Positions 1-64,000 of a stretch of DNA of 64,000 bases are shown here, piece after piece. The stretch covers positions 186,001 to 250,000 of the forward strand of contig NZ_VNWP01000003.1 in the NCBI RefSeq assembly GCF_014224355.1, read 5' to 3'. The notes under the pieces are model-generated. The model saw nothing but the letters and a program-made list of their open reading frames with translations, was not told the origin of the DNA and did no database searches. The stretch is from Synechococcus sp. BSA11S (GTDB taxonomy: Bacteria; Cyanobacteriota; Cyanobacteriia; PCC-6307; Cyanobiaceae). Position 1 is the stretch's first letter. Each line of letters starts with the position of its first letter. A program made the position numbers and the translations under genes.

Positions 1-1479
1 ATCCAGGGTGGCGAGGTAGCGCCCGAAGCTGCGTTCCACCAGCTGCTGGGCCTTGGTGAGGTCGTAGCGCTGCAGCAGGTTCAGCACCATCCCGTAGCTG
101 GGAGTGAACTGGCTCACCAGTGGGTCGGCGGGGCTGGTGGCCAGCGCACCGGCCTCACGCACCCCCTCGAAGCGGCTCTGCACCGTGACGACATAGCCCT
201 GCACATCAAGCCCCCTACGGCCGGCCCGGCCTGCCATCTGCAGGAACTCGCTGCCCATCAGCGGACGATGGCCCCGCTCGGTGCGCTTGGAGAGCGCCGA
301 GATCACCGTGGTGCGGGCCGGCATGTTGATGCCCGCCGCCAGGGTTTCGGTGGCGAAGACCACCTTGATCAGCCCCTGCTGGAACAGCTCCTCGATCAGT
401 TCCTTCCAGGCCGGCAGGACACCGGCATGGTGGGCGGCGATGCCGCGGGTGAGGGCCTCGGCGTGGCCGCCATCGCGCACCGCTTCGGGGGTGGCGGCCA
501 CGAAGGCATCAAGCCGCGCCACGATCCTGGCCTGCTCCTGCTCGCTCACCAGGCAGACCCGGCCCAGGTCACGCACCGCCTTGTCACAGCCGCGGCGGCT
601 GAAGATGAAATAGATGGCGGGTAGCATGTCGCGCTCGGCCATCTGGGCCACCACGAAGGGGAGCGGAGCCGCCTCAGGCTGAGGGGGCCTGGGGCTCCGG
701 CCCTTGCGACGTTCGCCCTTGGGGGCCCGCCACACCTTGCAGTTGGGGTGGAGGCCGGTGCCCTGCTCGTTGAGGAGGGGATGCAGGCCCTTGGCGCTGC
801 AGAAACTGAAGGCCAGCGGCACCGGCCGGTGATCGCTGATCACCAGCGTGGTGGGCCCGTGCACCCGCTCGATCCAGTCGGTGAGCTGGCCGGCGTTGGC
901 CACCGTGGCCGAGAGGGCCACCAGCTGCACGGGAGGCGGGCAGTGGATGATCGATTCCTCCCAGACGGTGCCCCGCTGGGAGTCATTCATGTAGTGGCAT
1001 TCATCGAGCACCACCGCCTCCACATCGGCAAGCGGATCGTCGCCGCGATCCACCTCCGCGTAGAGCATGTTGCGGAAGATCTCGGTGGTCATCACCACGA
1101 TCGGGGCGTCCCGATTCGTGCTCAGATCGCCGGTCATCAGGCCCACGCGATCGGCGCCGAACTGCTCACGGAAATCGCGCAGTTTCTGGTTGGAGAGAGC
1201 CTTGAGCGGAGTGGTGTAGAACACCTTCTGGCCGTGGGCGAGGGCCCGGTGGATGGCGTATTCGCCCACCAGCGTTTTGCCGGAGCCGGTGGGAGCACTC
1301 ACCACCACCGAATGGCCCTGGTTGAGAGCATCAATCGCCTCCAGCTGGAAGGGATCGAGGGGAAAGGGAAAAAGCTGATCCAGGGCCGGAACATCGACCG
1401 GAACCATGGCCCCAAACGCGGCTGGACGCCCCCGAGCCGCCGCCGGATCAGGTGGAGCGTCGGAACCGGCGGTTTGCAT
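1..1479 (-). CDS. Ski2-like DExH-box RNA helicase, 3' end cut by window edge
   Basis: 493 codons are visible from an ATG at 1479 and the gene continues off the left edge. Walker A APTGSGKT lies at about residues 62-69 and motif II is DECH at 159-162. A QMAGRAGRRG motif VI and the ATETLAAGINMPART stretch mark the second RecA domain, a pattern typical of the Ski2/Mtr4 superfamily-2 branch. These proteins unwind structured RNA during turnover or processing; the exact cyanobacterial role cannot be read here. A later in-frame ATG at 1407 is an alternative start. The gene is divergent from bioF. Confidence 0.9.
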   Translation of the reverse strand, partial: MQTAGSDAPPDPAAARGRPAAFGAMVPVDVPALDQLFPFPLDPFQLEAIDALNQGHSVVVSAPTGSGKTLVGEYAIHRALAHGQKVFYTTPLKALSNQKLRDFREQFGADRVGLMTGDLSTNRDAPIVVMTTEIFRNMLYAEVDRGDDPLADVEAVVLDECHYMNDSQRGTVWEESIIHCPPPVQLVALSATVANAGQLTDWIERVHGPTTLVISDHRPVPLAFSFCSAKGLHPLLNEQGTGLHPNCKVWRAPKGERRKGRSPRPPQPEAAPLPFVVAQMAERDMLPAIYFIFSRRGCDKAVRDLGRVCLVSEQEQARIVARLDAFVAATPEAVRDGGHAEALTRGIAAHHAGVLPAWKELIEELFQQGLIKVVFATETLAAGINMPARTTVISALSKRTERGHRPLMGSEFLQMAGRAGRRGLDVQGYVVTVQSRFEGVREAGALATSPADPLVSQFTPSYGMVLNLLQRYDLTKAQQLVERSFGRYLATLD

Positions 1480-1547
1480 CCTCCAATCCTATGGGCTGCT
1501 CAGCAAGCAGAGTGGAGGTCTGCAACTGCCCCGGCGGTGCCGCCCGC

Positions 1548-2738
1548 GTGCCCCCTGATCCGCTCGATACGATCAAGCAGGCTCTGAGCCGGCTCCCCGC
1601 CGAGCGGAGACGCTCTCTGCGCACGTTTCGTCCCGGTCCCGAGGCCACCCTGTTGCCTGGCCAGGCTGGCCGACCAGTGGGCCCCCTGCTTGATCTGGCC
1701 AGCAACGACTATCTGGGGCTCAGCGCCCACCCCAGCCTGAAGACGGCGGCGATGGCCGCGATCAACGGCGAAGGGGTGGGCTGCGGGGGATCAAGGCTCG
1801 TGAGCGGCACGCGTCCTTGCCACGACTCCCTCGAGGCGGCCCTGGCCCACTGGCTGGGGCGTGAGCGGGTGCTGCTCTTCCCCAGCGGCTTTCAGGCCAA
1901 TCTGGCCGCGGTGCTGGCCCTGGCCGATCGCCGCAGCGACGTGATCGCCGACCGCCTGATCCACCACTCCCTGCTGGTGGGGATCCAGGCCAGCGGCGCC
2001 CGCCTGCGCCGGTTTCGGCACAACGATCTGTCCGACCTGCGGCGCCTGCTGGCGCGGGGAGCCCGCAGCGAGCCGGACCGGCGGCGGCTGGTGGTGAGCG
2101 AAAGCCTGTTCAGCATGGAAGGCACCAGTCCGGATCTGGCCGGGATCGCCGCGATCTGCCAGGAGTTCGGGGCCCTGCTGCTGGTGGATGAAGCCCACGC
2201 CCTGGGGCTGCTGGGCCCGGGGGGACGCGGGCTGGCCTGGGGCTTGACCGGGGTGAGTCTGGTGAGCGGCACCTTTGGCAAGGCTTTCGGGGCCGGTGGC
2301 GCCTTCCTCGCCGCCGATGGCCCCGTGGGCGACTGGTTGCTGCAAAGCTCGGGCGCCTTCCGCTACACCACGGCCCTGGCGCCGCCACTGGCCGCCGCGG
2401 CCCTGGCGGCACTGAGGCTGCTTGAGGCCGATCCAGGCCAGGGCGCCGCCCTGCACCGGCGCGCGCAGCGCTGGCGGGATGGCCTCGAGGCCGCCGGCTG
2501 GCGGCGCCCGCCCGGCGAGGGTCCGGTGCTGCCGCTGCACGTGGGCGACGACGCACTGGCCCTGAGCCTGCAAGGCAGCCTGGAGCAGGCAGGGCTGCTG
2601 GGAGTGGCGATCCGCCCACCCACGGTGCCGGAGGGAACCGCGCGCCTGCGGCTGGTGCTGCGCCGCGACCTCCCTAGAGGAAGCCTGGATCGCCTGCTCA
2701 ACGCTCTGGCCGCCTGGCCCCACGCCCCCTCCCCATGA
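1548..2738 (+). CDS. bioF: 8-amino-7-oxononanoate synthase (BioF)
   Basis: PLP-dependent alpha-oxoamine synthase that condenses pimeloyl-ACP with alanine, the first ring-forming step of biotin synthesis. The LDLASNDYLGL start of the fold, DEAHALGLLG and the cofactor lysine in SGTFGKAFG (about K245) are all visible. I chose GTG 1548 (396 aa) because it leaves only a few residues before the first helix, as in the family. ATG 1491 would add 19 residues of poor character. The stop overlaps the next gene by 4 bp (ATGA), so this is the head of a translationally coupled biotin operon. Confidence 0.93.
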   Translation: MPPDPLDTIKQALSRLPAERRRSLRTFRPGPEATLLPGQAGRPVGPLLDLASNDYLGLSAHPSLKTAAMAAINGEGVGCGGSRLVSGTRPCHDSLEAALAHWLGRERVLLFPSGFQANLAAVLALADRRSDVIADRLIHHSLLVGIQASGARLRRFRHNDLSDLRRLLARGARSEPDRRRLVVSESLFSMEGTSPDLAGIAAICQEFGALLLVDEAHALGLLGPGGRGLAWGLTGVSLVSGTFGKAFGAGGAFLAADGPVGDWLLQSSGAFRYTTALAPPLAAAALAALRLLEADPGQGAALHRRAQRWRDGLEAAGWRRPPGEGPVLPLHVGDDALALSLQGSLEQAGLLGVAIRPPTVPEGTARLRLVLRRDLPRGSLDRLLNALAAWPHAPSP

Positions 2739-3433
2739 GCCGCCCTTGCTTCGAGCTGATCGCCATGCACGGCTGGGCCGGCGACAGCCGGGCCTGGCGC
2801 CCCTGGCAGCAGGCGGCGACCAGCCGGGGCTGGAGCTGGCAGAGCGGCGAGCGCGGCTACGGCCAGCTGGCGCCCCACACTCCCCGCTGGTTGGAGCTGG
2901 GCGGCCCCAGGGCGGTGATCGTGCATTCCCTCGGGTTGCATCTGCTGCCGGCCCCGGTGCTGGCCGAGGCGGAGGCGGTGGTGTTGCTCGCCAGCTTCGG
3001 ACGCTTCATCCCCACCGGACCCGAGGGGCGGCGCTGGCGGCAGGCCCTGCGCGGCATGGACCGGCGCCTGGGGGCCGGCGACACCACCGCCCTGCTCGAG
3101 GAGTTTCTGCGGGAGGCTGCCGCTCCCGCGCCGGTGGAGCTGCTGCCGGAAGGACCCTCGTCGCGGGAGATGCCTGCCGAGGGGGTGGAGAGGCTGCGCC
3201 AGGATCTGCTCTTGCTGGAGCAATGCACCGCCGTGCCCTCCGCCTTCCCTGCCGGAGCCCGCACCCTGATCGTGGAGGCCGAGGCCGATCGGATCGTGGC
3301 GCCCGAGAGCCGCACGGCCCTGCACCGGGCGCTGCCGGCCGCCGAGCGCTGGGCCCTGCCGGGCATCGGCCACAGCCTGCTGGGCAGCGATCTGGTGGAG
3401 CCCGTCCTGACCTGGCTGGAGGACGCCCACTGA
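2735..3433 (+). CDS. bioK: BioH-type alpha/beta hydrolase (BioK-like pimeloyl-ACP methyl ester esterase)
   Basis: A 232-aa alpha/beta hydrolase. The probable nucleophile is S65 in VHSLG (the first Gly of the usual GxSxG is replaced), with acid D185 in EADRIVAP and base H213 in GIGHSLLG. Position between bioF and bioC implies it removes the methyl ester from pimeloyl-ACP, the job of BioH in E. coli. BioK is the name used for the picocyanobacterial enzyme at this locus, and I assign it from context rather than alignment. It overlaps bioF by 4 bp and shares one base with bioC (TGATG). Confidence 0.75.
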   Translation: MSRPCFELIAMHGWAGDSRAWRPWQQAATSRGWSWQSGERGYGQLAPHTPRWLELGGPRAVIVHSLGLHLLPAPVLAEAEAVVLLASFGRFIPTGPEGRRWRQALRGMDRRLGAGDTTALLEEFLREAAAPAPVELLPEGPSSREMPAEGVERLRQDLLLLEQCTAVPSAFPAGARTLIVEAEADRIVAPESRTALHRALPAAERWALPGIGHSLLGSDLVEPVLTWLEDAH

Positions 3434-4221
3434 TGGTTGTGCTCCAGTCCCCCCCCTCGATGGCCCAGCGGGTGCGGGTGGCCTTCAGCCGCAGAGCCCG
3501 TCACTACGACGCCGCGGCCAGCCTGCAAAAGGCCGTGGCCTGGCGGCTGGCCCGCCACTGCCGCGACCTGACCCTGCCATCCGGCCCCAGGGCCGATCTG
3601 GGGGCTGGAACCGGCCTGCTCAGCAGCGCCCTGGAGCAGCAACGCCCCGGGAGCACCCTGCTGCGGCTCGATGCCTGCGCGGCCCTGCTGGAGCAGGGCG
3701 AGGCCCCTGGAGCCAGGCTCCTCTGGGACCTCAACGACGGCCTGCCTGAAAGCCTGGGCGGAGCGGCCCTGCTGGTGTCGAGTTTCGCGCTGCACTGGCT
3801 GGAGAATCCCGCAGTCAGCCTGCGCCAGTGGTGCGACGCCCTGGGGCCGGGCGGCTGGCTGGCTCTGGCGGTCCCCACCGCTGGCAGCTTCCCCCAGTGG
3901 CGCCAGGCGGCCGCCGCCGCAGGCGTGCCCTGCACCGCCCTCGTCCTGCCCGAGGTGCGGCAGCTGCTGGCTGTGGTGGCGCCACGGCTGGACCTGCGAC
4001 TGGGAGCACCGCTGCGCTTCAGCCAGAACGGCCCCAGCGGCCGGGCCCTGCTGCAGCGCATGCGGGCTGTGGGGGCCGGCACCACCGCAACCCCACCCCT
4101 GGGGGTCGGGGCCTGGCGGCGGATTGAGGCCCACTGGGCCGGGGGGCCGGGCGGCAAGCGCCTGAGCTGGGAGGTGCTGATGCTGCTCGGCCGAAAACCT
4201 CAGGGCAGGGCAGAGCGATGA
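3433..4221 (+). CDS. bioC: Malonyl-ACP O-methyltransferase (BioC)
   Basis: 262-aa class I SAM-dependent methyltransferase. Motif I is DLGAGTG at residues 55-61, followed by an acidic SAM-ribose position (RLDAC) and the SSFALHWL stretch typical of BioC. It methylates malonyl-ACP so that the fatty acid machinery can build the pimeloyl chain; the adjacent esterase later removes the methyl group. I start it at ATG 3433, which overlaps the preceding TGA by one base. The frame is open upstream through the hydrolase gene, but those codons have no homology. It overlaps bioD by 4 bp. Confidence 0.88.
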   Translation: MVVLQSPPSMAQRVRVAFSRRARHYDAAASLQKAVAWRLARHCRDLTLPSGPRADLGAGTGLLSSALEQQRPGSTLLRLDACAALLEQGEAPGARLLWDLNDGLPESLGGAALLVSSFALHWLENPAVSLRQWCDALGPGGWLALAVPTAGSFPQWRQAAAAAGVPCTALVLPEVRQLLAVVAPRLDLRLGAPLRFSQNGPSGRALLQRMRAVGAGTTATPPLGVGAWRRIEAHWAGGPGGKRLSWEVLMLLGRKPQGRAER

Positions 4222-4856
4222 CCCGTCTGGTGGTCTGCGGCACCGACACCGATGTGGGCAAGACCGTGGTGAGTGCCCTGCTGGTGCAGGGGCTGAACGC
4301 CCACTACTGGAAGCCGGTGCAGTGTGGCCTCGAGGAGGGGGGCGACAGCGCCAGGGTCCAGGCCATGCTCGGGCTCACGCCCGCTGAAGCCACCCGTCGC
4401 CTCCTGCCGGAGGCCTACCGCTACACCCATCCGGTCTCCCCCCACTGGGCGGGTGAACTGGAGCAGCGGCCGATCGACCCAGAGCTTCTGAGTCTGCCCC
4501 AGGTCAGCGGACCCCTGGTGGTGGAGACCGCCGGCGGACTGCTGGTGCCCCTGCGCCTCGACTGTCTCCAGATCGGTCAGATCCAGCGCTGGGGCTTGCC
4601 GGTGCTGCTGGTGGCCCGCAGTGGCCTGGGCACGCTCAACCACACCCTGCTCTCGGTGGAAGCCCTGCGCCGCCGCCGGATCCCCCTGCTGGGGCTGATT
4701 CTCAACGGCCCCCCCCACCCCGACAACCCCCGCACCCTCGAGACCCTGAGCGGGGCGCCGGTGCTGGCCTGCCTGCCCCCCCTTCCCCGCCTTGAGCCCG
4801 GCACCCTGGCCGCTCAATGGCAGGCGAGCGGACTGGCCCGTAGCCTGGCCGGATGA
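4218..4856 (+). CDS. bioD: Dethiobiotin synthetase (BioD)
   Basis: 212-aa P-loop ligase that closes the ureido ring of dethiobiotin from DAPA, CO2 and ATP. The diagnostic N-terminal P-loop GTDTDVGKT is at residues 8-16. KPVQCG follows at about residue 35, and ETAGGLLVPL matches the family Glu/Ala/Gly-Gly segment. Length fits the usual 210-230 aa. The start codon overlaps the bioC stop (ATGA), and its own stop overlaps the start of a 51-aa microprotein gene in the same way. Confidence 0.93.
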   Translation: MTRLVVCGTDTDVGKTVVSALLVQGLNAHYWKPVQCGLEEGGDSARVQAMLGLTPAEATRRLLPEAYRYTHPVSPHWAGELEQRPIDPELLSLPQVSGPLVVETAGGLLVPLRLDCLQIGQIQRWGLPVLLVARSGLGTLNHTLLSVEALRRRRIPLLGLILNGPPHPDNPRTLETLSGAPVLACLPPLPRLEPGTLAAQWQASGLARSLAG

Positions 4857-5008
4857 CACGAGGCAATCTGCTGATCAGCGCGTCTGTCGCCCTGCTCTGC
4901 GCCGGCATCCTGGTGCTGTTCACCGACGTGGAAATCGGGATGGTGCGCTGGTTCAACTGCGGGCCCTGGGCCACCGAAACGACCCGCCAGGAGAAGTGGT
5001 GCCGCTGA
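4853..5008 (+). CDS. 51-aa single-pass membrane microprotein inside the biotin operon
   Basis: ATG 4853 overlaps the bioD stop by 4 bp and TGA ends at 5008, giving 51 codons. Residues about 6-22 form one hydrophobic helix (LLISASVALLCAGILVLF). A charged, Trp-rich tail with two cysteines (FNCGPWATET, KWCR) follows. Codon use is GC-rich at third positions like its neighbours, and both ends are coupled to neighbouring reading frames, so I regard it as real. Function is unknown; location suggests a link to biotin or simply a conserved passenger. Confidence 0.65.
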   Translation: MTRGNLLISASVALLCAGILVLFTDVEIGMVRWFNCGPWATETTRQEKWCR

Positions 5009-5027
5009 TGCACCCGGAGGCCATTCC

Positions 5028-6344
5028 TTGAACTGGCATCCCCATCTCTGGCATCCCACCACCCAGGTGGCCGGGGCCGATCCACCCCTGAGGGCAGTGG
5101 CCGGCCGCGGCGCCCTGCTCATGCTCGACGACGGCCGGGAGCTGATCGACGCCATCAGCAGTTGGTGGGTGACCCTGCATGGCCATGGGGAGCCCAGCAT
5201 CGCCGCGGCTGTAGCCGAGCAGGCCCAGCGTCTGGAACAGGTGATCTTCGCCAACTTCAGCCATCCCCCAGGGGAGCGTCTGGCCGAGCGGCTCAGTGCC
5301 ATTTCAGGGCTGGAGCGGCTGTTCTTCTCCGACGACGGCTCCACAGCCGTGGAGGTGGCCCTCAAGATCGCCTGGCAGTGGTGGCGCAACCAGGGCTCCG
5401 ATCGGCGGCAGCTGATCGCCTTTGAGGGCGCCTATCACGGCGACACCTTCGGGGCCATGGCCCTGGGGGAGCGCTCACTGTTCTCGGCCCCCTTCGAGCC
5501 GCTGCTCTCCCCGGTGGCGCGGGCCCCCTGGCCCGCCACCTGGTGGGACGATCCCGAGGTGGAAGACAAGGAGGAGGGCGCCCTCGCCCGGCTGGAGCAG
5601 CTGCTGGCGGTGCCCACCGCGGCGGTGATCCTCGAACCCCTGGTGCAGGGGGCCAGTGGCATGGCGATGGTGCGGGAGGGTTTCCTGCGCCGGGCAGAGG
5701 AGCTGGTGCGCCAGGCCGGCGCCCTGCTGATCGCCGATGAGGTGATGACCGGCTTCGGGCGCACAGGTGACCTGTTCGCCTGCCGACGGGCAGGCATCCG
5801 CCCTGATCTGATGGCCCTCTCCAAGGGGCTCACCGGGGGCTTCCTGCCGATGGGAGTCACCCTGGCGAGCGAGCGGATCTACCAGGGCTTCATCAGCGAC
5901 GATCCCAGCCACACCCTGTACCACGGCCACAGTTTCACGGCCAATCCACTCGGCTGCGCCGCCGCCAACGCCAGCCTGGACCTGCTCCTGCGGCAGCCGG
6001 CTCTCCACGCAGGCTTCGAAGCCCGCCACAGGCCCCATCTCCAGGCCCTCCGCGCCCATCCCCTGGTGCGACGGCCGCGGTTGTGCGGCACCATCGCCGC
6101 CTTCGACCTGGCCGTGGAACAGCCGGGCTATCTCCACCCCGCCGGCCGCCGGCTGCAGCGTCATGCCCTCGAAGCCGGGGTGTTCCTGCGGCCCCTGGGT
6201 CACGTGGTTTATCTCCTGCCGCCGCTCTGCCTCAGCGACAGCCAGCTGGAGCACTGCTACGCCGTGATCCGCTCAGGGCTCGATCAGCTCGCTCAGGGGC
6301 CCGCCAGGATCGCCGATTCCACGTCGGCGCGGCTGAGTCCGTAG
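5028..6344 (+). CDS. bioA: Adenosylmethionine-8-amino-7-oxononanoate aminotransferase (BioA)
   Basis: 438-aa class III PLP aminotransferase that converts KAPA to DAPA using SAM as amino donor. Features are the N-terminal HPHLWHPTTQ, SSWWVTLHGHGEP, FFSDDGSTAVEVALK, IADEVMTGFGRTG and the cofactor lysine in LSKGLTGG (about K266). The start is TTG 5028, preceded by a GGAGG Shine-Dalgarno at 5016-5020 with 7-nt spacing; no in-frame ATG lies nearby. The 3' end overlaps the convergent DUF3143 gene by 52 bp. Confidence 0.92.
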   Translation: MNWHPHLWHPTTQVAGADPPLRAVAGRGALLMLDDGRELIDAISSWWVTLHGHGEPSIAAAVAEQAQRLEQVIFANFSHPPGERLAERLSAISGLERLFFSDDGSTAVEVALKIAWQWWRNQGSDRRQLIAFEGAYHGDTFGAMALGERSLFSAPFEPLLSPVARAPWPATWWDDPEVEDKEEGALARLEQLLAVPTAAVILEPLVQGASGMAMVREGFLRRAEELVRQAGALLIADEVMTGFGRTGDLFACRRAGIRPDLMALSKGLTGGFLPMGVTLASERIYQGFISDDPSHTLYHGHSFTANPLGCAAANASLDLLLRQPALHAGFEARHRPHLQALRAHPLVRRPRLCGTIAAFDLAVEQPGYLHPAGRRLQRHALEAGVFLRPLGHVVYLLPPLCLSDSQLEHCYAVIRSGLDQLAQGPARIADSTSARLSP

Positions 6345-6559
6345 GGAAACAGACGCACGGTGACGTTGCCCCCTTGCTCCCAGCTCACCTTGAGCTCCTC
6401 CACCTCCAGCTCGATCCGGGCATTCCACGTCGGGCGTCTCAGGTCCCAGAGGCAGGGCGTGGCGGGCTCACGGGAGGCGCCGAGATCCCTCAGCCACTGC
6501 TCAAGCGCCGGCAGCGGGTGGTTGTACAGAGGCGTCTGGTGTGGGGGCAAGGAACTCAT
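6293..6559 (-). CDS. DUF3143 family protein
   Basis: 88-aa soluble protein with LPPHQTPLYNHPLPALEQWL near the start and an acidic beta-rich middle (ARIELEVEELKVSW), a composition I recognise from cyanobacterial DUF3143 proteins. Function is unknown. Its 5' end overlaps the upstream J-domain gene by 59 bp on the same strand, an arrangement that suggests co-expression. The 3' end runs into the tail of bioA on the other strand. Confidence 0.75.
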   Translation of the reverse strand: MSSLPPHQTPLYNHPLPALEQWLRDLGASREPATPCLWDLRRPTWNARIELEVEELKVSWEQGGNVTVRLFPYGLSRADVESAILAGP

Positions 6560-7070
6560 CCCCGGGCAGGCGGTCTAGCGGAGCTCCAGTTTGCCGCTCG
6601 ATGGGACCAATGGTCCGGGAGCTCACCAGGGGTTGTGTGACCAGTTCCACCCCGCGCCACCAGGCCAGACCCAACCCCAGCACGAGGCTGAAGAGCAGGG
6701 CAAGGGCCAACAGCACCAGGGCGAACCATTCCCCACCCGAGAAGGCCCGACGGATCGGGAGCGGCCGCCGGGCAGGCACCGGCCCCGAGATCACAGGTGA
6801 AGGCGCCTCAGGAGCGGCCGGGCCGTTGAGGGCCCCGATGCGCTGGATCAGGGCCAGGCGCAGCTGACTGTCGTAGGTGGAGCGGCGCTGGGGATCACCC
6901 AGCACCAGGTAGGCCTCCTGCAGCCGGCGGAACTGGTCCTGGGCCTCCGCCACCGGCAGGGTGGTGGTGTCGGGGTGATACCTCTTGCTGAGGGCACGGA
7001 AGGCCTGGCGGAGCTCCTGGGGCGTGGCCGTGCTCGGCAGACCGAGCAGGGCATAGAGGGATGGGCCCAT
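6501..7070 (-). CDS. J-domain protein with C-terminal membrane helix
   Basis: Residues about 3-65 form a DnaJ domain with YALLGL, the HPD tripeptide in KRYHPDTTT, and FRRLQEAYLVLGDPQRRSTYD. A Pro-rich linker and one strong transmembrane segment (FALVLLALALLFSLVLGL) follow, then a polar tail. It probably recruits an Hsp70 to a membrane. I start at ATG 7070 (189 aa), two residues before the J domain; ATG 7097 would add nine residues. It overlaps DUF3143 and is divergent from rsmG. Confidence 0.85.
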   Translation of the reverse strand: MGPSLYALLGLPSTATPQELRQAFRALSKRYHPDTTTLPVAEAQDQFRRLQEAYLVLGDPQRRSTYDSQLRLALIQRIGALNGPAAPEAPSPVISGPVPARRPLPIRRAFSGGEWFALVLLALALLFSLVLGLGLAWWRGVELVTQPLVSSRTIGPIERQTGAPLDRLPGDEFLAPTPDASVQPPAAGA

Positions 7071-7150
7071 GACCGGGTGCTCGCCGCCTGCCACCAACCT
7101 CGCGCCATGGTTGGGTGATCCTAGAGAGCTCCTCCATCGGTGCTGCAGGA

Positions 7151-7933
7151 ATGACGGCGGATGCGGCTTCCCGCGATCAACCAGCAGGCCGGGCCTGGGA
7201 GGCGATCCCTGCCGATCCGGTGACGGCCGAACTCTGGGACAGCCTGGGCTGGGAGCCCACCCAGGAGCAATTGCAGCTGTTGATGGCCCTGCAGCAGCTC
7301 TTGCGTCACTGGAATGCTCGCCTCAACCTCACCCGTCTGGTCGACGGCGACGACTACTGGATCACCCAGGTGTACGACAGCCTCTGGCCCTGGCGTGAAC
7401 AGCTCAACGGCCCGGGACGGCCGCTGCGCTGCCTCGATGTGGGCCCCGGTGGCGGCTTCCCGGGCCTGGCGCTGGCCATCGCCCTGCCCGCCGCCCGCCT
7501 CACCCTGGTGGACTCCGTGGGGCGCAAGGCGGAGGCCCTGAAGGCCATGGCCGCCAGCCTGGGCCTCGGCGAACGGGTCGAGGTGCGCTGGGAGCGAGCG
7601 GAAACCACCGGCCGCACCCCGGCCTGCCGCGGCCGCCAGGACTGGGCCATGGCACGGGCCGTGGCGGCCGCACCGGTGGTGGCGGAGTATCTGGTGCCTC
7701 TGTTGAAAACCACAGGCCGAGCCCTGCTCTATCGCGGCCAATGGGGTCCGGGGGATCTGCTCGGCCTGCAGCAAGCCGCCAAAACCCTGAATGCCGAGGT
7801 GGAGCGGGTGGAGCGGGTGGAGCTGCCGGCGGGGAGGGGTGTGCGTCATGCGGTGCTGCTCAGGCCCCTTGGACCCTGCCCCCCCAGCTACCCCCGGGCG
7901 GTGGGACTGCCGGCCAAACAGCCCCTGGCCTGA
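7151..7933 (+). CDS. rsmG: 16S rRNA (guanine-527-N7)-methyltransferase RsmG (GidB)
   Basis: 260 aa from ATG 7151. [11 protein letters not shown] precedes the SAM-binding motif [15 protein letters not shown], then [14 protein letters not shown] and [14 protein letters not shown], the standard RsmG order. It methylates G527 in the 530 loop of 16S rRNA. An earlier ATG at 7115 would add 12 residues lacking family resemblance. The upstream J-domain gene is divergent, leaving about 80 bp for both promoters. Confidence 0.9.
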
Positions 7934-7939
7934 GAGCAA

Positions 7940-9196
7940 TCACGCATCCGCATCCGCCATCAGACGGCGGGTGCTGGTGCCCCCCAGGCGCTCACGAAGG
8001 CCCCGCAGCAGCGAGGGAATCCGCTCGGCCCAGGGGCTGGCCCCCAGCACGGAGAGCAGATCCGCTTCGCTCACCTCCCGGTCGAGGGCATCGGCATTGG
8101 CGCCGGGGAACCAGTGGCTTCCCTGGCCCAGCAGGCCATAGCGGGCACGGGCATAACCCTCCAGATCCCAGGCCTCGAGCAGGTTGTGCAGCCAGAGCAG
8201 CACTGGCAGGTTGAGCTCCCCGGGGGTGGCCTCCCAGGAGGGGAGACCATCGTTCCAGCTCTCCAGCCAGTGGGCTCCCAGAGCCTCGAGGCGGGCACCC
8301 TCCAGCCGCTCCTGCAGCGGGGTCAGCCAACGGTCGGCCTCAGGGAGCAGCGCCACCGCCTGCAGGTGCAGGTCGAGATCGGCCGGGCCTGCGGCTCCCA
8401 CGCTGATGGTGTGGATCGACTCCTCGCGCAGACAGAACAGATCGTTGAATTCAATCGGGTGAAGCGGCGCACAGAGGCCGCAGATCCGCTCGGAGGGGGT
8501 ATGGAGATGGCCCCCCTTGTCGGTGGGGCTGATCACGAACACGCCCATGTCGTGGCGGCGGGCGGCCGCCAGGGCCGGGCTGTTGTCCTGACGGATGTAG
8601 TACCAGTGCAGGTTGATGTAGTCGAAGGCATCGCTGGCGATCGCCTCCAGGATCAGGGGCAGGGGTGCGTGGGTGGAGAAGCCCACATGGCCGATGCGTC
8701 CCTGCTCCTGCCAGCGCCGCACCACCTCCAGGCAACCGCCAGGGCGCAGGGTCTGCTCCAGATGCTCGGGCAGGTTGAGGCCATGGATGCCAAGCAGATC
8801 AAGCCGATCGACGCGCAGCCGCTGGAAGCTCAGCTCCAGCTCCGCCTCGAACTGGCCTGGATCATCGTGGGGGGGGACCTTGGTCTGGAGGATGCGCCGC
8901 GGATCGAGCACCTCCCGCAGCAGAACCCCCAGTTGCCGCTCCGAACTGCCGTAATGACGGGCGGTTTCGATGTGATGGAACCCGCAGGCCACCGCCTTCT
9001 CCAGGGTGGCGCGCAGGTTGGCCTGGCTGTCGGCTGTGATCTCCTCCGCGGGCAGATCGCTCCAGCTCTGCTGGTAGCGCATCCCCCCCAGCGACAACAC
9101 GGGCATGGCCAGCTCTGTCCGCCCGAAGCGGCGGGTGGGCAGGGGGGTGGCAAGGGCGACCGGTGGCCGGAACCCTGCTGTCCCCGGCGCAGTCAT
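7940..9196 (-). CDS. Aldo/keto reductase family oxidoreductase
   Basis: 418 aa from ATG 9196. The N-terminal TIM-barrel half shows RRFGRTELAMPVLSLGGMR, GFHHIETARHYGSSE (catalytic Tyr and Asp region), ILQTKVPPHDD with its lysine, and GHVGFSTHAP. The C-terminal 150 residues contain a short Cys pair (ICGLCAPL) and a helical tail, as in the MJ1336-like group of aldo/keto reductases. Substrate is unknown. The start overlaps the ferredoxin stop by 4 bp, so an electron-transfer partnership with that ferredoxin is a reasonable inference. Confidence 0.85.
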   Translation of the reverse strand: MTAPGTAGFRPPVALATPLPTRRFGRTELAMPVLSLGGMRYQQSWSDLPAEEITADSQANLRATLEKAVACGFHHIETARHYGSSERQLGVLLREVLDPRRILQTKVPPHDDPGQFEAELELSFQRLRVDRLDLLGIHGLNLPEHLEQTLRPGGCLEVVRRWQEQGRIGHVGFSTHAPLPLILEAIASDAFDYINLHWYYIRQDNSPALAAARRHDMGVFVISPTDKGGHLHTPSERICGLCAPLHPIEFNDLFCLREESIHTISVGAAGPADLDLHLQAVALLPEADRWLTPLQERLEGARLEALGAHWLESWNDGLPSWEATPGELNLPVLLWLHNLLEAWDLEGYARARYGLLGQGSHWFPGANADALDREVSEADLLSVLGASPWAERIPSLLRGLRERLGGTSTRRLMADADA

Positions 9197-9582
9197 GGCC
9201 GCGGCAAGGTGCGCTGAACCCTGGATTGGCTGGGATAACCCAGAGGCAACAGCTCCTGGGAGCGAAGCCGCTGCTCGAGCTGGGGCACCTCTTCGTAGGG
9301 CACCCAGTGGATGCAATCGACCGGACAGGTGTCGATCGCCTCCTGGATGGTTTCCGTGCTGTCACCGTCCTGGCGGATCGCCCGGGAACGCCCCCACTGC
9401 GGCTCCACCAGAAAGGTGTTCCCGGCCACATGAGCGCAGTAGCGGCAACCGATGCAGACGGCCTCGTCCACCCAGACCGCCTGCTGACGGAGACTGCCAC
9501 CCAGCAGGGGCTCATGGCCGCTGGGTTCCTCCTGGCAGTGGGCAGGAGCTGCGAACGCCAGGGACGGATCGACCTCAGCCAT
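9193..9582 (-). CDS. Single-cluster 4Fe-4S ferredoxin
   Basis: 129 aa from ATG 9582. C43, C46 and C49 (CIGCRYC) with C86 in the CP turn give one 4Fe-4S site; C90 (CPVDC) is an extra cysteine. VDEAVCIGCRYCAHVAGNTF and EAIDTCPVDCIHWV match the cyanobacterial and plant-type bacterial ferredoxin family. The N-terminal 35 residues are not conserved in character. It overlaps ycf35 by 8 bp upstream and the aldo/keto reductase by 4 bp downstream, so it lies in a coupled cluster. Confidence 0.88.
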   Translation of the reverse strand: MAEVDPSLAFAAPAHCQEEPSGHEPLLGGSLRQQAVWVDEAVCIGCRYCAHVAGNTFLVEPQWGRSRAIRQDGDSTETIQEAIDTCPVDCIHWVPYEEVPQLEQRLRSQELLPLGYPSQSRVQRTLPRP

Positions 9583-9967
9583 CCCAGCGGGTGACCACCA
9601 GCTCGATCGAGCCATCCAGGCTGGAGGTCTGCTCGCTGACCTGGAAGCCCTCCTGGGCGGAAGCGGCCAGGATCGTGCGCAGGGCATAGCGCTGGGTGAT
9701 CTGGGAGAGAAAGCGCTCCACCGGGATCGGTTGCTTCCAGAGCTCAAGGTCGGTGACGAGCTCGTAGCTTTCGGTTTCGGCATTCCAGCGGAACCCGATG
9801 TCACAGCCGTCGTCCCGGGTGAGGGCCACATCGGCGATCACGGTCTGGCCGCGATAGCCCCGCACCGGCCGCTCGCCCTGCTCAGGGTCATGCCCGAGAT
9901 CGCGGAGAGCCCCCAGCAGGGCCTGCCGGTCGCGCAGTTCTGTTTTGACGGTACTGAAGTGGGACAT
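9575..9967 (-). CDS. ycf35: Ycf35 / DUF1257 family protein
   Basis: 130 aa, the usual length. It begins MSHFSTVKTELRD, then ALLGALRDLGHDP, CDIGFRWN and a C-terminal RYALRTILAASAQEGFQV, the signature of plastid ycf35 and cyanobacterial DUF1257. Role is unresolved in the literature I know. The genes on either side (DUF2997 upstream, 4Fe-4S ferredoxin downstream) recur with it in cyanobacteria, suggesting a shared redox or membrane function. It overlaps the ferredoxin start by 8 bp. Confidence 0.88.
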   Translation of the reverse strand: MSHFSTVKTELRDRQALLGALRDLGHDPEQGERPVRGYRGQTVIADVALTRDDGCDIGFRWNAETESYELVTDLELWKQPIPVERFLSQITQRYALRTILAASAQEGFQVSEQTSSLDGSIELVVTRWDG

Positions 9968-9995
9968 CGGAGCGGCCTAAAGGGATCGGTGAATG

Positions 9996-10208
9996 TCAGG
10001 AAGAACGCTGTTGAACGCTCAGGGGGGTGGTCACGGCCTGAGCCGCGGCCTGATAGGCCTCGGAGGTGGATCGACGCTGCTGCAGCGAACCAAGCTGCTG
10101 CTCGATCCGCTCGGTGAGCTGCTCGCAGCCAGAGCCCTGGAGTCCTTCCACGAGCTCCTCGACCCGCCCATCGGTGCGAATGCGGAAGCGGATGGTGGTC
10201 TGGGCCAT
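9996..10208 (-). CDS. DUF2997 family small protein
   Basis: 70 aa. It starts MAQTTIRFRIRTDGRVEELV and contains GSGCEQLTERIEQQLG, the core of DUF2997; a Gln/Ala/Ser-rich tail follows. No membrane segment. It precedes ycf35 by 28 bp on the same strand, matching the recurrent DUF2997-ycf35-ferredoxin order. Biochemical function unknown. Confidence 0.82.
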   Translation of the reverse strand: MAQTTIRFRIRTDGRVEELVEGLQGSGCEQLTERIEQQLGSLQQRRSTSEAYQAAAQAVTTPLSVQQRSS

Positions 10209-10267
10209 CCAGGCTCACTCAGGTGATCGAATGTTAACCAGGTTCCCGAACCACTGAGGGGGCCACC

Positions 10268-11092
10268 TCAACGGATCAGGCCGTCTTCCACCAAGGTCTG
10301 AAGCCGCTCCAGGACAGCCGGACGCTCCAGTTGCTCCAGGGCCACCCGGGCCTCATCCCGCACCGTGGAATCTCCGTCGTGCAGCATCACCGCCACCAGG
10401 GTCTCCACCAGCTCCCCCTGGCGCGGATCCACCAGGTGGTCGTAGAGACGCCCGAGCGACCAGGCGCTGTTGCTGCGCACCACGGGCTCCGAATCGATGC
10501 GCAGGCTCACGAGCAACTGGGCGGCGGCCTGATCGGCCTTGGCGGCCCCACTGCCGCCCACGTCGGCCAGGGAGCCCGCCGCCCACAGCCGCACGGCCGC
10601 GATGTCGTTCTGCAGGGCCCGGATCAGGGGGTTGAGCACGGGGGAGTCGGAGTAATTGCCCAGGCTCCAGGCCACGGCCTTGCGCACGTAGCCGTTGCTG
10701 TCGTCCTGCAGCAGGGAGAGCAGGGGAGCCACGGCGCGGGGATCGGGGTTGCGGCCCAGGGCATAGACCGCACTCATCCGCAGGATCGGACAGCTGGCCT
10801 CCAGCAGGGGCAGCAGCAGCGGAATCGCGCGGGGATCGCGGTGTTCACAGAAGATGCGCAGCCCCTGCATCCGCTGGTCATGGTCACCGTTGAGCCACTG
10901 CAGCCCCAGATCACATTCGGCAGCGATGTCGGCCTCTGCGGGCTCGAGCGCATCGAGGTCTTCAAGTGGATCCCCCAGCAGCTCCTGGGCCAGCTCGCCG
11001 GCCAGCAGCTCTGGATCAAAGGCCAGCTCGGCCGGGCCGGAGGGGTAGGGGGGCAGGGATCCCGCGGGATCGGGATTGCGGTGGTCGGTCAT
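10268..11092 (-). CDS. HEAT-repeat protein (PBS-lyase-type repeats)
   Basis: 274 aa. After a Pro/acidic N-terminus of about 65 residues, consecutive about 31-residue helical pairs appear: DPRAIPLLLPLLE, DPRAVAPLLSLLQDD, NPLIRALQNDIAAVR, EPVVRSNSAWSLGRL and DSTVRDEARVALEQL. These are HEAT repeats of the kind shared with phycobilisome lyases such as CpcE/F, but nothing identifies a chromophore substrate. The gene starts 5 nt after a 42-aa membrane microprotein and lies upstream of DUF2997. Confidence 0.8.
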   Translation of the reverse strand: MTDHRNPDPAGSLPPYPSGPAELAFDPELLAGELAQELLGDPLEDLDALEPAEADIAAECDLGLQWLNGDHDQRMQGLRIFCEHRDPRAIPLLLPLLEASCPILRMSAVYALGRNPDPRAVAPLLSLLQDDSNGYVRKAVAWSLGNYSDSPVLNPLIRALQNDIAAVRLWAAGSLADVGGSGAAKADQAAAQLLVSLRIDSEPVVRSNSAWSLGRLYDHLVDPRQGELVETLVAVMLHDGDSTVRDEARVALEQLERPAVLERLQTLVEDGLIR

Positions 11093-11097
11093 GGCCC

Positions 11098-11226
11098 TCA
11101 GCCGATCGGAGCGGGGGCGGCCATGTCACCCGGCAGCCAGATCCTGGCACTCACGGCGAACAGCGCCAGGGCGAACAGCGCCACGATCACCAACGGCAGC
11201 AGAACAGTGCGCAGAAAGGAGGTCAT
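11098..11226 (-). CDS. 42-aa single-pass membrane microprotein
   Basis: ATG 11226 to TGA 11098, 42 codons. Almost the whole protein is one hydrophobic segment (LLPLVIVALFALALF) with a basic N-terminus (FLR) and a short AAPAPIG tail. No recognised family. The stop is 5 nt before the HEAT-repeat start, so co-transcription is likely. No clear Shine-Dalgarno. Confidence rests on spacing, composition and the absence of another gene in the gap. Confidence 0.5.
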   Translation of the reverse strand: MTSFLRTVLLPLVIVALFALALFAVSARIWLPGDMAAPAPIG

Positions 11227-11279
11227 CGAAGGGACGCCGCAGGAGTCGTTGGTGAGCCCATCATCTCAACCGAAGCGGC

Positions 11280-13022
11280 TCAGCGCAGCCGGGCGATCAG
11301 GGCTGGTCGGCGCCAGAGCCCCAGGCCACCCAGCACGGCCGCCACCAGGCCGCCCCAGCCCCAGAGCTGCAGGTGCAACAGGAACCCGCCGATGGACAGC
11401 AGGGCTCCGAACAGCACGGCGCAGCTCAGCAGCAGCTTGCTGATCAGATCCAGCAGTGTTTCAGCGGGTTCCACGCCGGTGCGCTGGCGCCAGCGGCGCC
11501 AGCCCGGCCCGGCCGGCTGCACCTGAACCACGAAGCGCTCGAGCACCTCGGCTGATTCCGGCGGAGTCGACAACAGCACCACCACCCAGAGCACGGCCGT
11601 GAGCAAAGTGGTGACCAGAAGCCTCAGCCCGTAGTCCTCCACGCGCAACAGGGGCACGACGGAGGTGGCCATCCCCACCAGAAAACCCCCGACCATGGCG
11701 GCCAGCTCGGCCGCGGCATTGATCCGCCACCAGAACCAGCGCAAGACCAGCACCACCCCGGGACCCGTGCCGATGGCGATCACGAGCCGGAACACCGTGC
11801 CGATGTTGCTGCTCATCAGCGCCGTGATCACCCCGAGCACCACCAGCAGCACCGAGGCCAGCTGGCCCATGATCAGCAGTTCCCGCTGGCTGGCGGCAGG
11901 GCGGATGAAGCGCTGATAGAGGTCGTGGGTGAGGTAGCTGGCCCCCCAGTTCACCGCCGTGCTCACGGTGCTCATGAAGGCCGCCACCAGTGAAACCACC
12001 ACAAGGCCGAGGGCCACCGGTGGCAGCAGCTTCACCGCCAGCAACGGATAGCTCTGCTCCCAGTCGGTCTGGTCAGGCAGCAGCACCACAGCCGCCAGAG
12101 CCACCAGGATCCAGGGCCAGCTGCGCAGCAGGTAGTTGACGCCCAGGAAAACCCAGCTGGCCTTGCGGGCCTCCGCCTCGTTACGGGTGGCCAGCAGGCG
12201 CTGAATGAACTCGCCGCCGCCGTCGCTGCGCCGGAAGCTCCACCACTGCAGGGCGATGTAGGCACTGAAGGTGCCCACGCTGATGCCGGTCGTGTCGATC
12301 CAGCGCAGCCGCCCCTCCTCCACCTGCCAGGGAACCATCGACAGCAGTTCAGGCCGATCGAGGGCCCGGAGGCTGGTGAGCAAGGCGTCCATCCCACCCG
12401 CCGCCTGCACGGCAGCCAGCGACACCGCCACGGCACCGGCGAGGGCCAGCACCAGCTGCAGCAGGTCGGTGACCACCACCGCCCAGAGCCCACCGGCGGC
12501 GGTGTAGATCAGCACCAGCAGACCGATCCCCCCCAGCAGCCACAGCCGCTCCTCCGGGGTGGAGGCCAGGCCGAGGGCCTCACTCACTTTGGCCATGGCC
12601 AGGAAGGCGTAGCCGATGCCGATGCAATTGATCGGCAAAGCGAACAGAAAAGCCTTGATGCCCCGCAGCCAGGCAGCGGTGGCACCGCCGTAGCGCAACT
12701 CCGTGAACGCCGCATCGGTGAGCACGCCACTGCGGCGCCAGAGCGGGGCGAAGACCACAGCCATGGCCACATGGGCCACACCAAAACTCCACCATTCCCA
12801 GTTGCCCGCCAGGCCGCGCACGCCCACCAGTCCAGCCACGTAGAGCGGAGTGTCGACAGAAAAGGTGGTGGCCGCCATCGAAGCCCCGGCCATCCAGCCG
12901 TTGAGTCGTCGACCCGCCACGAAGTAGTCGTCTTCGGAGTTGTTTCGGCGGGCCAGCCAGAGCCCCACCACCAGGCTCCCCACCAGGTAGGCGATCAGGA
13001 TCAGCCAGTCGATCAGTTGCAC
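11280..13022 (-). CDS. Sodium/solute symporter (SSS family)
   Basis: 580-aa polytopic membrane protein with about 13 hydrophobic helices. It begins IDWLILIAYLVGSLVVGLWLARR and then shows EDDYFVAGRRLNGWMAGASMAATTFS, the N-terminal signature of the SSS (SLC5-like) family. GGLWAVVVTDLLQ and the late FMSTVSTAVNWGASYLTHDLY segment, which carries the sodium-site serines, are also present. The substrate (amino acid, sugar or organic acid) cannot be told from motifs. Likely its own transcript; downstream is the microprotein/HEAT cluster. Confidence 0.88.
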   Translation of the reverse strand: MQLIDWLILIAYLVGSLVVGLWLARRNNSEDDYFVAGRRLNGWMAGASMAATTFSVDTPLYVAGLVGVRGLAGNWEWWSFGVAHVAMAVVFAPLWRRSGVLTDAAFTELRYGGATAAWLRGIKAFLFALPINCIGIGYAFLAMAKVSEALGLASTPEERLWLLGGIGLLVLIYTAAGGLWAVVVTDLLQLVLALAGAVAVSLAAVQAAGGMDALLTSLRALDRPELLSMVPWQVEEGRLRWIDTTGISVGTFSAYIALQWWSFRRSDGGGEFIQRLLATRNEAEARKASWVFLGVNYLLRSWPWILVALAAVVLLPDQTDWEQSYPLLAVKLLPPVALGLVVVSLVAAFMSTVSTAVNWGASYLTHDLYQRFIRPAASQRELLIMGQLASVLLVVLGVITALMSSNIGTVFRLVIAIGTGPGVVLVLRWFWWRINAAAELAAMVGGFLVGMATSVVPLLRVEDYGLRLLVTTLLTAVLWVVVLLSTPPESAEVLERFVVQVQPAGPGWRRWRQRTGVEPAETLLDLISKLLLSCAVLFGALLSIGGFLLHLQLWGWGGLVAAVLGGLGLWRRPALIARLR

Positions 13023-13082
13023 AGGCAGCTCGGGAGAACGGGGGAGCGGCAGAGGCGCTCGGAAGCTGGGGCGATGGGCGGC

Positions 13083-20365
<7,283 letters not shown>

Positions 20366-20417
20366 GGCCGAAGGGCGCGCGGACGTTGAAAGGAACTGTG
20401 AGGCTCAGGAAATGGAT

Positions 20418-23400
20418 TCAATCGTCGTCGTAATCCGCGACGCCGAGGGATTCATAGGTGGGGCGGTTGGGAGTGCTGCGGCGAGGATTGACGTCCTGCA
20501 TCAGATCAACCTCAGCTCCGTCATCGGTGTAGACAGCGATGTCCAGCCCCAGCGACTGCAATTCGCGCATCAGCACCTTGAAGGACTCCGGTGTACCGGG
20601 ACGGGGAATCGGCTTGCCCTTGACGATGGCGTTGAGGGCCTCGTTGCGTCCCTGCATGTCGTCGGACTTGACGGTGAGCAGCTCCTGAAGGGTGTAGGCG
20701 GCCCCATAGGCCTCGAGGGCCCAGACCTCCATCTCGCCCAGGCGCTGTCCGCCCTGCTGTGCCTTGCCGCCCAGGGGCTGCTGGGTGACCAGCGAGTAAG
20801 GGCCGGTGGAGCGCGCGTGGATCTTGTCGTCCACCAGATGGACAAGCTTGAGAATGTGGGCGTAGCCAACGGTGACCGGCTGATCAAACGGTTCGCCCGT
20901 GCGTCCGTCGATCAACTGGATCTTGCCGGGATTCTCTGGGTCATAGACCCAGTCTTTACCTGGCTCGCTGGCGGCCTCCTCGAGATACTTCTGAACGGTG
21001 TTCTTGGAGGTTTCGTTGCCGTGCATCTCATCGAACGGCACCACCTTGACCCGGCAGCCCAGGTGAGACGCTGCCCAGCCCATCAGGCACTCGAACACCT
21101 GACCCACATTCATCCGTGAGGGAACCCCCAGTGGATTGAGGACAATATCGATCGGAGAACCATCCGGCAGGTAAGGCATGTCCTCGCGAGGAAGGATGCG
21201 ACTGATGATGCCCTTGTTGCCATGACGGCCGGCCATCTTGTCGCCGACCTGAATCTTGCGACGCTGGGCCACATAGACCCGCACGACCATGTTCGCCCCC
21301 GGCGGCAGCTCATCCCCCTGCTCGCGGGTGTAGATCCGCACATCCACCACCCGGCCGCGCTCGGTGCTGGGAACCCTCAGGGAATTGTCGCGCACATCGC
21401 GGGCCTTCTCACCAAAGATCGCCCGCAGCAGCTTCTCTTCCGGTGGCTGATCCGACTCGCCCTTGGGCGTGACCTTGCCCACCAGGATGTCTCCGGATTC
21501 GACATAGGCACCGATCCGGATGATGCCCATCTCATCGAGGTTCCCCAGGCTCTCTTCAGCCACATTGGGAATCTCGCGCGTGATCTCCTCAGGACCGAGC
21601 TTGGTCTGGCGGGCTTCGATCTCATACTTCTCGATGTGCACCGAGGTGTAGAGGTCGTCCTGGACGAGGCGCTCACTCACCAGGATGGCATCCTCGTAGT
21701 TGTAGCCCTCCCAGGGCATATAGGCAATCAGGACATTCTGGCCCAGAGCGATCTCTCCGCCTTCGCAGGCTGAGCCATTGGCCAGCACCTGGCCGGCGAT
21801 CACCGGATCGCCCTGGCTGACGATCGGTCTCTGGTTGAGGCAGGTGTCCTGGTTGGAGCGCTGGTACTTCTGGAGATGATGAATGTGATCCGTGTCGTGC
21901 TCATCGCGGATCACGATCGCTGTGGCATCCACGAAGGTGACGGTGCCATTGACCCGGGTGATCGGAACCATGCCCGAGTCGCGGGCGACCTGGGTTTCCA
22001 GACCGGTTCCCACCAGAGGCCGCTCGGGCCGCAGCAGGGGGACGGCCTGACGTTGCATGTTCGAGCCCATCAGAGCCCTGTTGGCGTCGTCGTGCTCGAG
22101 GAAGGGGATCAACGAGGTGGCCACGGAAATCACCTGAACAGGTGAGAGCTGGACGTAGTCGACCTGCTCCGGCGGCACCGTCTCGAAGTCCTGGCGGTAG
22201 CGGACGGGAATCAGCTCGGCCAGGATGCGACCGTCGGCATCGGTGGCCACATCGCCTGGCGCGACGCGGCACTCGTCTTCGAGGTCGGCGGAGAGATAGA
22301 TCGGATCACCCTGCTTGTGGACGATGCCCTGCTCCACCTTCCAGAAGGGGGTTTCGATGAAACCGTATTCATTGACGCGGGCGTGGGTGGCCAGCGAACC
22401 GATCAGGCCGGCATTGGGACCCTCAGGCGTCTCGATCGGGCAGATGCGCCCGTAGTGGGAGGGGTGAATGTCGCGCACGGCGAAACCAGCCCGCTCGCGG
22501 GTGAGGCCACCTGGGCCCAGGGCACTGATGCGCCGCTTGTGGGTGAGTTCCGCCAGAGGGTTGGTCTGGTCCATGAACTGGCTGAGCTGGCTGGAGCCGA
22601 AGAACTCCTTGATCGCCGCCACCAGGGGCTTGGGGTTGACCAGCTGCGCGGGGGTGAGCGATTCGGTCTCACCGACCGTCATGCGCTCCTTGATGATCCG
22701 CTCCAGCCGGTTGAGGCCGACCCTGACCTGGTTCTGGAGAAGTTCTCCAACCGAGCGCACCCGCCGGTTGCCGAGGTGATCGATGTCGTCGAGGGAGGCC
22801 CCGCCCACATCGAGCTCGAGGTTGATCAGATAATCGATGGTGGAGAGCACGTCCTCAGCCGTGAGGGTGCGCACCGCATCGGGGATGGTGAGCCGCAGCT
22901 TCTTGTTGATCTTGTAGCGGCCGACACGGCCGAGGTCGTAGCGCTTGGGATCAAAGAAGCGGCTGTGCAGCAGCTGCTGACCACCACTCACGGAAGGAGG
23001 TTCGCCGGGACGGAGCTTCTTGTAGAGCTCAAGCAGCGCCTGATCCTCCGATGAGATGCCTTCGTCGTTGGCGGCTTCGATCGACTTGCGGTAGTACTCC
23101 GGGTGGCGCAACTTGTCGAGGACATCGTTGTCGGAGAGCCCGATCGCCCGCATCAAAACATGGGCGTTGATTTTGCGGGTTTTGTCGACGCGAACGTGGA
23201 GCAGATCGTTCTTGTCGGTTTCGAACTTCAGCCAGGCTCCCCGGTTCGGGATCAGGCTGGCGTTGAAGGTTTTGCGGCCGTTCTTGTCCTGCTCATCCTT
23301 GAAATAGACGCCGGGGCTGCGCACGATCTGGTTGACGATCACCCTCTCAGCACCGTTGATGATGAAGGTGCCACGCTCGGTCATCAGCGGCAACTCGCCG

Positions 23401-23708
23401 ATGAAGACTTCCTGCTCCTTGATCTCACCGGTTTCCTTGTTGACCAGCCGGCAGGTGACGTACATCTGCGAGGCAAAGGTGGCGTCGCGACGCTTGGCCT
23501 CTTCCACATCGTGACGGGGGCGCTTCAGCCGGTACTCCGTGCCCACGAAATGGAGCTCGAGCTTGCCTGTGTAGTCGGTGATCGGGGAGAAGCTGTCGAG
23601 CTCCTCAATCAGACCCTTCTCCAGGAACCACTTGAAACTCGCCCGTTGCACCTCGACCAGATCGGGCAGGTAGGTGACGGTCTTGGCGACCTGAATCGCG
23701 CTGCTCAT
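20418..23708 (-). CDS. rpoB: RNA polymerase beta subunit (RpoB)
   Basis: 1096 aa, full-length for cyanobacteria. Recognisable segments are the rifampicin-region [92 protein letters not shown] and the C-terminal [19 protein letters not shown]. It heads rpoB-rpoC1-rpoC2-hli-rlmN. A roughly 200-nt leader with strong competing hairpins precedes it. Confidence 0.98.
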
Positions 23709-23775
23709 GCGGGGACCTGCAGGAACGGGTGAAAAGGTGGATGGGGTGCGAAGGCGGGAACACGCCTCACGCTCA

Positions 23776-23842
23776 GGGCTGCCGTAAGGTCAGCCGAAGG
23801 CACGGCAGGGCAGCCCCACAGAAGTGGGACGCCCCTGCCGTG
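23776..23842 (-). other. Competing hairpins in the rpoB leader
   Basis: The 10-bp arms CACGGCAGGG (23801-23810) and CCCTGCCGTG (23833-23842) are perfect complements, with an inner CCCAC/GTGGG stem and an AGAA loop. The segment 23776-23785 (GGGCTGCCGT) can instead pair with 23802-23808, or its first eight bases with 23809-23816, which would break the large hairpin. Neither form is followed by a T-run on the minus strand, so this is not a simple intrinsic terminator. It lies 66-134 nt before the rpoB start. Confidence 0.5.
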
Positions 23843-23916
23843 TTCACGCTGATGAATCTCGAATCGGAGCTGCCGATCTAGACAATGGAGCTTTCAAGCT
23901 GCCAGGCCAATAAAAC

Positions 23917-23922
23917 ATCATA
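23917..23922 (-). promoter_or_regulatory. Candidate -10 element for rpoBC
   Basis: On the minus strand the hexamer TATGAT overlaps the stop codon of the upstream TatD-family gene and would start transcription near 23910, about 200 nt before rpoB. A good -35 is not visible at 17 nt, so this is a weak call; read-through from rpsT is also possible. Confidence 0.3.
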
Positions 23923-24757
23923 CACTATTGGCTGAGATGGTCTGAGGAAGGCCGAAAAGGCGTACCGCATTTCCTGTGGACTCCGCCGCCACCTGCCCCA
24001 GCGGCTGCTCCCTGAGTTCGGCCACGCGGCTGGCCACTGCCGCCACGAAAGCCGGCTCGTTGCGCTTCCCCCGCCTGGGAACAGGAGCCAGGAAGGGGCA
24101 GTCGGTCTCGATCAGGTAACGATCCGCCGGGACCTGACGGGCACAGGCGTGGGTGTCGAGCGCCTTGGGGAAGGTGACCGTTCCGCTGAAGCTGATGTAA
24201 AGCCCCAGATCCAGAAAGGCCGCCATCTCCTGAGGAGTGCCGCCCCAGCAGTGCATCACCCCCCGGGGGCAGCGCCCCTCAGCCTGACGCTGGCGCAACT
24301 CCTCCAGCATCGGTTCGGCGGCATCCCGGCAATGGACGATCACCGGCAGATCCAGCTCGACCGCCAGATCGAGCTGGGGGCGCAGAACCTCCAACTGGTG
24401 CACGAGGTTGGTGTCGCGGAAGAGATCCAGACCAAGCTCCCCGATGGCCACCACCCGCTCGTCATCGAGGGCGGCCTGGCGCAGAACCGCCTGGGTGGTG
24501 GGGCCCCAGTGCTCCGTGTCGAGGGGATGCACCCCCACCGAGTAGCGAAGCTCGGGGAAGCGATCGGCCAGACGACGGATCGGGGCGATCTGGGAAGGCT
24601 CCACACAGGCATGCAGGAGTGAAACCACGCCGGCCTCACGCCAGCGTTCAGCCACAGCATCGAGATCGGCCTCGAAGGTACTGAACACCACATGGCAGTG
24701 GGAATCCACCAGCGCCGAGGGGGTGGGGGCCGCGGAAGGCGAGGGTTTGGCGTGCAT
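23918..24757 (-). CDS. TatD-family metal-dependent hydrolase
   Basis: 279 aa from ATG 24757. The TIM-barrel metal ligands are visible: DSHCH at the N-terminus, GELGLDLF (Glu), VIVHCRDA, MHCWGG and the late ETDCPFLAP aspartate. TatD proteins are 3'-5' exonucleases or DNases with roles in DNA repair and RNA turnover. An ATG at 24790 would overlap rpsT by 17 bp, so I prefer 24757, which leaves a 16-bp gap. Downstream is the rpoB leader. Confidence 0.88.
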   Translation of the reverse strand: MHAKPSPSAAPTPSALVDSHCHVVFSTFEADLDAVAERWREAGVVSLLHACVEPSQIAPIRRLADRFPELRYSVGVHPLDTEHWGPTTQAVLRQAALDDERVVAIGELGLDLFRDTNLVHQLEVLRPQLDLAVELDLPVIVHCRDAAEPMLEELRQRQAEGRCPRGVMHCWGGTPQEMAAFLDLGLYISFSGTVTFPKALDTHACARQVPADRYLIETDCPFLAPVPRRGKRNEPAFVAAVASRVAELREQPLGQVAAESTGNAVRLFGLPQTISANSV

Positions 24758-24773
24758 CAGGACCGCGCGCCGC

Positions 24774-25139
<366 letters not shown>

Positions 25140-25201
25140 TCAGCCAGCTCTAGCCTGGGTCGCTGACTCCTCGGCGCCGCTTGCCGCCACCGCCTTCCCC
25201 C

Positions 25202-26524
25202 GTGCCGAACACCCTGAGCAATCCCGCACCAGCCCTGGCCCTCGACATTCTCAAGGACCTCGATGCGGCCGCGGCCAGGCTCGAGAGGATTGCCGGCCGT
25301 ACCAGCGGCGAGGCCAGCCTTGAGGCAAGCGCCCGCGTGGAGGCCATCCTCGAGCAGGTCAAACGACAGGGCGACCATGCCCTTCTCGAGCTGAGCGAGC
25401 GGTTCGACGGCATCCGTCCGGATCCCCTGCGCCTGCCCCGCGAGGAGCTGGCCCGCGCCTGGAAGGAGTGTCCCTCCGACCTGCGCAGCGCCCTGGAGCT
25501 GGCCCACAGGCGCATCCTCGATTTCCATCAGCGCCAGAAGCCCAGCGACCTTTCGGTGACCGGCGTGCATGGCGAGAAGCTGGGCCGACGGTGGCGTCCC
25601 GTGGCCAAAGCTGGCCTCTACATCCCCGGAGGCCGTGCCTCCTACCCCAGCACCGTGCTGATGAACGCGGTCCCCGCGCGGGTGGCCGGAGTCAAACGCG
25701 TGGTGATGGTGACGCCTCCAGGCCCGCAGGGACAACCGGATCCCACGGTGCTGGCAGCCGCCCACCTCGCCGGGGTCGAGGAGGTCTACAGGGTGGGCGG
25801 GGCCCAGGCGATCGGCGCGCTGGCCCACGGCACTGAATCCATCCCGCGCGTGGATGTGATCAGCGGCCCCGGCAATCTCTACGTGACCCTGGCCAAGAAA
25901 GCCGTTTATGGCCAGGTGGCGATTGACTCCCTGGCCGGCCCCAGTGAAGTGCTGGTGATCGCCGACCAGAGTGCCGATCCGGATCACGTGGCCGCGGATC
26001 TGCTGGCCCAGGCCGAGCACGACCCCATGGCGGCGGCGATCCTGCTCACCACCAGCGCGGCCCTGGCGGAGTCCGTCCCCCGGGCCCTTGAGCAGCAACT
26101 GCGCCACCACCCCCGCGCCGAGTTGTGCCGGGAAGCTCTGGAAGCCTGGGGGCTGATCGTGGTCTGCCCCTCCCTGGAGGATGCCGCCCGCCTGAGCGAC
26201 CACTTCGCGCCTGAGCATCTGGAGCTGCTGGTGGAGCGGCCTGAGCCCCTGGCCGGGCGCATCGAGAATGCCGGAGCCATCTTCATCGGCGCCTGGAGCC
26301 CCGAAGCCGTGGGTGATTACCTGGCCGGGCCCAACCACACCCTGCCCACCTCAGGCACCGCCCGCTTCTCGGGTGCCCTGAGCGTGGAGACTTTCATGCG
26401 CCACACCAGCCTGATCGCCTTCAACCGCCAGGCCCTGGAGGCCACAGGACCTGCAGTGATCACCCTGGCCGAGAGCGAAGGACTCCACAGCCACGCCGAT
26501 TCGGTGCGTCGCCGGCTCGACTGA
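25202..26524 (+). CDS. hisD: Histidinol dehydrogenase
   Basis: 440 aa from GTG 25202; TTG 25181 would add seven residues. It catalyses the last two oxidations of histidine synthesis. Visible are GLYIPGGRASYPSTVLMNAVPA, GGAQAIGALAHGT, DVISGPGNLYVTLAKK, the zinc-site region AGPSEVLVIAD, and C-terminal ISFAPEHL-type DHFAPEHLELL and AGPNHTLPTSGTARF. Single gene, not in a his cluster, as is usual in cyanobacteria. The convergent rpiA ends 6 bp away. Confidence 0.95.
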   Translation: MPNTLSNPAPALALDILKDLDAAAARLERIAGRTSGEASLEASARVEAILEQVKRQGDHALLELSERFDGIRPDPLRLPREELARAWKECPSDLRSALELAHRRILDFHQRQKPSDLSVTGVHGEKLGRRWRPVAKAGLYIPGGRASYPSTVLMNAVPARVAGVKRVVMVTPPGPQGQPDPTVLAAAHLAGVEEVYRVGGAQAIGALAHGTESIPRVDVISGPGNLYVTLAKKAVYGQVAIDSLAGPSEVLVIADQSADPDHVAADLLAQAEHDPMAAAILLTTSAALAESVPRALEQQLRHHPRAELCREALEAWGLIVVCPSLEDAARLSDHFAPEHLELLVERPEPLAGRIENAGAIFIGAWSPEAVGDYLAGPNHTLPTSGTARFSGALSVETFMRHTSLIAFNRQALEATGPAVITLAESEGLHSHADSVRRRLD

Positions 26525-26529
26525 GCCGA

Positions 26530-27243
26530 TCAGGCCCGCTCCAGATCCCGCACCCGGGGCTCCCCGTCAACGATCTCGCCCACGAGCACCTGATCGGTGA
26601 GCCCCACGAACAAACCGTTCTCCAGCACCCCCGGCAGGTTGTTGATGGCCTGCTCCAGGGCCACCGGATCAGCGATGCCGCCGGCCAGCTTGAGATCGAG
26701 CACGAGGTTGCCCTGGTCGGTGACCACCGGGCCCGCCTTGCGCACCGCCATGCGCAGCTCCCCAGCGGCGCCCATCCCCTCCAGTTGAGCCTTCACCTGG
26801 CGCCAGGCGCCGGGCAGCACCTCCACCGGCAGCAGGAACTCCAGATTGAGGCGCTTCACCAGCTTGCTGGAATCCACGACCACCACGAAGCGATCGGCCC
26901 GGCGGGCCACCAGCTTCTCCTGCACGTGGCAGGCACCGCCTCCTTTGATCAACTGGAAGGCAGGGTCGACCTCATCGGCACCGTCGATCGCCAGGTCGAT
27001 ACGGGAGACGGCATTGAGGCTCTGCAGGGGGATGCCCAGCTCTGCGGCCAGCACCTCGCCCTGGAATGAGGTGGGCACGCCTGTGATCTCGCTGAGCTCA
27101 CGCCGCTGCAGGCGGGCGCCCAGTTCACGGATCATCAACGCTGCGGTGGAACCGGAGCCGAGCCCGAGCACCATGCCGTCGCGGATCTGATCGACGGCGG
27201 CGGTGGCCACAGCCAGCTTCATCCGGTCCTGCAGCTCGGCCAT
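26530..27243 (-). CDS. rpiA: Ribose-5-phosphate isomerase A
   Basis: 237 aa. [12 protein letters not shown], the DGADEVD catalytic loop and [14 protein letters not shown] with its lysine are all present, and the C-terminal [12 protein letters not shown] matches the family. It interconverts ribose-5-P and ribulose-5-P in the Calvin cycle and pentose phosphate pathway. Transcribed in the same direction as, and 76 bp after, the HtrA gene; convergent with hisD. Confidence 0.95.
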
Positions 27244-27319
27244 CGGGTTGAAACGAGGGGGTGAGACCGTAGCAAGCTGAAGGCTGAAGGCCTGCGGAAT
27301 CCAGGTGTCGCCGGGCTGC

Positions 27320-29432
<2,113 letters not shown>

Positions 29433-29491
29433 CAGAAGTGGCCACAGATGGGGGCCTTCACACTAAGTTGCCGCAACAGCGCTGCCAGCCC

Positions 29492-29770
29492 ATGGCCTCG
29501 ATCCCTCCCGGCACCCGTGTGCGATGCGCTCTCTGCCAGGTGGAGATCCAAGGCATGGTGGGCGGAGAGGACCAGGTGCTCTTCAGTCAGGGCGCCCCTG
29601 GAACCCGCGCCAAGCTCTGGGCCAGGGTCTGCCAGTACGTCAGGGAACCCCAACGCTGCCTCAACCAGGACCAGGACAAACGGGGCGAGGTCGGCCCCGA
29701 CGACTTCTACGGCGAAGCCCCCAGCCTGGGCCTGTTCGACGCACCCGGCGGGGCCCAGCCCCCGGCCTGA
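29492..29770 (+). CDS. Conserved small protein of unknown function
   Basis: 92 aa from ATG 29492; an ATG at 29438 would add 18 weak residues. The sequence is hydrophilic with four cysteines, two of them in a C-x2-C pair (RCALCQ), and a conserved-looking DDFYGEAPSLGLF near the end. The Cys pair suggests a metal or redox site but only one such pair is clear. I recognise no named domain. It faces the phosphodiesterase divergently and precedes the rimP operon by about 110 bp. Confidence 0.6.
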   Translation: MASIPPGTRVRCALCQVEIQGMVGGEDQVLFSQGAPGTRAKLWARVCQYVREPQRCLNQDQDKRGEVGPDDFYGEAPSLGLFDAPGGAQPPA

Positions 29771-29806
29771 GCGGGGTCATCCAGACCGGCTTGTAGGGTG
29801 AAGGTC

Positions 29807-29821
29807 ATGCCCGGCGGGCAT
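29807..29821. repeat. 15-bp inverted repeat before rimP
   Basis: ATGCCCGGCGGGCAT: 6-bp perfect arms with a 3-bp centre, about 60 bp upstream of rimP and 37 bp after the preceding stop. No T-run follows. It could be a weak hairpin at the mRNA 5' end or an operator. Confidence 0.3.
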
Positions 29822-29880
29822 CATCCTGGTTCTCGAGAGCGGCTTTCGGCCGGCCTCGATGGCAGGGGCAGTTCACTGCA

Positions 29881-30387
29881 GTGGCCGGTCGGGCGTCCGA
29901 CCCGATTCCACCCCTGCTGGTGCCCCATCCACTGATCCCCGAACTGGAGCGTCTGGTCACCCCGTTGGCGGAGGCTTCCGGCCTCGAGCTGAAGGGGGTC
30001 GAGATCCAGGCCCACAGGGTGCCCCTGGCACTGGTGGTCCAGATCCGTCATGCCGATGGTCGGGACGTCAACCTCGATGACTGCGCCGCCTTCAGCGGGG
30101 TGCTCGGCGAGGCCATGGAAACGAGCACGCTGATGCCCTCGGCCTATGTTCTGGAGATCAGCAGCCCGGGGATCGGCGAGGAGCTCCTCGAGGACCGTGA
30201 TTTCCACAGTTTCCGTGGGTTCCCGGTCGCTGTGCGCTTGCGGGATGCCAAAGGCCTGGAGACCACCCGCGAAGGCCTCCTGCTGGAACGGGACGAGGAG
30301 CACGTCCAGCTCAACCAGCGCGGCCGCATCCGTCGCCTTTCCCGCGCCGATGTGATCTCCGTCTGCCTGGTCACCCCCAGGGACTGA
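29881..30387 (+). CDS. rimP: Ribosome maturation factor RimP
   Basis: 168 aa from GTG 29881. GLELKGVEIQ, RDVNLDDCAAFS, YVLEISSPGI and the C-terminal Sm-like beta barrel (GRIRRLSRADVISVCL) match RimP. It assists assembly of the 30S subunit. First gene of rimP-nusA-ylxR-infB, the widely conserved order. A second GTG at 29920 is possible. Confidence 0.92.
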   Translation: MAGRASDPIPPLLVPHPLIPELERLVTPLAEASGLELKGVEIQAHRVPLALVVQIRHADGRDVNLDDCAAFSGVLGEAMETSTLMPSAYVLEISSPGIGEELLEDRDFHSFRGFPVAVRLRDAKGLETTREGLLLERDEEHVQLNQRGRIRRLSRADVISVCLVTPRD

Positions 30388-30431
30388 CCCCGTCACTCTC
30401 CCCACCCCCTCACCACCACCCCTTCGACCCG

Positions 30432-31874
30432 ATGGCACTCGTTCTCCTCCCCGGTCTGCAGAACCTGATCGAGGACATCAGTGAGGAGAAGAAGCTTCCG
30501 ACCCAGGTGGTGGAAGCCGCCTTGCGCGAAGCGCTGCTGAAGGGCTACGAGCGCTACCGCCGAACCCTTTATCTCGGCATCAGTGAAGACCCCTTCGAGG
30601 AGGACTACTTCAGCAATTTCGATGTGGCCCTCGACCTCGACGAGGAGGGCTACAGGGTGCTGGCCAGCAAGATCATCGTGGAGGAGGTGGAGAGCGACGA
30701 CCACCAGATCGCCCTCTCCGAAGTGCAGCAGGTGGCCGAGGACGCCCAGATCGGGGACACCGTGGTGCTGGATGTCACCCCCGAGAAAGACGATTTCGGC
30801 CGCATGGCCGCCTCCACCACAAAGCAGGTGCTGGCCCAGAAGCTGCGGGATCAGCAGCGCCGGATGATCCAGGAGGAGTTCGCCGATCTGGAGGATCCTG
30901 TGCTCACGGCCCGGGTGATCCGCTTCGAGCGCCAGTCGATCATCATGGCCGTCAGTTCCGGTCTGGGCCGGCCGGAGGTGGAAGCGGAGCTGCCTCGCCG
31001 CGACCAGCTCCCCAATGACAACTACCGGGCCAACGCCACCTTCAAGGTGTTCCTCAAGGAGGTGAGCGAGGTGCCCCGCCGCGGACCCCAGCTGTTCGTC
31101 TCCCGGGCCAATGCCGGTCTGGTGGTGTACCTGTTCGAGAACGAGGTGCCTGAAATTCAGGAGGGCTCAGTGCGGATCGTGGCGGTCGCCCGTGAAGCCA
31201 ATCCCCCATCTCGGGCCGTTGGCCCTCGCACCAAGGTGGCCGTCGACAGCGTCGAGCGGGAGGTGGACCCCGTGGGCGCCTGCATCGGAGCCCGCGGCTC
31301 CCGGATCCAGCAGGTGGTCAACGAGCTGCGGGGCGAGAAGATCGATGTGATCCGCTGGTCGCCCGATCCGGGTCAGTATCTGGCCAATTCCCTCAGCCCC
31401 GCCCGCGTGGAGATGGTGCGCCTGGTGGATCCGGAAGGGCAACACGCCCATGTGCTGGTTCCCCCCGACCAGCTCAGTCTGGCGATCGGCCGTGAAGGCC
31501 AGAACGTCCGCCTGGCGGCACGTCTCACCGGCTGGAAGATCGACATCAAGAACGCCGCCGAGTACGACCAGGTGAGTGAGGACGCCCGGGCGGCCGAACT
31601 GATTGCCCTGCGGGAGGAGGACGAGCGGCAGCAGGCCGAGGCCGAAGCCCGCCTGGCGGTGGAGCAGGCCGCCCGGGCCGAGGAGGATGCCCGCCTGCGG
31701 GAGCTGTATCCCCTCCCGGAAGACGAGGAGGGCTACGACAGCTACGACGAAGCTGGGGAACCCGAACCCGAGACTGAGGCTGAAGCGGCCACCGGCACCG
31801 AGACAGAACCGGTCGCTGAGACCGAGGTGGCCGCGGCGGAGCCGGTGGCCGAAGCCACCGTGGATGTGCGGTGA
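30432..31874 (+). CDS. nusA: Transcription termination/antitermination factor NusA
   Basis: 480 aa. N-terminal RNAP-binding domain (EEKKLPTQVVEAALREALLKGYER), S1 domain (VLTARVIRFERQSIIMAV), then KH1 (DPVGACIGARGSRIQQVVNEL) and KH2 (LSLAIGREGQNVRLAARLTGWKI). As in other cyanobacteria it lacks the E. coli C-terminal AR repeats; instead a Glu/Ala/Thr-rich tail of about 90 residues follows. The stop shares GTGA with ylxR. Confidence 0.96.
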   Translation: MALVLLPGLQNLIEDISEEKKLPTQVVEAALREALLKGYERYRRTLYLGISEDPFEEDYFSNFDVALDLDEEGYRVLASKIIVEEVESDDHQIALSEVQQVAEDAQIGDTVVLDVTPEKDDFGRMAASTTKQVLAQKLRDQQRRMIQEEFADLEDPVLTARVIRFERQSIIMAVSSGLGRPEVEAELPRRDQLPNDNYRANATFKVFLKEVSEVPRRGPQLFVSRANAGLVVYLFENEVPEIQEGSVRIVAVAREANPPSRAVGPRTKVAVDSVEREVDPVGACIGARGSRIQQVVNELRGEKIDVIRWSPDPGQYLANSLSPARVEMVRLVDPEGQHAHVLVPPDQLSLAIGREGQNVRLAARLTGWKIDIKNAAEYDQVSEDARAAELIALREEDERQQAEAEARLAVEQAARAEEDARLRELYPLPEDEEGYDSYDEAGEPEPETEAEAATGTETEPVAETEVAAAEPVAEATVDVR

Positions 31875-32161
31875 GCGAGCGCATCGTGCTGCGGCGCTGC
31901 GTATCGTGCCGTGAGCTCCGTGACCGCCGTCTGCTCTGTCGGATCATCCGCCAGAACCGTGACGGTGTGGTTCTCGAGGTTGCCTCCCCCAGGGCCATGG
32001 GCCGCTCGGCCTATGTCTGCCCCTCCCCCAGCTGCATCGAGGAAGCCAGGCGGCGCAAACGCCTCCAGCGCTCCCTGCGCTGTCCGGTGTCGGATTCCAT
32101 CTACACGGCACTGGACCAACGGCTGCGCGAGTCACGCGCTGCAGCCTCTGAGGCAAGATGA
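31871..32161 (+). CDS. ylxR: YlxR (DUF448) RNA-binding protein
   Basis: 96 aa from GTG 31871, overlapping the nusA stop by 4 bp. VLRRCVSCRELRDRRLLCRIIR and GRSAYVCPSPSCIEEARRRKRLQRSLR are the conserved basic segments of YlxR. This family is thought to bind RNA or nucleoid and to influence RNase P or transcription. The L7Ae-type gene often found next (ylxQ) is absent; infB follows after 63 bp. Confidence 0.9.
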   Translation: MSERIVLRRCVSCRELRDRRLLCRIIRQNRDGVVLEVASPRAMGRSAYVCPSPSCIEEARRRKRLQRSLRCPVSDSIYTALDQRLRESRAAASEAR

Positions 32162-32224
32162 ACAGTGGCCGCACCGCGCGTGGGGCCCGGCGGCACCCGG
32201 TGCCCCGACCGATCGGAGACCTGA

Positions 32225-35200
32225 ATGACCAGCAGCGGCAAAGTCAGAATTTATGAGCTGTCCCGGGACCTGGGCCTGGAGAACAAGGACGTGCTCGACG
32301 CCGCCGAGAAGCTGTCCATTGCGGTCAAGAGCCACAGCAGCTCCATCAGCGATGGCGAGGCCGAGCGCATCCGCAGCCTGATCACCACCCACGGCAACGG
32401 TGGCAGGGCCACGGAGGCTCAGCCCAGCCGGCCCACCCCTGCGGCCAGCGAGCCCGGCAAAGCCATCCTTTCCCTGAAGAAAGCCGCTCCTGCCGCGCCC
32501 ACCCCACCGGCTGGTGCCAGCGGAGTGGCCAAGCCCGCCATCACCAAGCCGGCAATCGTCAAGCCCCCCATCGCCAAGCCGGTCTCCAGGCCTGAGATCG
32601 TCGCCCAGCCCCCAGCCGGATCAGCGAAGGCCCAGCCGGCGGCGCCCAGAACCTCCGCGCCGAAGCCGGCGGCCCCAACACCTCCCGCCCCCCAGGCGCC
32701 GGTCGTGAGGACAGTGGTGCCCCAGGCCAACCGCCAGGCCCCCGGCTCCCCCGCCCCAGCCCGGCCCGGGGCGCCAGCCAAACCCGCCGCTGTGAAAGCC
32801 CCGGCCAAACCGGTGGCAGCCCCAGCCCGGCCACCGGCCCCTCCGGTGAGCAAGCCCGAGCCGCCCCAGGTGCGCAAGCCGGAATCGGCTGCCCCAACCA
32901 GCCCCAGGCCTGCCACCAGTCCCAGGCCCGTGCCCAGGGGGAGTGCGCCTGCCCCCACCCGGCCTGCCACCTCGCAACGCCCCGGCGCCCCGGCGCCCGT
33001 CCGCAATCCCGGCGGCTCCGGGGCCGGGCGGCCTCAGCTGGTGGGTCGCCCCCAGTCCGGCCAGCCCGGCAGCAGCAACCGTCCGGCACCACCGTCGGGA
33101 CGGCCGGCCCTGAGCCAGAGGCCGGCGGGCGCTCCCCAGCGCCCCACACCCCAGGTGAGCCGTCCCACCCAGGCCCGCAGCCCCCTGGAGCTGGTGGGCA
33201 AACCGATCCGCCGGGACGCCGCAGGTCCCGGGAGCACCGGCCGGCCCGGAGCCCCCGTCCGACCCGGCATGCCCCAGGGCATGCGCAAACCGGTGGCACC
33301 AGGCGAGCTGATGCAGCTTCAGAAGCCCGGCAGCCGCCCAACCGCCGCCCCACCCCGTCGGCCGGAACGTGGCGAAGGAACGCCTGATGCGAACCGGCCA
33401 ACGGCCACCCCACCGTCAGCGCCCAGGCGTCCGGCATTCCGCACACCCCAGGCCGCCGGGCCGGGGCGTGCACGACGTCCGGAATGGGACGACAGCGCCA
33501 AGCTGGAGGCCCTGCGCAGCAAGTCGCCGCAGAAGCAGCGCCAGAAGGTGCACATCATCGGCGACAACGATGATGCGCTCACCGCCGAAACCGGCGGTTA
33601 CGCCGGCGAGCACGAGGCGATGGTGCTCCAGGCCAGCCTGGCCCGGCCGGCCAGGCCCCGCACCCGCCCCACCACCCCTGGCGCCAAGCCCGTGGTGGCG
33701 ATGCGCAAGCGCAAGAAGGAAACCACCCGGCAGCGCCAGCGGCGCCGCGCCATGGAACTGCGTGCCGCTCGGGAAGCCAAGGCCACCCGCCCCGAAATGC
33801 TGATCGTGCCGGAGGGAAACCTCACGGTGCAGGAGCTTGCCGACCGCCTGGGCGTGGAGAGCTCCGAGATCATCAAATCCCTGTTCTTCAAGGGGATCAT
33901 CGCCACGGTCACCCAGACCCTCGATCTCTCCACGATCGAAACGGTCTCCGATGAATTCGGGGTGCCCGTGCTCCAGGACGACGTCGAGGAGGCCGCCAAG
34001 AAGACGGTCGAGATGATCGAGGACAGCGATCTCGATCACCTGATCCGTCGCCCACCGGTGGTCACGGTGATGGGCCACGTCGACCACGGCAAAACCAGCC
34101 TGCTCGATGCGATCCGCAAGACCCGCGTTGCGGCTGGAGAAGCCGGCGGCATCACCCAGCACATCGGGGCTTATCAGGTCACGATCCCCCATGCCGGGGA
34201 GGACCGTCGCATCACCTTCCTCGACACCCCGGGCCACGAAGCGTTCACGGCGATGCGGGCCCGTGGCACCAAGGTCACCGATGTGGCCGTGCTGGTGGTG
34301 GCCGCCGACGACGGGGTCAGGCCCCAGACCCTGGAGGCCATCAGCCACGCCAGGGCCGCTGAGGTGCCGATCATCGTGGCGATCAACAAGATCGACAAGG
34401 AGGGCGCCCAGCCCGAGCGCGTGAAGCAGGAACTCTCCTCCCTGGAACTGGTCGCCGAAGACTGGGGCGGCACCACGGTGATGGTGCCGGTGAGCGCCAT
34501 CAAGGGCGAGAACATCGACAAACTGCTGGAGATGATCCTGCTGGTGACCGAGGTGGAGGATCTCCAGGCCAATCCGGATCGCATGGCCAAGGGCACCGTG
34601 ATCGAGGCCCACCTCGACAAGGCCAAGGGGCCTGTGGCCACGCTGCTGATCCAGAACGGCACCCTCAAGGCCAGCGATGTGGTGGCGGCTGGCCCCGTGC
34701 TGGGCAAGGTGCGCGCCATGGTCGACGACACCGGCAAGCGCGTGAAGACGGCAGGTCCGTCGGCAGCCGTGGAGGCCCTGGGCTTCAGCGAAGTTCCCAC
34801 CGCCGGCGACGAATTCGAGGTGTACACCGACGAGAAGACGGCCCGTGCCGTTGTGGGGGATCGGGCCAATGAAGCCCGCGCCACCCGCCTCGCTCAGCAG
34901 ATGGCGTCCCGCCGTGTGTCTCTGGCCTCGATGTCGGGTCAGGCCAGTGAGGGGGAACTGAAGGAGCTCAACTTGATCCTCAAGGCCGACGTCCAGGGCA
35001 GCGTGGAGGCGATCCTTGGCTCACTCGAGCAGCTGCCCCAGGGCGAAGTGCAGGTGCGCGTGTTGCTCTCCGCCCCTGGCGAGATCACCGAAACCGATGT
35101 GGACCTGGCTGCCGCCTCCGGCGCGGTGATCGTGGGCTTCAACACCTCGATGGCCTCCGGTGCGAAGCGGGCCGCCGATGCCAACGGCGTCGATGTCCGC

Positions 35201-35575
35201 GATTACGACGTGATCTACAAGCTCCTGGAAGACATCCAGCTGGCCATGGAGGGCCTGCTGGAGCCGGAGCTGGTGGAGGAGCCCCTCGGCGAAGCCGAAG
35301 TGCGGGCCGTGTTCACGATCGGCAAGAGTGCCGTGGCGGGCTGCTACGTCACCAGCGGCAAGCTGCAACGCAACTGCAAGGTGCGCATCCAGCGCAACAA
35401 GCAGGTGGTGTTCGAGGGCGACCTCGATTCCCTGCGTCGCAACAAGGACGACGTCAAGGAGGTGGCCACGGGTTTCGAGTGCGGCATCGGTTGCGATCGC
35501 TTTGCCAACTGGCAAGACGGCGATCGCGTCATCGCCTACAAGCTGGTCACCCAACGCCGCACCCTCAGCACCTGA
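32225..35575 (+). CDS. infB: Translation initiation factor IF-2
   Basis: 1116 aa. A short IF2-N helix domain at the start ([22 protein letters not shown]) is followed by about 370 residues of Pro/Ala/Arg-rich low complexity. A second IF2-N domain comes next, then the GTPase: G1 GHVDHGK at 617-623, DTPGHEAF, and NKID. Domains II-IV follow. It delivers fMet-tRNA to the 30S subunit. The low-complexity region is a large cyanobacterial extension and encodes very GC-rich repeats. Confidence 0.97.
35493..35527. repeat. Two HIP1 octamers in infB
   Basis: GCGATCGC occurs at 35493-35500 and 35520-35527, only 27 bp apart. This octamer (HIP1 core) is over-represented in many cyanobacteria. Ten-base forms GGCGATCGCC occur at 8636-8645 and 54157-54166. 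They support the taxonomic call and have no assigned local role here. Confidence 0.6.
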
Positions 35576-35576
35576 T

Positions 35577-36266
35577 GTGAACCCCCGCAGCGAACCCCTC
35601 CTCTGGCTGCAGCTGCTCGCTCTGGCGGCCATCCCGGCGGAGCTGCTGGCCGTGGTCCTGATTCTGGCGGGGGCCGATCCCGGGCCGGTTCCGGCGATCG
35701 AGCGGCTGTTGCTCTGGGCCCTCGGAGCCCTGCTGCCGGCTGTGCTGCTCTGGCAGCGGCCAGCCGATTGCTGGTCACTGCTTTTGCTGCAAACACCAGC
35801 CCGGGGGAGGCGGGAGGGTCAGCGGCGTCTGAGTGCGCTGCAGTCGCCCCTGGCTGTTCGTCTGCTGGCGGCAGGCTGGGGTCTGCTGCTGCTGCCGGCG
35901 ATCTGGAGCCTCGACGCCCTCTCCGCCCAGATGGCCGCCATCGCTCCCCTGGCGGAGGCCTCACGGCTGGTCACGATGCTCCTGACCCTGCCCGTTCTGG
36001 CCGTTCTGGTCTGGCAGGGCCAGCAGCTGCTCCAGGCCAGCTGGTTGCTCAGCCGCGGAGCTGATCTGGTGGCTGAAACCCCCGCGATGACCCTCGAGGC
36101 GCTCGCGAAGGAGCGCTTGAGCCTCGGGCTGCCCCTGCTGCTCCCAGATCCCCTCAGCCTGTCCCAGGACAGCCCACCGCAGTCGGTCGAGAGCAGCTCA
36201 GCGGTCGCGCCAGAGGAGCAGGCCGAAGCCGATCAAGGCCCCCAGCTGGATGAGCAGGTCTCCTGA
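35577..36266 (+). CDS. Membrane protein with low-complexity polar tail
   Basis: 229 aa from GTG 35577, immediately after the infB stop (TGATGTG). Four hydrophobic segments occur in the first 155 residues (LWLQLLALAAIPAELLAVVLIL, LLWALGALLPAVLL, LLAAGWGLLLLPAIW, VTMLLTLPVLAVLVW). A Ser/Glu/Gln-rich soluble tail follows. It resembles cyanobacterial low-complexity-tail membrane proteins found behind infB; no function is known. The last 69 bp overlap the convergent DUF3493 gene. Confidence 0.75.
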   Translation: MNPRSEPLLWLQLLALAAIPAELLAVVLILAGADPGPVPAIERLLLWALGALLPAVLLWQRPADCWSLLLLQTPARGRREGQRRLSALQSPLAVRLLAAGWGLLLLPAIWSLDALSAQMAAIAPLAEASRLVTMLLTLPVLAVLVWQGQQLLQASWLLSRGADLVAETPAMTLEALAKERLSLGLPLLLPDPLSLSQDSPPQSVESSSAVAPEEQAEADQGPQLDEQVS

Positions 36267-36452
36267 GGGCACCTCTGCGCCTGCGGAGGAGCGCATGGCC
36301 ATGGCCGCCAGTCCAATTCCTCCCGAGGCCGTCAGGGCAAACCAGAGGGCACGCCGCAGCCCTTTCCAGGGGGCCTTGGCTTCCGCCATCAACCGTTCCC
36401 GCAGGTCAGGGTCCAAGGGAGTCGGCTTCGGCCTGGGGAGGGTGGAAGGCAT
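36198..36452 (-). CDS. DUF3493 family membrane protein
   Basis: 84 aa. LRERLMAEAKAPWKGLRRALW followed by two hydrophobic helices (FALTASGGIGLAAMAM and LLIQLGALIGFGLLLW) is the pattern of DUF3493, a cyanobacterial and plastid-lineage family of unknown function. It is convergent with, and overlaps by 69 bp, the membrane gene after infB. tRNA-Thr begins 46 bp upstream on the other strand. Confidence 0.78.
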   Translation of the reverse strand: MPSTLPRPKPTPLDPDLRERLMAEAKAPWKGLRRALWFALTASGGIGLAAMAMRSSAGAEVPSGDLLIQLGALIGFGLLLWRDR

Positions 36453-36498
36453 CAGCCGTGGATCGTGCAGAACAGCTCAATGCTAATTTCATTCAGGT

Positions 36499-36570
<72 letters not shown>

Positions 36571-36966
36571 TCAGTTTCATACATCGATCTGAGCCCTTCA
36601 GCAGTCAGCTGGCATGAAGTGCCCACCAGCGGCTTGCTAAGTTGCAGGCCTGAACAACCTGATGGGACAGCACATCCAAAGTATCGGAGAACATTCTGAT
36701 TCGATCACCAAGCCGCTCTTCTCTACGACCTCGGCTAAGACAGTCGATCGCTCGAGTAGTAATTCCCCCCGCCATGAAAGCCAGGCCAGCCGGCGCTCAA
36801 CAAGGAAACGCTGAACACAGTCCGAGAAGGACTTCCCCCATGGCGTGAACACGAACGGCATCAGGCAGGCACCAGCACGCAACGGCACCTTGGGTGGCTG
36901 TCGGCAGGAATCGACGGCTGATCAGCTACGCCAGACGATGGTGGAACAGAACTGGCGACAGTCGCC
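36571..36966. other. Gene-poor gap between tRNA-Thr and recD2
   Basis: About 396 bp, visibly less GC-rich than the flanking genes. It contains only one weak minus-strand frame (36637-36888). No terminator with a T-run and no repeat of the tRNA 3' end was found, so an attachment site is not supported. The recD2 promoter presumably lies at its right end. Confidence 0.4.
36637..36888 (-). CDS. Doubtful 83-aa ORFan beside tRNA-Thr
   Basis: GTG 36888 to a stop at 36637. The central part (FTPWGKSFSDCVQRFLVERRLAW, then LSWRGELLLERSTVLAEVVE) has the amphipathic look of a real protein fragment, but there is no recognised domain and base use differs from neighbouring genes. A remnant of a lost gene inserted next to the tRNA is as likely as a functional product. 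Confidence 0.25.
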   Translation of the reverse strand: MPLRAGACLMPFVFTPWGKSFSDCVQRFLVERRLAWLSWRGELLLERSTVLAEVVEKSGLVIESECSPILWMCCPIRLFRPAT

Positions 36967-39234
36967 ATGGCCACCCAGCGGACAGCACGATTGGCCTTGG
37001 AGTATGAGGTGAGCCCACCGGCCACTGCCGCCCTGCCACGCCCGTCTCCTCCCGATCAGGCCCAGGCCAGCCCGCAACCCACCGAGGTACTGGCGGGCTC
37101 GATCGAGCGCGTCACCTTCCACAACGCCGAGAACGGCTTCTGCGTGCTGCGCATCAAGGCACGCGGCCACCGCGACCTGGTGACGGTGGTGGGTCATGCC
37201 GCCGAGATCAGCGCCGGCGAATGGGTGACGGTGAGCGGCAGCTGGGTGAACAGCCGCGAACACGGCCAGCAGTTCAAGGCCTCCTTCCTCAGGGCCTCCG
37301 CGCCCACCACCGCCGAGGGCATCGAGAAGTACCTGGGCTCAGGAATGATCCGCGGCATCGGCCCGATCTATGCCAGCAAGCTTGTGGCGGTCTTCGGGGA
37401 GGAGGTGTTCGAGGTGATCGAGCAGGCCCCGGAGCGCCTGCGGGAGGTGCCCGGCATCGGCCCGGTGCGGGGCCAGCGGATCAGCCAGGCCTGGGCCGAT
37501 CAGAAGGTGGTGCGCGAGATCATGGTCTTCCTGCACAGCCATGGCGTCGGCACCGCCCGGGCCGTGCGCATCTTCAAGACGTACGGGAACGAGGCCGTGC
37601 AGGTTATGGCCGAGAACCCCTACCGCCTGGCGCGCGACATCCGCGGCATCGGCTTCCGCACCGCCGATGCGATTGCCAGACGGCTGGGTATCGAACCCGA
37701 GGCGATGATCCGCCTGCGCGCTGGAATCAGCTACGCCCTGCTGGAGGCCAGTGGTCAGGGCCACTGCGGTCTGCCCACCGCCGAGCTGCTCAAGCTGGCC
37801 GGTGAGCTGCTGGCGGTGGAGAGCGGCCTGATCCAGAGCGCCCTGGATCAGGAGCTGAGCGAGGGCTCCGTGATGGCCGACACCCTGGGCGGAGACGAGG
37901 CCATCTTCCTTTCGAATTTGCACCGTGATGAGCGGCGCATCGCGGCTGCACTCCAGGAGCTTGCGCAAGGCCGCACGCCCTGGGGAGGCATCGAGGCCAG
38001 CAAGGCGATTCCCTGGGTGGAGCAACGCCTTGGCCTTGAGCTGGCCGCCAGCCAGAAGGCTGCGCTGGAAGAGGCCCTCTCCAGCAAGGTGCTGGTGATC
38101 ACCGGCGGGCCGGGGGTGGGGAAAACCACCCTGATCAACGCCATCCTGCGCATCCTGGCGGCCAAGAAGCTGCGCATCCTGCTCTGCGCCCCCACCGGCC
38201 GTGCCGCCAAGCGGATGGCTGAAACCACAGGGCTGGAGGCGAAAACGATCCACCGGCTGCTGGAGTTCGACCCGGCGGCCTTCGGCTTCAAGCGCAAGGC
38301 CGAGCTGCCGCTGGAAGCCGATCTGCTGGTGGTGGATGAAACCTCGATGGTGGATGTGCCCTTGATGGCCTCCCTTCTGGACGCCCTCCCACCCGAGGCT
38401 GCCCTGCTGCTGGTGGGCGATGTGGACCAACTGCCCTCGGTGGGGCCAGGCCAGGTACTGGCCGATCTGATCAACAGCGGCGCCCTGCCGGTGGCCCGGC
38501 TCACGGAGGTGTTCCGCCAGGCGGCGTCCAGCCGCATCATCACCACCGCCCACACGATCAATGCGGGCACCATCCCAGATCTGCGACCGCCGCCGGCTGA
38601 TGCCACCACCGACTTCTACTTCCTTCCCGCCGAGACACCCGAGCAGGCGGTGGCGTTGATCCTCAAGGTGGTGGGTGAGCGCATCCCGGCCCGCTTTGGC
38701 CTCGATCCGATCGCCCAGGTGCAGGTGCTCTGCCCGATGGCCCGCGGAGGCTGCGGCTCACGCTCGTTGAACGTGGAGCTGCAGCAACTGCTCAACCCCG
38801 ACCCCACCGAGCAGGTGGAGCGTTTCGGCTGGCGGTTCTCACCGGCCGACAAGGTGATGCAGGTGGCCAACGACTACGAGAAGAATGTGTTCAACGGCGA
38901 TGTCGGCACCGTGGAAACGATCGACGCCGAGGCCAGTGAACTGGTGGTGCGCTTTGACGGGCGTGAGGTGACCTACGGCTGGGGTGAACTCGACAACCTT
39001 GTTCCCGCCTATGCCTGCACGATCCACAAGAGCCAGGGAAGCGAATACCCCGCCGTGGTGATCCCTTTGCTTACCCAGCACTACGCGATGCTGCAGCGCA
39101 ATCTGGTGTACACCGGCATCACCCGTGGCAAGCAACTGGTGGTGCTGGTGGGCCAGAAGAAAGCCCTGGCAATGGCCGTGAATAACCACCTGGGCCGCAG
39201 GCGGTACACCAAGCTGGCGGAATGGCTCAGCTGA
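36967..39234 (+). CDS. recD2: SF1 DNA helicase RecD2
   Basis: 755 aa. N-terminal OB-like domain (AGSIERVTFHNAENGFCVLRIKA), helix-hairpin-helix region (YASKLVAVFGEEVFEVIEQ, GIGPVRGQRISQAW), then the RecA core: Walker A GGPGVGKTT near residue 383, APTGRAAKRMAETTG, VVDETSMVD, VGDVDQLPSVGPG, and C-terminal AYACTIHKSQGSEYPAVV and LVYTGITRGK. RecD2 is the RecBC-independent 5'-3' helicase class involved in repair and fork processing. Start ATG 36967; earlier codons show no family resemblance. Confidence 0.93.
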   Translation: MATQRTARLALEYEVSPPATAALPRPSPPDQAQASPQPTEVLAGSIERVTFHNAENGFCVLRIKARGHRDLVTVVGHAAEISAGEWVTVSGSWVNSREHGQQFKASFLRASAPTTAEGIEKYLGSGMIRGIGPIYASKLVAVFGEEVFEVIEQAPERLREVPGIGPVRGQRISQAWADQKVVREIMVFLHSHGVGTARAVRIFKTYGNEAVQVMAENPYRLARDIRGIGFRTADAIARRLGIEPEAMIRLRAGISYALLEASGQGHCGLPTAELLKLAGELLAVESGLIQSALDQELSEGSVMADTLGGDEAIFLSNLHRDERRIAAALQELAQGRTPWGGIEASKAIPWVEQRLGLELAASQKAALEEALSSKVLVITGGPGVGKTTLINAILRILAAKKLRILLCAPTGRAAKRMAETTGLEAKTIHRLLEFDPAAFGFKRKAELPLEADLLVVDETSMVDVPLMASLLDALPPEAALLLVGDVDQLPSVGPGQVLADLINSGALPVARLTEVFRQAASSRIITTAHTINAGTIPDLRPPPADATTDFYFLPAETPEQAVALILKVVGERIPARFGLDPIAQVQVLCPMARGGCGSRSLNVELQQLLNPDPTEQVERFGWRFSPADKVMQVANDYEKNVFNGDVGTVETIDAEASELVVRFDGREVTYGWGELDNLVPAYACTIHKSQGSEYPAVVIPLLTQHYAMLQRNLVYTGITRGKQLVVLVGQKKALAMAVNNHLGRRRYTKLAEWLS

Positions 39235-39244
39235 GCGATAGCGG

Positions 39245-39529
39245 TCAGGACGATCGAGCTGCTCTGCCCCAAACCATCCACCAGGGGCGGCGGGGCGGCC
39301 TGGCATGGCTGCCATCGCAGAGCGGGTAGCGGTGGGAGTGACCACAGCCGCAGACCATCACCGTGCAGGCTTGCTCGAGATGCAATTCGCGGAACAGCCG
39401 GCCGGTGCCCAGGTGGGCACCATCACAGAACCAGCCATGGCGGCTGCGACCGCAGCTACAGAGCTGGTGCACGCCGGCCGGCAGCTCCAGGGGAATCGGT
39501 CCTGCCGGAGACGGAGCAGGTTCAGCCAT
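39245..39529 (-). CDS. Double CDGSH iron-sulfur protein
   Basis: 94 aa from ATG 39529. Two CDGSH-type 2Fe-2S sites, each C-x-C then CDG(A/S)H: CSCGRSRHGWFCDGAH and CGCGHSHRYPLCDGSH. This matches small bacterial tandem-CDGSH proteins related to mitoNEET/MiNT. Such proteins bind redox-active, labile 2Fe-2S clusters and are linked to iron or redox handling. The start overlaps the metallothionein stop by 8 bp, implying coupled translation. Convergent with recD2. Confidence 0.9.
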   Translation of the reverse strand: MAEPAPSPAGPIPLELPAGVHQLCSCGRSRHGWFCDGAHLGTGRLFRELHLEQACTVMVCGCGHSHRYPLCDGSHARPPRRPWWMVWGRAARSS

Positions 39530-39704
39530 GGCATTCGCAGCCGCAGCCGGCATGGCAGTGCTCGCCGTTGGGATGTCCCGTGGCGCAGGCGTCGCTGCAG
39601 AAGAGCACGGTGCCGCTGCGGACCGCTGAGTCCGCCTGGACCGTGCAGTGACAGCCTGGGCAGGCGCACTGGAGCGCGGCTGGTTTCTCCAGGGTGGTGG
39701 TCAT
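39522..39704 (-). CDS. Bacterial metallothionein (SmtA/BmtA family)
   Basis: 60 aa with ten cysteines (13, 15, 18, 20, 36, 40, 50, 54, 56, 58) and several histidines. CACPGCHC, FCSDACATGHP and the C-terminal CHAGCGCECHG follow the zinc-finger-like SmtA pattern that binds four Zn(II). A strong Shine-Dalgarno (AAGGAG) lies 6 nt before ATG 39704. The gene overlaps the CDGSH gene downstream. No SmtB-type regulator gene is in the window, and I found no convincing SmtB operator in the 339-bp leader. Confidence 0.93.
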   Translation of the reverse strand: MTTTLEKPAALQCACPGCHCTVQADSAVRSGTVLFCSDACATGHPNGEHCHAGCGCECHG

Positions 39705-40043
39705 GGCCTCTCCTTGTTCAGGGCAGTGGGAACCAGTCTGGAGCCTCCGGAGCTCGGGAGGGCCTGCCTGCCGTGCCGGCAGGGCGGGCCAGGGAGGCTA
39801 TGGATGAATCAGAGGCCTCAAGCGGGGCGCCCTTCTTCATGGAGCCGCTCAGGCATCGGTTGGAGCCATGCCTGTCTTGGTTGCTCACAGGTAGCAGCAA
39901 AAATGGGGCTACCGGGTGCTGTGCTCCGGCGCGGGAGACGGTGCTCCAGCAGGTCGACACTGAGCAGAATTCGCTGACGGGTCGGTCACTGGTCAACCTG
40001 CCTCGGAGCCGGTAGCGTCCGACGCAATTGGCCGGGTGGATGA
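39705..40043. other. Non-coding stretch upstream of the metallothionein
   Basis: 339 bp between divergent genes (metallothionein minus, transglycosylase plus). Frames open here on both strands lack coding character. Apart from the AAGGAG ribosome-binding site and a single TGTTCA-like half site next to it, I see no clear promoter, operator dyad or terminator. Confidence 0.4.
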
Positions 40044-40439
40044 ATGCCGTTTCACGCTGTTTCTCCCGGTCGATCCATCCCCCTGCTGCTTGGTGCAACC
40101 CTGGCCCTTGGGGGCACTGCCTGGCTGGCTCCCGCTGCTCAAGCCAATCAAGCGAGCCGATCCCACGTGCTCACGGCCATCCGCCAGGTATGGCCCGCTG
40201 CGCACCACGAGTCGGCGATCCGGCTGGCACGCCTGGAGAGCGGCCTATCCCCCACCGCCCGTGGCTGTGCCGGGGCCTGCCTCGGGCTGTTCCAGATCCA
40301 CTACACGGCCCACCGTCGGTTGATGGCCACAATGGGCATCCACTCGCCTGACCAGCTGCTGGATCCGATCGTCAACAGCACCGTGGCCTATCGCCTCTTT
40401 CGCCAGTCGGGTTGGAGGCCCTGGGGCGGTCAGCCATGA
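40044..40439 (+). CDS. Small secreted lytic-transglycosylase-like protein
   Basis: 131 aa. A signal peptide (IPLLLGATLALGGTAWLAP, likely cleavage after AQA about residue 34) precedes a miniature lysozyme-like domain. The catalytic glutamate is E65 in ARLESGLSP, followed by ACLGLFQIH (the GLxQI motif), NSTVAYRLF and GWRPWG. Two cysteines flank the motif. Such domains cleave peptidoglycan. It is shorter than typical SLT proteins, with no cell-wall-binding module. Confidence 0.75.
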   Translation: MPFHAVSPGRSIPLLLGATLALGGTAWLAPAAQANQASRSHVLTAIRQVWPAAHHESAIRLARLESGLSPTARGCAGACLGLFQIHYTAHRRLMATMGIHSPDQLLDPIVNSTVAYRLFRQSGWRPWGGQP

Positions 40440-40547
40440 GCACTCGGATCACCGATCGATATCAGGCGGTTTCCGCAACGCCATCAGCTCGTTGTGTGTG
40501 TTCTCACCAGATCATTCAGCGATCACAAGTTTGAGAATGGGGCCGGC

Positions 40548-40670
40548 ATGGTTAAGGGCAAGGCCTACACCGCCCTGCTCAATCTCAAGACAGGTGAAGA
40601 GTTCGAGATCAAGCTTGACTGCAAGCAGATCCGGTTGGTGCCTGTGGGTGAGGTTAACGAGGAGGAGTGA
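40548..40670 (+). CDS. 40-aa acidic microprotein upstream of def
   Basis: ATG 40548 to TGA 40670. The sequence (MVKGKAYTALLNLKTGEEF, then EIKLDCKQIRLVPVGEVNEEE) is highly charged with strand-like alternation. Third positions are GC-rich as in real genes here. It lies 24 bp before the deformylase start, so co-transcription is likely. No known family. Confidence 0.5.
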   Translation: MVKGKAYTALLNLKTGEEFEIKLDCKQIRLVPVGEVNEEE

Positions 40671-40694
40671 GGACTTCTGGATGGAGGAGCGTTC

Positions 40695-41231
40695 ATGACA
40701 CAACGAACCGTGCTGCGCCTGGGGGATCCACGTCTGCGAAAGATGTCCCTCCCCGTCACCAGGTTTGGAACACCTGATCTGCTTGCTTTGATCACGGATC
40801 TGCGGGACACCATGGCGGCACGTGATGGGGCGGGCCTGGCCGCTCCGCAAATCGCCGTACCGCTGCGAGTGGTGATCTTTGGAATCACCGTCAACCCACG
40901 CTATCCGGATGCGCACCCGATACCAGAAACGGTGCTGATCAATCCGGAGATCACCCCGATCGAGAAGGAACGCGATTTCGGCTGGGAGGGGTGTCTCAGT
41001 GTGCCGGGCCTGCGAGGACAGGTGAGTCGCTGGAGGCGGGTTCATTACCGAGGCTTCGATTCAGAGGGCCATCTGATCGAACGATCAGTGGATGGGTTCC
41101 ACGCCCGTGTGGTCCAGCACGAGTGCGACCATCTCGATGGCGTGCTCTTTCCTGATCGACTTGAGGACACCCGGGCCTTTGGCTTCACGGATGAGCTTGA
41201 AGCCTCTGGTCTGTTGCCTGGCGTCGTATGA
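40695..41231 (+). CDS. def: Peptide deformylase
   Basis: 178 aa. All three signature motifs are present: GAGLAAPQ at 45-52, EGCLS with the metal-binding C100, and QHECDH with H142, E143 and H146. It removes the formyl group from nascent N-terminal fMet using Fe(II) or Zn(II). The longer loop after motif 1 (NPRYPDAHPIPE) resembles the type found alongside a second def copy in many bacteria. Possibly the second deformylase of this genome; only one lies in this window. Confidence 0.93.
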   Translation: MTQRTVLRLGDPRLRKMSLPVTRFGTPDLLALITDLRDTMAARDGAGLAAPQIAVPLRVVIFGITVNPRYPDAHPIPETVLINPEITPIEKERDFGWEGCLSVPGLRGQVSRWRRVHYRGFDSEGHLIERSVDGFHARVVQHECDHLDGVLFPDRLEDTRAFGFTDELEASGLLPGVV

Positions 41232-41330
41232 GCAATTCCCGAGAAATCGCGGGGAACTCTCCCCCTGCTTGGCACCATCAAGCTGTCAGGCCGCAAGCGG
41301 TGGCTTTTGGGCAGGCAGCCCCTCTGTTCG

Positions 41331-41363
41331 GCCAGCGAGGATAAGCGCCGGAGCAGAGGGTTC
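41331..41363 (+). repeat. Imperfect hairpin downstream of def
   Basis: CTCTGTTCGGC pairs imperfectly with GCCGGAGCAGAG, giving a bulged stem about 100 bp after the def stop. It is followed by GGTTCCTATTCC, not a T-run, so it is not a clear intrinsic terminator. The rest of 41232-41490 shows no gene. Confidence 0.25.
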
Positions 41364-41490
41364 CTATTCCGGGTGGTGCTTAACGCTCCAGCTCAGCACG
41401 GGGCCGGCAATCCGACGCTGGTGCGGGTGACACCGCTCCGAGCCGCCGGGATGTTGAACAAGGCTCCGCGGCCGCACACCGCGATTGAAC

Positions 41491-41841
41491 TCAGTCCGCT
41501 CTGGGCAAAGCCAAAGCGCAGAGGGTCGAGGTAGCCCGAGTGGCCGACGCACAAACCCACCGACCGCAGGGTTGTTCGGGTACCTCGCACTCCACCGAGC
41601 GGGAGAGTTCATCCCCTGCCGCCAGCACCGGCTGGGCCTTGTCCTTGAGCTCGGCGGCGGCCTCCTCCAGGGTGGTGTTCTTGTTACTGGCCACTCGGCT
41701 CACCTCGGAGCGGAAGGCTTTCAACTGGTCCTGGAACGCCTTCGTTCCCAGCTGCTCCAGTTTCTGCTCGGACCCCTCCAGGTTTGCAATGGCCGTGCTC
41801 AGGCCCAGCAGGCAGGCAGCAGCGAGCAGTGAAGAGCGCAT
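41491..41841 (-). CDS. Small secreted helical protein
   Basis: 116 aa from ATG 41841. The N-terminus RSSLLAAACLLGLSTAIA is a signal peptide. About 65 residues of amphipathic helix follow (EQKLEQLGTKAFQDQLKAF, then RSEVSRVASNKNTTLEEAAA), and a C-terminal part with three cysteines (VECEVPEQPCGRWVC). No recognised domain. Located between def (convergent) and the psbA terminator; psbA is upstream on the same strand but ended by that terminator. Confidence 0.6.
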   Translation of the reverse strand: MRSSLLAAACLLGLSTAIANLEGSEQKLEQLGTKAFQDQLKAFRSEVSRVASNKNTTLEEAAAELKDKAQPVLAAGDELSRSVECEVPEQPCGRWVCASATRATSTLCALALPRAD

Positions 41842-41941
41842 GGGCGAAAAAGTCCCCACGAACAGGAACCACGTCCCGGCAGCGGCATCTCGCTGGCTCG
41901 AAGCCTGCGGTGAACCTGGACGAGGATGTGACGCCAAACAA

Positions 41942-41974
41942 AAAGCCCCTGCCGAAGCAGGGGCTTTCATTGTG
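41942..41974 (-). terminator. Intrinsic terminator of psbA
   Basis: Perfect 11-bp arms AAAGCCCCTGC (41942-41952) and GCAGGGGCTTT (41957-41967) around a 4-nt loop. On the minus strand the stem runs into TTTTTGTTT. It starts about 45 nt after the psbA stop and should end the psbA transcript. Confidence 0.9.
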
Positions 41975-42014
41975 GTGATGCAGATGGCGGGTCCGGGTGG
42001 ACCCACCGGCCGCA

Positions 42015-43094
42015 TCAGCCGATCGCAGGAGCGGTCAGCGCCACGGGAGTGGCTTCAGCAGAAGCCAGGTCCAGCGGGAAGTTGTGAGCATTGCGCTCGT
42101 GCATCACTTCCATGCCCAGACCAGCGCGGTTCAGCACATCAGCCCAGGTGTTGATCACGCGGCCCTGGCCGTCGAGGATCGACTGGTTGAAGTTGAAACC
42201 GTTCAGGTTGAAGGCCATCGTGCTCACGCCGAGGGCGGTGAACCAGATGCCGATCACAGGCCAGGCAGCCAGGAAGAAGTGCAGGCTGCGGCTGTTGTTG
42301 AAGGAGGCGTACTGGAAGATCAGGCGACCGAAGTAACCGTGGGCAGCCACGATGTTGTAGGTCTCTTCTTCCTGGCCGAACTTGTAACCGTAGTTCTGGC
42401 TCTCGCTCTCGGTGGTTTCACGCACCAGGGAGGAGGTCACCAGCGAACCGTGCATAGCGGAGAACAGGGAGCCACCGAACACACCGGCCACACCCAGCAT
42501 GTGGAAGGGATGCATCAGGATGTTGTGCTCAGCCTGGAACACCAGCATGTAGTTGAAGGTGCCGGAGATGCCGAGGGGCATGCCGTCGGAGAAGGAACCC
42601 TGACCGAAGGGGTAGATCAGGAACACAGCCGAGGCAGCGGCCACGGGGGCGCTGTAGGCCACGCAGATCCAGGGGCGCATGCCGAGGCGGTAGGAGAGTT
42701 CCCACTCGCGGCCCATGTAGCAGAAGACGCCGATCAGGAAGTGGAAGATCACCAGCTGGTAGGGACCGCCGTTGTACAGCCACTCATCGAGGCTGGCGGC
42801 TTCCCAGATCGGGTAGAAGTGCAGGCCGATGGCGTTGCTCGAAGGAACAACGGCGCCGGAGATGATGTTGTTGCCGTAGAGGAGGGAGCCGGCAACGGGC
42901 TCACGGATGCCGTCGATGTCGACGGGAGGAGCAGCGACGAAGGCCACGATGAAGCAGATCGTGGCAGCCAGCAGGGTGGGGATCATCAGCACACCGAACC
43001 AACCGACGTAGAGACGGTTGTTGGTGGAGGTGACCCACTCGCAGAACTGGCTCCAGGCAGACGCGCCCTGGCGCTGCTGAAGGGTGGTGGTCAT
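42015..43094 (-). CDS. psbA: Photosystem II reaction centre protein D1 (high-light D1:2 type)
   Basis: 359 aa, full length. Redox Tyr161 lies in VAYSAP..., the helix IV histidine in [10 protein letters not shown] and the QB/iron region in [22 protein letters not shown]. Residue 130 is Glu ([11 protein letters not shown]), the D1:2 form that S. elongatus uses under high light; D1:1 has Gln. Cleavage after A344 leaves a 15-residue C-terminal extension. The gene has its own promoter and terminator, as expected for a light-regulated monocistronic psbA. Confidence 0.98.
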
Positions 43095-43193
43095 GAGAGC
43101 GAGGTAAGAGGCCCCCGGAGGGGTCGGTTAGGTAGGACGAAGTGCCGGAGCGGGAAACCCGTCCGGTGGGCCCGAAAGCCCTTCGCCTGACAC

Positions 43194-43223
43194 AATGTAA
43201 CAGACCATTGCAGGATGTGTGAA
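43194..43223 (-). promoter_or_regulatory. Candidate psbA promoter
   Basis: Minus strand: TTCACA (43223-43218) as -35 and TACATT (43199-43194) as -10 with an 18-nt spacer. Predicted start near 43187 gives a leader of about 93 nt before the psbA ATG. Confidence 0.5.
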
Positions 43224-43377
43224 GCGCTTAAGGTTTGCTTCCGCTGGGGGGCGGGCGCGAAAGCCGATCCAGCAGGCCGCCGAGTTGTGTCGCCTTCGAC
43301 ACGCCCTGAGGGAAATCCGTACCAATGAACACCAGGGCGACTTAAGATTCTCTTCAGCTCCTTCGAGAAGGCGACCC

Positions 43378-43515
43378 ATGGTTCTGATCTGCTGGGATCT
43401 GAGCGGTAACCGCTCCACCGAAACCGTGCCCGTCTGCCATGCGCGCCAGCGACGTCTCCAACTGGAGCGCCTCGGTGCCGTCATCTACTGGAGCGAACGA
43501 CTGGTCAACGCCTGA
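43378..43515 (+). CDS. Conserved-looking 45-aa protein divergent from psbA
   Basis: 45 aa from ATG 43378 (MVLICWDLSGNRSTETVPV, then CHARQRRLQLERLGAVIYW). The frame stays open upstream to 43219, but that region overlaps the psbA promoter and looks non-coding, so I take the short form. Mixed hydrophobic and basic residues, two cysteines, no membrane helix. Function unknown. It is followed 27 bp later by a lipoprotein gene. Confidence 0.5.
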   Translation: MVLICWDLSGNRSTETVPVCHARQRRLQLERLGAVIYWSERLVNA

Positions 43516-43542
43516 GGCTGTTGCTAGGTGTTCGGAGCCCCC

Positions 43543-43890
43543 ATGCGATCCGCCGCTGCGATGCCCTTGCGTTCACGCGCCTCCAGACCATTTCTCATCG
43601 GCGGTCTGGGTCTGCTGGCCCTTGGCCTGGCCGGCTGCCCCAGCACTCCCTCCAAGGAGAGTCAACGGCTGGACCAACTGGAGCAGCGTCTCCAGCAGGT
43701 TGAGCAGCGCCTGGCCAGTCCGGCGAGGCCCGACCCCGCCGACCCCGCCGGCAAGCCTCCAGCCGGCGTGGTCAAGTCGCTGACCTTCCGCATGGACAGC
43801 GCGGACGACAGGCTGCGCATCTACTGGGCCGACGGCAGCTCGACGGACCTGCCCTGCACCAAGGAACAGGGAACCTGGGCCTGTGGCTGA
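43543..43890 (+). CDS. Small lipoprotein with coiled coil
   Basis: 115 aa from ATG 43543. Basic N-terminus, hydrophobic FLIGGLGLLALGLAGC with lipobox LAGC (C32), then a heptad-like helix (ESQRLDQLEQRLQQVEQRLA) suggesting oligomerisation. A Pro-rich linker and a C-terminal beta-rich part with a Cys pair (LPCTKEQGTWAC) follow. Lipid-anchored envelope protein; role unknown. GTG 43528 is an alternative start. Confidence 0.65.
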   Translation: MRSAAAMPLRSRASRPFLIGGLGLLALGLAGCPSTPSKESQRLDQLEQRLQQVEQRLASPARPDPADPAGKPPAGVVKSLTFRMDSADDRLRIYWADGSSTDLPCTKEQGTWACG

Positions 43891-43943
43891 TCTGGACACG
43901 GGCCGCCCCTGAGCAGGGCCGAACCGATCCATCGTTGCCGCTT

Positions 43944-43962
43944 CCACGGAACCTTTCCGTGG
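43944..43962 (+). repeat. Perfect 8-bp-arm hairpin before a secreted-protein gene
   Basis: CCACGGAA (43944-43951), 3-nt loop CCT, TTCCGTGG (43955-43962). It ends 21 nt before the ATG at 43984 and is not followed by a T-run, so a role in mRNA stability or translation is more likely than termination. Confidence 0.45.
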
Positions 43963-43983
43963 TCCTGTCGATGCATCCCCGTC

Positions 43984-44424
43984 ATGCGCCCACTTCTTGT
44001 CCTTTCGGCCTGTCTGGCCGTCGTGGCAGCCAGGCCATGCCTGGCTCAGGACAGCTATGAGCTCTTCCCCTTCACCCGCCAGCGGGCCACCAACGTGGCG
44101 CGCATGTACGCCGAGCGGCTCAATGGAGGCCTGGGCACCTACAGGCCGGATGCCTGCATGTACAACCGAGGCGGCGGCGACTGCCTGGTCAAGGGCGATG
44201 CCGAGGGCTACATCTTCCGCTTTCTCGGGGGGCCTCCCGGCTGGCAGATCCTCAACCTGGCCCCCACGGCTGAAACCGAGATCGAGGTCTCAGCTGATGG
44301 GCGCTCAGTGGTGAAGGTGCTCTACAACGGCGCCCCCAGAGAGGAAACCATGACCCCCCAGGAGGCCCCATCACCCGAGCCCGACGACGCGCCTGGGCCC
44401 GAAGCCGTCAGCCCGGAACTCTGA
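43984..44424 (+). CDS. Secreted protein of unknown function
   Basis: 146 aa. Signal peptide RPLLVLSACLAVVAARPCLAQ (cut near residue 21), then a compact domain with TRQRATNVARMYAERLNGGLG, two cysteines (ACMYNRGGGDCLV) and GYIFRFLGGPPGW. The C-terminal 35 residues are Pro/Glu-rich and probably disordered. No family recognised; the conserved-looking core suggests a periplasmic protein. Confidence 0.65.
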   Translation: MRPLLVLSACLAVVAARPCLAQDSYELFPFTRQRATNVARMYAERLNGGLGTYRPDACMYNRGGGDCLVKGDAEGYIFRFLGGPPGWQILNLAPTAETEIEVSADGRSVVKVLYNGAPREETMTPQEAPSPEPDDAPGPEAVSPEL

Positions 44425-44433
44425 GCTGGCGGC

Positions 44434-45378
44434 TCAAGCGGCTGAAGGGCGCAGATGAAGGGCAAGTTGCTGGAGACCCTCCAGCCACTCCGGTTCGCAG
44501 GGCCAGCGTTCGCGACGGGTGAGGCTGAGGGCGATGCCCTTCTCGCCGTAGGCCGCTTCGTTGATGAACACCGGCCAGAGCGGCTCGGGGTCGCTGGGCT
44601 GGTAGCGCAGGGTTTCCCCGCTGGCCGTCTCGAAGAGAGGATCCCCAGGGCGGATCGGGAACCAGTCGCGGTGCTGCCGCAGGGGGTGAAGGCAGGCGGC
44701 CGGAGAGCCATCCGGATGCCGAGGCAGATCGAGGCTGCCCAGATGGCGGTGCACCGTGAGGCTCCGGGGCAGGGCCAGCGACCCCCGCCGGGCTGAGGCC
44801 AGCACCGTCAGCGCGGCCTCCAGGCCCAAATGGGTCTGCCGGCAGATGGCAGCGTTGACGACCCCCTGGGGCACCGGGCCCACCTCGATCACCAGGCCAC
44901 AGGGCCAGCGCTCGATCAGAAAGCCCTGCTGGCTGGCATCGGCCTCATGCAGATAGATCGGCAGGCCCAGCAACGCCTGGATCCCGGCCGCCAGGGCCAG
45001 ATCCGGTGGCCGCCGCCCGTAGACCACCAGGGAATTGCCCATGGCCGCGGTGGTGCTGTGCAGATCGATCACCAGGGCGCAGGGCCGTGATCCTGCGGGC
45101 CCGTGCAGGGCGAGCAGCTCCCGGGCCCGCTGCATCTCCCGATCAGCCGGAGAGGGAGTGTCGAGAAGGGCGCTGGTGAAGGAGCGGTTCAGGTCGCGAT
45201 CGATGTAGCGGCGTCCCGCCGCGAGGGCGGCCGGATTGCCGATCACCAGCTGCAGGGCCAGGCCGGCGGAATCAAGACTGCCGGGGTGGCCCAGCCAGTG
45301 CTTCAGCAGCCAGGGGGCGTTGCGCTCGTTGCCATGGGTGCCGGCCACCACCAGAACCTCTGCCGCACCCATCGCCAC
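44434..45378 (-). CDS. Aspartoacylase/succinylglutamate-desuccinylase family hydrolase
   Basis: 314 aa. Zinc-site motif GTHGNE (H15, E18), [18 protein letters not shown] (second His), EVGPVPQGV with the catalytic Glu, and YGEKGIA. This is the arrangement of AspA proteins, which release acetate from N-acetylaspartate-like substrates. In cyanobacteria the real substrate is not established. ATG at residue 3 is a possible alternative start. Divergent from the glutathione-transferase gene. Confidence 0.87.
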
Positions 45379-45464
45379 CCGCCCTGCAGATCGGATCAGC
45401 GTCCAGCCTGACGCAGCGGCGGGCCACTGCGGGCCAGAGTCGGAACCCAGCGCTGGAGACTGCC

Positions 45465-46436
45465 ATGGCTGTTCCCCCCCCGGTGGTGGCCACCGTGCGC
45501 GCCGCCTGGCGCTGCCAGTGGCGCCGGTTGATGGCTGGCCTGGGGCCAGCCGACGCGGCAGGTCACTACCGGCGTCCTGAAAGCGCCTTCGCCGTCACTC
45601 CGGAGCTGCCGGCCACGGCGGGCCAGGCCGGTGTCCATGGACTGATCGTGGGACGCAGCTGCCCCTGGGCGCACCGGGCCTGGCTGGTGTGGTGCCTGCG
45701 CCAGCTCGCCGGCGGCCTGGAACTGGTGGTGGTGGAGCCCGACCCCAGGGCAGGCCGCTGGCGGTTCGACGCCCCCTACGAGGGAGCCAGGGCCCTGGTG
45801 GAGCTTTACCGGCGCAGTGGCGGTGACCCCCGGGCCCGGGCCACGGTTCCCGCCCTCTACGACCGCCCCGGCCGCCGGATCCTGGTGAACGAGAGCGCCC
45901 GGCTGATCGAGCTGCTCAATCGCTGGCCGGCCCCGGAGGGGGCTCCGGATCTGCTGCCCGCGTCCAAGGCGGAAGCCATCGGCCACTGGCGCGACCGGCT
46001 GCAGGGAACCGTGAACGATGGGGTCTACCGCTGCGGCTTCGCGCGCAATCAGGCCGCCTATGACCAGGCCGAAGCCGAGCTGTTCGCCAGCCTCGAGGCG
46101 GCGGAGAGTGCCCTCGAGGAGGGAGGCCCGTGGCTGTGCGGCGATCAGCTCACCCTGGCGGATGTGGTCCTGTTTCCGACCCTGATCCGGCTGGAGCTGG
46201 TCTATGCCCCCCTGTTCGGTTGCAGCCGCCGCCCCCTCTGGACTTTCCCGGCCCTGATGGCCTGGCGCGCCCGCCTCTACGCCCTCCCCGGGGTAGCCGC
46301 CACCTGCTTCCCGGACTCCTGGCGCCGCGACTATTTCGGGGCCCTCTTTCCGCTGCACCCCTCCGGAATCGTTCCGGCGGGGGCGGATCTGGCCACACTG
46401 GTGGCAGGCCCAGCTCCTGCGCGACTCCAGCCATGA
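45465..46436 (+). CDS. Glutathione S-transferase, Xi/omega type (glutathionyl-hydroquinone reductase-like)
   Basis: 323 aa. The thioredoxin-fold half carries the active-site motif [10 protein letters not shown] (C66), typical of glutathionyl-hydroquinone reductases that use Cys rather than Ser/Tyr. The C-terminal all-helical domain shows [22 protein letters not shown]. The usual WNDGVY-type tryptophan motif is present as [12 protein letters not shown]. It probably reduces glutathionylated quinones or related compounds. The stop overlaps the DUF2301 start by 4 bp. Confidence 0.87.
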
Positions 46437-47091
46437 CCGATCAAACCCGGCACGAGGGCAGCCCCGAGGATCCGTCGTTCGAGGGCGTCTACGGACCGTT
46501 CACGATCACGGCTCTCGACCGCCGCGAGGTGCTCGGCTACCGCCTGGCCCTGCTGGGGGTGGCCCTGGCCCAGGCGGGCCTGCTGCTGCAGTGGGCCAAC
46601 TGGGGCAGCCAGGGGCTCTGGCCCTGGCTGGTGCTGATGGCCGCGGGACTGGGGCTGGCCCTGCGCTGGATTCACATCTATCTGCGTCCACTGCACCGGG
46701 CCCTGCAGCTGTTCTGGCTGCTGGGCTGTGCAGGTGGCCTGGCCCTGGCCCTGCACCAGGGACCCGACGCCATGCTCGAGACCCTGGCGGGCGACTCCCG
46801 CTGGATCTGGGCTGTAGGGCCATTCTTCGCGGCCTTGGCTGGGGTGGGTTTCAAGGAATTCTTCTGCTTCCAGCGGCCGGAAGCGATCGGAGTCACCCTG
46901 CTGCTGCCGCTGGCGCTGCTGGGCCGCCTGGTGGGCCTGCTCGATGGGCGCACCACCTTCACCCTGCTGGCGGTCGAGGCGGCGCTGCTGCTGATCCTCA
47001 CCCTGCGCAAATTCCCGATGCAGGCCGCCGCCGATGTGGGCGACAAGAGCGTGTTTGCTTACCTGGAGAGCCAGAGGCCTCCCTCGCGAGC

Positions 47092-47095
<4 letters not shown>
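46433..47095 (+). CDS. DUF2301 integral membrane protein
   Basis: 220 aa from ATG 46433, overlapping the upstream stop (ATGA). GVYGPFTITALDRREVLGYR precedes six or so hydrophobic helices, with GVGFKEFFCFQRPEAIG in the middle and TLRKFPMQAAADVGDKSVF at the end, the pattern of cyanobacterial DUF2301. Function unknown. The stop shares GTGA with the ABC-F gene, making a three-gene coupled unit. Confidence 0.85.
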
Positions 47096-49038
<1,943 letters not shown>

Positions 49039-49127
49039 TCAGCACAGGATCACATTGGCCGCGGCCCACGGGAGGGGGCCCGTATGGTGGAATCGAAAAG
49101 CTCCGGTAGCCGAAGGCCGGCCTTCCT

Positions 49128-49346
49128 ATGACTTCCATCGACGAGCACATCCGCAAGGATCAGATCGAGATCGAAACGGCCAAGGCCGTCGGCAACGAAG
49201 CCAAGGTGCGTCACCTCGAAGACGAACTCAAGTCGCTCGAGGAATACAAGTCGCACCATCCCGAGGACGACCACGATCCGAATTCCCTTGAGGTCTATTG
49301 CGATCTCAACCCGGAAGCCCCCGAGTGCCGGGTCTACGACGACTGA
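49128..49346 (+). CDS. cp12: CP12-family Calvin cycle regulator, short form
   Basis: 72 aa. The C-terminal SLEVYCDLNPEAPECRVYDD is the GAPDH-binding end of CP12, with the redox pair C58 and C67. The N-terminal cysteine pair of canonical CP12 is missing, and the central AWD-VEEL core is replaced by a charged helix (AKVRHLEDELKSLEEYKSHH). It should still dock on GAPDH; bridging phosphoribulokinase is less certain. Single gene with its own terminator. Confidence 0.88.
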   Translation: MTSIDEHIRKDQIEIETAKAVGNEAKVRHLEDELKSLEEYKSHHPEDDHDPNSLEVYCDLNPEAPECRVYDD

Positions 49347-49388
49347 TCGCCCAAGCCTGAATCGGGGCTGGCCTGGCGCCGCCTGAGC

Positions 49389-49424
49389 AAGCCCCCCATT
49401 CCCACGGGGGGCTTCAACTTTTTT
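49389..49424 (+). terminator. Intrinsic terminator of cp12
   Basis: AAGCCCCCC (49389-49397) and GGGGGGCTT (49406-49414) form a 9-bp stem with an 8-nt loop, followed by CAAC and six T residues. About 40 nt after the cp12 stop. Confidence 0.9.
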
Positions 49425-49427
49425 CGT

Positions 49428-50423
49428 TCACTGGATCCCAAGCTGCCGCCAGACCTCCGCCAGCAGGCTGTCGAGGCCCTTGTTGGTGGCCGCCGAGATC
49501 AACAGCACCTCACCCCCGTCCCAGAGCGCTGTCAGGGCGGAGCGGGCCTCTGAGAGCTGATCGGGCGGCAGCAGCTCACTTTTGTTGAGGGCCAGGATCC
49601 TCGGACGCTGATCGAGGCCGTGGCCGTAGGCCGCCAGTTCCTCCTCCACCACCGCCAGGTCACTGGTCACATCGGCGCTGGAGGCATCCACCAAGTGCAC
49701 CAGCAGACGGGTGCGCTCGATGTGGCGCAGGAAGTCGTGGCCCAGGCCGGCCCCCTGAGCCGCACCCGCAATCAGGCCGGGGATGTCGGCAAAGACCGTT
49801 CCGTCGCCACTGGGGCGGCGCACCACCCCCAGGTTGGGCACCAGGGTGGTGAAGGGATAATCGGCGATCTTGGGCTTGGCGGCGGAGAGCACACTGATCA
49901 GGGTGCTCTTGCCGGCATTGGGCAGCCCGATGATGCCCACCTCGGCCAGCAGCTTGAGCTCCAGCTGGAGCTGACGCTCCTCACCATCCTTGCCTTCGGT
50001 GCACTTCTCCGGCGCCCGGTTGCGGTTGCTGAGGTAATGGGCATTGCCCAGGCCACCGCGCCCCCCCGCCGCCACCCGCAGCCGATCACCCGGTTCGGTC
50101 AGATCACCGAGCAGCTCCTCGCTGTCCTGCAGGCGCACCTCGGTGCCACAGGGCACCAGGATCACCAGGTCGTCGCCGCTGGCACCACTGCGGCGGTTGG
50201 GCCCGCCGCGGCGGCCTTCCGGGGCTGCGAACAGCCGCTTGTACTTGAAGTCGAGCAGGGTCTGCAGGTTCGGATCCGCCTGGAGCCACACGGCGCCACC
50301 GTGGCCGCCATCACCGCCGGAGGGTCCACCGGCCGGAACGTACTTCTCACGGCGGAAGGCGACGATGCCATCTCCGCCCCGGCCTCCCTGGACCGCGATG
50401 CGGGCTTGATCAATGAACTGCAA
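49428..50423 (-). CDS. obgE: GTPase ObgE/CgtA
   Basis: 331 aa from TTG 50423. The Gly-rich Obg fold ([33 protein letters not shown]) is followed by the G domain with [18 protein letters not shown] and ALNKSEL. The variable C-terminal domain of Bacillus Obg is absent, as usual here. It functions in 50S assembly and stringent-type signalling. Divergent from the ABC ATPase with 67 bp between. Confidence 0.94.
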
Positions 50424-50490
50424 GGGAAGACCGCAGGGACTGGGCCGGATCGGCCACCAACCCTAGGATCGGCCGGTCAGAGGGCTGATC

Positions 50491-51759
50491 TTGGCTGAGG
50501 TGCGCTTCGAGAAGGTCAGCAAGACCTTCCCTCCCCGGCGTGGAGGTGCGCCGGTGGAGGTGCTGCGGCAGCTGGATCTGACGGTCCAGGACGGCGAATT
50601 TCTGGTGCTGGTGGGGCCATCGGGCTGCGGCAAGAGCACGCTGCTGCGCATCCTGGCGGGCCTGGAGACCCCCAGCAGCGGTGAGATCCGGGTGGGAGAG
50701 CGCGCCGTGAGCGGCCTGCGCCCCGCCCAGCGTGACGTGGCGATGGTGTTCCAGAGCTACGCCCTCTACCCCCATCTGAGCGTGGCCGACAACATCGGCT
50801 TCGGCTTGCGGCGCAGCCGGCCCCGCAGTGCCCTCCAGCAGCTGAAGGATGGCGTTCACCGGTTGACGCGACGTCTGCCTGCCGGGCTGCGCATCCCGTC
50901 GGAGCGGGAGCAGCGGATCGAGGCCCGCATCAGCGCCGTGGCCGAGCAGCTGGAGCTGACGCCCCTGCTCGAGCGTCTGCCCAAGGAACTCTCCGGAGGC
51001 CAGAAGCAACGGGTGGCCCTGGGCCGGGCCATCGCCCGCCAGCCGAAGGTGTTCCTGATGGATGAACCGCTCAGCAACCTCGACGCCAAGCTGCGCACCG
51101 GCACCCGGGCCCAGATCGTGGCACTCCAGCGGGAGCTGGGCATCACCACCCTCTACGTCACCCACGACCAGGTGGAGGCGATGACGATGGGTCATCGCAT
51201 CGCCGTGCTCAACCAGGGACGGCTGCAGCAGCTGGGGACGCCGATGGAGCTTTACGACCATCCCGCCAACCTGTTCGTGGCCCAGTTCATCGGCAGTCCG
51301 CCGATGAACCTGCTGCCGGTGGAGCAGGCGGGAGCTGATCAGGTCCAGCTCGCTGGGCGTCGCTTTCTGGTGGAAGGGGAGATGGCCCACGCCCTCGAAG
51401 CCCGCGCCGCCGGCGAGACGGACAGCAACCTCACGGCCGGTCTGCGGGCGGAGCACTTCAAGCTGGCGCCCGCCACCAACCGCAACCTGCCCGCGGAGGT
51501 GACCCATCTCGAGGCCCTGGGCAATGAACTGTTGCTCAGCTGTCGCCTGCTGGAGGGCAGCCACCTGATTCAGGTGCGCACCGACCCGGGCCAGCGCCTG
51601 GCAGCAGGTCAGAGGATCCACCTGGAGGTCGACCCACTGGGATGGCGCTTCTTCGAGGCCAGCGGCGACGCCCTGACCATGCCCGAACCAACCGAGGCGA
51701 AGGGTGGCTCCGGGGAGCACCCGGAGGAGCTGCAGGTTGTGCTGCCGGAGTTCAGCTGA
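50491..51759 (+). CDS. Sugar-type ABC transporter ATPase (MalK/UgpC/GgtA class)
   Basis: 422 aa from TTG 50491. Walker A GPSGCGKST at 42-50, MVFQSYALYPHLSV (Q loop), signature LSGGQKQR, Walker B VFLMDEPLSNLDAKLR, YVTHDQVEAMTMGHR, then a C-terminal OB/TOBE regulatory domain. Between Q loop and signature there is about 25-30 extra residues (SALQQLKDGVHRLTRRLPAG) not found in MalK. No permease genes are nearby, so it may energise one or several distant importers, for example for glucosylglycerol or sucrose. Confidence 0.88.
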   Translation: MAEVRFEKVSKTFPPRRGGAPVEVLRQLDLTVQDGEFLVLVGPSGCGKSTLLRILAGLETPSSGEIRVGERAVSGLRPAQRDVAMVFQSYALYPHLSVADNIGFGLRRSRPRSALQQLKDGVHRLTRRLPAGLRIPSEREQRIEARISAVAEQLELTPLLERLPKELSGGQKQRVALGRAIARQPKVFLMDEPLSNLDAKLRTGTRAQIVALQRELGITTLYVTHDQVEAMTMGHRIAVLNQGRLQQLGTPMELYDHPANLFVAQFIGSPPMNLLPVEQAGADQVQLAGRRFLVEGEMAHALEARAAGETDSNLTAGLRAEHFKLAPATNRNLPAEVTHLEALGNELLLSCRLLEGSHLIQVRTDPGQRLAAGQRIHLEVDPLGWRFFEASGDALTMPEPTEAKGGSGEHPEELQVVLPEFS

Positions 51760-51768
51760 AGCGGCTGC

Positions 51769-54186
51769 TCATTTCGGCCAGATCACGCTGCAGCCCTGAC
51801 CGCCATCACCTCGCTCGGCATCACTGACGCGCTCCACCCAGGGCACACCGGCCAGCCACTGGCGCAGCCCGCGCTTGAGCTTGCCGGTGCCGATGCCATG
51901 GATCACCCAGAGGGGGCCATTGGCGTTGCGCAGCTGCTCCTCCACAGCGGCTTCCGCCTCATGCACCCGCATCCCGCGCACATCGACGGTGTTGCGTTCG
52001 CTGCGCACCTGGGGACCTGAGCCACCCAGGTGGCGCCCACTGGCGCGCACCTCGATCACGGGCTGAGCCGTCTCGGGCGGAGCTGGCTTCTCCCCCTGCA
52101 GGCTCTCGATGCCGGAGAGATCCACCTGCAGCCGCAGCACCCCGCAGCGCACGCTCAGTTCGCGGCCATCGGCGCTGATCGCCAGCACCTGGGCTGCCTT
52201 GCCCAGGGACAGCAGACGGATGCGCTCCCCGACCACCGGCCGCCAGCCGCTGGGGGCCCGGCGCCGGGGCTGGGGGCTGTGCTCCACCTGAAGCTGCCTC
52301 AGCCGTACACCGGCCTGGCGGGCCCTCTCACCATCGCCGCCGCCCTGGCGCAGACGACGGATGATGCGACGCACCTCCTGCTGCCCAGCGCGGATCGAGT
52401 GCTCCAGGGCCTGCCGCCGCTGCTCCTGCAGCTCCGCCGACTGCTCCTGCTGCTGCTGCCAGCGCTGCAGCAGTTCCTCATGCAGCAGTTCGGTGCTCGC
52501 CAGCAGGGCCGCCGCCTCCTCGGCTGCCTCCTGCTGGCGGCGGCGCTGGTCTTCGAGGCCCCGGATCACCTGGTTGAGCTCACCCTCGCCCCGGGGCGCC
52601 AGCAGGCCGTTGGCCTCGCTGATCACCGCCTGATCCAGCCCCAGGCGCGTGGCGATGGCCAGGGCGTTGCTGCGGCCGGGGATTCCCCACTGCAGGTGGT
52701 AGGTGGGGCAGAGGGTGTCGCTGTCGAAGGCCACCGAGGCGTTCTCGAAACGGCTGTCGGCGTACTTAAGCGCCTTGAGCTCTCCGAAGTGGGTGGTGGC
52801 GATGGTGAGCCTGGCCCGGTCGGCCAGGTGGCGCAGCAGCGCGATCGCCAGGGCCGTGCCCTCCGTGGGATCGGTGCCGGCACCCACCTCATCGAGCAAC
52901 ACCAGAGTGGCGCCGGGCGACGGTGAGGCGTCGAGGGCCTCGAGGATGCGGGCGATGCGGCGCACGTGGCCGCTGAAGGTGGAGAGGTTCTGCTGCAACG
53001 ACTGCTCGTCGCCGATGTCGGCCAGCACCTGGGAGCACCAGGGCAGGCGAGGGGTGCCGGTGCAGGGCAGGAACAGACCGGCCCGAGCCATCAGCGCCGC
53101 CAGGCCCACGCTCTTGAGCGTCACGGTCTTGCCGCCTGTGTTGGGGCCGGTGATCGCCACCACCCGCAATTCCGTGCCCACCGAGACCGTGACCGGCACC
53201 ACCGGAGCCTCCCCACCGCGACGCTCCTGCCAGAGCAGCAGGGGATGGCGCAGATCCCGCAGCAGGAATGGGGCCTGGGGGTCGCCGGACAGCTCCGGGC
53301 GAACGGCGCCCAGCCACTGGCCGTAACGGGCCCTGGCGAGGGCGGCATCGAGGGCCACCAGCACCCGGTGCAGCTCGGTGAAGGCGTCCGCCTCCTCGGC
53401 CACCAGGGCACTGAGGCCCCGGAGCACGCGCCATTCCTCCTGGCGCTCTCGCCCTTCCAGCTCGCGGATCTGGTTGCCGAGCGTGATCACCGCCTTCGGC
53501 TCAATGAACACGGTGCTGCCGGAGGCGGAGCTGTCGTGCACCAGCCCGGGCAGCTGGGAGGCGGCTGTCACCTTCACCGCCAGCACCGGGCGACCATTGC
53601 GCTCGGCGATCACGTTGTCCTGAAGCACGGCCCCCTGGCGGCGCATCAGCTCCTGGAGTCGCTCACGGCGCTGCTGGCGCAGGCCGGCCAGCTGCTGACG
53701 GACGCCGGCCAGCTCGGGGCTGGCGCGATCCGCCACCCTGCCGCCCTCCTCCAGGCAGAAGCGCAGACGCTGCTCCAGCTCCGGCAGGGTGCGCAGATCA
53801 CGCATCAGCTGGCTGCAGACGGGGCGCAGCTCGGGCGCCTCGATCTGCCGGCGCAGACGGCGGGCCACCGCCTGGGTGGAGGCCACCGCCAGCAGGTCTT
53901 CGCCAGTGGCGGTGCCGCCCTTGGCGCAATGGCGCAAGGTGCCGGTGAGATCGGCGGCCCCCTGAAAGCTCAGGCCACCCTCGATCAGGCTATCGAGGCC
54001 GAGCAGCTCGCTGGTTTCGGCCAGCAGGCGCAGGCTCTCGGCGCGATCAGCCGCCAGGGGCAGGGCTAGGCAATGGGCGCTGCCCGCGCTGGTGCTCGCG
54101 AAGCTGGCCAGGTGCTGTGCAAGCCGCTGCCACTCGAGCAGCTCCAGGGCTTCGGCGGCGATCGCCGTCGGGTTGAGGGGGTTCAC
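51769..54186 (-). CDS. mutS2: MutS2 (Smr-domain ATPase/endonuclease)
   Basis: 805 aa. N-terminal clamp/lever helices (LELLEWQRLAQHLASFASTS), ATPase with GPNTGGKTVTLKSVG, LLDEVGAGTDPTEG and TTHFGELKAL. A long coiled coil (DQRRRQQEAAEEAAALLAS) and a C-terminal Smr domain (VDVRGMRVHEAEAAVEEQL, VIHGIGTGKLKRG) follow. MutS2 lacks mismatch recognition; it suppresses recombination or rescues collided ribosomes. Its start shares ATG/stop bases with the upstream VOC gene. Confidence 0.95.
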   Translation of the reverse strand: MNPLNPTAIAAEALELLEWQRLAQHLASFASTSAGSAHCLALPLAADRAESLRLLAETSELLGLDSLIEGGLSFQGAADLTGTLRHCAKGGTATGEDLLAVASTQAVARRLRRQIEAPELRPVCSQLMRDLRTLPELEQRLRFCLEEGGRVADRASPELAGVRQQLAGLRQQRRERLQELMRRQGAVLQDNVIAERNGRPVLAVKVTAASQLPGLVHDSSASGSTVFIEPKAVITLGNQIRELEGRERQEEWRVLRGLSALVAEEADAFTELHRVLVALDAALARARYGQWLGAVRPELSGDPQAPFLLRDLRHPLLLWQERRGGEAPVVPVTVSVGTELRVVAITGPNTGGKTVTLKSVGLAALMARAGLFLPCTGTPRLPWCSQVLADIGDEQSLQQNLSTFSGHVRRIARILEALDASPSPGATLVLLDEVGAGTDPTEGTALAIALLRHLADRARLTIATTHFGELKALKYADSRFENASVAFDSDTLCPTYHLQWGIPGRSNALAIATRLGLDQAVISEANGLLAPRGEGELNQVIRGLEDQRRRQQEAAEEAAALLASTELLHEELLQRWQQQQEQSAELQEQRRQALEHSIRAGQQEVRRIIRRLRQGGGDGERARQAGVRLRQLQVEHSPQPRRRAPSGWRPVVGERIRLLSLGKAAQVLAISADGRELSVRCGVLRLQVDLSGIESLQGEKPAPPETAQPVIEVRASGRHLGGSGPQVRSERNTVDVRGMRVHEAEAAVEEQLRNANGPLWVIHGIGTGKLKRGLRQWLAGVPWVERVSDAERGDGGQGCSVIWPK

Positions 54187-54572
54187 ACCGGCTCCCGGCC
54201 GGTGTTGGAGGTGATGCCGGTGGGGGGCTCGTAGAGCATCTCCAGCCAGTTGCCCTCGGGATCCTGCAGATAGAAGGAGGCGGTGCCGTCGCGGTGGTCA
54301 TGGATGGGGCCCACCCGGTGGCCTGAGGCCTCCAGCTGGGCATGGACCTGATCCACCCCGGCACGGTCCTCGAAGTGGAAGGCGAAGTGGGGGCCGGCCT
54401 GGTGGTAACTGGGGGCAAGCAGGGCGATGCCGTCGCCGGAGTCGGGCGACTGCAGGTAGGCCCAGTCATCGGCATCCCAGGTCAGGCGCAGGCCGAGCCC
54501 CTCGTAGAAGGCCTTGGCCCGGGCCATGTCCTGGACCCGCACGGCCACATGGCCCAGTCGCTGCACGGCCAT
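54183..54572 (-). CDS. VOC/glyoxalase-fold protein
   Basis: 129 aa from ATG 54572; ATG 54647 would add 25 poorly conserved residues. Two beta-alpha-beta-beta-beta modules: RLGHVAVRVQDMARAKAFYE and HFAFHFEDRAGVDQVHAQLE, ending with DPEGNWLEMLYEPP. H, E and D positions fit a metal-binding glyoxalase/dioxygenase-type site. Specific activity unknown. Lies between hemB and mutS2 and overlaps mutS2 by 4 bp. Confidence 0.82.
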   Translation of the reverse strand: MAVQRLGHVAVRVQDMARAKAFYEGLGLRLTWDADDWAYLQSPDSGDGIALLAPSYHQAGPHFAFHFEDRAGVDQVHAQLEASGHRVGPIHDHRDGTASFYLQDPEGNWLEMLYEPPTGITSNTGREPV

Positions 54573-54655
54573 GGCCGTTTCCTGTCGCTGGCGCCATTCT
54601 GATCGGCCGGTGGGCTCCACCGGGGCTGGTCCGGCAGCGTTCTGCACGGCCGTGA

Positions 54656-55657
54656 TCAGTCGTCCCGCAGCCAGCTGGCCGCCTCACAGGCGTGGTAGGT
54701 GAGGATCAGATCAGCCCCGGCCCGCTTGAAACAGAGCAGGGTTTCCAGCACCACGGCCCGCTCGTCGATCCAGCCGCGCTCGGCGGCCGCCTTGACCATG
54801 GCGTACTCACCACTGACGTTGTAGGCGGCGATGGGGAGTTCGGTTTCACCGCGCAGGCGGTGAATGACATCGAGATAGGCCAGGCCGGGTTTGACCATCA
54901 GGATGTCGGCCCCCTCCTGTTCATCGAGCAGGGCTTCGGTGAGGGATTCGCGGCCATTGGCCGGATCCATCTGGTACGTGCTCTTGTCTTTGGGGATGGG
55001 CTTGCCGGCATCCGCGCGGGGGGCGGAATCCAGCGCTTCACGGAAGGGGCCGTAGTAAGCGGAGGCGTACTTGGCGGTGTAGCTGATGATCCCCACGTGC
55101 TCGAATCCCTCTTCATCGAGAGCTTCGCGGATGGCGCCGACTCGCCCGTCCATCATGTCGCTGGGGCCGATCAGATCGGCGCCGGCCCTGGCCTGGGCCA
55201 CGGCCTGGCGGCAGAGGATCGCCACGGTGTCGTCGTTGAGCACCTCGCCTTCGGCGCTGACGATGCCGTCGTGGCCATCACAGGAGTAGGGGTCGAGGGC
55301 GACGTCGGTCATGATCGCCATGCCGGGATGGTCCTGCTTGAGCCGCCGGATCGCCCGGGGGATCAGACCACCTTCGTTGAAGCATTCAGCCCCGTCTTCG
55401 GTCTTGAGGCCGTCGGCCACCTTCGGGAAGAGCACCACGCAGCGAATGCCGAGGTCCCAGGCACGGCCCACCTCCTCCACCAGCCCCTCGAGGCTCCAGC
55501 GGAAAGCGCCTGGCATGGCCCCGATCGGCTCGTTGCTGGCCCCTTCATGTACGAACAGGGGCAGGATGAAATCCGCTGGACTCAGCTGAAACTCGCGCAC
55601 CATGGCCCGCAGCGCCGGTGTGCGGCGGAGGCGCCGCGGACGATAGGTCAGCTCCAT
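54656..55657 (-). CDS. hemB: Delta-aminolevulinic acid dehydratase (porphobilinogen synthase)
   Basis: 333 aa. PADFILPLFVHEG, VALDPYSCDGHDGIV, the catalytic lysine regions (YGPFREALDSAP, MVKPGLAYLDVI) and SGEYAMVKAAAERGW match HemB. It condenses two ALA molecules into porphobilinogen, feeding both heme and chlorophyll. The metal site DPYSCDGHDG has an Asp/Cys mix typical of the Mg-dependent cyanobacterial class. About 170 bp of untranslated DNA lies upstream. Confidence 0.96.
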   Translation of the reverse strand: MELTYRPRRLRRTPALRAMVREFQLSPADFILPLFVHEGASNEPIGAMPGAFRWSLEGLVEEVGRAWDLGIRCVVLFPKVADGLKTEDGAECFNEGGLIPRAIRRLKQDHPGMAIMTDVALDPYSCDGHDGIVSAEGEVLNDDTVAILCRQAVAQARAGADLIGPSDMMDGRVGAIREALDEEGFEHVGIISYTAKYASAYYGPFREALDSAPRADAGKPIPKDKSTYQMDPANGRESLTEALLDEQEGADILMVKPGLAYLDVIHRLRGETELPIAAYNVSGEYAMVKAAAERGWIDERAVVLETLLCFKRAGADLILTYHACEAASWLRDD

Positions 55658-55833
55658 GCAGTCGAATCACTTGAGGGCATCCTAAAGCCCAGGCATGCAG
55701 GCCATTCTGAACATCAGAATCAGCGCCAAGTCTTGACTGCGGCAATCAGCATACAGGCGTGATTGGCAGGCACAAGTGATTAAAAAAACAGAGAAGTGAA
55801 GGGTCGATTCATGGTCTCAGGCTGGAGGCCTGT

Positions 55834-56811
55834 TCAGAGCTGGGCGGCCCGCATCCACTCCCGGCGCGGATCGAGGCTGCGAGCCTCGCGCAGCTTCTCC
55901 AGCAGCTGCCGCTCCGTCTCGCTGAAACGCTCCGGCAGTTTGAGGGTGAGGCTGAGCAGCAGGTCACCCCGGCCGTCCTTGCCCGGCCAGCCTTTTCCCT
56001 TGAGGCGCAGGCTGCGGCCCAGGGCCACACCGGAAGGCACCTGCACAGTGGCTTCACCGTCGGGGGTGGCCACCCTCACCTCGCCCCCCAGGGCCAGCTC
56101 ATCGAGGCTGAGGGGCAGATCGGCCTGCAACTGATCGCCATCCAGACGCCAGATCGGATGCTCCTGAAGCTGAAGGTTGAGGTAGAGATCACCGCGGCGG
56201 CCGGTGCCGGGCTGCAGGTTCCCCTTGCCTTTGAGCCGCAGACGGCTGCCGTTTCGCACCCCGCCAGGGATCCGGACCTGCACCCGCTCCTCATTGACCG
56301 CCAGGGTGCGCTCGCAGCCACGGAAGGCCTCGGCAAAGCTGAGGCTGATGGTGGCTTCCGCATCCAGATTGAGCGCGCCGGTACGACCCGCCGCCGGCCC
56401 ACCGAAGCCGCCGGGAAAGCCGCCGGAGAAGCCGAACCCACCGGGCCCTGCCCCGAATCCTGAGCCGGCCTGGGCCCCACCGAAGCGGCCCAGCAGATCG
56501 TTGATGAACTCGTCGAAGTTGCCGTAACGGCCGAAATCCACATCGAAGCCGGGAGCACCGCCGGCAGCTCCGGCGGCCTGGCTCCAGTACTGGCCGAACT
56601 GCTCATAGCGGCGGCGCTTGTCGGGATCGGAGAGCACTTCATAGGCCTCGCTGATCTCCTTGAACTTCGCCTCCGCGCTGGCATCACCGGGGTTCACATC
56701 CGGGTGGTACTGGCGGGCCAGCTTGCGAAACGAGCGCTTGACGGCATCGGCATCGGCGCTGCGCTCGACGCCCAGCACCTTGAAATAGTCGCGGTAACCG
56801 TTGGCACTCAT
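55834..56811 (-). CDS. DnaJ/CbpA-type co-chaperone
   Basis: 325 aa. J domain at the N-terminus (DYFKVLGVERSADADAVKRS, HPD in ARQYHPDVN), a Gly/Phe-rich linker, and a DnaJ C-terminal substrate domain (LNLDAEATISLSFAEAFRG, GGVRNGSRLRLKGKG). No CxxCxGxG zinc repeats, so this is a class B (CbpA-like) protein. It recruits DnaK to client proteins. Divergent from the thioredoxin-fold gene with about 135 bp between. Confidence 0.92.
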   Translation of the reverse strand: MSANGYRDYFKVLGVERSADADAVKRSFRKLARQYHPDVNPGDASAEAKFKEISEAYEVLSDPDKRRRYEQFGQYWSQAAGAAGGAPGFDVDFGRYGNFDEFINDLLGRFGGAQAGSGFGAGPGGFGFSGGFPGGFGGPAAGRTGALNLDAEATISLSFAEAFRGCERTLAVNEERVQVRIPGGVRNGSRLRLKGKGNLQPGTGRRGDLYLNLQLQEHPIWRLDGDQLQADLPLSLDELALGGEVRVATPDGEATVQVPSGVALGRSLRLKGKGWPGKDGRGDLLLSLTLKLPERFSETERQLLEKLREARSLDPRREWMRAAQL

Positions 56812-56947
56812 CGCGGCAAGCTCATCGGGTCGCGAGGAGGCGCATCAGTATTCCAGTGTCCCAGCCATCGCCTCGAAAGTGAGGCTTGCAAAAGGGCGGA
56901 AGCCCGAACGCAGCCTTAGCGTCGGAGCATCTGAATCCGGGAGTTCC

Positions 56948-57436
56948 ATGCCTGACGCCACCACCGGCCCGAAGTTGCCCACCCGGTTGGTCTCCCTGGC
57001 GCTGATGACCCTGAGCCTGGTGCTGGTGGGTGCCGCAGGCAGCAGCCGTCACCCGGCCATCGCCCGTGGCGGCAGCGCGGGAACCACGGGCAGCGCCGGA
57101 ACCACCGGCAGCCTCGGAGAAGCCGTGAGCCCATCCACCGCCGAGCAGAAGGCGCTGGTGGAGCACCTGCGAGAGCAGGGAGCGATCTTCTATGGCGCCT
57201 GGTGGTGTCCCCACTGCTTCCACCAGAAGAACCTGTTCGGAACGGAGGCGGGCCGACGCCTGCCCTACGTGGAATGCGACAAGGACCAGGCCGGGCGTGA
57301 GCGCTGCCAGACAGCCAAGATCCGGGCATTTCCCACCTGGGATCTGAATGGCGAGCGGCGTGAGGGCCTGCTGACCATCGAGCAACTGGCGGAGTGGAGT
57401 GGCTTCAAGGGCAAGGGGTCAACCAGCAGCCGCTGA
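56948..57436 (+). CDS. Membrane-anchored thioredoxin-fold protein (WCPHC)
   Basis: 162 aa from ATG 56948. One transmembrane/signal segment (LVSLALMTLSLVLVGAAG), a Gly/Ser/Thr linker, then a short thioredoxin domain with C87-x2-C90 in YGAWWCPHCFHQK, YVECDKDQ and AFPTWDLNGERREG. It resembles the Trx domain fused to, or paired with, cyanobacterial VKOR homologues in disulfide formation. Likely lumenal or periplasmic. It is convergent with the cNMP-binding gene. Confidence 0.82.
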   Translation: MPDATTGPKLPTRLVSLALMTLSLVLVGAAGSSRHPAIARGGSAGTTGSAGTTGSLGEAVSPSTAEQKALVEHLREQGAIFYGAWWCPHCFHQKNLFGTEAGRRLPYVECDKDQAGRERCQTAKIRAFPTWDLNGERREGLLTIEQLAEWSGFKGKGSTSSR

Positions 57437-57463
57437 AGGACAGCTCCGGGGGCAGCCGCCCGC

Positions 57464-57898
57464 TCAACTGAGCCCGTAGGGAGCCGTGGTGTCGCGCAAC
57501 CTCTGAGCAAGCTCTCTGATCACGGCCTGAACGATCTCCGGGTGATCAGCCATCAGGGCCTGCAAGGTCGACTGCTCGATGCGATAGAGCATGGCCGAAT
57601 CGACAGCGCTCACGGAGGCGGAGCGGGGTTCAGGGTCCAGGGCGGCCAGCTCGCCCACGATTTCTCCATCGGTGAGCTCCACCACGGTCTGATCACCGAT
57701 GTGAACGCGAACGCAACCAGCCACCAGCACATACATGGATGTGCCGAGATCACCCTTGGCAAAGAGCTGCTCGCCGGGGCTGAGATGCACCTCCTCCACC
57801 GCCTCAGCCAGCTGGAGCAGCACCTCCTCAGGCGTGGCCATGAAGATGCCGACCTGCCTGAGCCGTCTGATCTTCTCCAGTGTGGCGGTGCTGGTCAT
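57464..57898 (-). CDS. Cyclic-nucleotide-binding-domain protein without DNA-binding domain
   Basis: 144 aa from ATG 57898. The beta-roll VHLSPGEQLFAKGDLGTSMY, VLVAGCVRVHIG, VGELAALDPEPRSASV and final helices are a complete CAP_ED domain. The phosphate-binding GExxALxxxPRxA pattern is present (GELAALDPEPRSA). No helix-turn-helix follows, so it is not a Crp transcription factor. A longer frame to 58039 would overlap the upstream gene. Probably a stand-alone sensor; ligand unknown. Confidence 0.8.
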   Translation of the reverse strand: MTSTATLEKIRRLRQVGIFMATPEEVLLQLAEAVEEVHLSPGEQLFAKGDLGTSMYVLVAGCVRVHIGDQTVVELTDGEIVGELAALDPEPRSASVSAVDSAMLYRIEQSTLQALMADHPEIVQAVIRELAQRLRDTTAPYGLS

Positions 57899-57989
57899 GG
57901 CGATCGGGGTGACGGCCTGATGGGGGTTCAGAGCCTTGGTGATGGGGCGCTGGGCACTCGTCGGGTTCAGTATGTCGTCAGGGGCAAGG

Positions 57990-58193
57990 TCACCCCAGCT
58001 GATGGGACTCACCGGCTGGACCGGAATCGGCGAGGGCATGCCGGATGGTGATCAGCAGCAGTTCCAACCCTTCACTGTCTTCCAGCCCCTTCCAGAACCA
58101 CTGGGTTTCAGGATTGCACTGCTGCACCCGTTGCCGCAGATCCGGGGGGAGAGCCGACCAGTCGGGAAGGTGGGGAAGATCTGGGCGGCTCAT
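57990..58193 (-). CDS. Hypothetical 67-aa protein
   Basis: 67 aa, MSRPDLPHLPDWSALPPDLR at the start, then CNPETQWFWKGLEDSEGLEL and a helical IRHALAD. Soluble, acidic, with Trp/Phe clusters. No family recognised. Lies between the DUF2092 pair and the cNMP-binding gene on the same strand with short gaps, which supports expression. Confidence 0.45.
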   Translation of the reverse strand: MSRPDLPHLPDWSALPPDLRQRVQQCNPETQWFWKGLEDSEGLELLLITIRHALADSGPAGESHQLG

Positions 58194-58214
58194 GGAGGAC
58201 CCTGGCGCCTCGGA

Positions 58215-58421
58215 TCAGCAGTCGTAAACGCCGACGGCGCAGCGACGCACCGTGCGCCGACCGACTCCAGCCACGCTGACGGGAGTGAGCGGCCGGCCCA
58301 CCCGGGCCTGCGCCGGCGGGACCAGGACGTCGAGGAGCTGGGCCGGCAGGATCTGCAAGGACCCTGAGCCAGCCATACCGATGGCGGCAAGGATGACAGC
58401 TGACTTGCGGAGACTGATCAT
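58215..58421 (-). CDS. Small secreted basic protein paired with DUF2092
   Basis: 68 aa. N-terminal signal (SAVILAAIGMAGSGSLQILP) ending in PAQA, then a basic stretch (GRRTVRRCAVGVYDC) with two cysteines at the very C-terminus. It overlaps the DUF2092 stop by 4 bp. I recall small exported proteins next to DUF2092 genes in other bacteria, but no function is known. Confidence 0.6.
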   Translation of the reverse strand: MISLRKSAVILAAIGMAGSGSLQILPAQLLDVLVPPAQARVGRPLTPVSVAGVGRRTVRRCAVGVYDC

Positions 58422-59245
58422 GGGGTTCCTTTGCGAATGTAGTTGCTGGGCAATTCGCCCATGGACTTGATGGTCTTCAGCTCATCATGACTGATGGATC
58501 TGGCCCCTGCAGGCGGCACAAAACTGAAGTTCTGACCAACGGCCGCTGATCCCGTTTTCCAGTCGCTGACCTGGATACTGTATTGGGGAGAACCAGGAAC
58601 TGTTCTGGATGTGATCACATAGCGACAGGGATATGGGCGACCACCCTGGGCAATCCAGATCTGGAAGTCAACATCCTTTTTGCGGAAGGCGAGATGATCG
58701 CATTCCACGCCACCGACCACTCCGCTGCCGAGGTCCTTGACATCGGTGACGCCTTCGGTGAGTTCGGCATAGGCCTTGGGCAGCAGCAAGTCTGCCGCGG
58801 GGAGTGGGCGGCGGTATTTGTCCTTGAGCTCATCCACCAGGGTCTCCAGCGACCCTTTGATCGGAACCTGCAGGTAGACGTTGGCGTTCTTGCCCAGCAG
58901 GGTGAAGGTGGAGCCATCGAACACCGATTCGATAGCGGCGAAACCGCTGGAGCGGCTGAACCGGATCCGACCGGGGCGATCCAGCGACACCGAGCCTGAA
59001 CTGGCCAGGGTGAGGCGCTGCTGATCGGAGGTGATGACTTCCAGGTCAGCGTCGAACCGGAACGACAACTCTTGCTGAGCCGACACGTAGGAGGTCATTC
59101 CCTTGAGCAGCGCCATGGCGTCAGCCTCGGCCGCCCTGGCGCCGGGGACAGCAGCCGCCACGGCAAGGATGCCCCCACAGGCGGCCATGAACAATCCGCG
59201 ACCCTCCCCTGCCCATATCAAAAAATCTGACACCCTTTTTGACAT
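58418..59245 (-). CDS. DUF2092 family exported protein
   Basis: 275 aa from ATG 59245. Signal peptide ending ARAAEADA, then ADAMALLKGMTSYVSAQQEL and a long beta-rich body (FDADLEVITSDQQRLTLAS, SGSVSLDRPGRIRF) ending NFSFVPPAGARSI. This fits DUF2092, whose fold resembles LolA/LolB lipoprotein carriers. Likely periplasmic lipid or lipoprotein binding, by inference. ATG 59380 is upstream but adds non-signal sequence. Overlaps its small partner by 4 bp. Confidence 0.82.
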   Translation of the reverse strand: MSKRVSDFLIWAGEGRGLFMAACGGILAVAAAVPGARAAEADAMALLKGMTSYVSAQQELSFRFDADLEVITSDQQRLTLASSGSVSLDRPGRIRFSRSSGFAAIESVFDGSTFTLLGKNANVYLQVPIKGSLETLVDELKDKYRRPLPAADLLLPKAYAELTEGVTDVKDLGSGVVGGVECDHLAFRKKDVDFQIWIAQGGRPYPCRYVITSRTVPGSPQYSIQVSDWKTGSAAVGQNFSFVPPAGARSISHDELKTIKSMGELPSNYIRKGTP

Positions 59246-59441
59246 GCTCTTCAGTTCACCCCATGGCAGATCACGACCTTGGTGACGGTGAAAGAACAAC
59301 GTCCCAGGAATCCGCAATCGGAACGAACTCAGCCTAGAGCGTGAGATCATTCCGGCAACCTCCGCGCAGGATGGGGACACACATCATTTCTTCACGACCG
59401 ACGCGCGGCTCCCCAGGACAGACGCCGGCAGCGGAACAGCC

Positions 59442-60170
59442 CTACCAGCGCACATCCGGCAACTCCCGGAACACCTGGCGCACGCCCACGCTCCAGGCGG
59501 TGCTCAGTTCTACGAACTCGGCATCGCCCTCGCTGAAGCGGCGGCGGTGGGTGATGGCCAGGCTGTCACTCTCGTAGGCGATCAGATCGATCGGCATTCC
59601 CACGGAGAGGTTGCTGCGCATGGTGGAATCGAACGACACCAGCACGCACTTGGCCGCTTCCGCCAGAGAAGTCTCGGACTGGATCACCCGATCGATGATC
59701 GGCTTGCCATACTTCGCCTCGCCGGTTTGTAGAAACGGCGTTTCCTCGCTGGCTTCGATGAAATTGCCCTCGGCATACATCCGAAACAACCGCGGCGGTT
59801 CACCCCTGATCTGGCCGCCCACCAGGAAGGACGCGTTGAATCCACCCCCTGAGGCTTCCAGATAGGCAGCATCGCGCTGATCCACTGTCCGCATCACGTC
59901 CGACACCAGAACCATCACATCGAACATCGTGCGCGCCGTCCAGACGCTGGCGTCCCCATCGCCCTCGGCGGCCCGTTGGCGCAGCAGGCTGATCACGGCC
60001 TGGGTTCCGGCCAGACTGCCGGAGCTGAGCAGCACCAACACCCGATCGCCACGGCGCTCGAACACCGTCATCTTGCAGAAGCTGGCGAAATCATCCACAC
60101 CCGCATTGGTGCGTGAATCGGAGGCGAACACCATCCCGCTGTTCAGAAGAACAGCCACGCAATAGGTCAT
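59442..60170 (-). CDS. Anbu-type bacterial proteasome-like peptidase
   Basis: 242 aa. MTYCVAVLLNSGMVFASDSRTNAGVD puts Thr2 at the N-terminus after Met removal, the Ntn-hydrolase nucleophile, followed by the SDSRTN loop and a beta-subunit-like fold (VLVLLSSGSLAGTQAVISLL, FLVGGQIRGEPPRLF). Anbu is the ancestral beta subunit and assembles into open rings. Elsewhere it follows an alpha-E protein, an ATP-grasp protein and a transglutaminase; here only a stub of the last remains. Confidence 0.93.
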   Translation of the reverse strand: MTYCVAVLLNSGMVFASDSRTNAGVDDFASFCKMTVFERRGDRVLVLLSSGSLAGTQAVISLLRQRAAEGDGDASVWTARTMFDVMVLVSDVMRTVDQRDAAYLEASGGGFNASFLVGGQIRGEPPRLFRMYAEGNFIEASEETPFLQTGEAKYGKPIIDRVIQSETSLAEAAKCVLVSFDSTMRSNLSVGMPIDLIAYESDSLAITHRRRFSEGDAEFVELSTAWSVGVRQVFRELPDVRW

Positions 60171-60508
60171 GCCGTGAACAGCTGGAAGGATTCCAGTTTC
60201 GAGGAGCTGAAGCTGGTGGGCAGGGCCGCATCTGCCGCATCCCGTGTGCAGGGGATCACCATTCGCGTCATTGGCGGCATGTTGTTGCGCGGGTGGAACA
60301 GATCCCAGCCATCACCAAGGCAGGGGTCGAACTGTAGCGGGGCCCTGGTCGACCAGCTCTGCAGACGCACCAGGTTGGGCGGATGCTCGCAGGTCATGCC
60401 TGCAGATGAGAGCTCCGTTGCTGGAGGGGTGGTCCCGCCGGGCCTTCGGCACTGGAGTCGAACCACAACCAGGCCCAGGAGTGTGTTGCCGGTGGAGCCG
60501 TCCTGCAC
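60167..60508 (-). pseudogene. C-terminal stub of a transglutaminase-like protein
   Basis: The last 50 residues (LGDGWDLFHPRNNMPPMTRM, then RDAADAALPTSF and LESFQLFTA) match the C-terminus of bacterial transglutaminase-like proteins encoded next to Anbu. There the pattern is GW-x-FD-x-R-x-N-x-P-R and RDA-DVA. The catalytic Cys/His/Asp core is missing, and the first 60 residues are unrelated. The stop still overlaps the Anbu start by 4 bp, so the original coupling survives though the enzyme is lost. Confidence 0.7.
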
Positions 60509-60599
60509 TGCTTACCGCTTGGTGCCCGGTCTGGAAGATCCGGTGCCATCTGGCTGGCCTCATCCGGTGGCTACTCCCAGCGTCAATTGTTGTGATCGC

Positions 60600-60626
60600 C
60601 TACTCCTTCAGAGAAGCCTGCGGCTA
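60600..60626 (-). repeat. 27-bp dispersed repeat, copy R3
   Basis: Minus strand reads TAGCCGCAGGCTTC then TCTGAAGGAGTAG, with a CTTC-TCT-GAAG mini-hairpin. It replaces transposase sequence right after the YAQR codons, where homology of the IS1182-like remnant ends. It matches copy R2 at 19 of 27 positions. Confidence 0.55.
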
Positions 60627-61044
60627 GCGCTGGGCGTAGATCCCTGTTCCCTTCTTGCTTCTGAGCTTGCGGGCCATGCGGGTTCTGGCATCGGCACCCC
60701 TGGGCAACGGTCAACGCATCGGTGGAGGGGGATGGCCGTGCGGCACGCTGCCGGTGGCGATGCAGGCATCAATGCCCTGATCAGCGCAGCAGTTGGCGTT
60801 GTCCTCGCTCCAGTAGGCCGCATCCAGGGCTACGGCTCCAGATGCTCCACATCCGGAGGCTGATTGCTCACCCCCATGGCCACGATCACCTGGTGGTCGC
60901 TGTCGACAGCCAGCTGGCAGTTGTAGCCGTGGATGTAGTGGCCATCTGACTTCATGAGATGGCTTTCGGGGTCCGTGAAGTTCCTCTGGCTCTTGCCTGT
61001 CGGGCTGCCATCGGCCTTTCTCGCCATGCCCCGCCTGGGCCTCG

Positions 61045-61071
61045 CAACCGCTGCGCGGAAGCCTCCGGCTA
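61045..61071 (-). repeat. 27-bp dispersed repeat, copy R2
   Basis: Minus strand reads TAGCCGGAGGCTTC then CGCGCAGCGGTTG. It matches R1 at 23 of 27 positions. It lies at the junction where the transposase changes from the IEAA-rich linker to the PRRGMARKADG segment in another frame. Confidence 0.65.
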
Positions 61072-61387
61072 CAGCCGCCAGCGGCCTCGATCGCCTTCTC
61101 CCTCGCTGCTTTGGCCTTGGCCGCTGCCGTCTCTGCTTTCCCGTTCGGCTCGGCCTGCTCAGCTGCCGGCGCCTCAGTTCATCCGGCAGGTCACTGCCAC
61201 GGTTGCCCTTGCCATAGCGCCGATCCTCCTGGGCATCGAGGTGGCGGCGGCGGAATTCACTGATGCGGCTGTGGTCAGGCTGCTGGTTGCCGGTGAGCAC
61301 CCGGAAGGCCAGATCCTCGTCACAGGCCCGCTCGATCCTGCGGGAGGAGACGATGCCTACGCAGTAGGCGTAGAGCAGCAACAGCAT

Positions 61388-61414
61388 CAACCGCTTCGCG
61401 GAAGACTTCGTCTA
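61388..61414 (-). repeat. 27-bp dispersed repeat, copy R1
   Basis: Minus strand reads TAGACGAAGTCTTC then CGCGAAGCGGTTG with a CTTC-CGC-GAAG mini-hairpin. It sits exactly between GFDPRM and MLLLLYAYC, which are contiguous in IS1182 transposases. Length 27 keeps frame, but its first triplet is a stop codon. Confidence 0.7.
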
Positions 61415-61626
61415 CATCCTGGGGTCAAACCCTTTCTCCCCACGGGGATCCTTGGCCTGAGCGGGGATCAGGATCGCGGAGAGATCCAATTCGTTGATCA
61501 GATCGAGCAGGACATACACCTGGTGATCGTCCGAGAGCCAGTCACTCGGTGATGGCGGCAGCAGGGTCGTCTGCTCCGGCGGCCAGGGACGGGAGGACTT
61601 GGGCTTCTGCATGCCCCATTCTCTTA

Positions 61627-61937
61627 GGCAGATCTATTGCAGTCAAAGGGATCTGGGTAGATTCAGGGGCGTCTGTGGAGAGGCGGCGCGGGGTCTAGGC
61701 GCGACAGGCTCCTGGATCCGCCAGGTACCCGAAGGCGTGCTGCTCCAGCGAGTCCTCCCAGATCCCCCCGCAGGGCCAGCCCGGGAGCACCGGGTGGCCG
61801 CCTGTGAGCCAGAGATAGCCGATGAGTGTTGCTGGCAGCAGAAACCCGGCGTGTTGTAGTTGGTGAACGAATCGGTCCAGGACCCTTAGATGCCGAAGGG
61901 GTGAAGTTTGATCTGACAAGATCTGCAGGCACAGACG
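61627..61937. other. Unassigned debris between IS1182 remnant and DUF6790 gene
   Basis: About 310 bp. On the minus strand a frame from about 61870 to 61695 reads LLPATLIGYLWLTGGHPVLP followed by GWPCGGIWEDSLEQHAFGYL and a stop; it looks like the tail of a protein without its start. I cannot assign it. No terminator or complete inverted repeat was found here. Confidence 0.35.
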
Positions 61938-62378
61938 ATGGCGAGCCTGGTGCGCTTTCTGCTGGCAGATGTCTCCCTCTGGACCCTGGCCCTGGCGTTG
62001 CTGCTCGGGATCGCTTTCTGGGTGCTGGGGGTGGCCGGGGTCTACGGCTTTGTTGTGCATCTTGCCTTCGGGCCGTTCATCGCCGAGCAGATCGGCTGGC
62101 CGAACAGCCCCTTCCAGAACGAAGTGGCCTACGCCAACCTCACCATCGGCATCCTCGGTTTCAGCAGTTTCATCCTGCGCAGGCGCGACTATCTGCTCGC
62201 TTCGATGGTGGCTTACGGCAGCTGGTTCTTCGCCGATGGCCTCGGCCACGTCGTGTCCCTCGTTCTGAACAGTGATCACGCGCCTGCCAATGCAGGAACG
62301 GTGCTTTACACGGATCTGCTCACTCCCTTGCTTGTGGTTGTGCTGTTGCAACTCAGCGCAGGGAGCGCTGGCGGCTGA
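61938..62378 (+). CDS. DUF6790-like small membrane protein
   Basis: 146 aa with four hydrophobic helices (SLWTLALALLLGIAFWVLGV, FSSFILRRRDYLLASMVAYG, and others). The loop FGPFIAEQIGWPNSPFQNEV followed by ANLTIGILGFSS is the conserved feature of a family I know as DUF6790. Function unknown. It appears intact although IS fragments flank it on both sides, so it may be a passenger of an insertion or a surviving resident gene. Confidence 0.65.
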   Translation: MASLVRFLLADVSLWTLALALLLGIAFWVLGVAGVYGFVVHLAFGPFIAEQIGWPNSPFQNEVAYANLTIGILGFSSFILRRRDYLLASMVAYGSWFFADGLGHVVSLVLNSDHAPANAGTVLYTDLLTPLLVVVLLQLSAGSAGG

Positions 62379-62418
62379 GGTGATCAGCGACACCCACATC
62401 AACCTGGCCCAAGTCGGT

Positions 62419-62620
62419 AAGGCGCAGCCTCACCTCCAACGGGAATGGAGGTCGTCCACCCTTGGCCGTGGGCTTGCAATACACCGGCTGGGATCAGGGC
62501 CAGGAAGGAGTCCCACGGAACCGCGGCTTCCATGTCATCCAGGAAGATCTGCCGACGCGTCTTCTTCCTGGCGTGGGTCTGCTCGTACTCGCTGAAACCC
62601 AGCTGGAGGGGTGTGGCCAT
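62419..62620 (-). mobile_element. IS5-family transposase N-terminal fragment
   Basis: ATG 62620 then QLGFSEYEQTHARKKTRRQI and MEAAVPWDSFLALI, the classic IS5/IS1106 transposase start. One extra C after the ALI codons shifts frame; in the next frame the protein continues as QPVYCKPTAKGGRPPFPLEV and RLRL, then homology stops near 62419. Only about 65 of some 330 residues remain. Confidence 0.85.
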
Positions 62621-62678
62621 CCGTTCCCAGTCTCAGTCTCGGATCTGGACTGATTCTATCGGGCTGTTCTGAGGTTCC

Positions 62679-63755
62679 TTAACGGAATTCCGGCCGTTTC
62701 TGCTTATCAAAGCTGCGCCGCAGGGCTTCGCCGATCGTCTGTCCTACCGGGAGGTCGCCCCCGAAGGAGGTTCCCAGAACACGCCGGTAGAGCTTTGATT
62801 CCACCAGTCTGTAAGTGTCGGCCGGCAGGGGGATGTACCCCGCCTCCTCAACAAAACGCAGCCCATTGCCGACCGTATACCCCACAAAGCTGCGGATCAT
62901 GTCGTTGGCAAGCATTTGTTGGTCGTTCACATAGATGAACAGTGGCCGCGACAGCGGCCTGTAGGTGCCGTCCTGGGCTGAGGTCACCGATGGGGCCACG
63001 GCGCTGCCATTGGATGGTGCGATTTGGAAGGCCTTGAGCCGGTCGGCATTGGCACGGAAATAGGCGAAGCCGAGATACCCCATCGCATTGGGGTCATCAG
63101 CCACGCACGCAACGATCACGTTGTCATCTTCGCTGGTTCTAACATCTGTGCGGGCATTGGTTTTCTTCCCGTTGATCGCCTCATTGAAGTAGTCGAAGGT
63201 TCCAGAATCACTGCCAGGGCCGCAGAGGAGCAGAGGTCGATCGGGCCAATCTATGTTGATCTGGCTCCAGGCCTTCACCGTGCCCTCGGCCTGCTTCGAC
63301 CAGGTGCGGGCCAGCTCCTTGGTGGTGATCTCTGAAGCCCAGTCGTTAGCCCCGTTCACGACAACCGTGAGGGCATCGAAAGCCAGCGGCAGCTCGATAA
63401 AGGTGATGCCAGAGTCGGCACAAGCTTTGAGCTCGGCACTGCTGATCGGTCGCGAGGCATTGGCAATCGGAATGGCACCCTGGCAGAACTCACGCAGTCC
63501 ACCAGTGGTACCCACCGAGCTGAGGGTCACGGTGACGTTGCGCCCCCGCTCAGTTCCGCCATAGCCCTTGATTGCACGCTCAATGATCGGGAATACCGTG
63601 CTCGAGCCGCTGATGGCGACCGTGCCATCGCCGCTTGCGTCACGGCCTCCACAAGCGCTCAGCAGGGCGGCCAGTACAGCCACCAAGGCCAAGCTGGATC
63701 TGGGGATACGACAACCGCGCCGCTTGCGAACAAAGCTGGATAGCAGGACAGCCAT
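62679..63755 (-). CDS. Phosphate-binding lipoprotein (PstS/SphX type)
   Basis: 358 aa. The basic N-terminus and LALVAVLAALLSAC lipobox (C35) indicate a lipid-anchored periplasmic protein. SGSSTVFPIIERAIK, TTGGLREFCQGAIPIANASR, GPGSDSGTFDYFNEAI and YLGFAYF are the phosphate-loop motifs of PstS-like proteins. The divergent SphX branch of cyanobacteria is the closest by eye. It captures phosphate for a Pst transporter; no pst permease genes are in view. A single CTTAACC half-box lies about 50 nt upstream. Confidence 0.88.
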   Translation of the reverse strand: MAVLLSSFVRKRRGCRIPRSSLALVAVLAALLSACGGRDASGDGTVAISGSSTVFPIIERAIKGYGGTERGRNVTVTLSSVGTTGGLREFCQGAIPIANASRPISSAELKACADSGITFIELPLAFDALTVVVNGANDWASEITTKELARTWSKQAEGTVKAWSQINIDWPDRPLLLCGPGSDSGTFDYFNEAINGKKTNARTDVRTSEDDNVIVACVADDPNAMGYLGFAYFRANADRLKAFQIAPSNGSAVAPSVTSAQDGTYRPLSRPLFIYVNDQQMLANDMIRSFVGYTVGNGLRFVEEAGYIPLPADTYRLVESKLYRRVLGTSFGGDLPVGQTIGEALRRSFDKQKRPEFR

Positions 63756-63816
63756 GGGAGCTGCACAAGGCGAGATCCAGTCTCAACCATCAACGCGATT
63801 TGTTGGTTAAGGGAAG

Positions 63817-64000
63817 ATGGAGGCCTGGCTGTGCCGGCGACTGGGGGTGGCCGAGAACTCCGTGCTCACCGCTGAGATCCAGGCGGTGTTCCAGGACGGT
63901 GTTCCAGCAGCACCGTGGCTTCTACAGCCCCCCATCCACCAGGAGCTGGGCGCTGCCGGCCATCTCCTTGGCCGCCACCGTGTCGCCCGGCTCATGCAAC
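63817..64000 (+). mobile_element. IS3-family OrfB transposase fragment at window edge
   Basis: Reads ENSVLTAEIQAVFQ, then after a shifted stretch PPIHQELGAAGHLLGRHRVA and RLMQ, the segment preceding the DDE domain of IS3 OrfB proteins. A 13-bp unit (GGTGTTCCAGGAC at 63885-63897, repeated in part at 63898-63907) shifts the frame. The GFY-GSPRIH site a few codons later is about 4 bp short, which restores it. A stop at 63808 shows the 5' part is missing. The rest runs off the edge. Confidence 0.75.

Follow-up and report, generated by a model that had tools for sequence, protein, structure and literature searches.

Cyanobacterial genomes pose an old puzzle: they contain very small mobile repeats for which no enzyme is known. 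Those of Nostoc punctiforme and its relatives, the SDR repeats, are said to have been described by Elhai et al. in 2008 as dispersed sequences, 21-27 nt long, precisely inserted, whose predicted secondary structure is kept by compensatory changes; they reportedly also occur in heptamer arrays and in short palindromes. For one of them, SDR5, a published report (PMC4390886) places the insertion between nucleotides 3 and 4 of HIP1, GCG^ATCGC, where '^' indicates, here and below, the point of insertion.

The three units reported here, R1, R2 and R3, appear to have their closest known kind in these repeats (SDR4, SDR5, SDR6), the likeness being drawn from their description and not from a consensus sequence. 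They were found in Synechococcus sp. BSA11S, whose genome measures 2.88 Mb, within a stretch of 64,000 nucleotides (66.8% GC), which was analyzed as a whole and is referred to as the window. R1, R2 and R3 are very probably members of a family of precise, mobile, twin-hairpin insertions, each producing a gain of 24 bp. Units of this family have spread at many sites in many species of freshwater picocyanobacteria, and repeatedly at one site of a transposase gene.

The three units and the transposase remnant

The units sit in a decayed transposase gene, located between 60.6 and 61.6 kb of the window (contig C23); coordinates are reported in Table 1. The middle part of the gene matches the DUF772 profile (E 5e-12), and "IS1182-type" is used for this transposase as a putative label.

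The original prediction described three related units of 27 bp. Their coordinates and similarity are confirmed, with 23 of 27 identical bases between R1 and R2, 19 between R2 and R3, and 18 between R1 and R3. The length needs correction: the net gain is exactly 24 bp, and each 27-mer includes, at its end, two bases that belong to the target (61388-61389 in the case of R1). Each unit had also been related to a break in the gene. This holds for R1, which splits a conserved transposase stretch (PRM^M..LLLYAY) and puts an in-frame TAG there. R2, supposed to mark a frame change, simply adds 24 bp, which are read through in an open frame, while R3, taken as the end of homology, is followed by 8 more homologous bases and only then by a separate deletion of 140 bp, which lies between two AGGCGATC direct repeats of the IS.

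Table 1. Features of the transposase remnant and of the three units. Positions are those of the window; sequences are given in the direction of the strand indicated.
Feature	Position	Strand	Sequence	Description
R1 27-mer	61388-61414	minus	TAGACGAAGTCTTCCGCGAAGCGGTTG	
R2 27-mer	61045-61071	minus	TAGCCGGAGGCTTCCGCGCAGCGGTTG	
R3 27-mer	60600-60626	minus	TAGCCGCAGGCTTCTCTGAAGGAGTAG	
R1 twin-hairpin 25-mer	61390-61414	minus	TAGACGAAGTCTTCCGCGAAGCGGT	replaces one A of CGGATG^ATG; net +24 bp
R2 twin-hairpin unit	61047-61071	minus	TAGCCGGAGGCTTCCGCGCAGCGGT	replaces A of GGCTG^ACG; net +24 bp
R3 twin-hairpin unit	60602-60626	minus	TAGCCGCAGGCTTCTCTGAAGGAGT	replaces A of CGC^AAG; net +24 bp
Transposase remnant, N-terminal part	61412-61612	minus		ends at the R1 stop codon
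Transposase remnant, middle part (DUF772, PF05598)	60830-61390	minus		open across R2
Junction beside R3	60592-60601	minus	AGGCGATC	140-bp IS stretch lost between two direct repeats

Two other copies of the IS, on contigs C39 and C2 of the source genome (loci L074 and L075), both carry the sequence CGCCTRCCTGGCCGCAGGCCAGCGTGCCGGAGGCACTAGATCGAG inside the transposase gene, about 33 bp longer than the window copy. This sequence is perhaps another small insert.

Secondary structure of the units

On one strand, the units read T-hairpin-T-hairpin-T, where each hairpin is formed by a 4-bp stem and by a GNA loop (N being A, C, G or T); in R3 the second stem is the CTCT/GGAG variant. These two hairpins with GNA loops are the conserved structure of the family. 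A different mini-stem, CTTC/GAAG, on which attention had initially been focused, is not conserved: it is broken whenever loop 2 is GCA, GGA or GTA. Further copies are present in the source genome outside the transposase gene, namely TAGCCGCAGGCTTCCGCGCAGCGGTAG on contig C33, TAGGCGAAGCCTTCCGCGAAGCGGTGG on C13 and TAGCGGAACGCTTCCGCGAAGCGGTTG on both C34 and C40. Paired changes are found among copies in the first half of the unit (AGAC..GTCT, AGGC..GCCT, AGCC..GGCT, AGCG..CGCT) and, among copies and relatives, in the second half (CCGC..GCGG, CTGC..GCAG, CTCC..GGAG).

The ability of the units to pair was evaluated in several ways. GTDB species were scanned with a pattern leaving two stem pairs free: among the matches listed, the free pairs are complementary in 81 and 82 of 84 cases, respectively (about 97%). 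A scan based on structure only yielded 144 distinct matches, vs 0 in the reversed sequence; the loci used had been selected by patterns fixing part of the structure, and the free-pair test is the cleaner one. When structure and motif were combined, at a score of at least 15, 186 distinct units were found, vs 0 in the same sequence reversed, over about 1.1 Mb of loci, mostly picked for carrying units, plus the window. Across 58 distinct variants, 98.9% of the cells are paired, compared with 61% or less in slid controls, and 57 double-sided changes are present, vs 17 in shuffles. G.T pairs are found in the stems at a low level.

Folded as single-stranded DNA, all six units tested are predicted to form the twin hairpin, with the second stem of R3 reduced to 3 bp; when folded as RNA, four of the six do so, while the other two favour another fold. 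DNA mini-hairpins with GNA loops are known for their extraordinary stability and their resistance to nucleases (PMC4686876).

Empty sites and insertion rule

The flanks of each unit were compared with homologous DNA in other loci. An empty homologous site was found for 115 units: in 108 of them, filled and empty sites differ by exactly 24 bp, the inserted 25-mer, T...T, replacing one A. The sites showing this gain fall into 44 groups, most of which are located in genes other than the IS1182-type transposase. At the insertion point of the empty sites, A is found at +1 in 84% of the groups; Y at -2 is present in 95% of the empty-site groups and in 100% of the filled ones; S is mostly found at -1, and W-G is the commonest sequence after the A. 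The target is written here as Y-S^A-W-G. Exceptions are given by 13 of 88 sites, where the best empty homologues feature T, C or G in place of the A, and by the R3 site, which has G at -2.

Each of the three sites of the window copy is found empty in intact IS1182-type relatives. At the R1 site, empty copies read CGGATG^ATG, while filled ones read ATG-TAGACG..., with the in-frame stop. At the R2 site, GGCTG^ACG is found empty in at least two copies (C2 and L127). At the R3 site, the window has CGC-[TAG...GAGT]-AGGCGATCACAAC, whereas CGC^AAGGCGATCGTGG, or a similar sequence, is found in about 20 relatives. These empty sites, along with the copies found elsewhere in the genome and in the family, support the idea of very small mobile repeats, which had been put forward from the window alone.

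Insertion does not necessarily interrupt a protein. A stop is met in only one of the six reading frames of the unit (the TAG, as read from the sequence), and, as 24 is a multiple of three, units may be read through in proteins: GGEELS, for example, becomes GGVAEGFCAAVELS in locus L222.

The R1 site was followed in a tree of 38 IS1182-type copies, of which 10 are filled and 28 empty. Filled copies carry different variants of the unit (TAGACG.., TAGGCG.., TAGCCG..), and their grouping into a single clade is rejected (p-AU 5e-79). The best tree features 8 changes at this site, at least 4 of which are forced by well-supported branches. Several filled rows are on long branches, and losses are possible; repeated gain is, however, the simpler reading, since a loss would need to restore the A.

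Distribution of the family

Further copies, on which the original prediction depended, are present elsewhere in the source genome and in about one quarter of the family genomes sampled. In the source genome, if 3 mismatches at most are allowed, 10 sequences match the 23-nt core pattern (reversed control 0), and 11 copies are found by a covariance model (E<=0.01); family genomes contain up to 18 copies each. The pattern is present in 50 of 201 family genomes, and the reversed pattern gives 0 matches in those listed. Synechococcus sp. WH 5701, CCY 0621, SynAce01, several Cyanobium and Vulcanococcus limneticus are among the named carriers. When the whole GTDB was scanned, all but 3 of the first 80 loci listed belong to picocyanobacteria or are given simply as cyanobacteria. 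The three others, from Coriobacteriaceae, Eremiobacterota and Gemmatimonadetes, are precisely those failing the free stem pair 4-10. Scans of IMG/VR for the unit pattern gave 0 matches, an Rfam search with the unit returned nothing, and a plasmid and phage BLAST search with a 33-mer returned no cyanobacterial matches.

Three Cyanobium-type contigs (L222, at positions 700-5400, L183 and L211) contain arrays of modules. The modules are repeated and for the most part decayed, share an HNH-like motif, EVDHIVPRNQGG, and alternate with small ORFs, which resemble PIN toxins or antitoxins, as named by eye. Many twin-hairpin units sit within these module arrays, each of which looks like a decaying cassette array.

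In other cyanobacterial families, the covariance model finds only weaker matches, to relatives of 22-25 nt. Of 12 chosen genomes, 11 contain a 23-nt form, T-AGNC-GNA-GNCT-T-CCC-GNA-GGG-T, when up to 2 mismatches are allowed; the reversed control gives 0. Inspection by eye shows an AATTTTG heptamer array, broken at TTTTG^A by a 23-nt relative, in four loci (L374, L384, L391, L397), and a sequence, GGGGCAATTCATG^AATTGCCCC in L385, which becomes a perfect palindrome once the 23-mer is replaced by A. Judging from their sequences, the 23-nt relatives appear to keep the same structure and target rule. In two more loci (L252 and L253, genomes G310 and G492), at about 1497-1528, a 24-nt twin-hairpin insert is located within the HIP1 octamer, GCG^ATCGC; this HIP1-sited form (25 nt) is represented in other families by two copies only, one per genome. 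In L254, L256 and L259, also from other cyanobacterial families, positions 1501-1522 hold a 22-nt relative, TAGCTTGCTTCCGCGAAGCGGT; the stem of its first hairpin measures 3 bp and is closed by a TT loop.

Mechanism and alternative explanations

The mechanism we favour, tentatively, is a single-stranded DNA route. What moves would be one strand, in which two GNA mini-hairpins of great stability are formed. This strand would more likely be DNA than RNA, since GNA loops are above all a feature of DNA, both ends are brought close to each other by the double hairpin, and RNA folding fits less well. It may then be joined into a one-nucleotide gap, or a nick, at the A, either by host enzymes of repair or replication or by one yet to be found. 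The joining step, by which the A would be lost and T...T gained, is proposed ahead of an established mechanism, and movement itself is deduced from the comparison of filled and empty sites. Many of the copies that survive would lie where an insertion costs little, in DNA that is not essential, dying transposase genes included. The GC skew of three single-contig genomes is too weak to read a lagging-strand bias of the units. A bolder version of the same scheme, which seems improbable to us, makes the elements enzyme-free: a nuclease-resistant folded strand of 24-25 nt would be ligated by ordinary host enzymes into one-nucleotide Y-S^A gaps, replacing the A. In that case, the ability to spread would come from the folding of DNA itself, throughout the cyanobacterial SDR-like superfamily.

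A route through RNA, in which the transcribed unit would be reverse-transcribed into target sites, is a serious rival, though of rather low probability; an RNA intermediate is said to have been proposed for SDRs by Elhai et al. The covariation of the stems could equally serve such an intermediate, given the low-level G.T pairs, and GNA loops also function in RNA. Units tend to share the orientation of the target reading frame, as is the case for 20 of the 28 site groups that can be scored (20:8; p ~0.04, weak). On the other hand, two of the six units prefer another RNA fold, and a reverse transcriptase (RVT_1, PF00078) is found in 10 of the 201 genomes, 5 of which are carriers, while the source genome and most carriers have none. 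A further reading, which is unlikely, treats the units as REP-type elements, whose mobility would be supplied in trans by a RAYT or IS200-IS605-type Y1 transposase; its substrate would be hairpin single-stranded DNA, and the conserved foot would be TAG, often GTAG. A single-stranded hairpin substrate would fit, GTAG REPs are known in cyanobacteria (PMC3733652), and TAG does stand at the start of the units; among 143 copies, the base just before it is G in 83, C in 46 and A in 14. Yet Y1_Tnp (PF01797) has no match in the source genome or in other carriers of the same genus, and units are present in 5 of the 20 Y1-positive genomes, i.e. at the same rate as in the 201 genomes overall, with no association. 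Moreover, the AG of the TAG takes part in the pairing of stem 1, in contrast with the unpaired tag of GTAG REPs, and one A is lost at the target. As the Y1 transposase and the reverse transcriptase are absent from the source genome and from most carriers, neither is needed as a resident gene for units to be present; an enzyme yet to be found, on which the units were originally supposed to hitchhike, could serve a DNA or an RNA route.

The units might also be inherited parts of the IS1182-type element, a single old insertion being spread by transposition of the IS. Three copies in the source genome (those of the window, C27 and C2) have R1 at the same site, and some of the filled copies group together in the tree. 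This reading is contradicted by the fact that filled copies do not form one clade and carry different variants at the R1 site, as well as by the occurrence of the same gain in 44 site groups, a majority of which belong to other genes, and is very improbable. As to a chance similarity of GC-rich sequences in a degraded gene, stretches with 18-19 matches out of 27 do arise by chance at the 67% GC of the window; the absence of matches in both the reversed-sequence and the reversed-pattern controls, together with the exact 24-bp empty sites, refutes this explanation, whose probability is negligible.

Comparison with known systems

The units share several features with SDRs. Their net length of 24 bp (in 108 of 115 cases) is within the 21-27 nt range; their secondary structure features compensatory changes, the comparison with SDR structure being by description only; and their relatives from other families are found in heptamer arrays and in short palindromes, settings also reported for SDRs. 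The SDR5 site, GCG^ATCGC, fits the Y-S^A target of the picocyanobacterial units. The latter differ from SDRs by their presence in GC-rich unicellular picocyanobacteria, their net 24 bp with two 4-bp stems, and their targets, which are not HIP1.

Double-hairpin elements exist in the mitochondria of fungi and algae. They resemble the units in being very small and dispersed, with two adjacent hairpins, but belong to other genomes and have other sequences and lengths, with no evidence of common descent. Both hairpins of the unit are C-GNA-G mini-hairpins, such as those of the d(GCGAAGC) type (PMC4686876, citing Hirao 1994, Yoshizawa 1997); these, however, are synthetic oligonucleotides, while the units are genomic repeats. 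REPs of the GTAG type and REPINs, associated with RAYT (PMC3733652, PMC3116915), are also small and able to form hairpins, and the G often preceding the units gives a GTAG. Unlike them, the units have two hairpins instead of one, feature no unpaired tag and lose one A of the target, and no RAYT is present in the source genome.

No report of SDR-like repeats in picocyanobacteria was found in the literature searched, whose coverage is partial. More than 100 pairs of filled and empty sites, along with a target gene that has been hit repeatedly, are available in a sequenced clade that is compact and GC-rich. Together with the insertion rule, by which 24 bp are gained and one A preceded by Y-S is lost, they make the movement of a 24-bp element directly testable. 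The structural rule of the GNA loops points to single-stranded DNA, and the same rule appears to extend to the shorter relatives in other cyanobacterial families. The kind of element is thus already known from the SDRs of Nostoc; what is new is a picocyanobacterial family with an unusually exact insertion rule.
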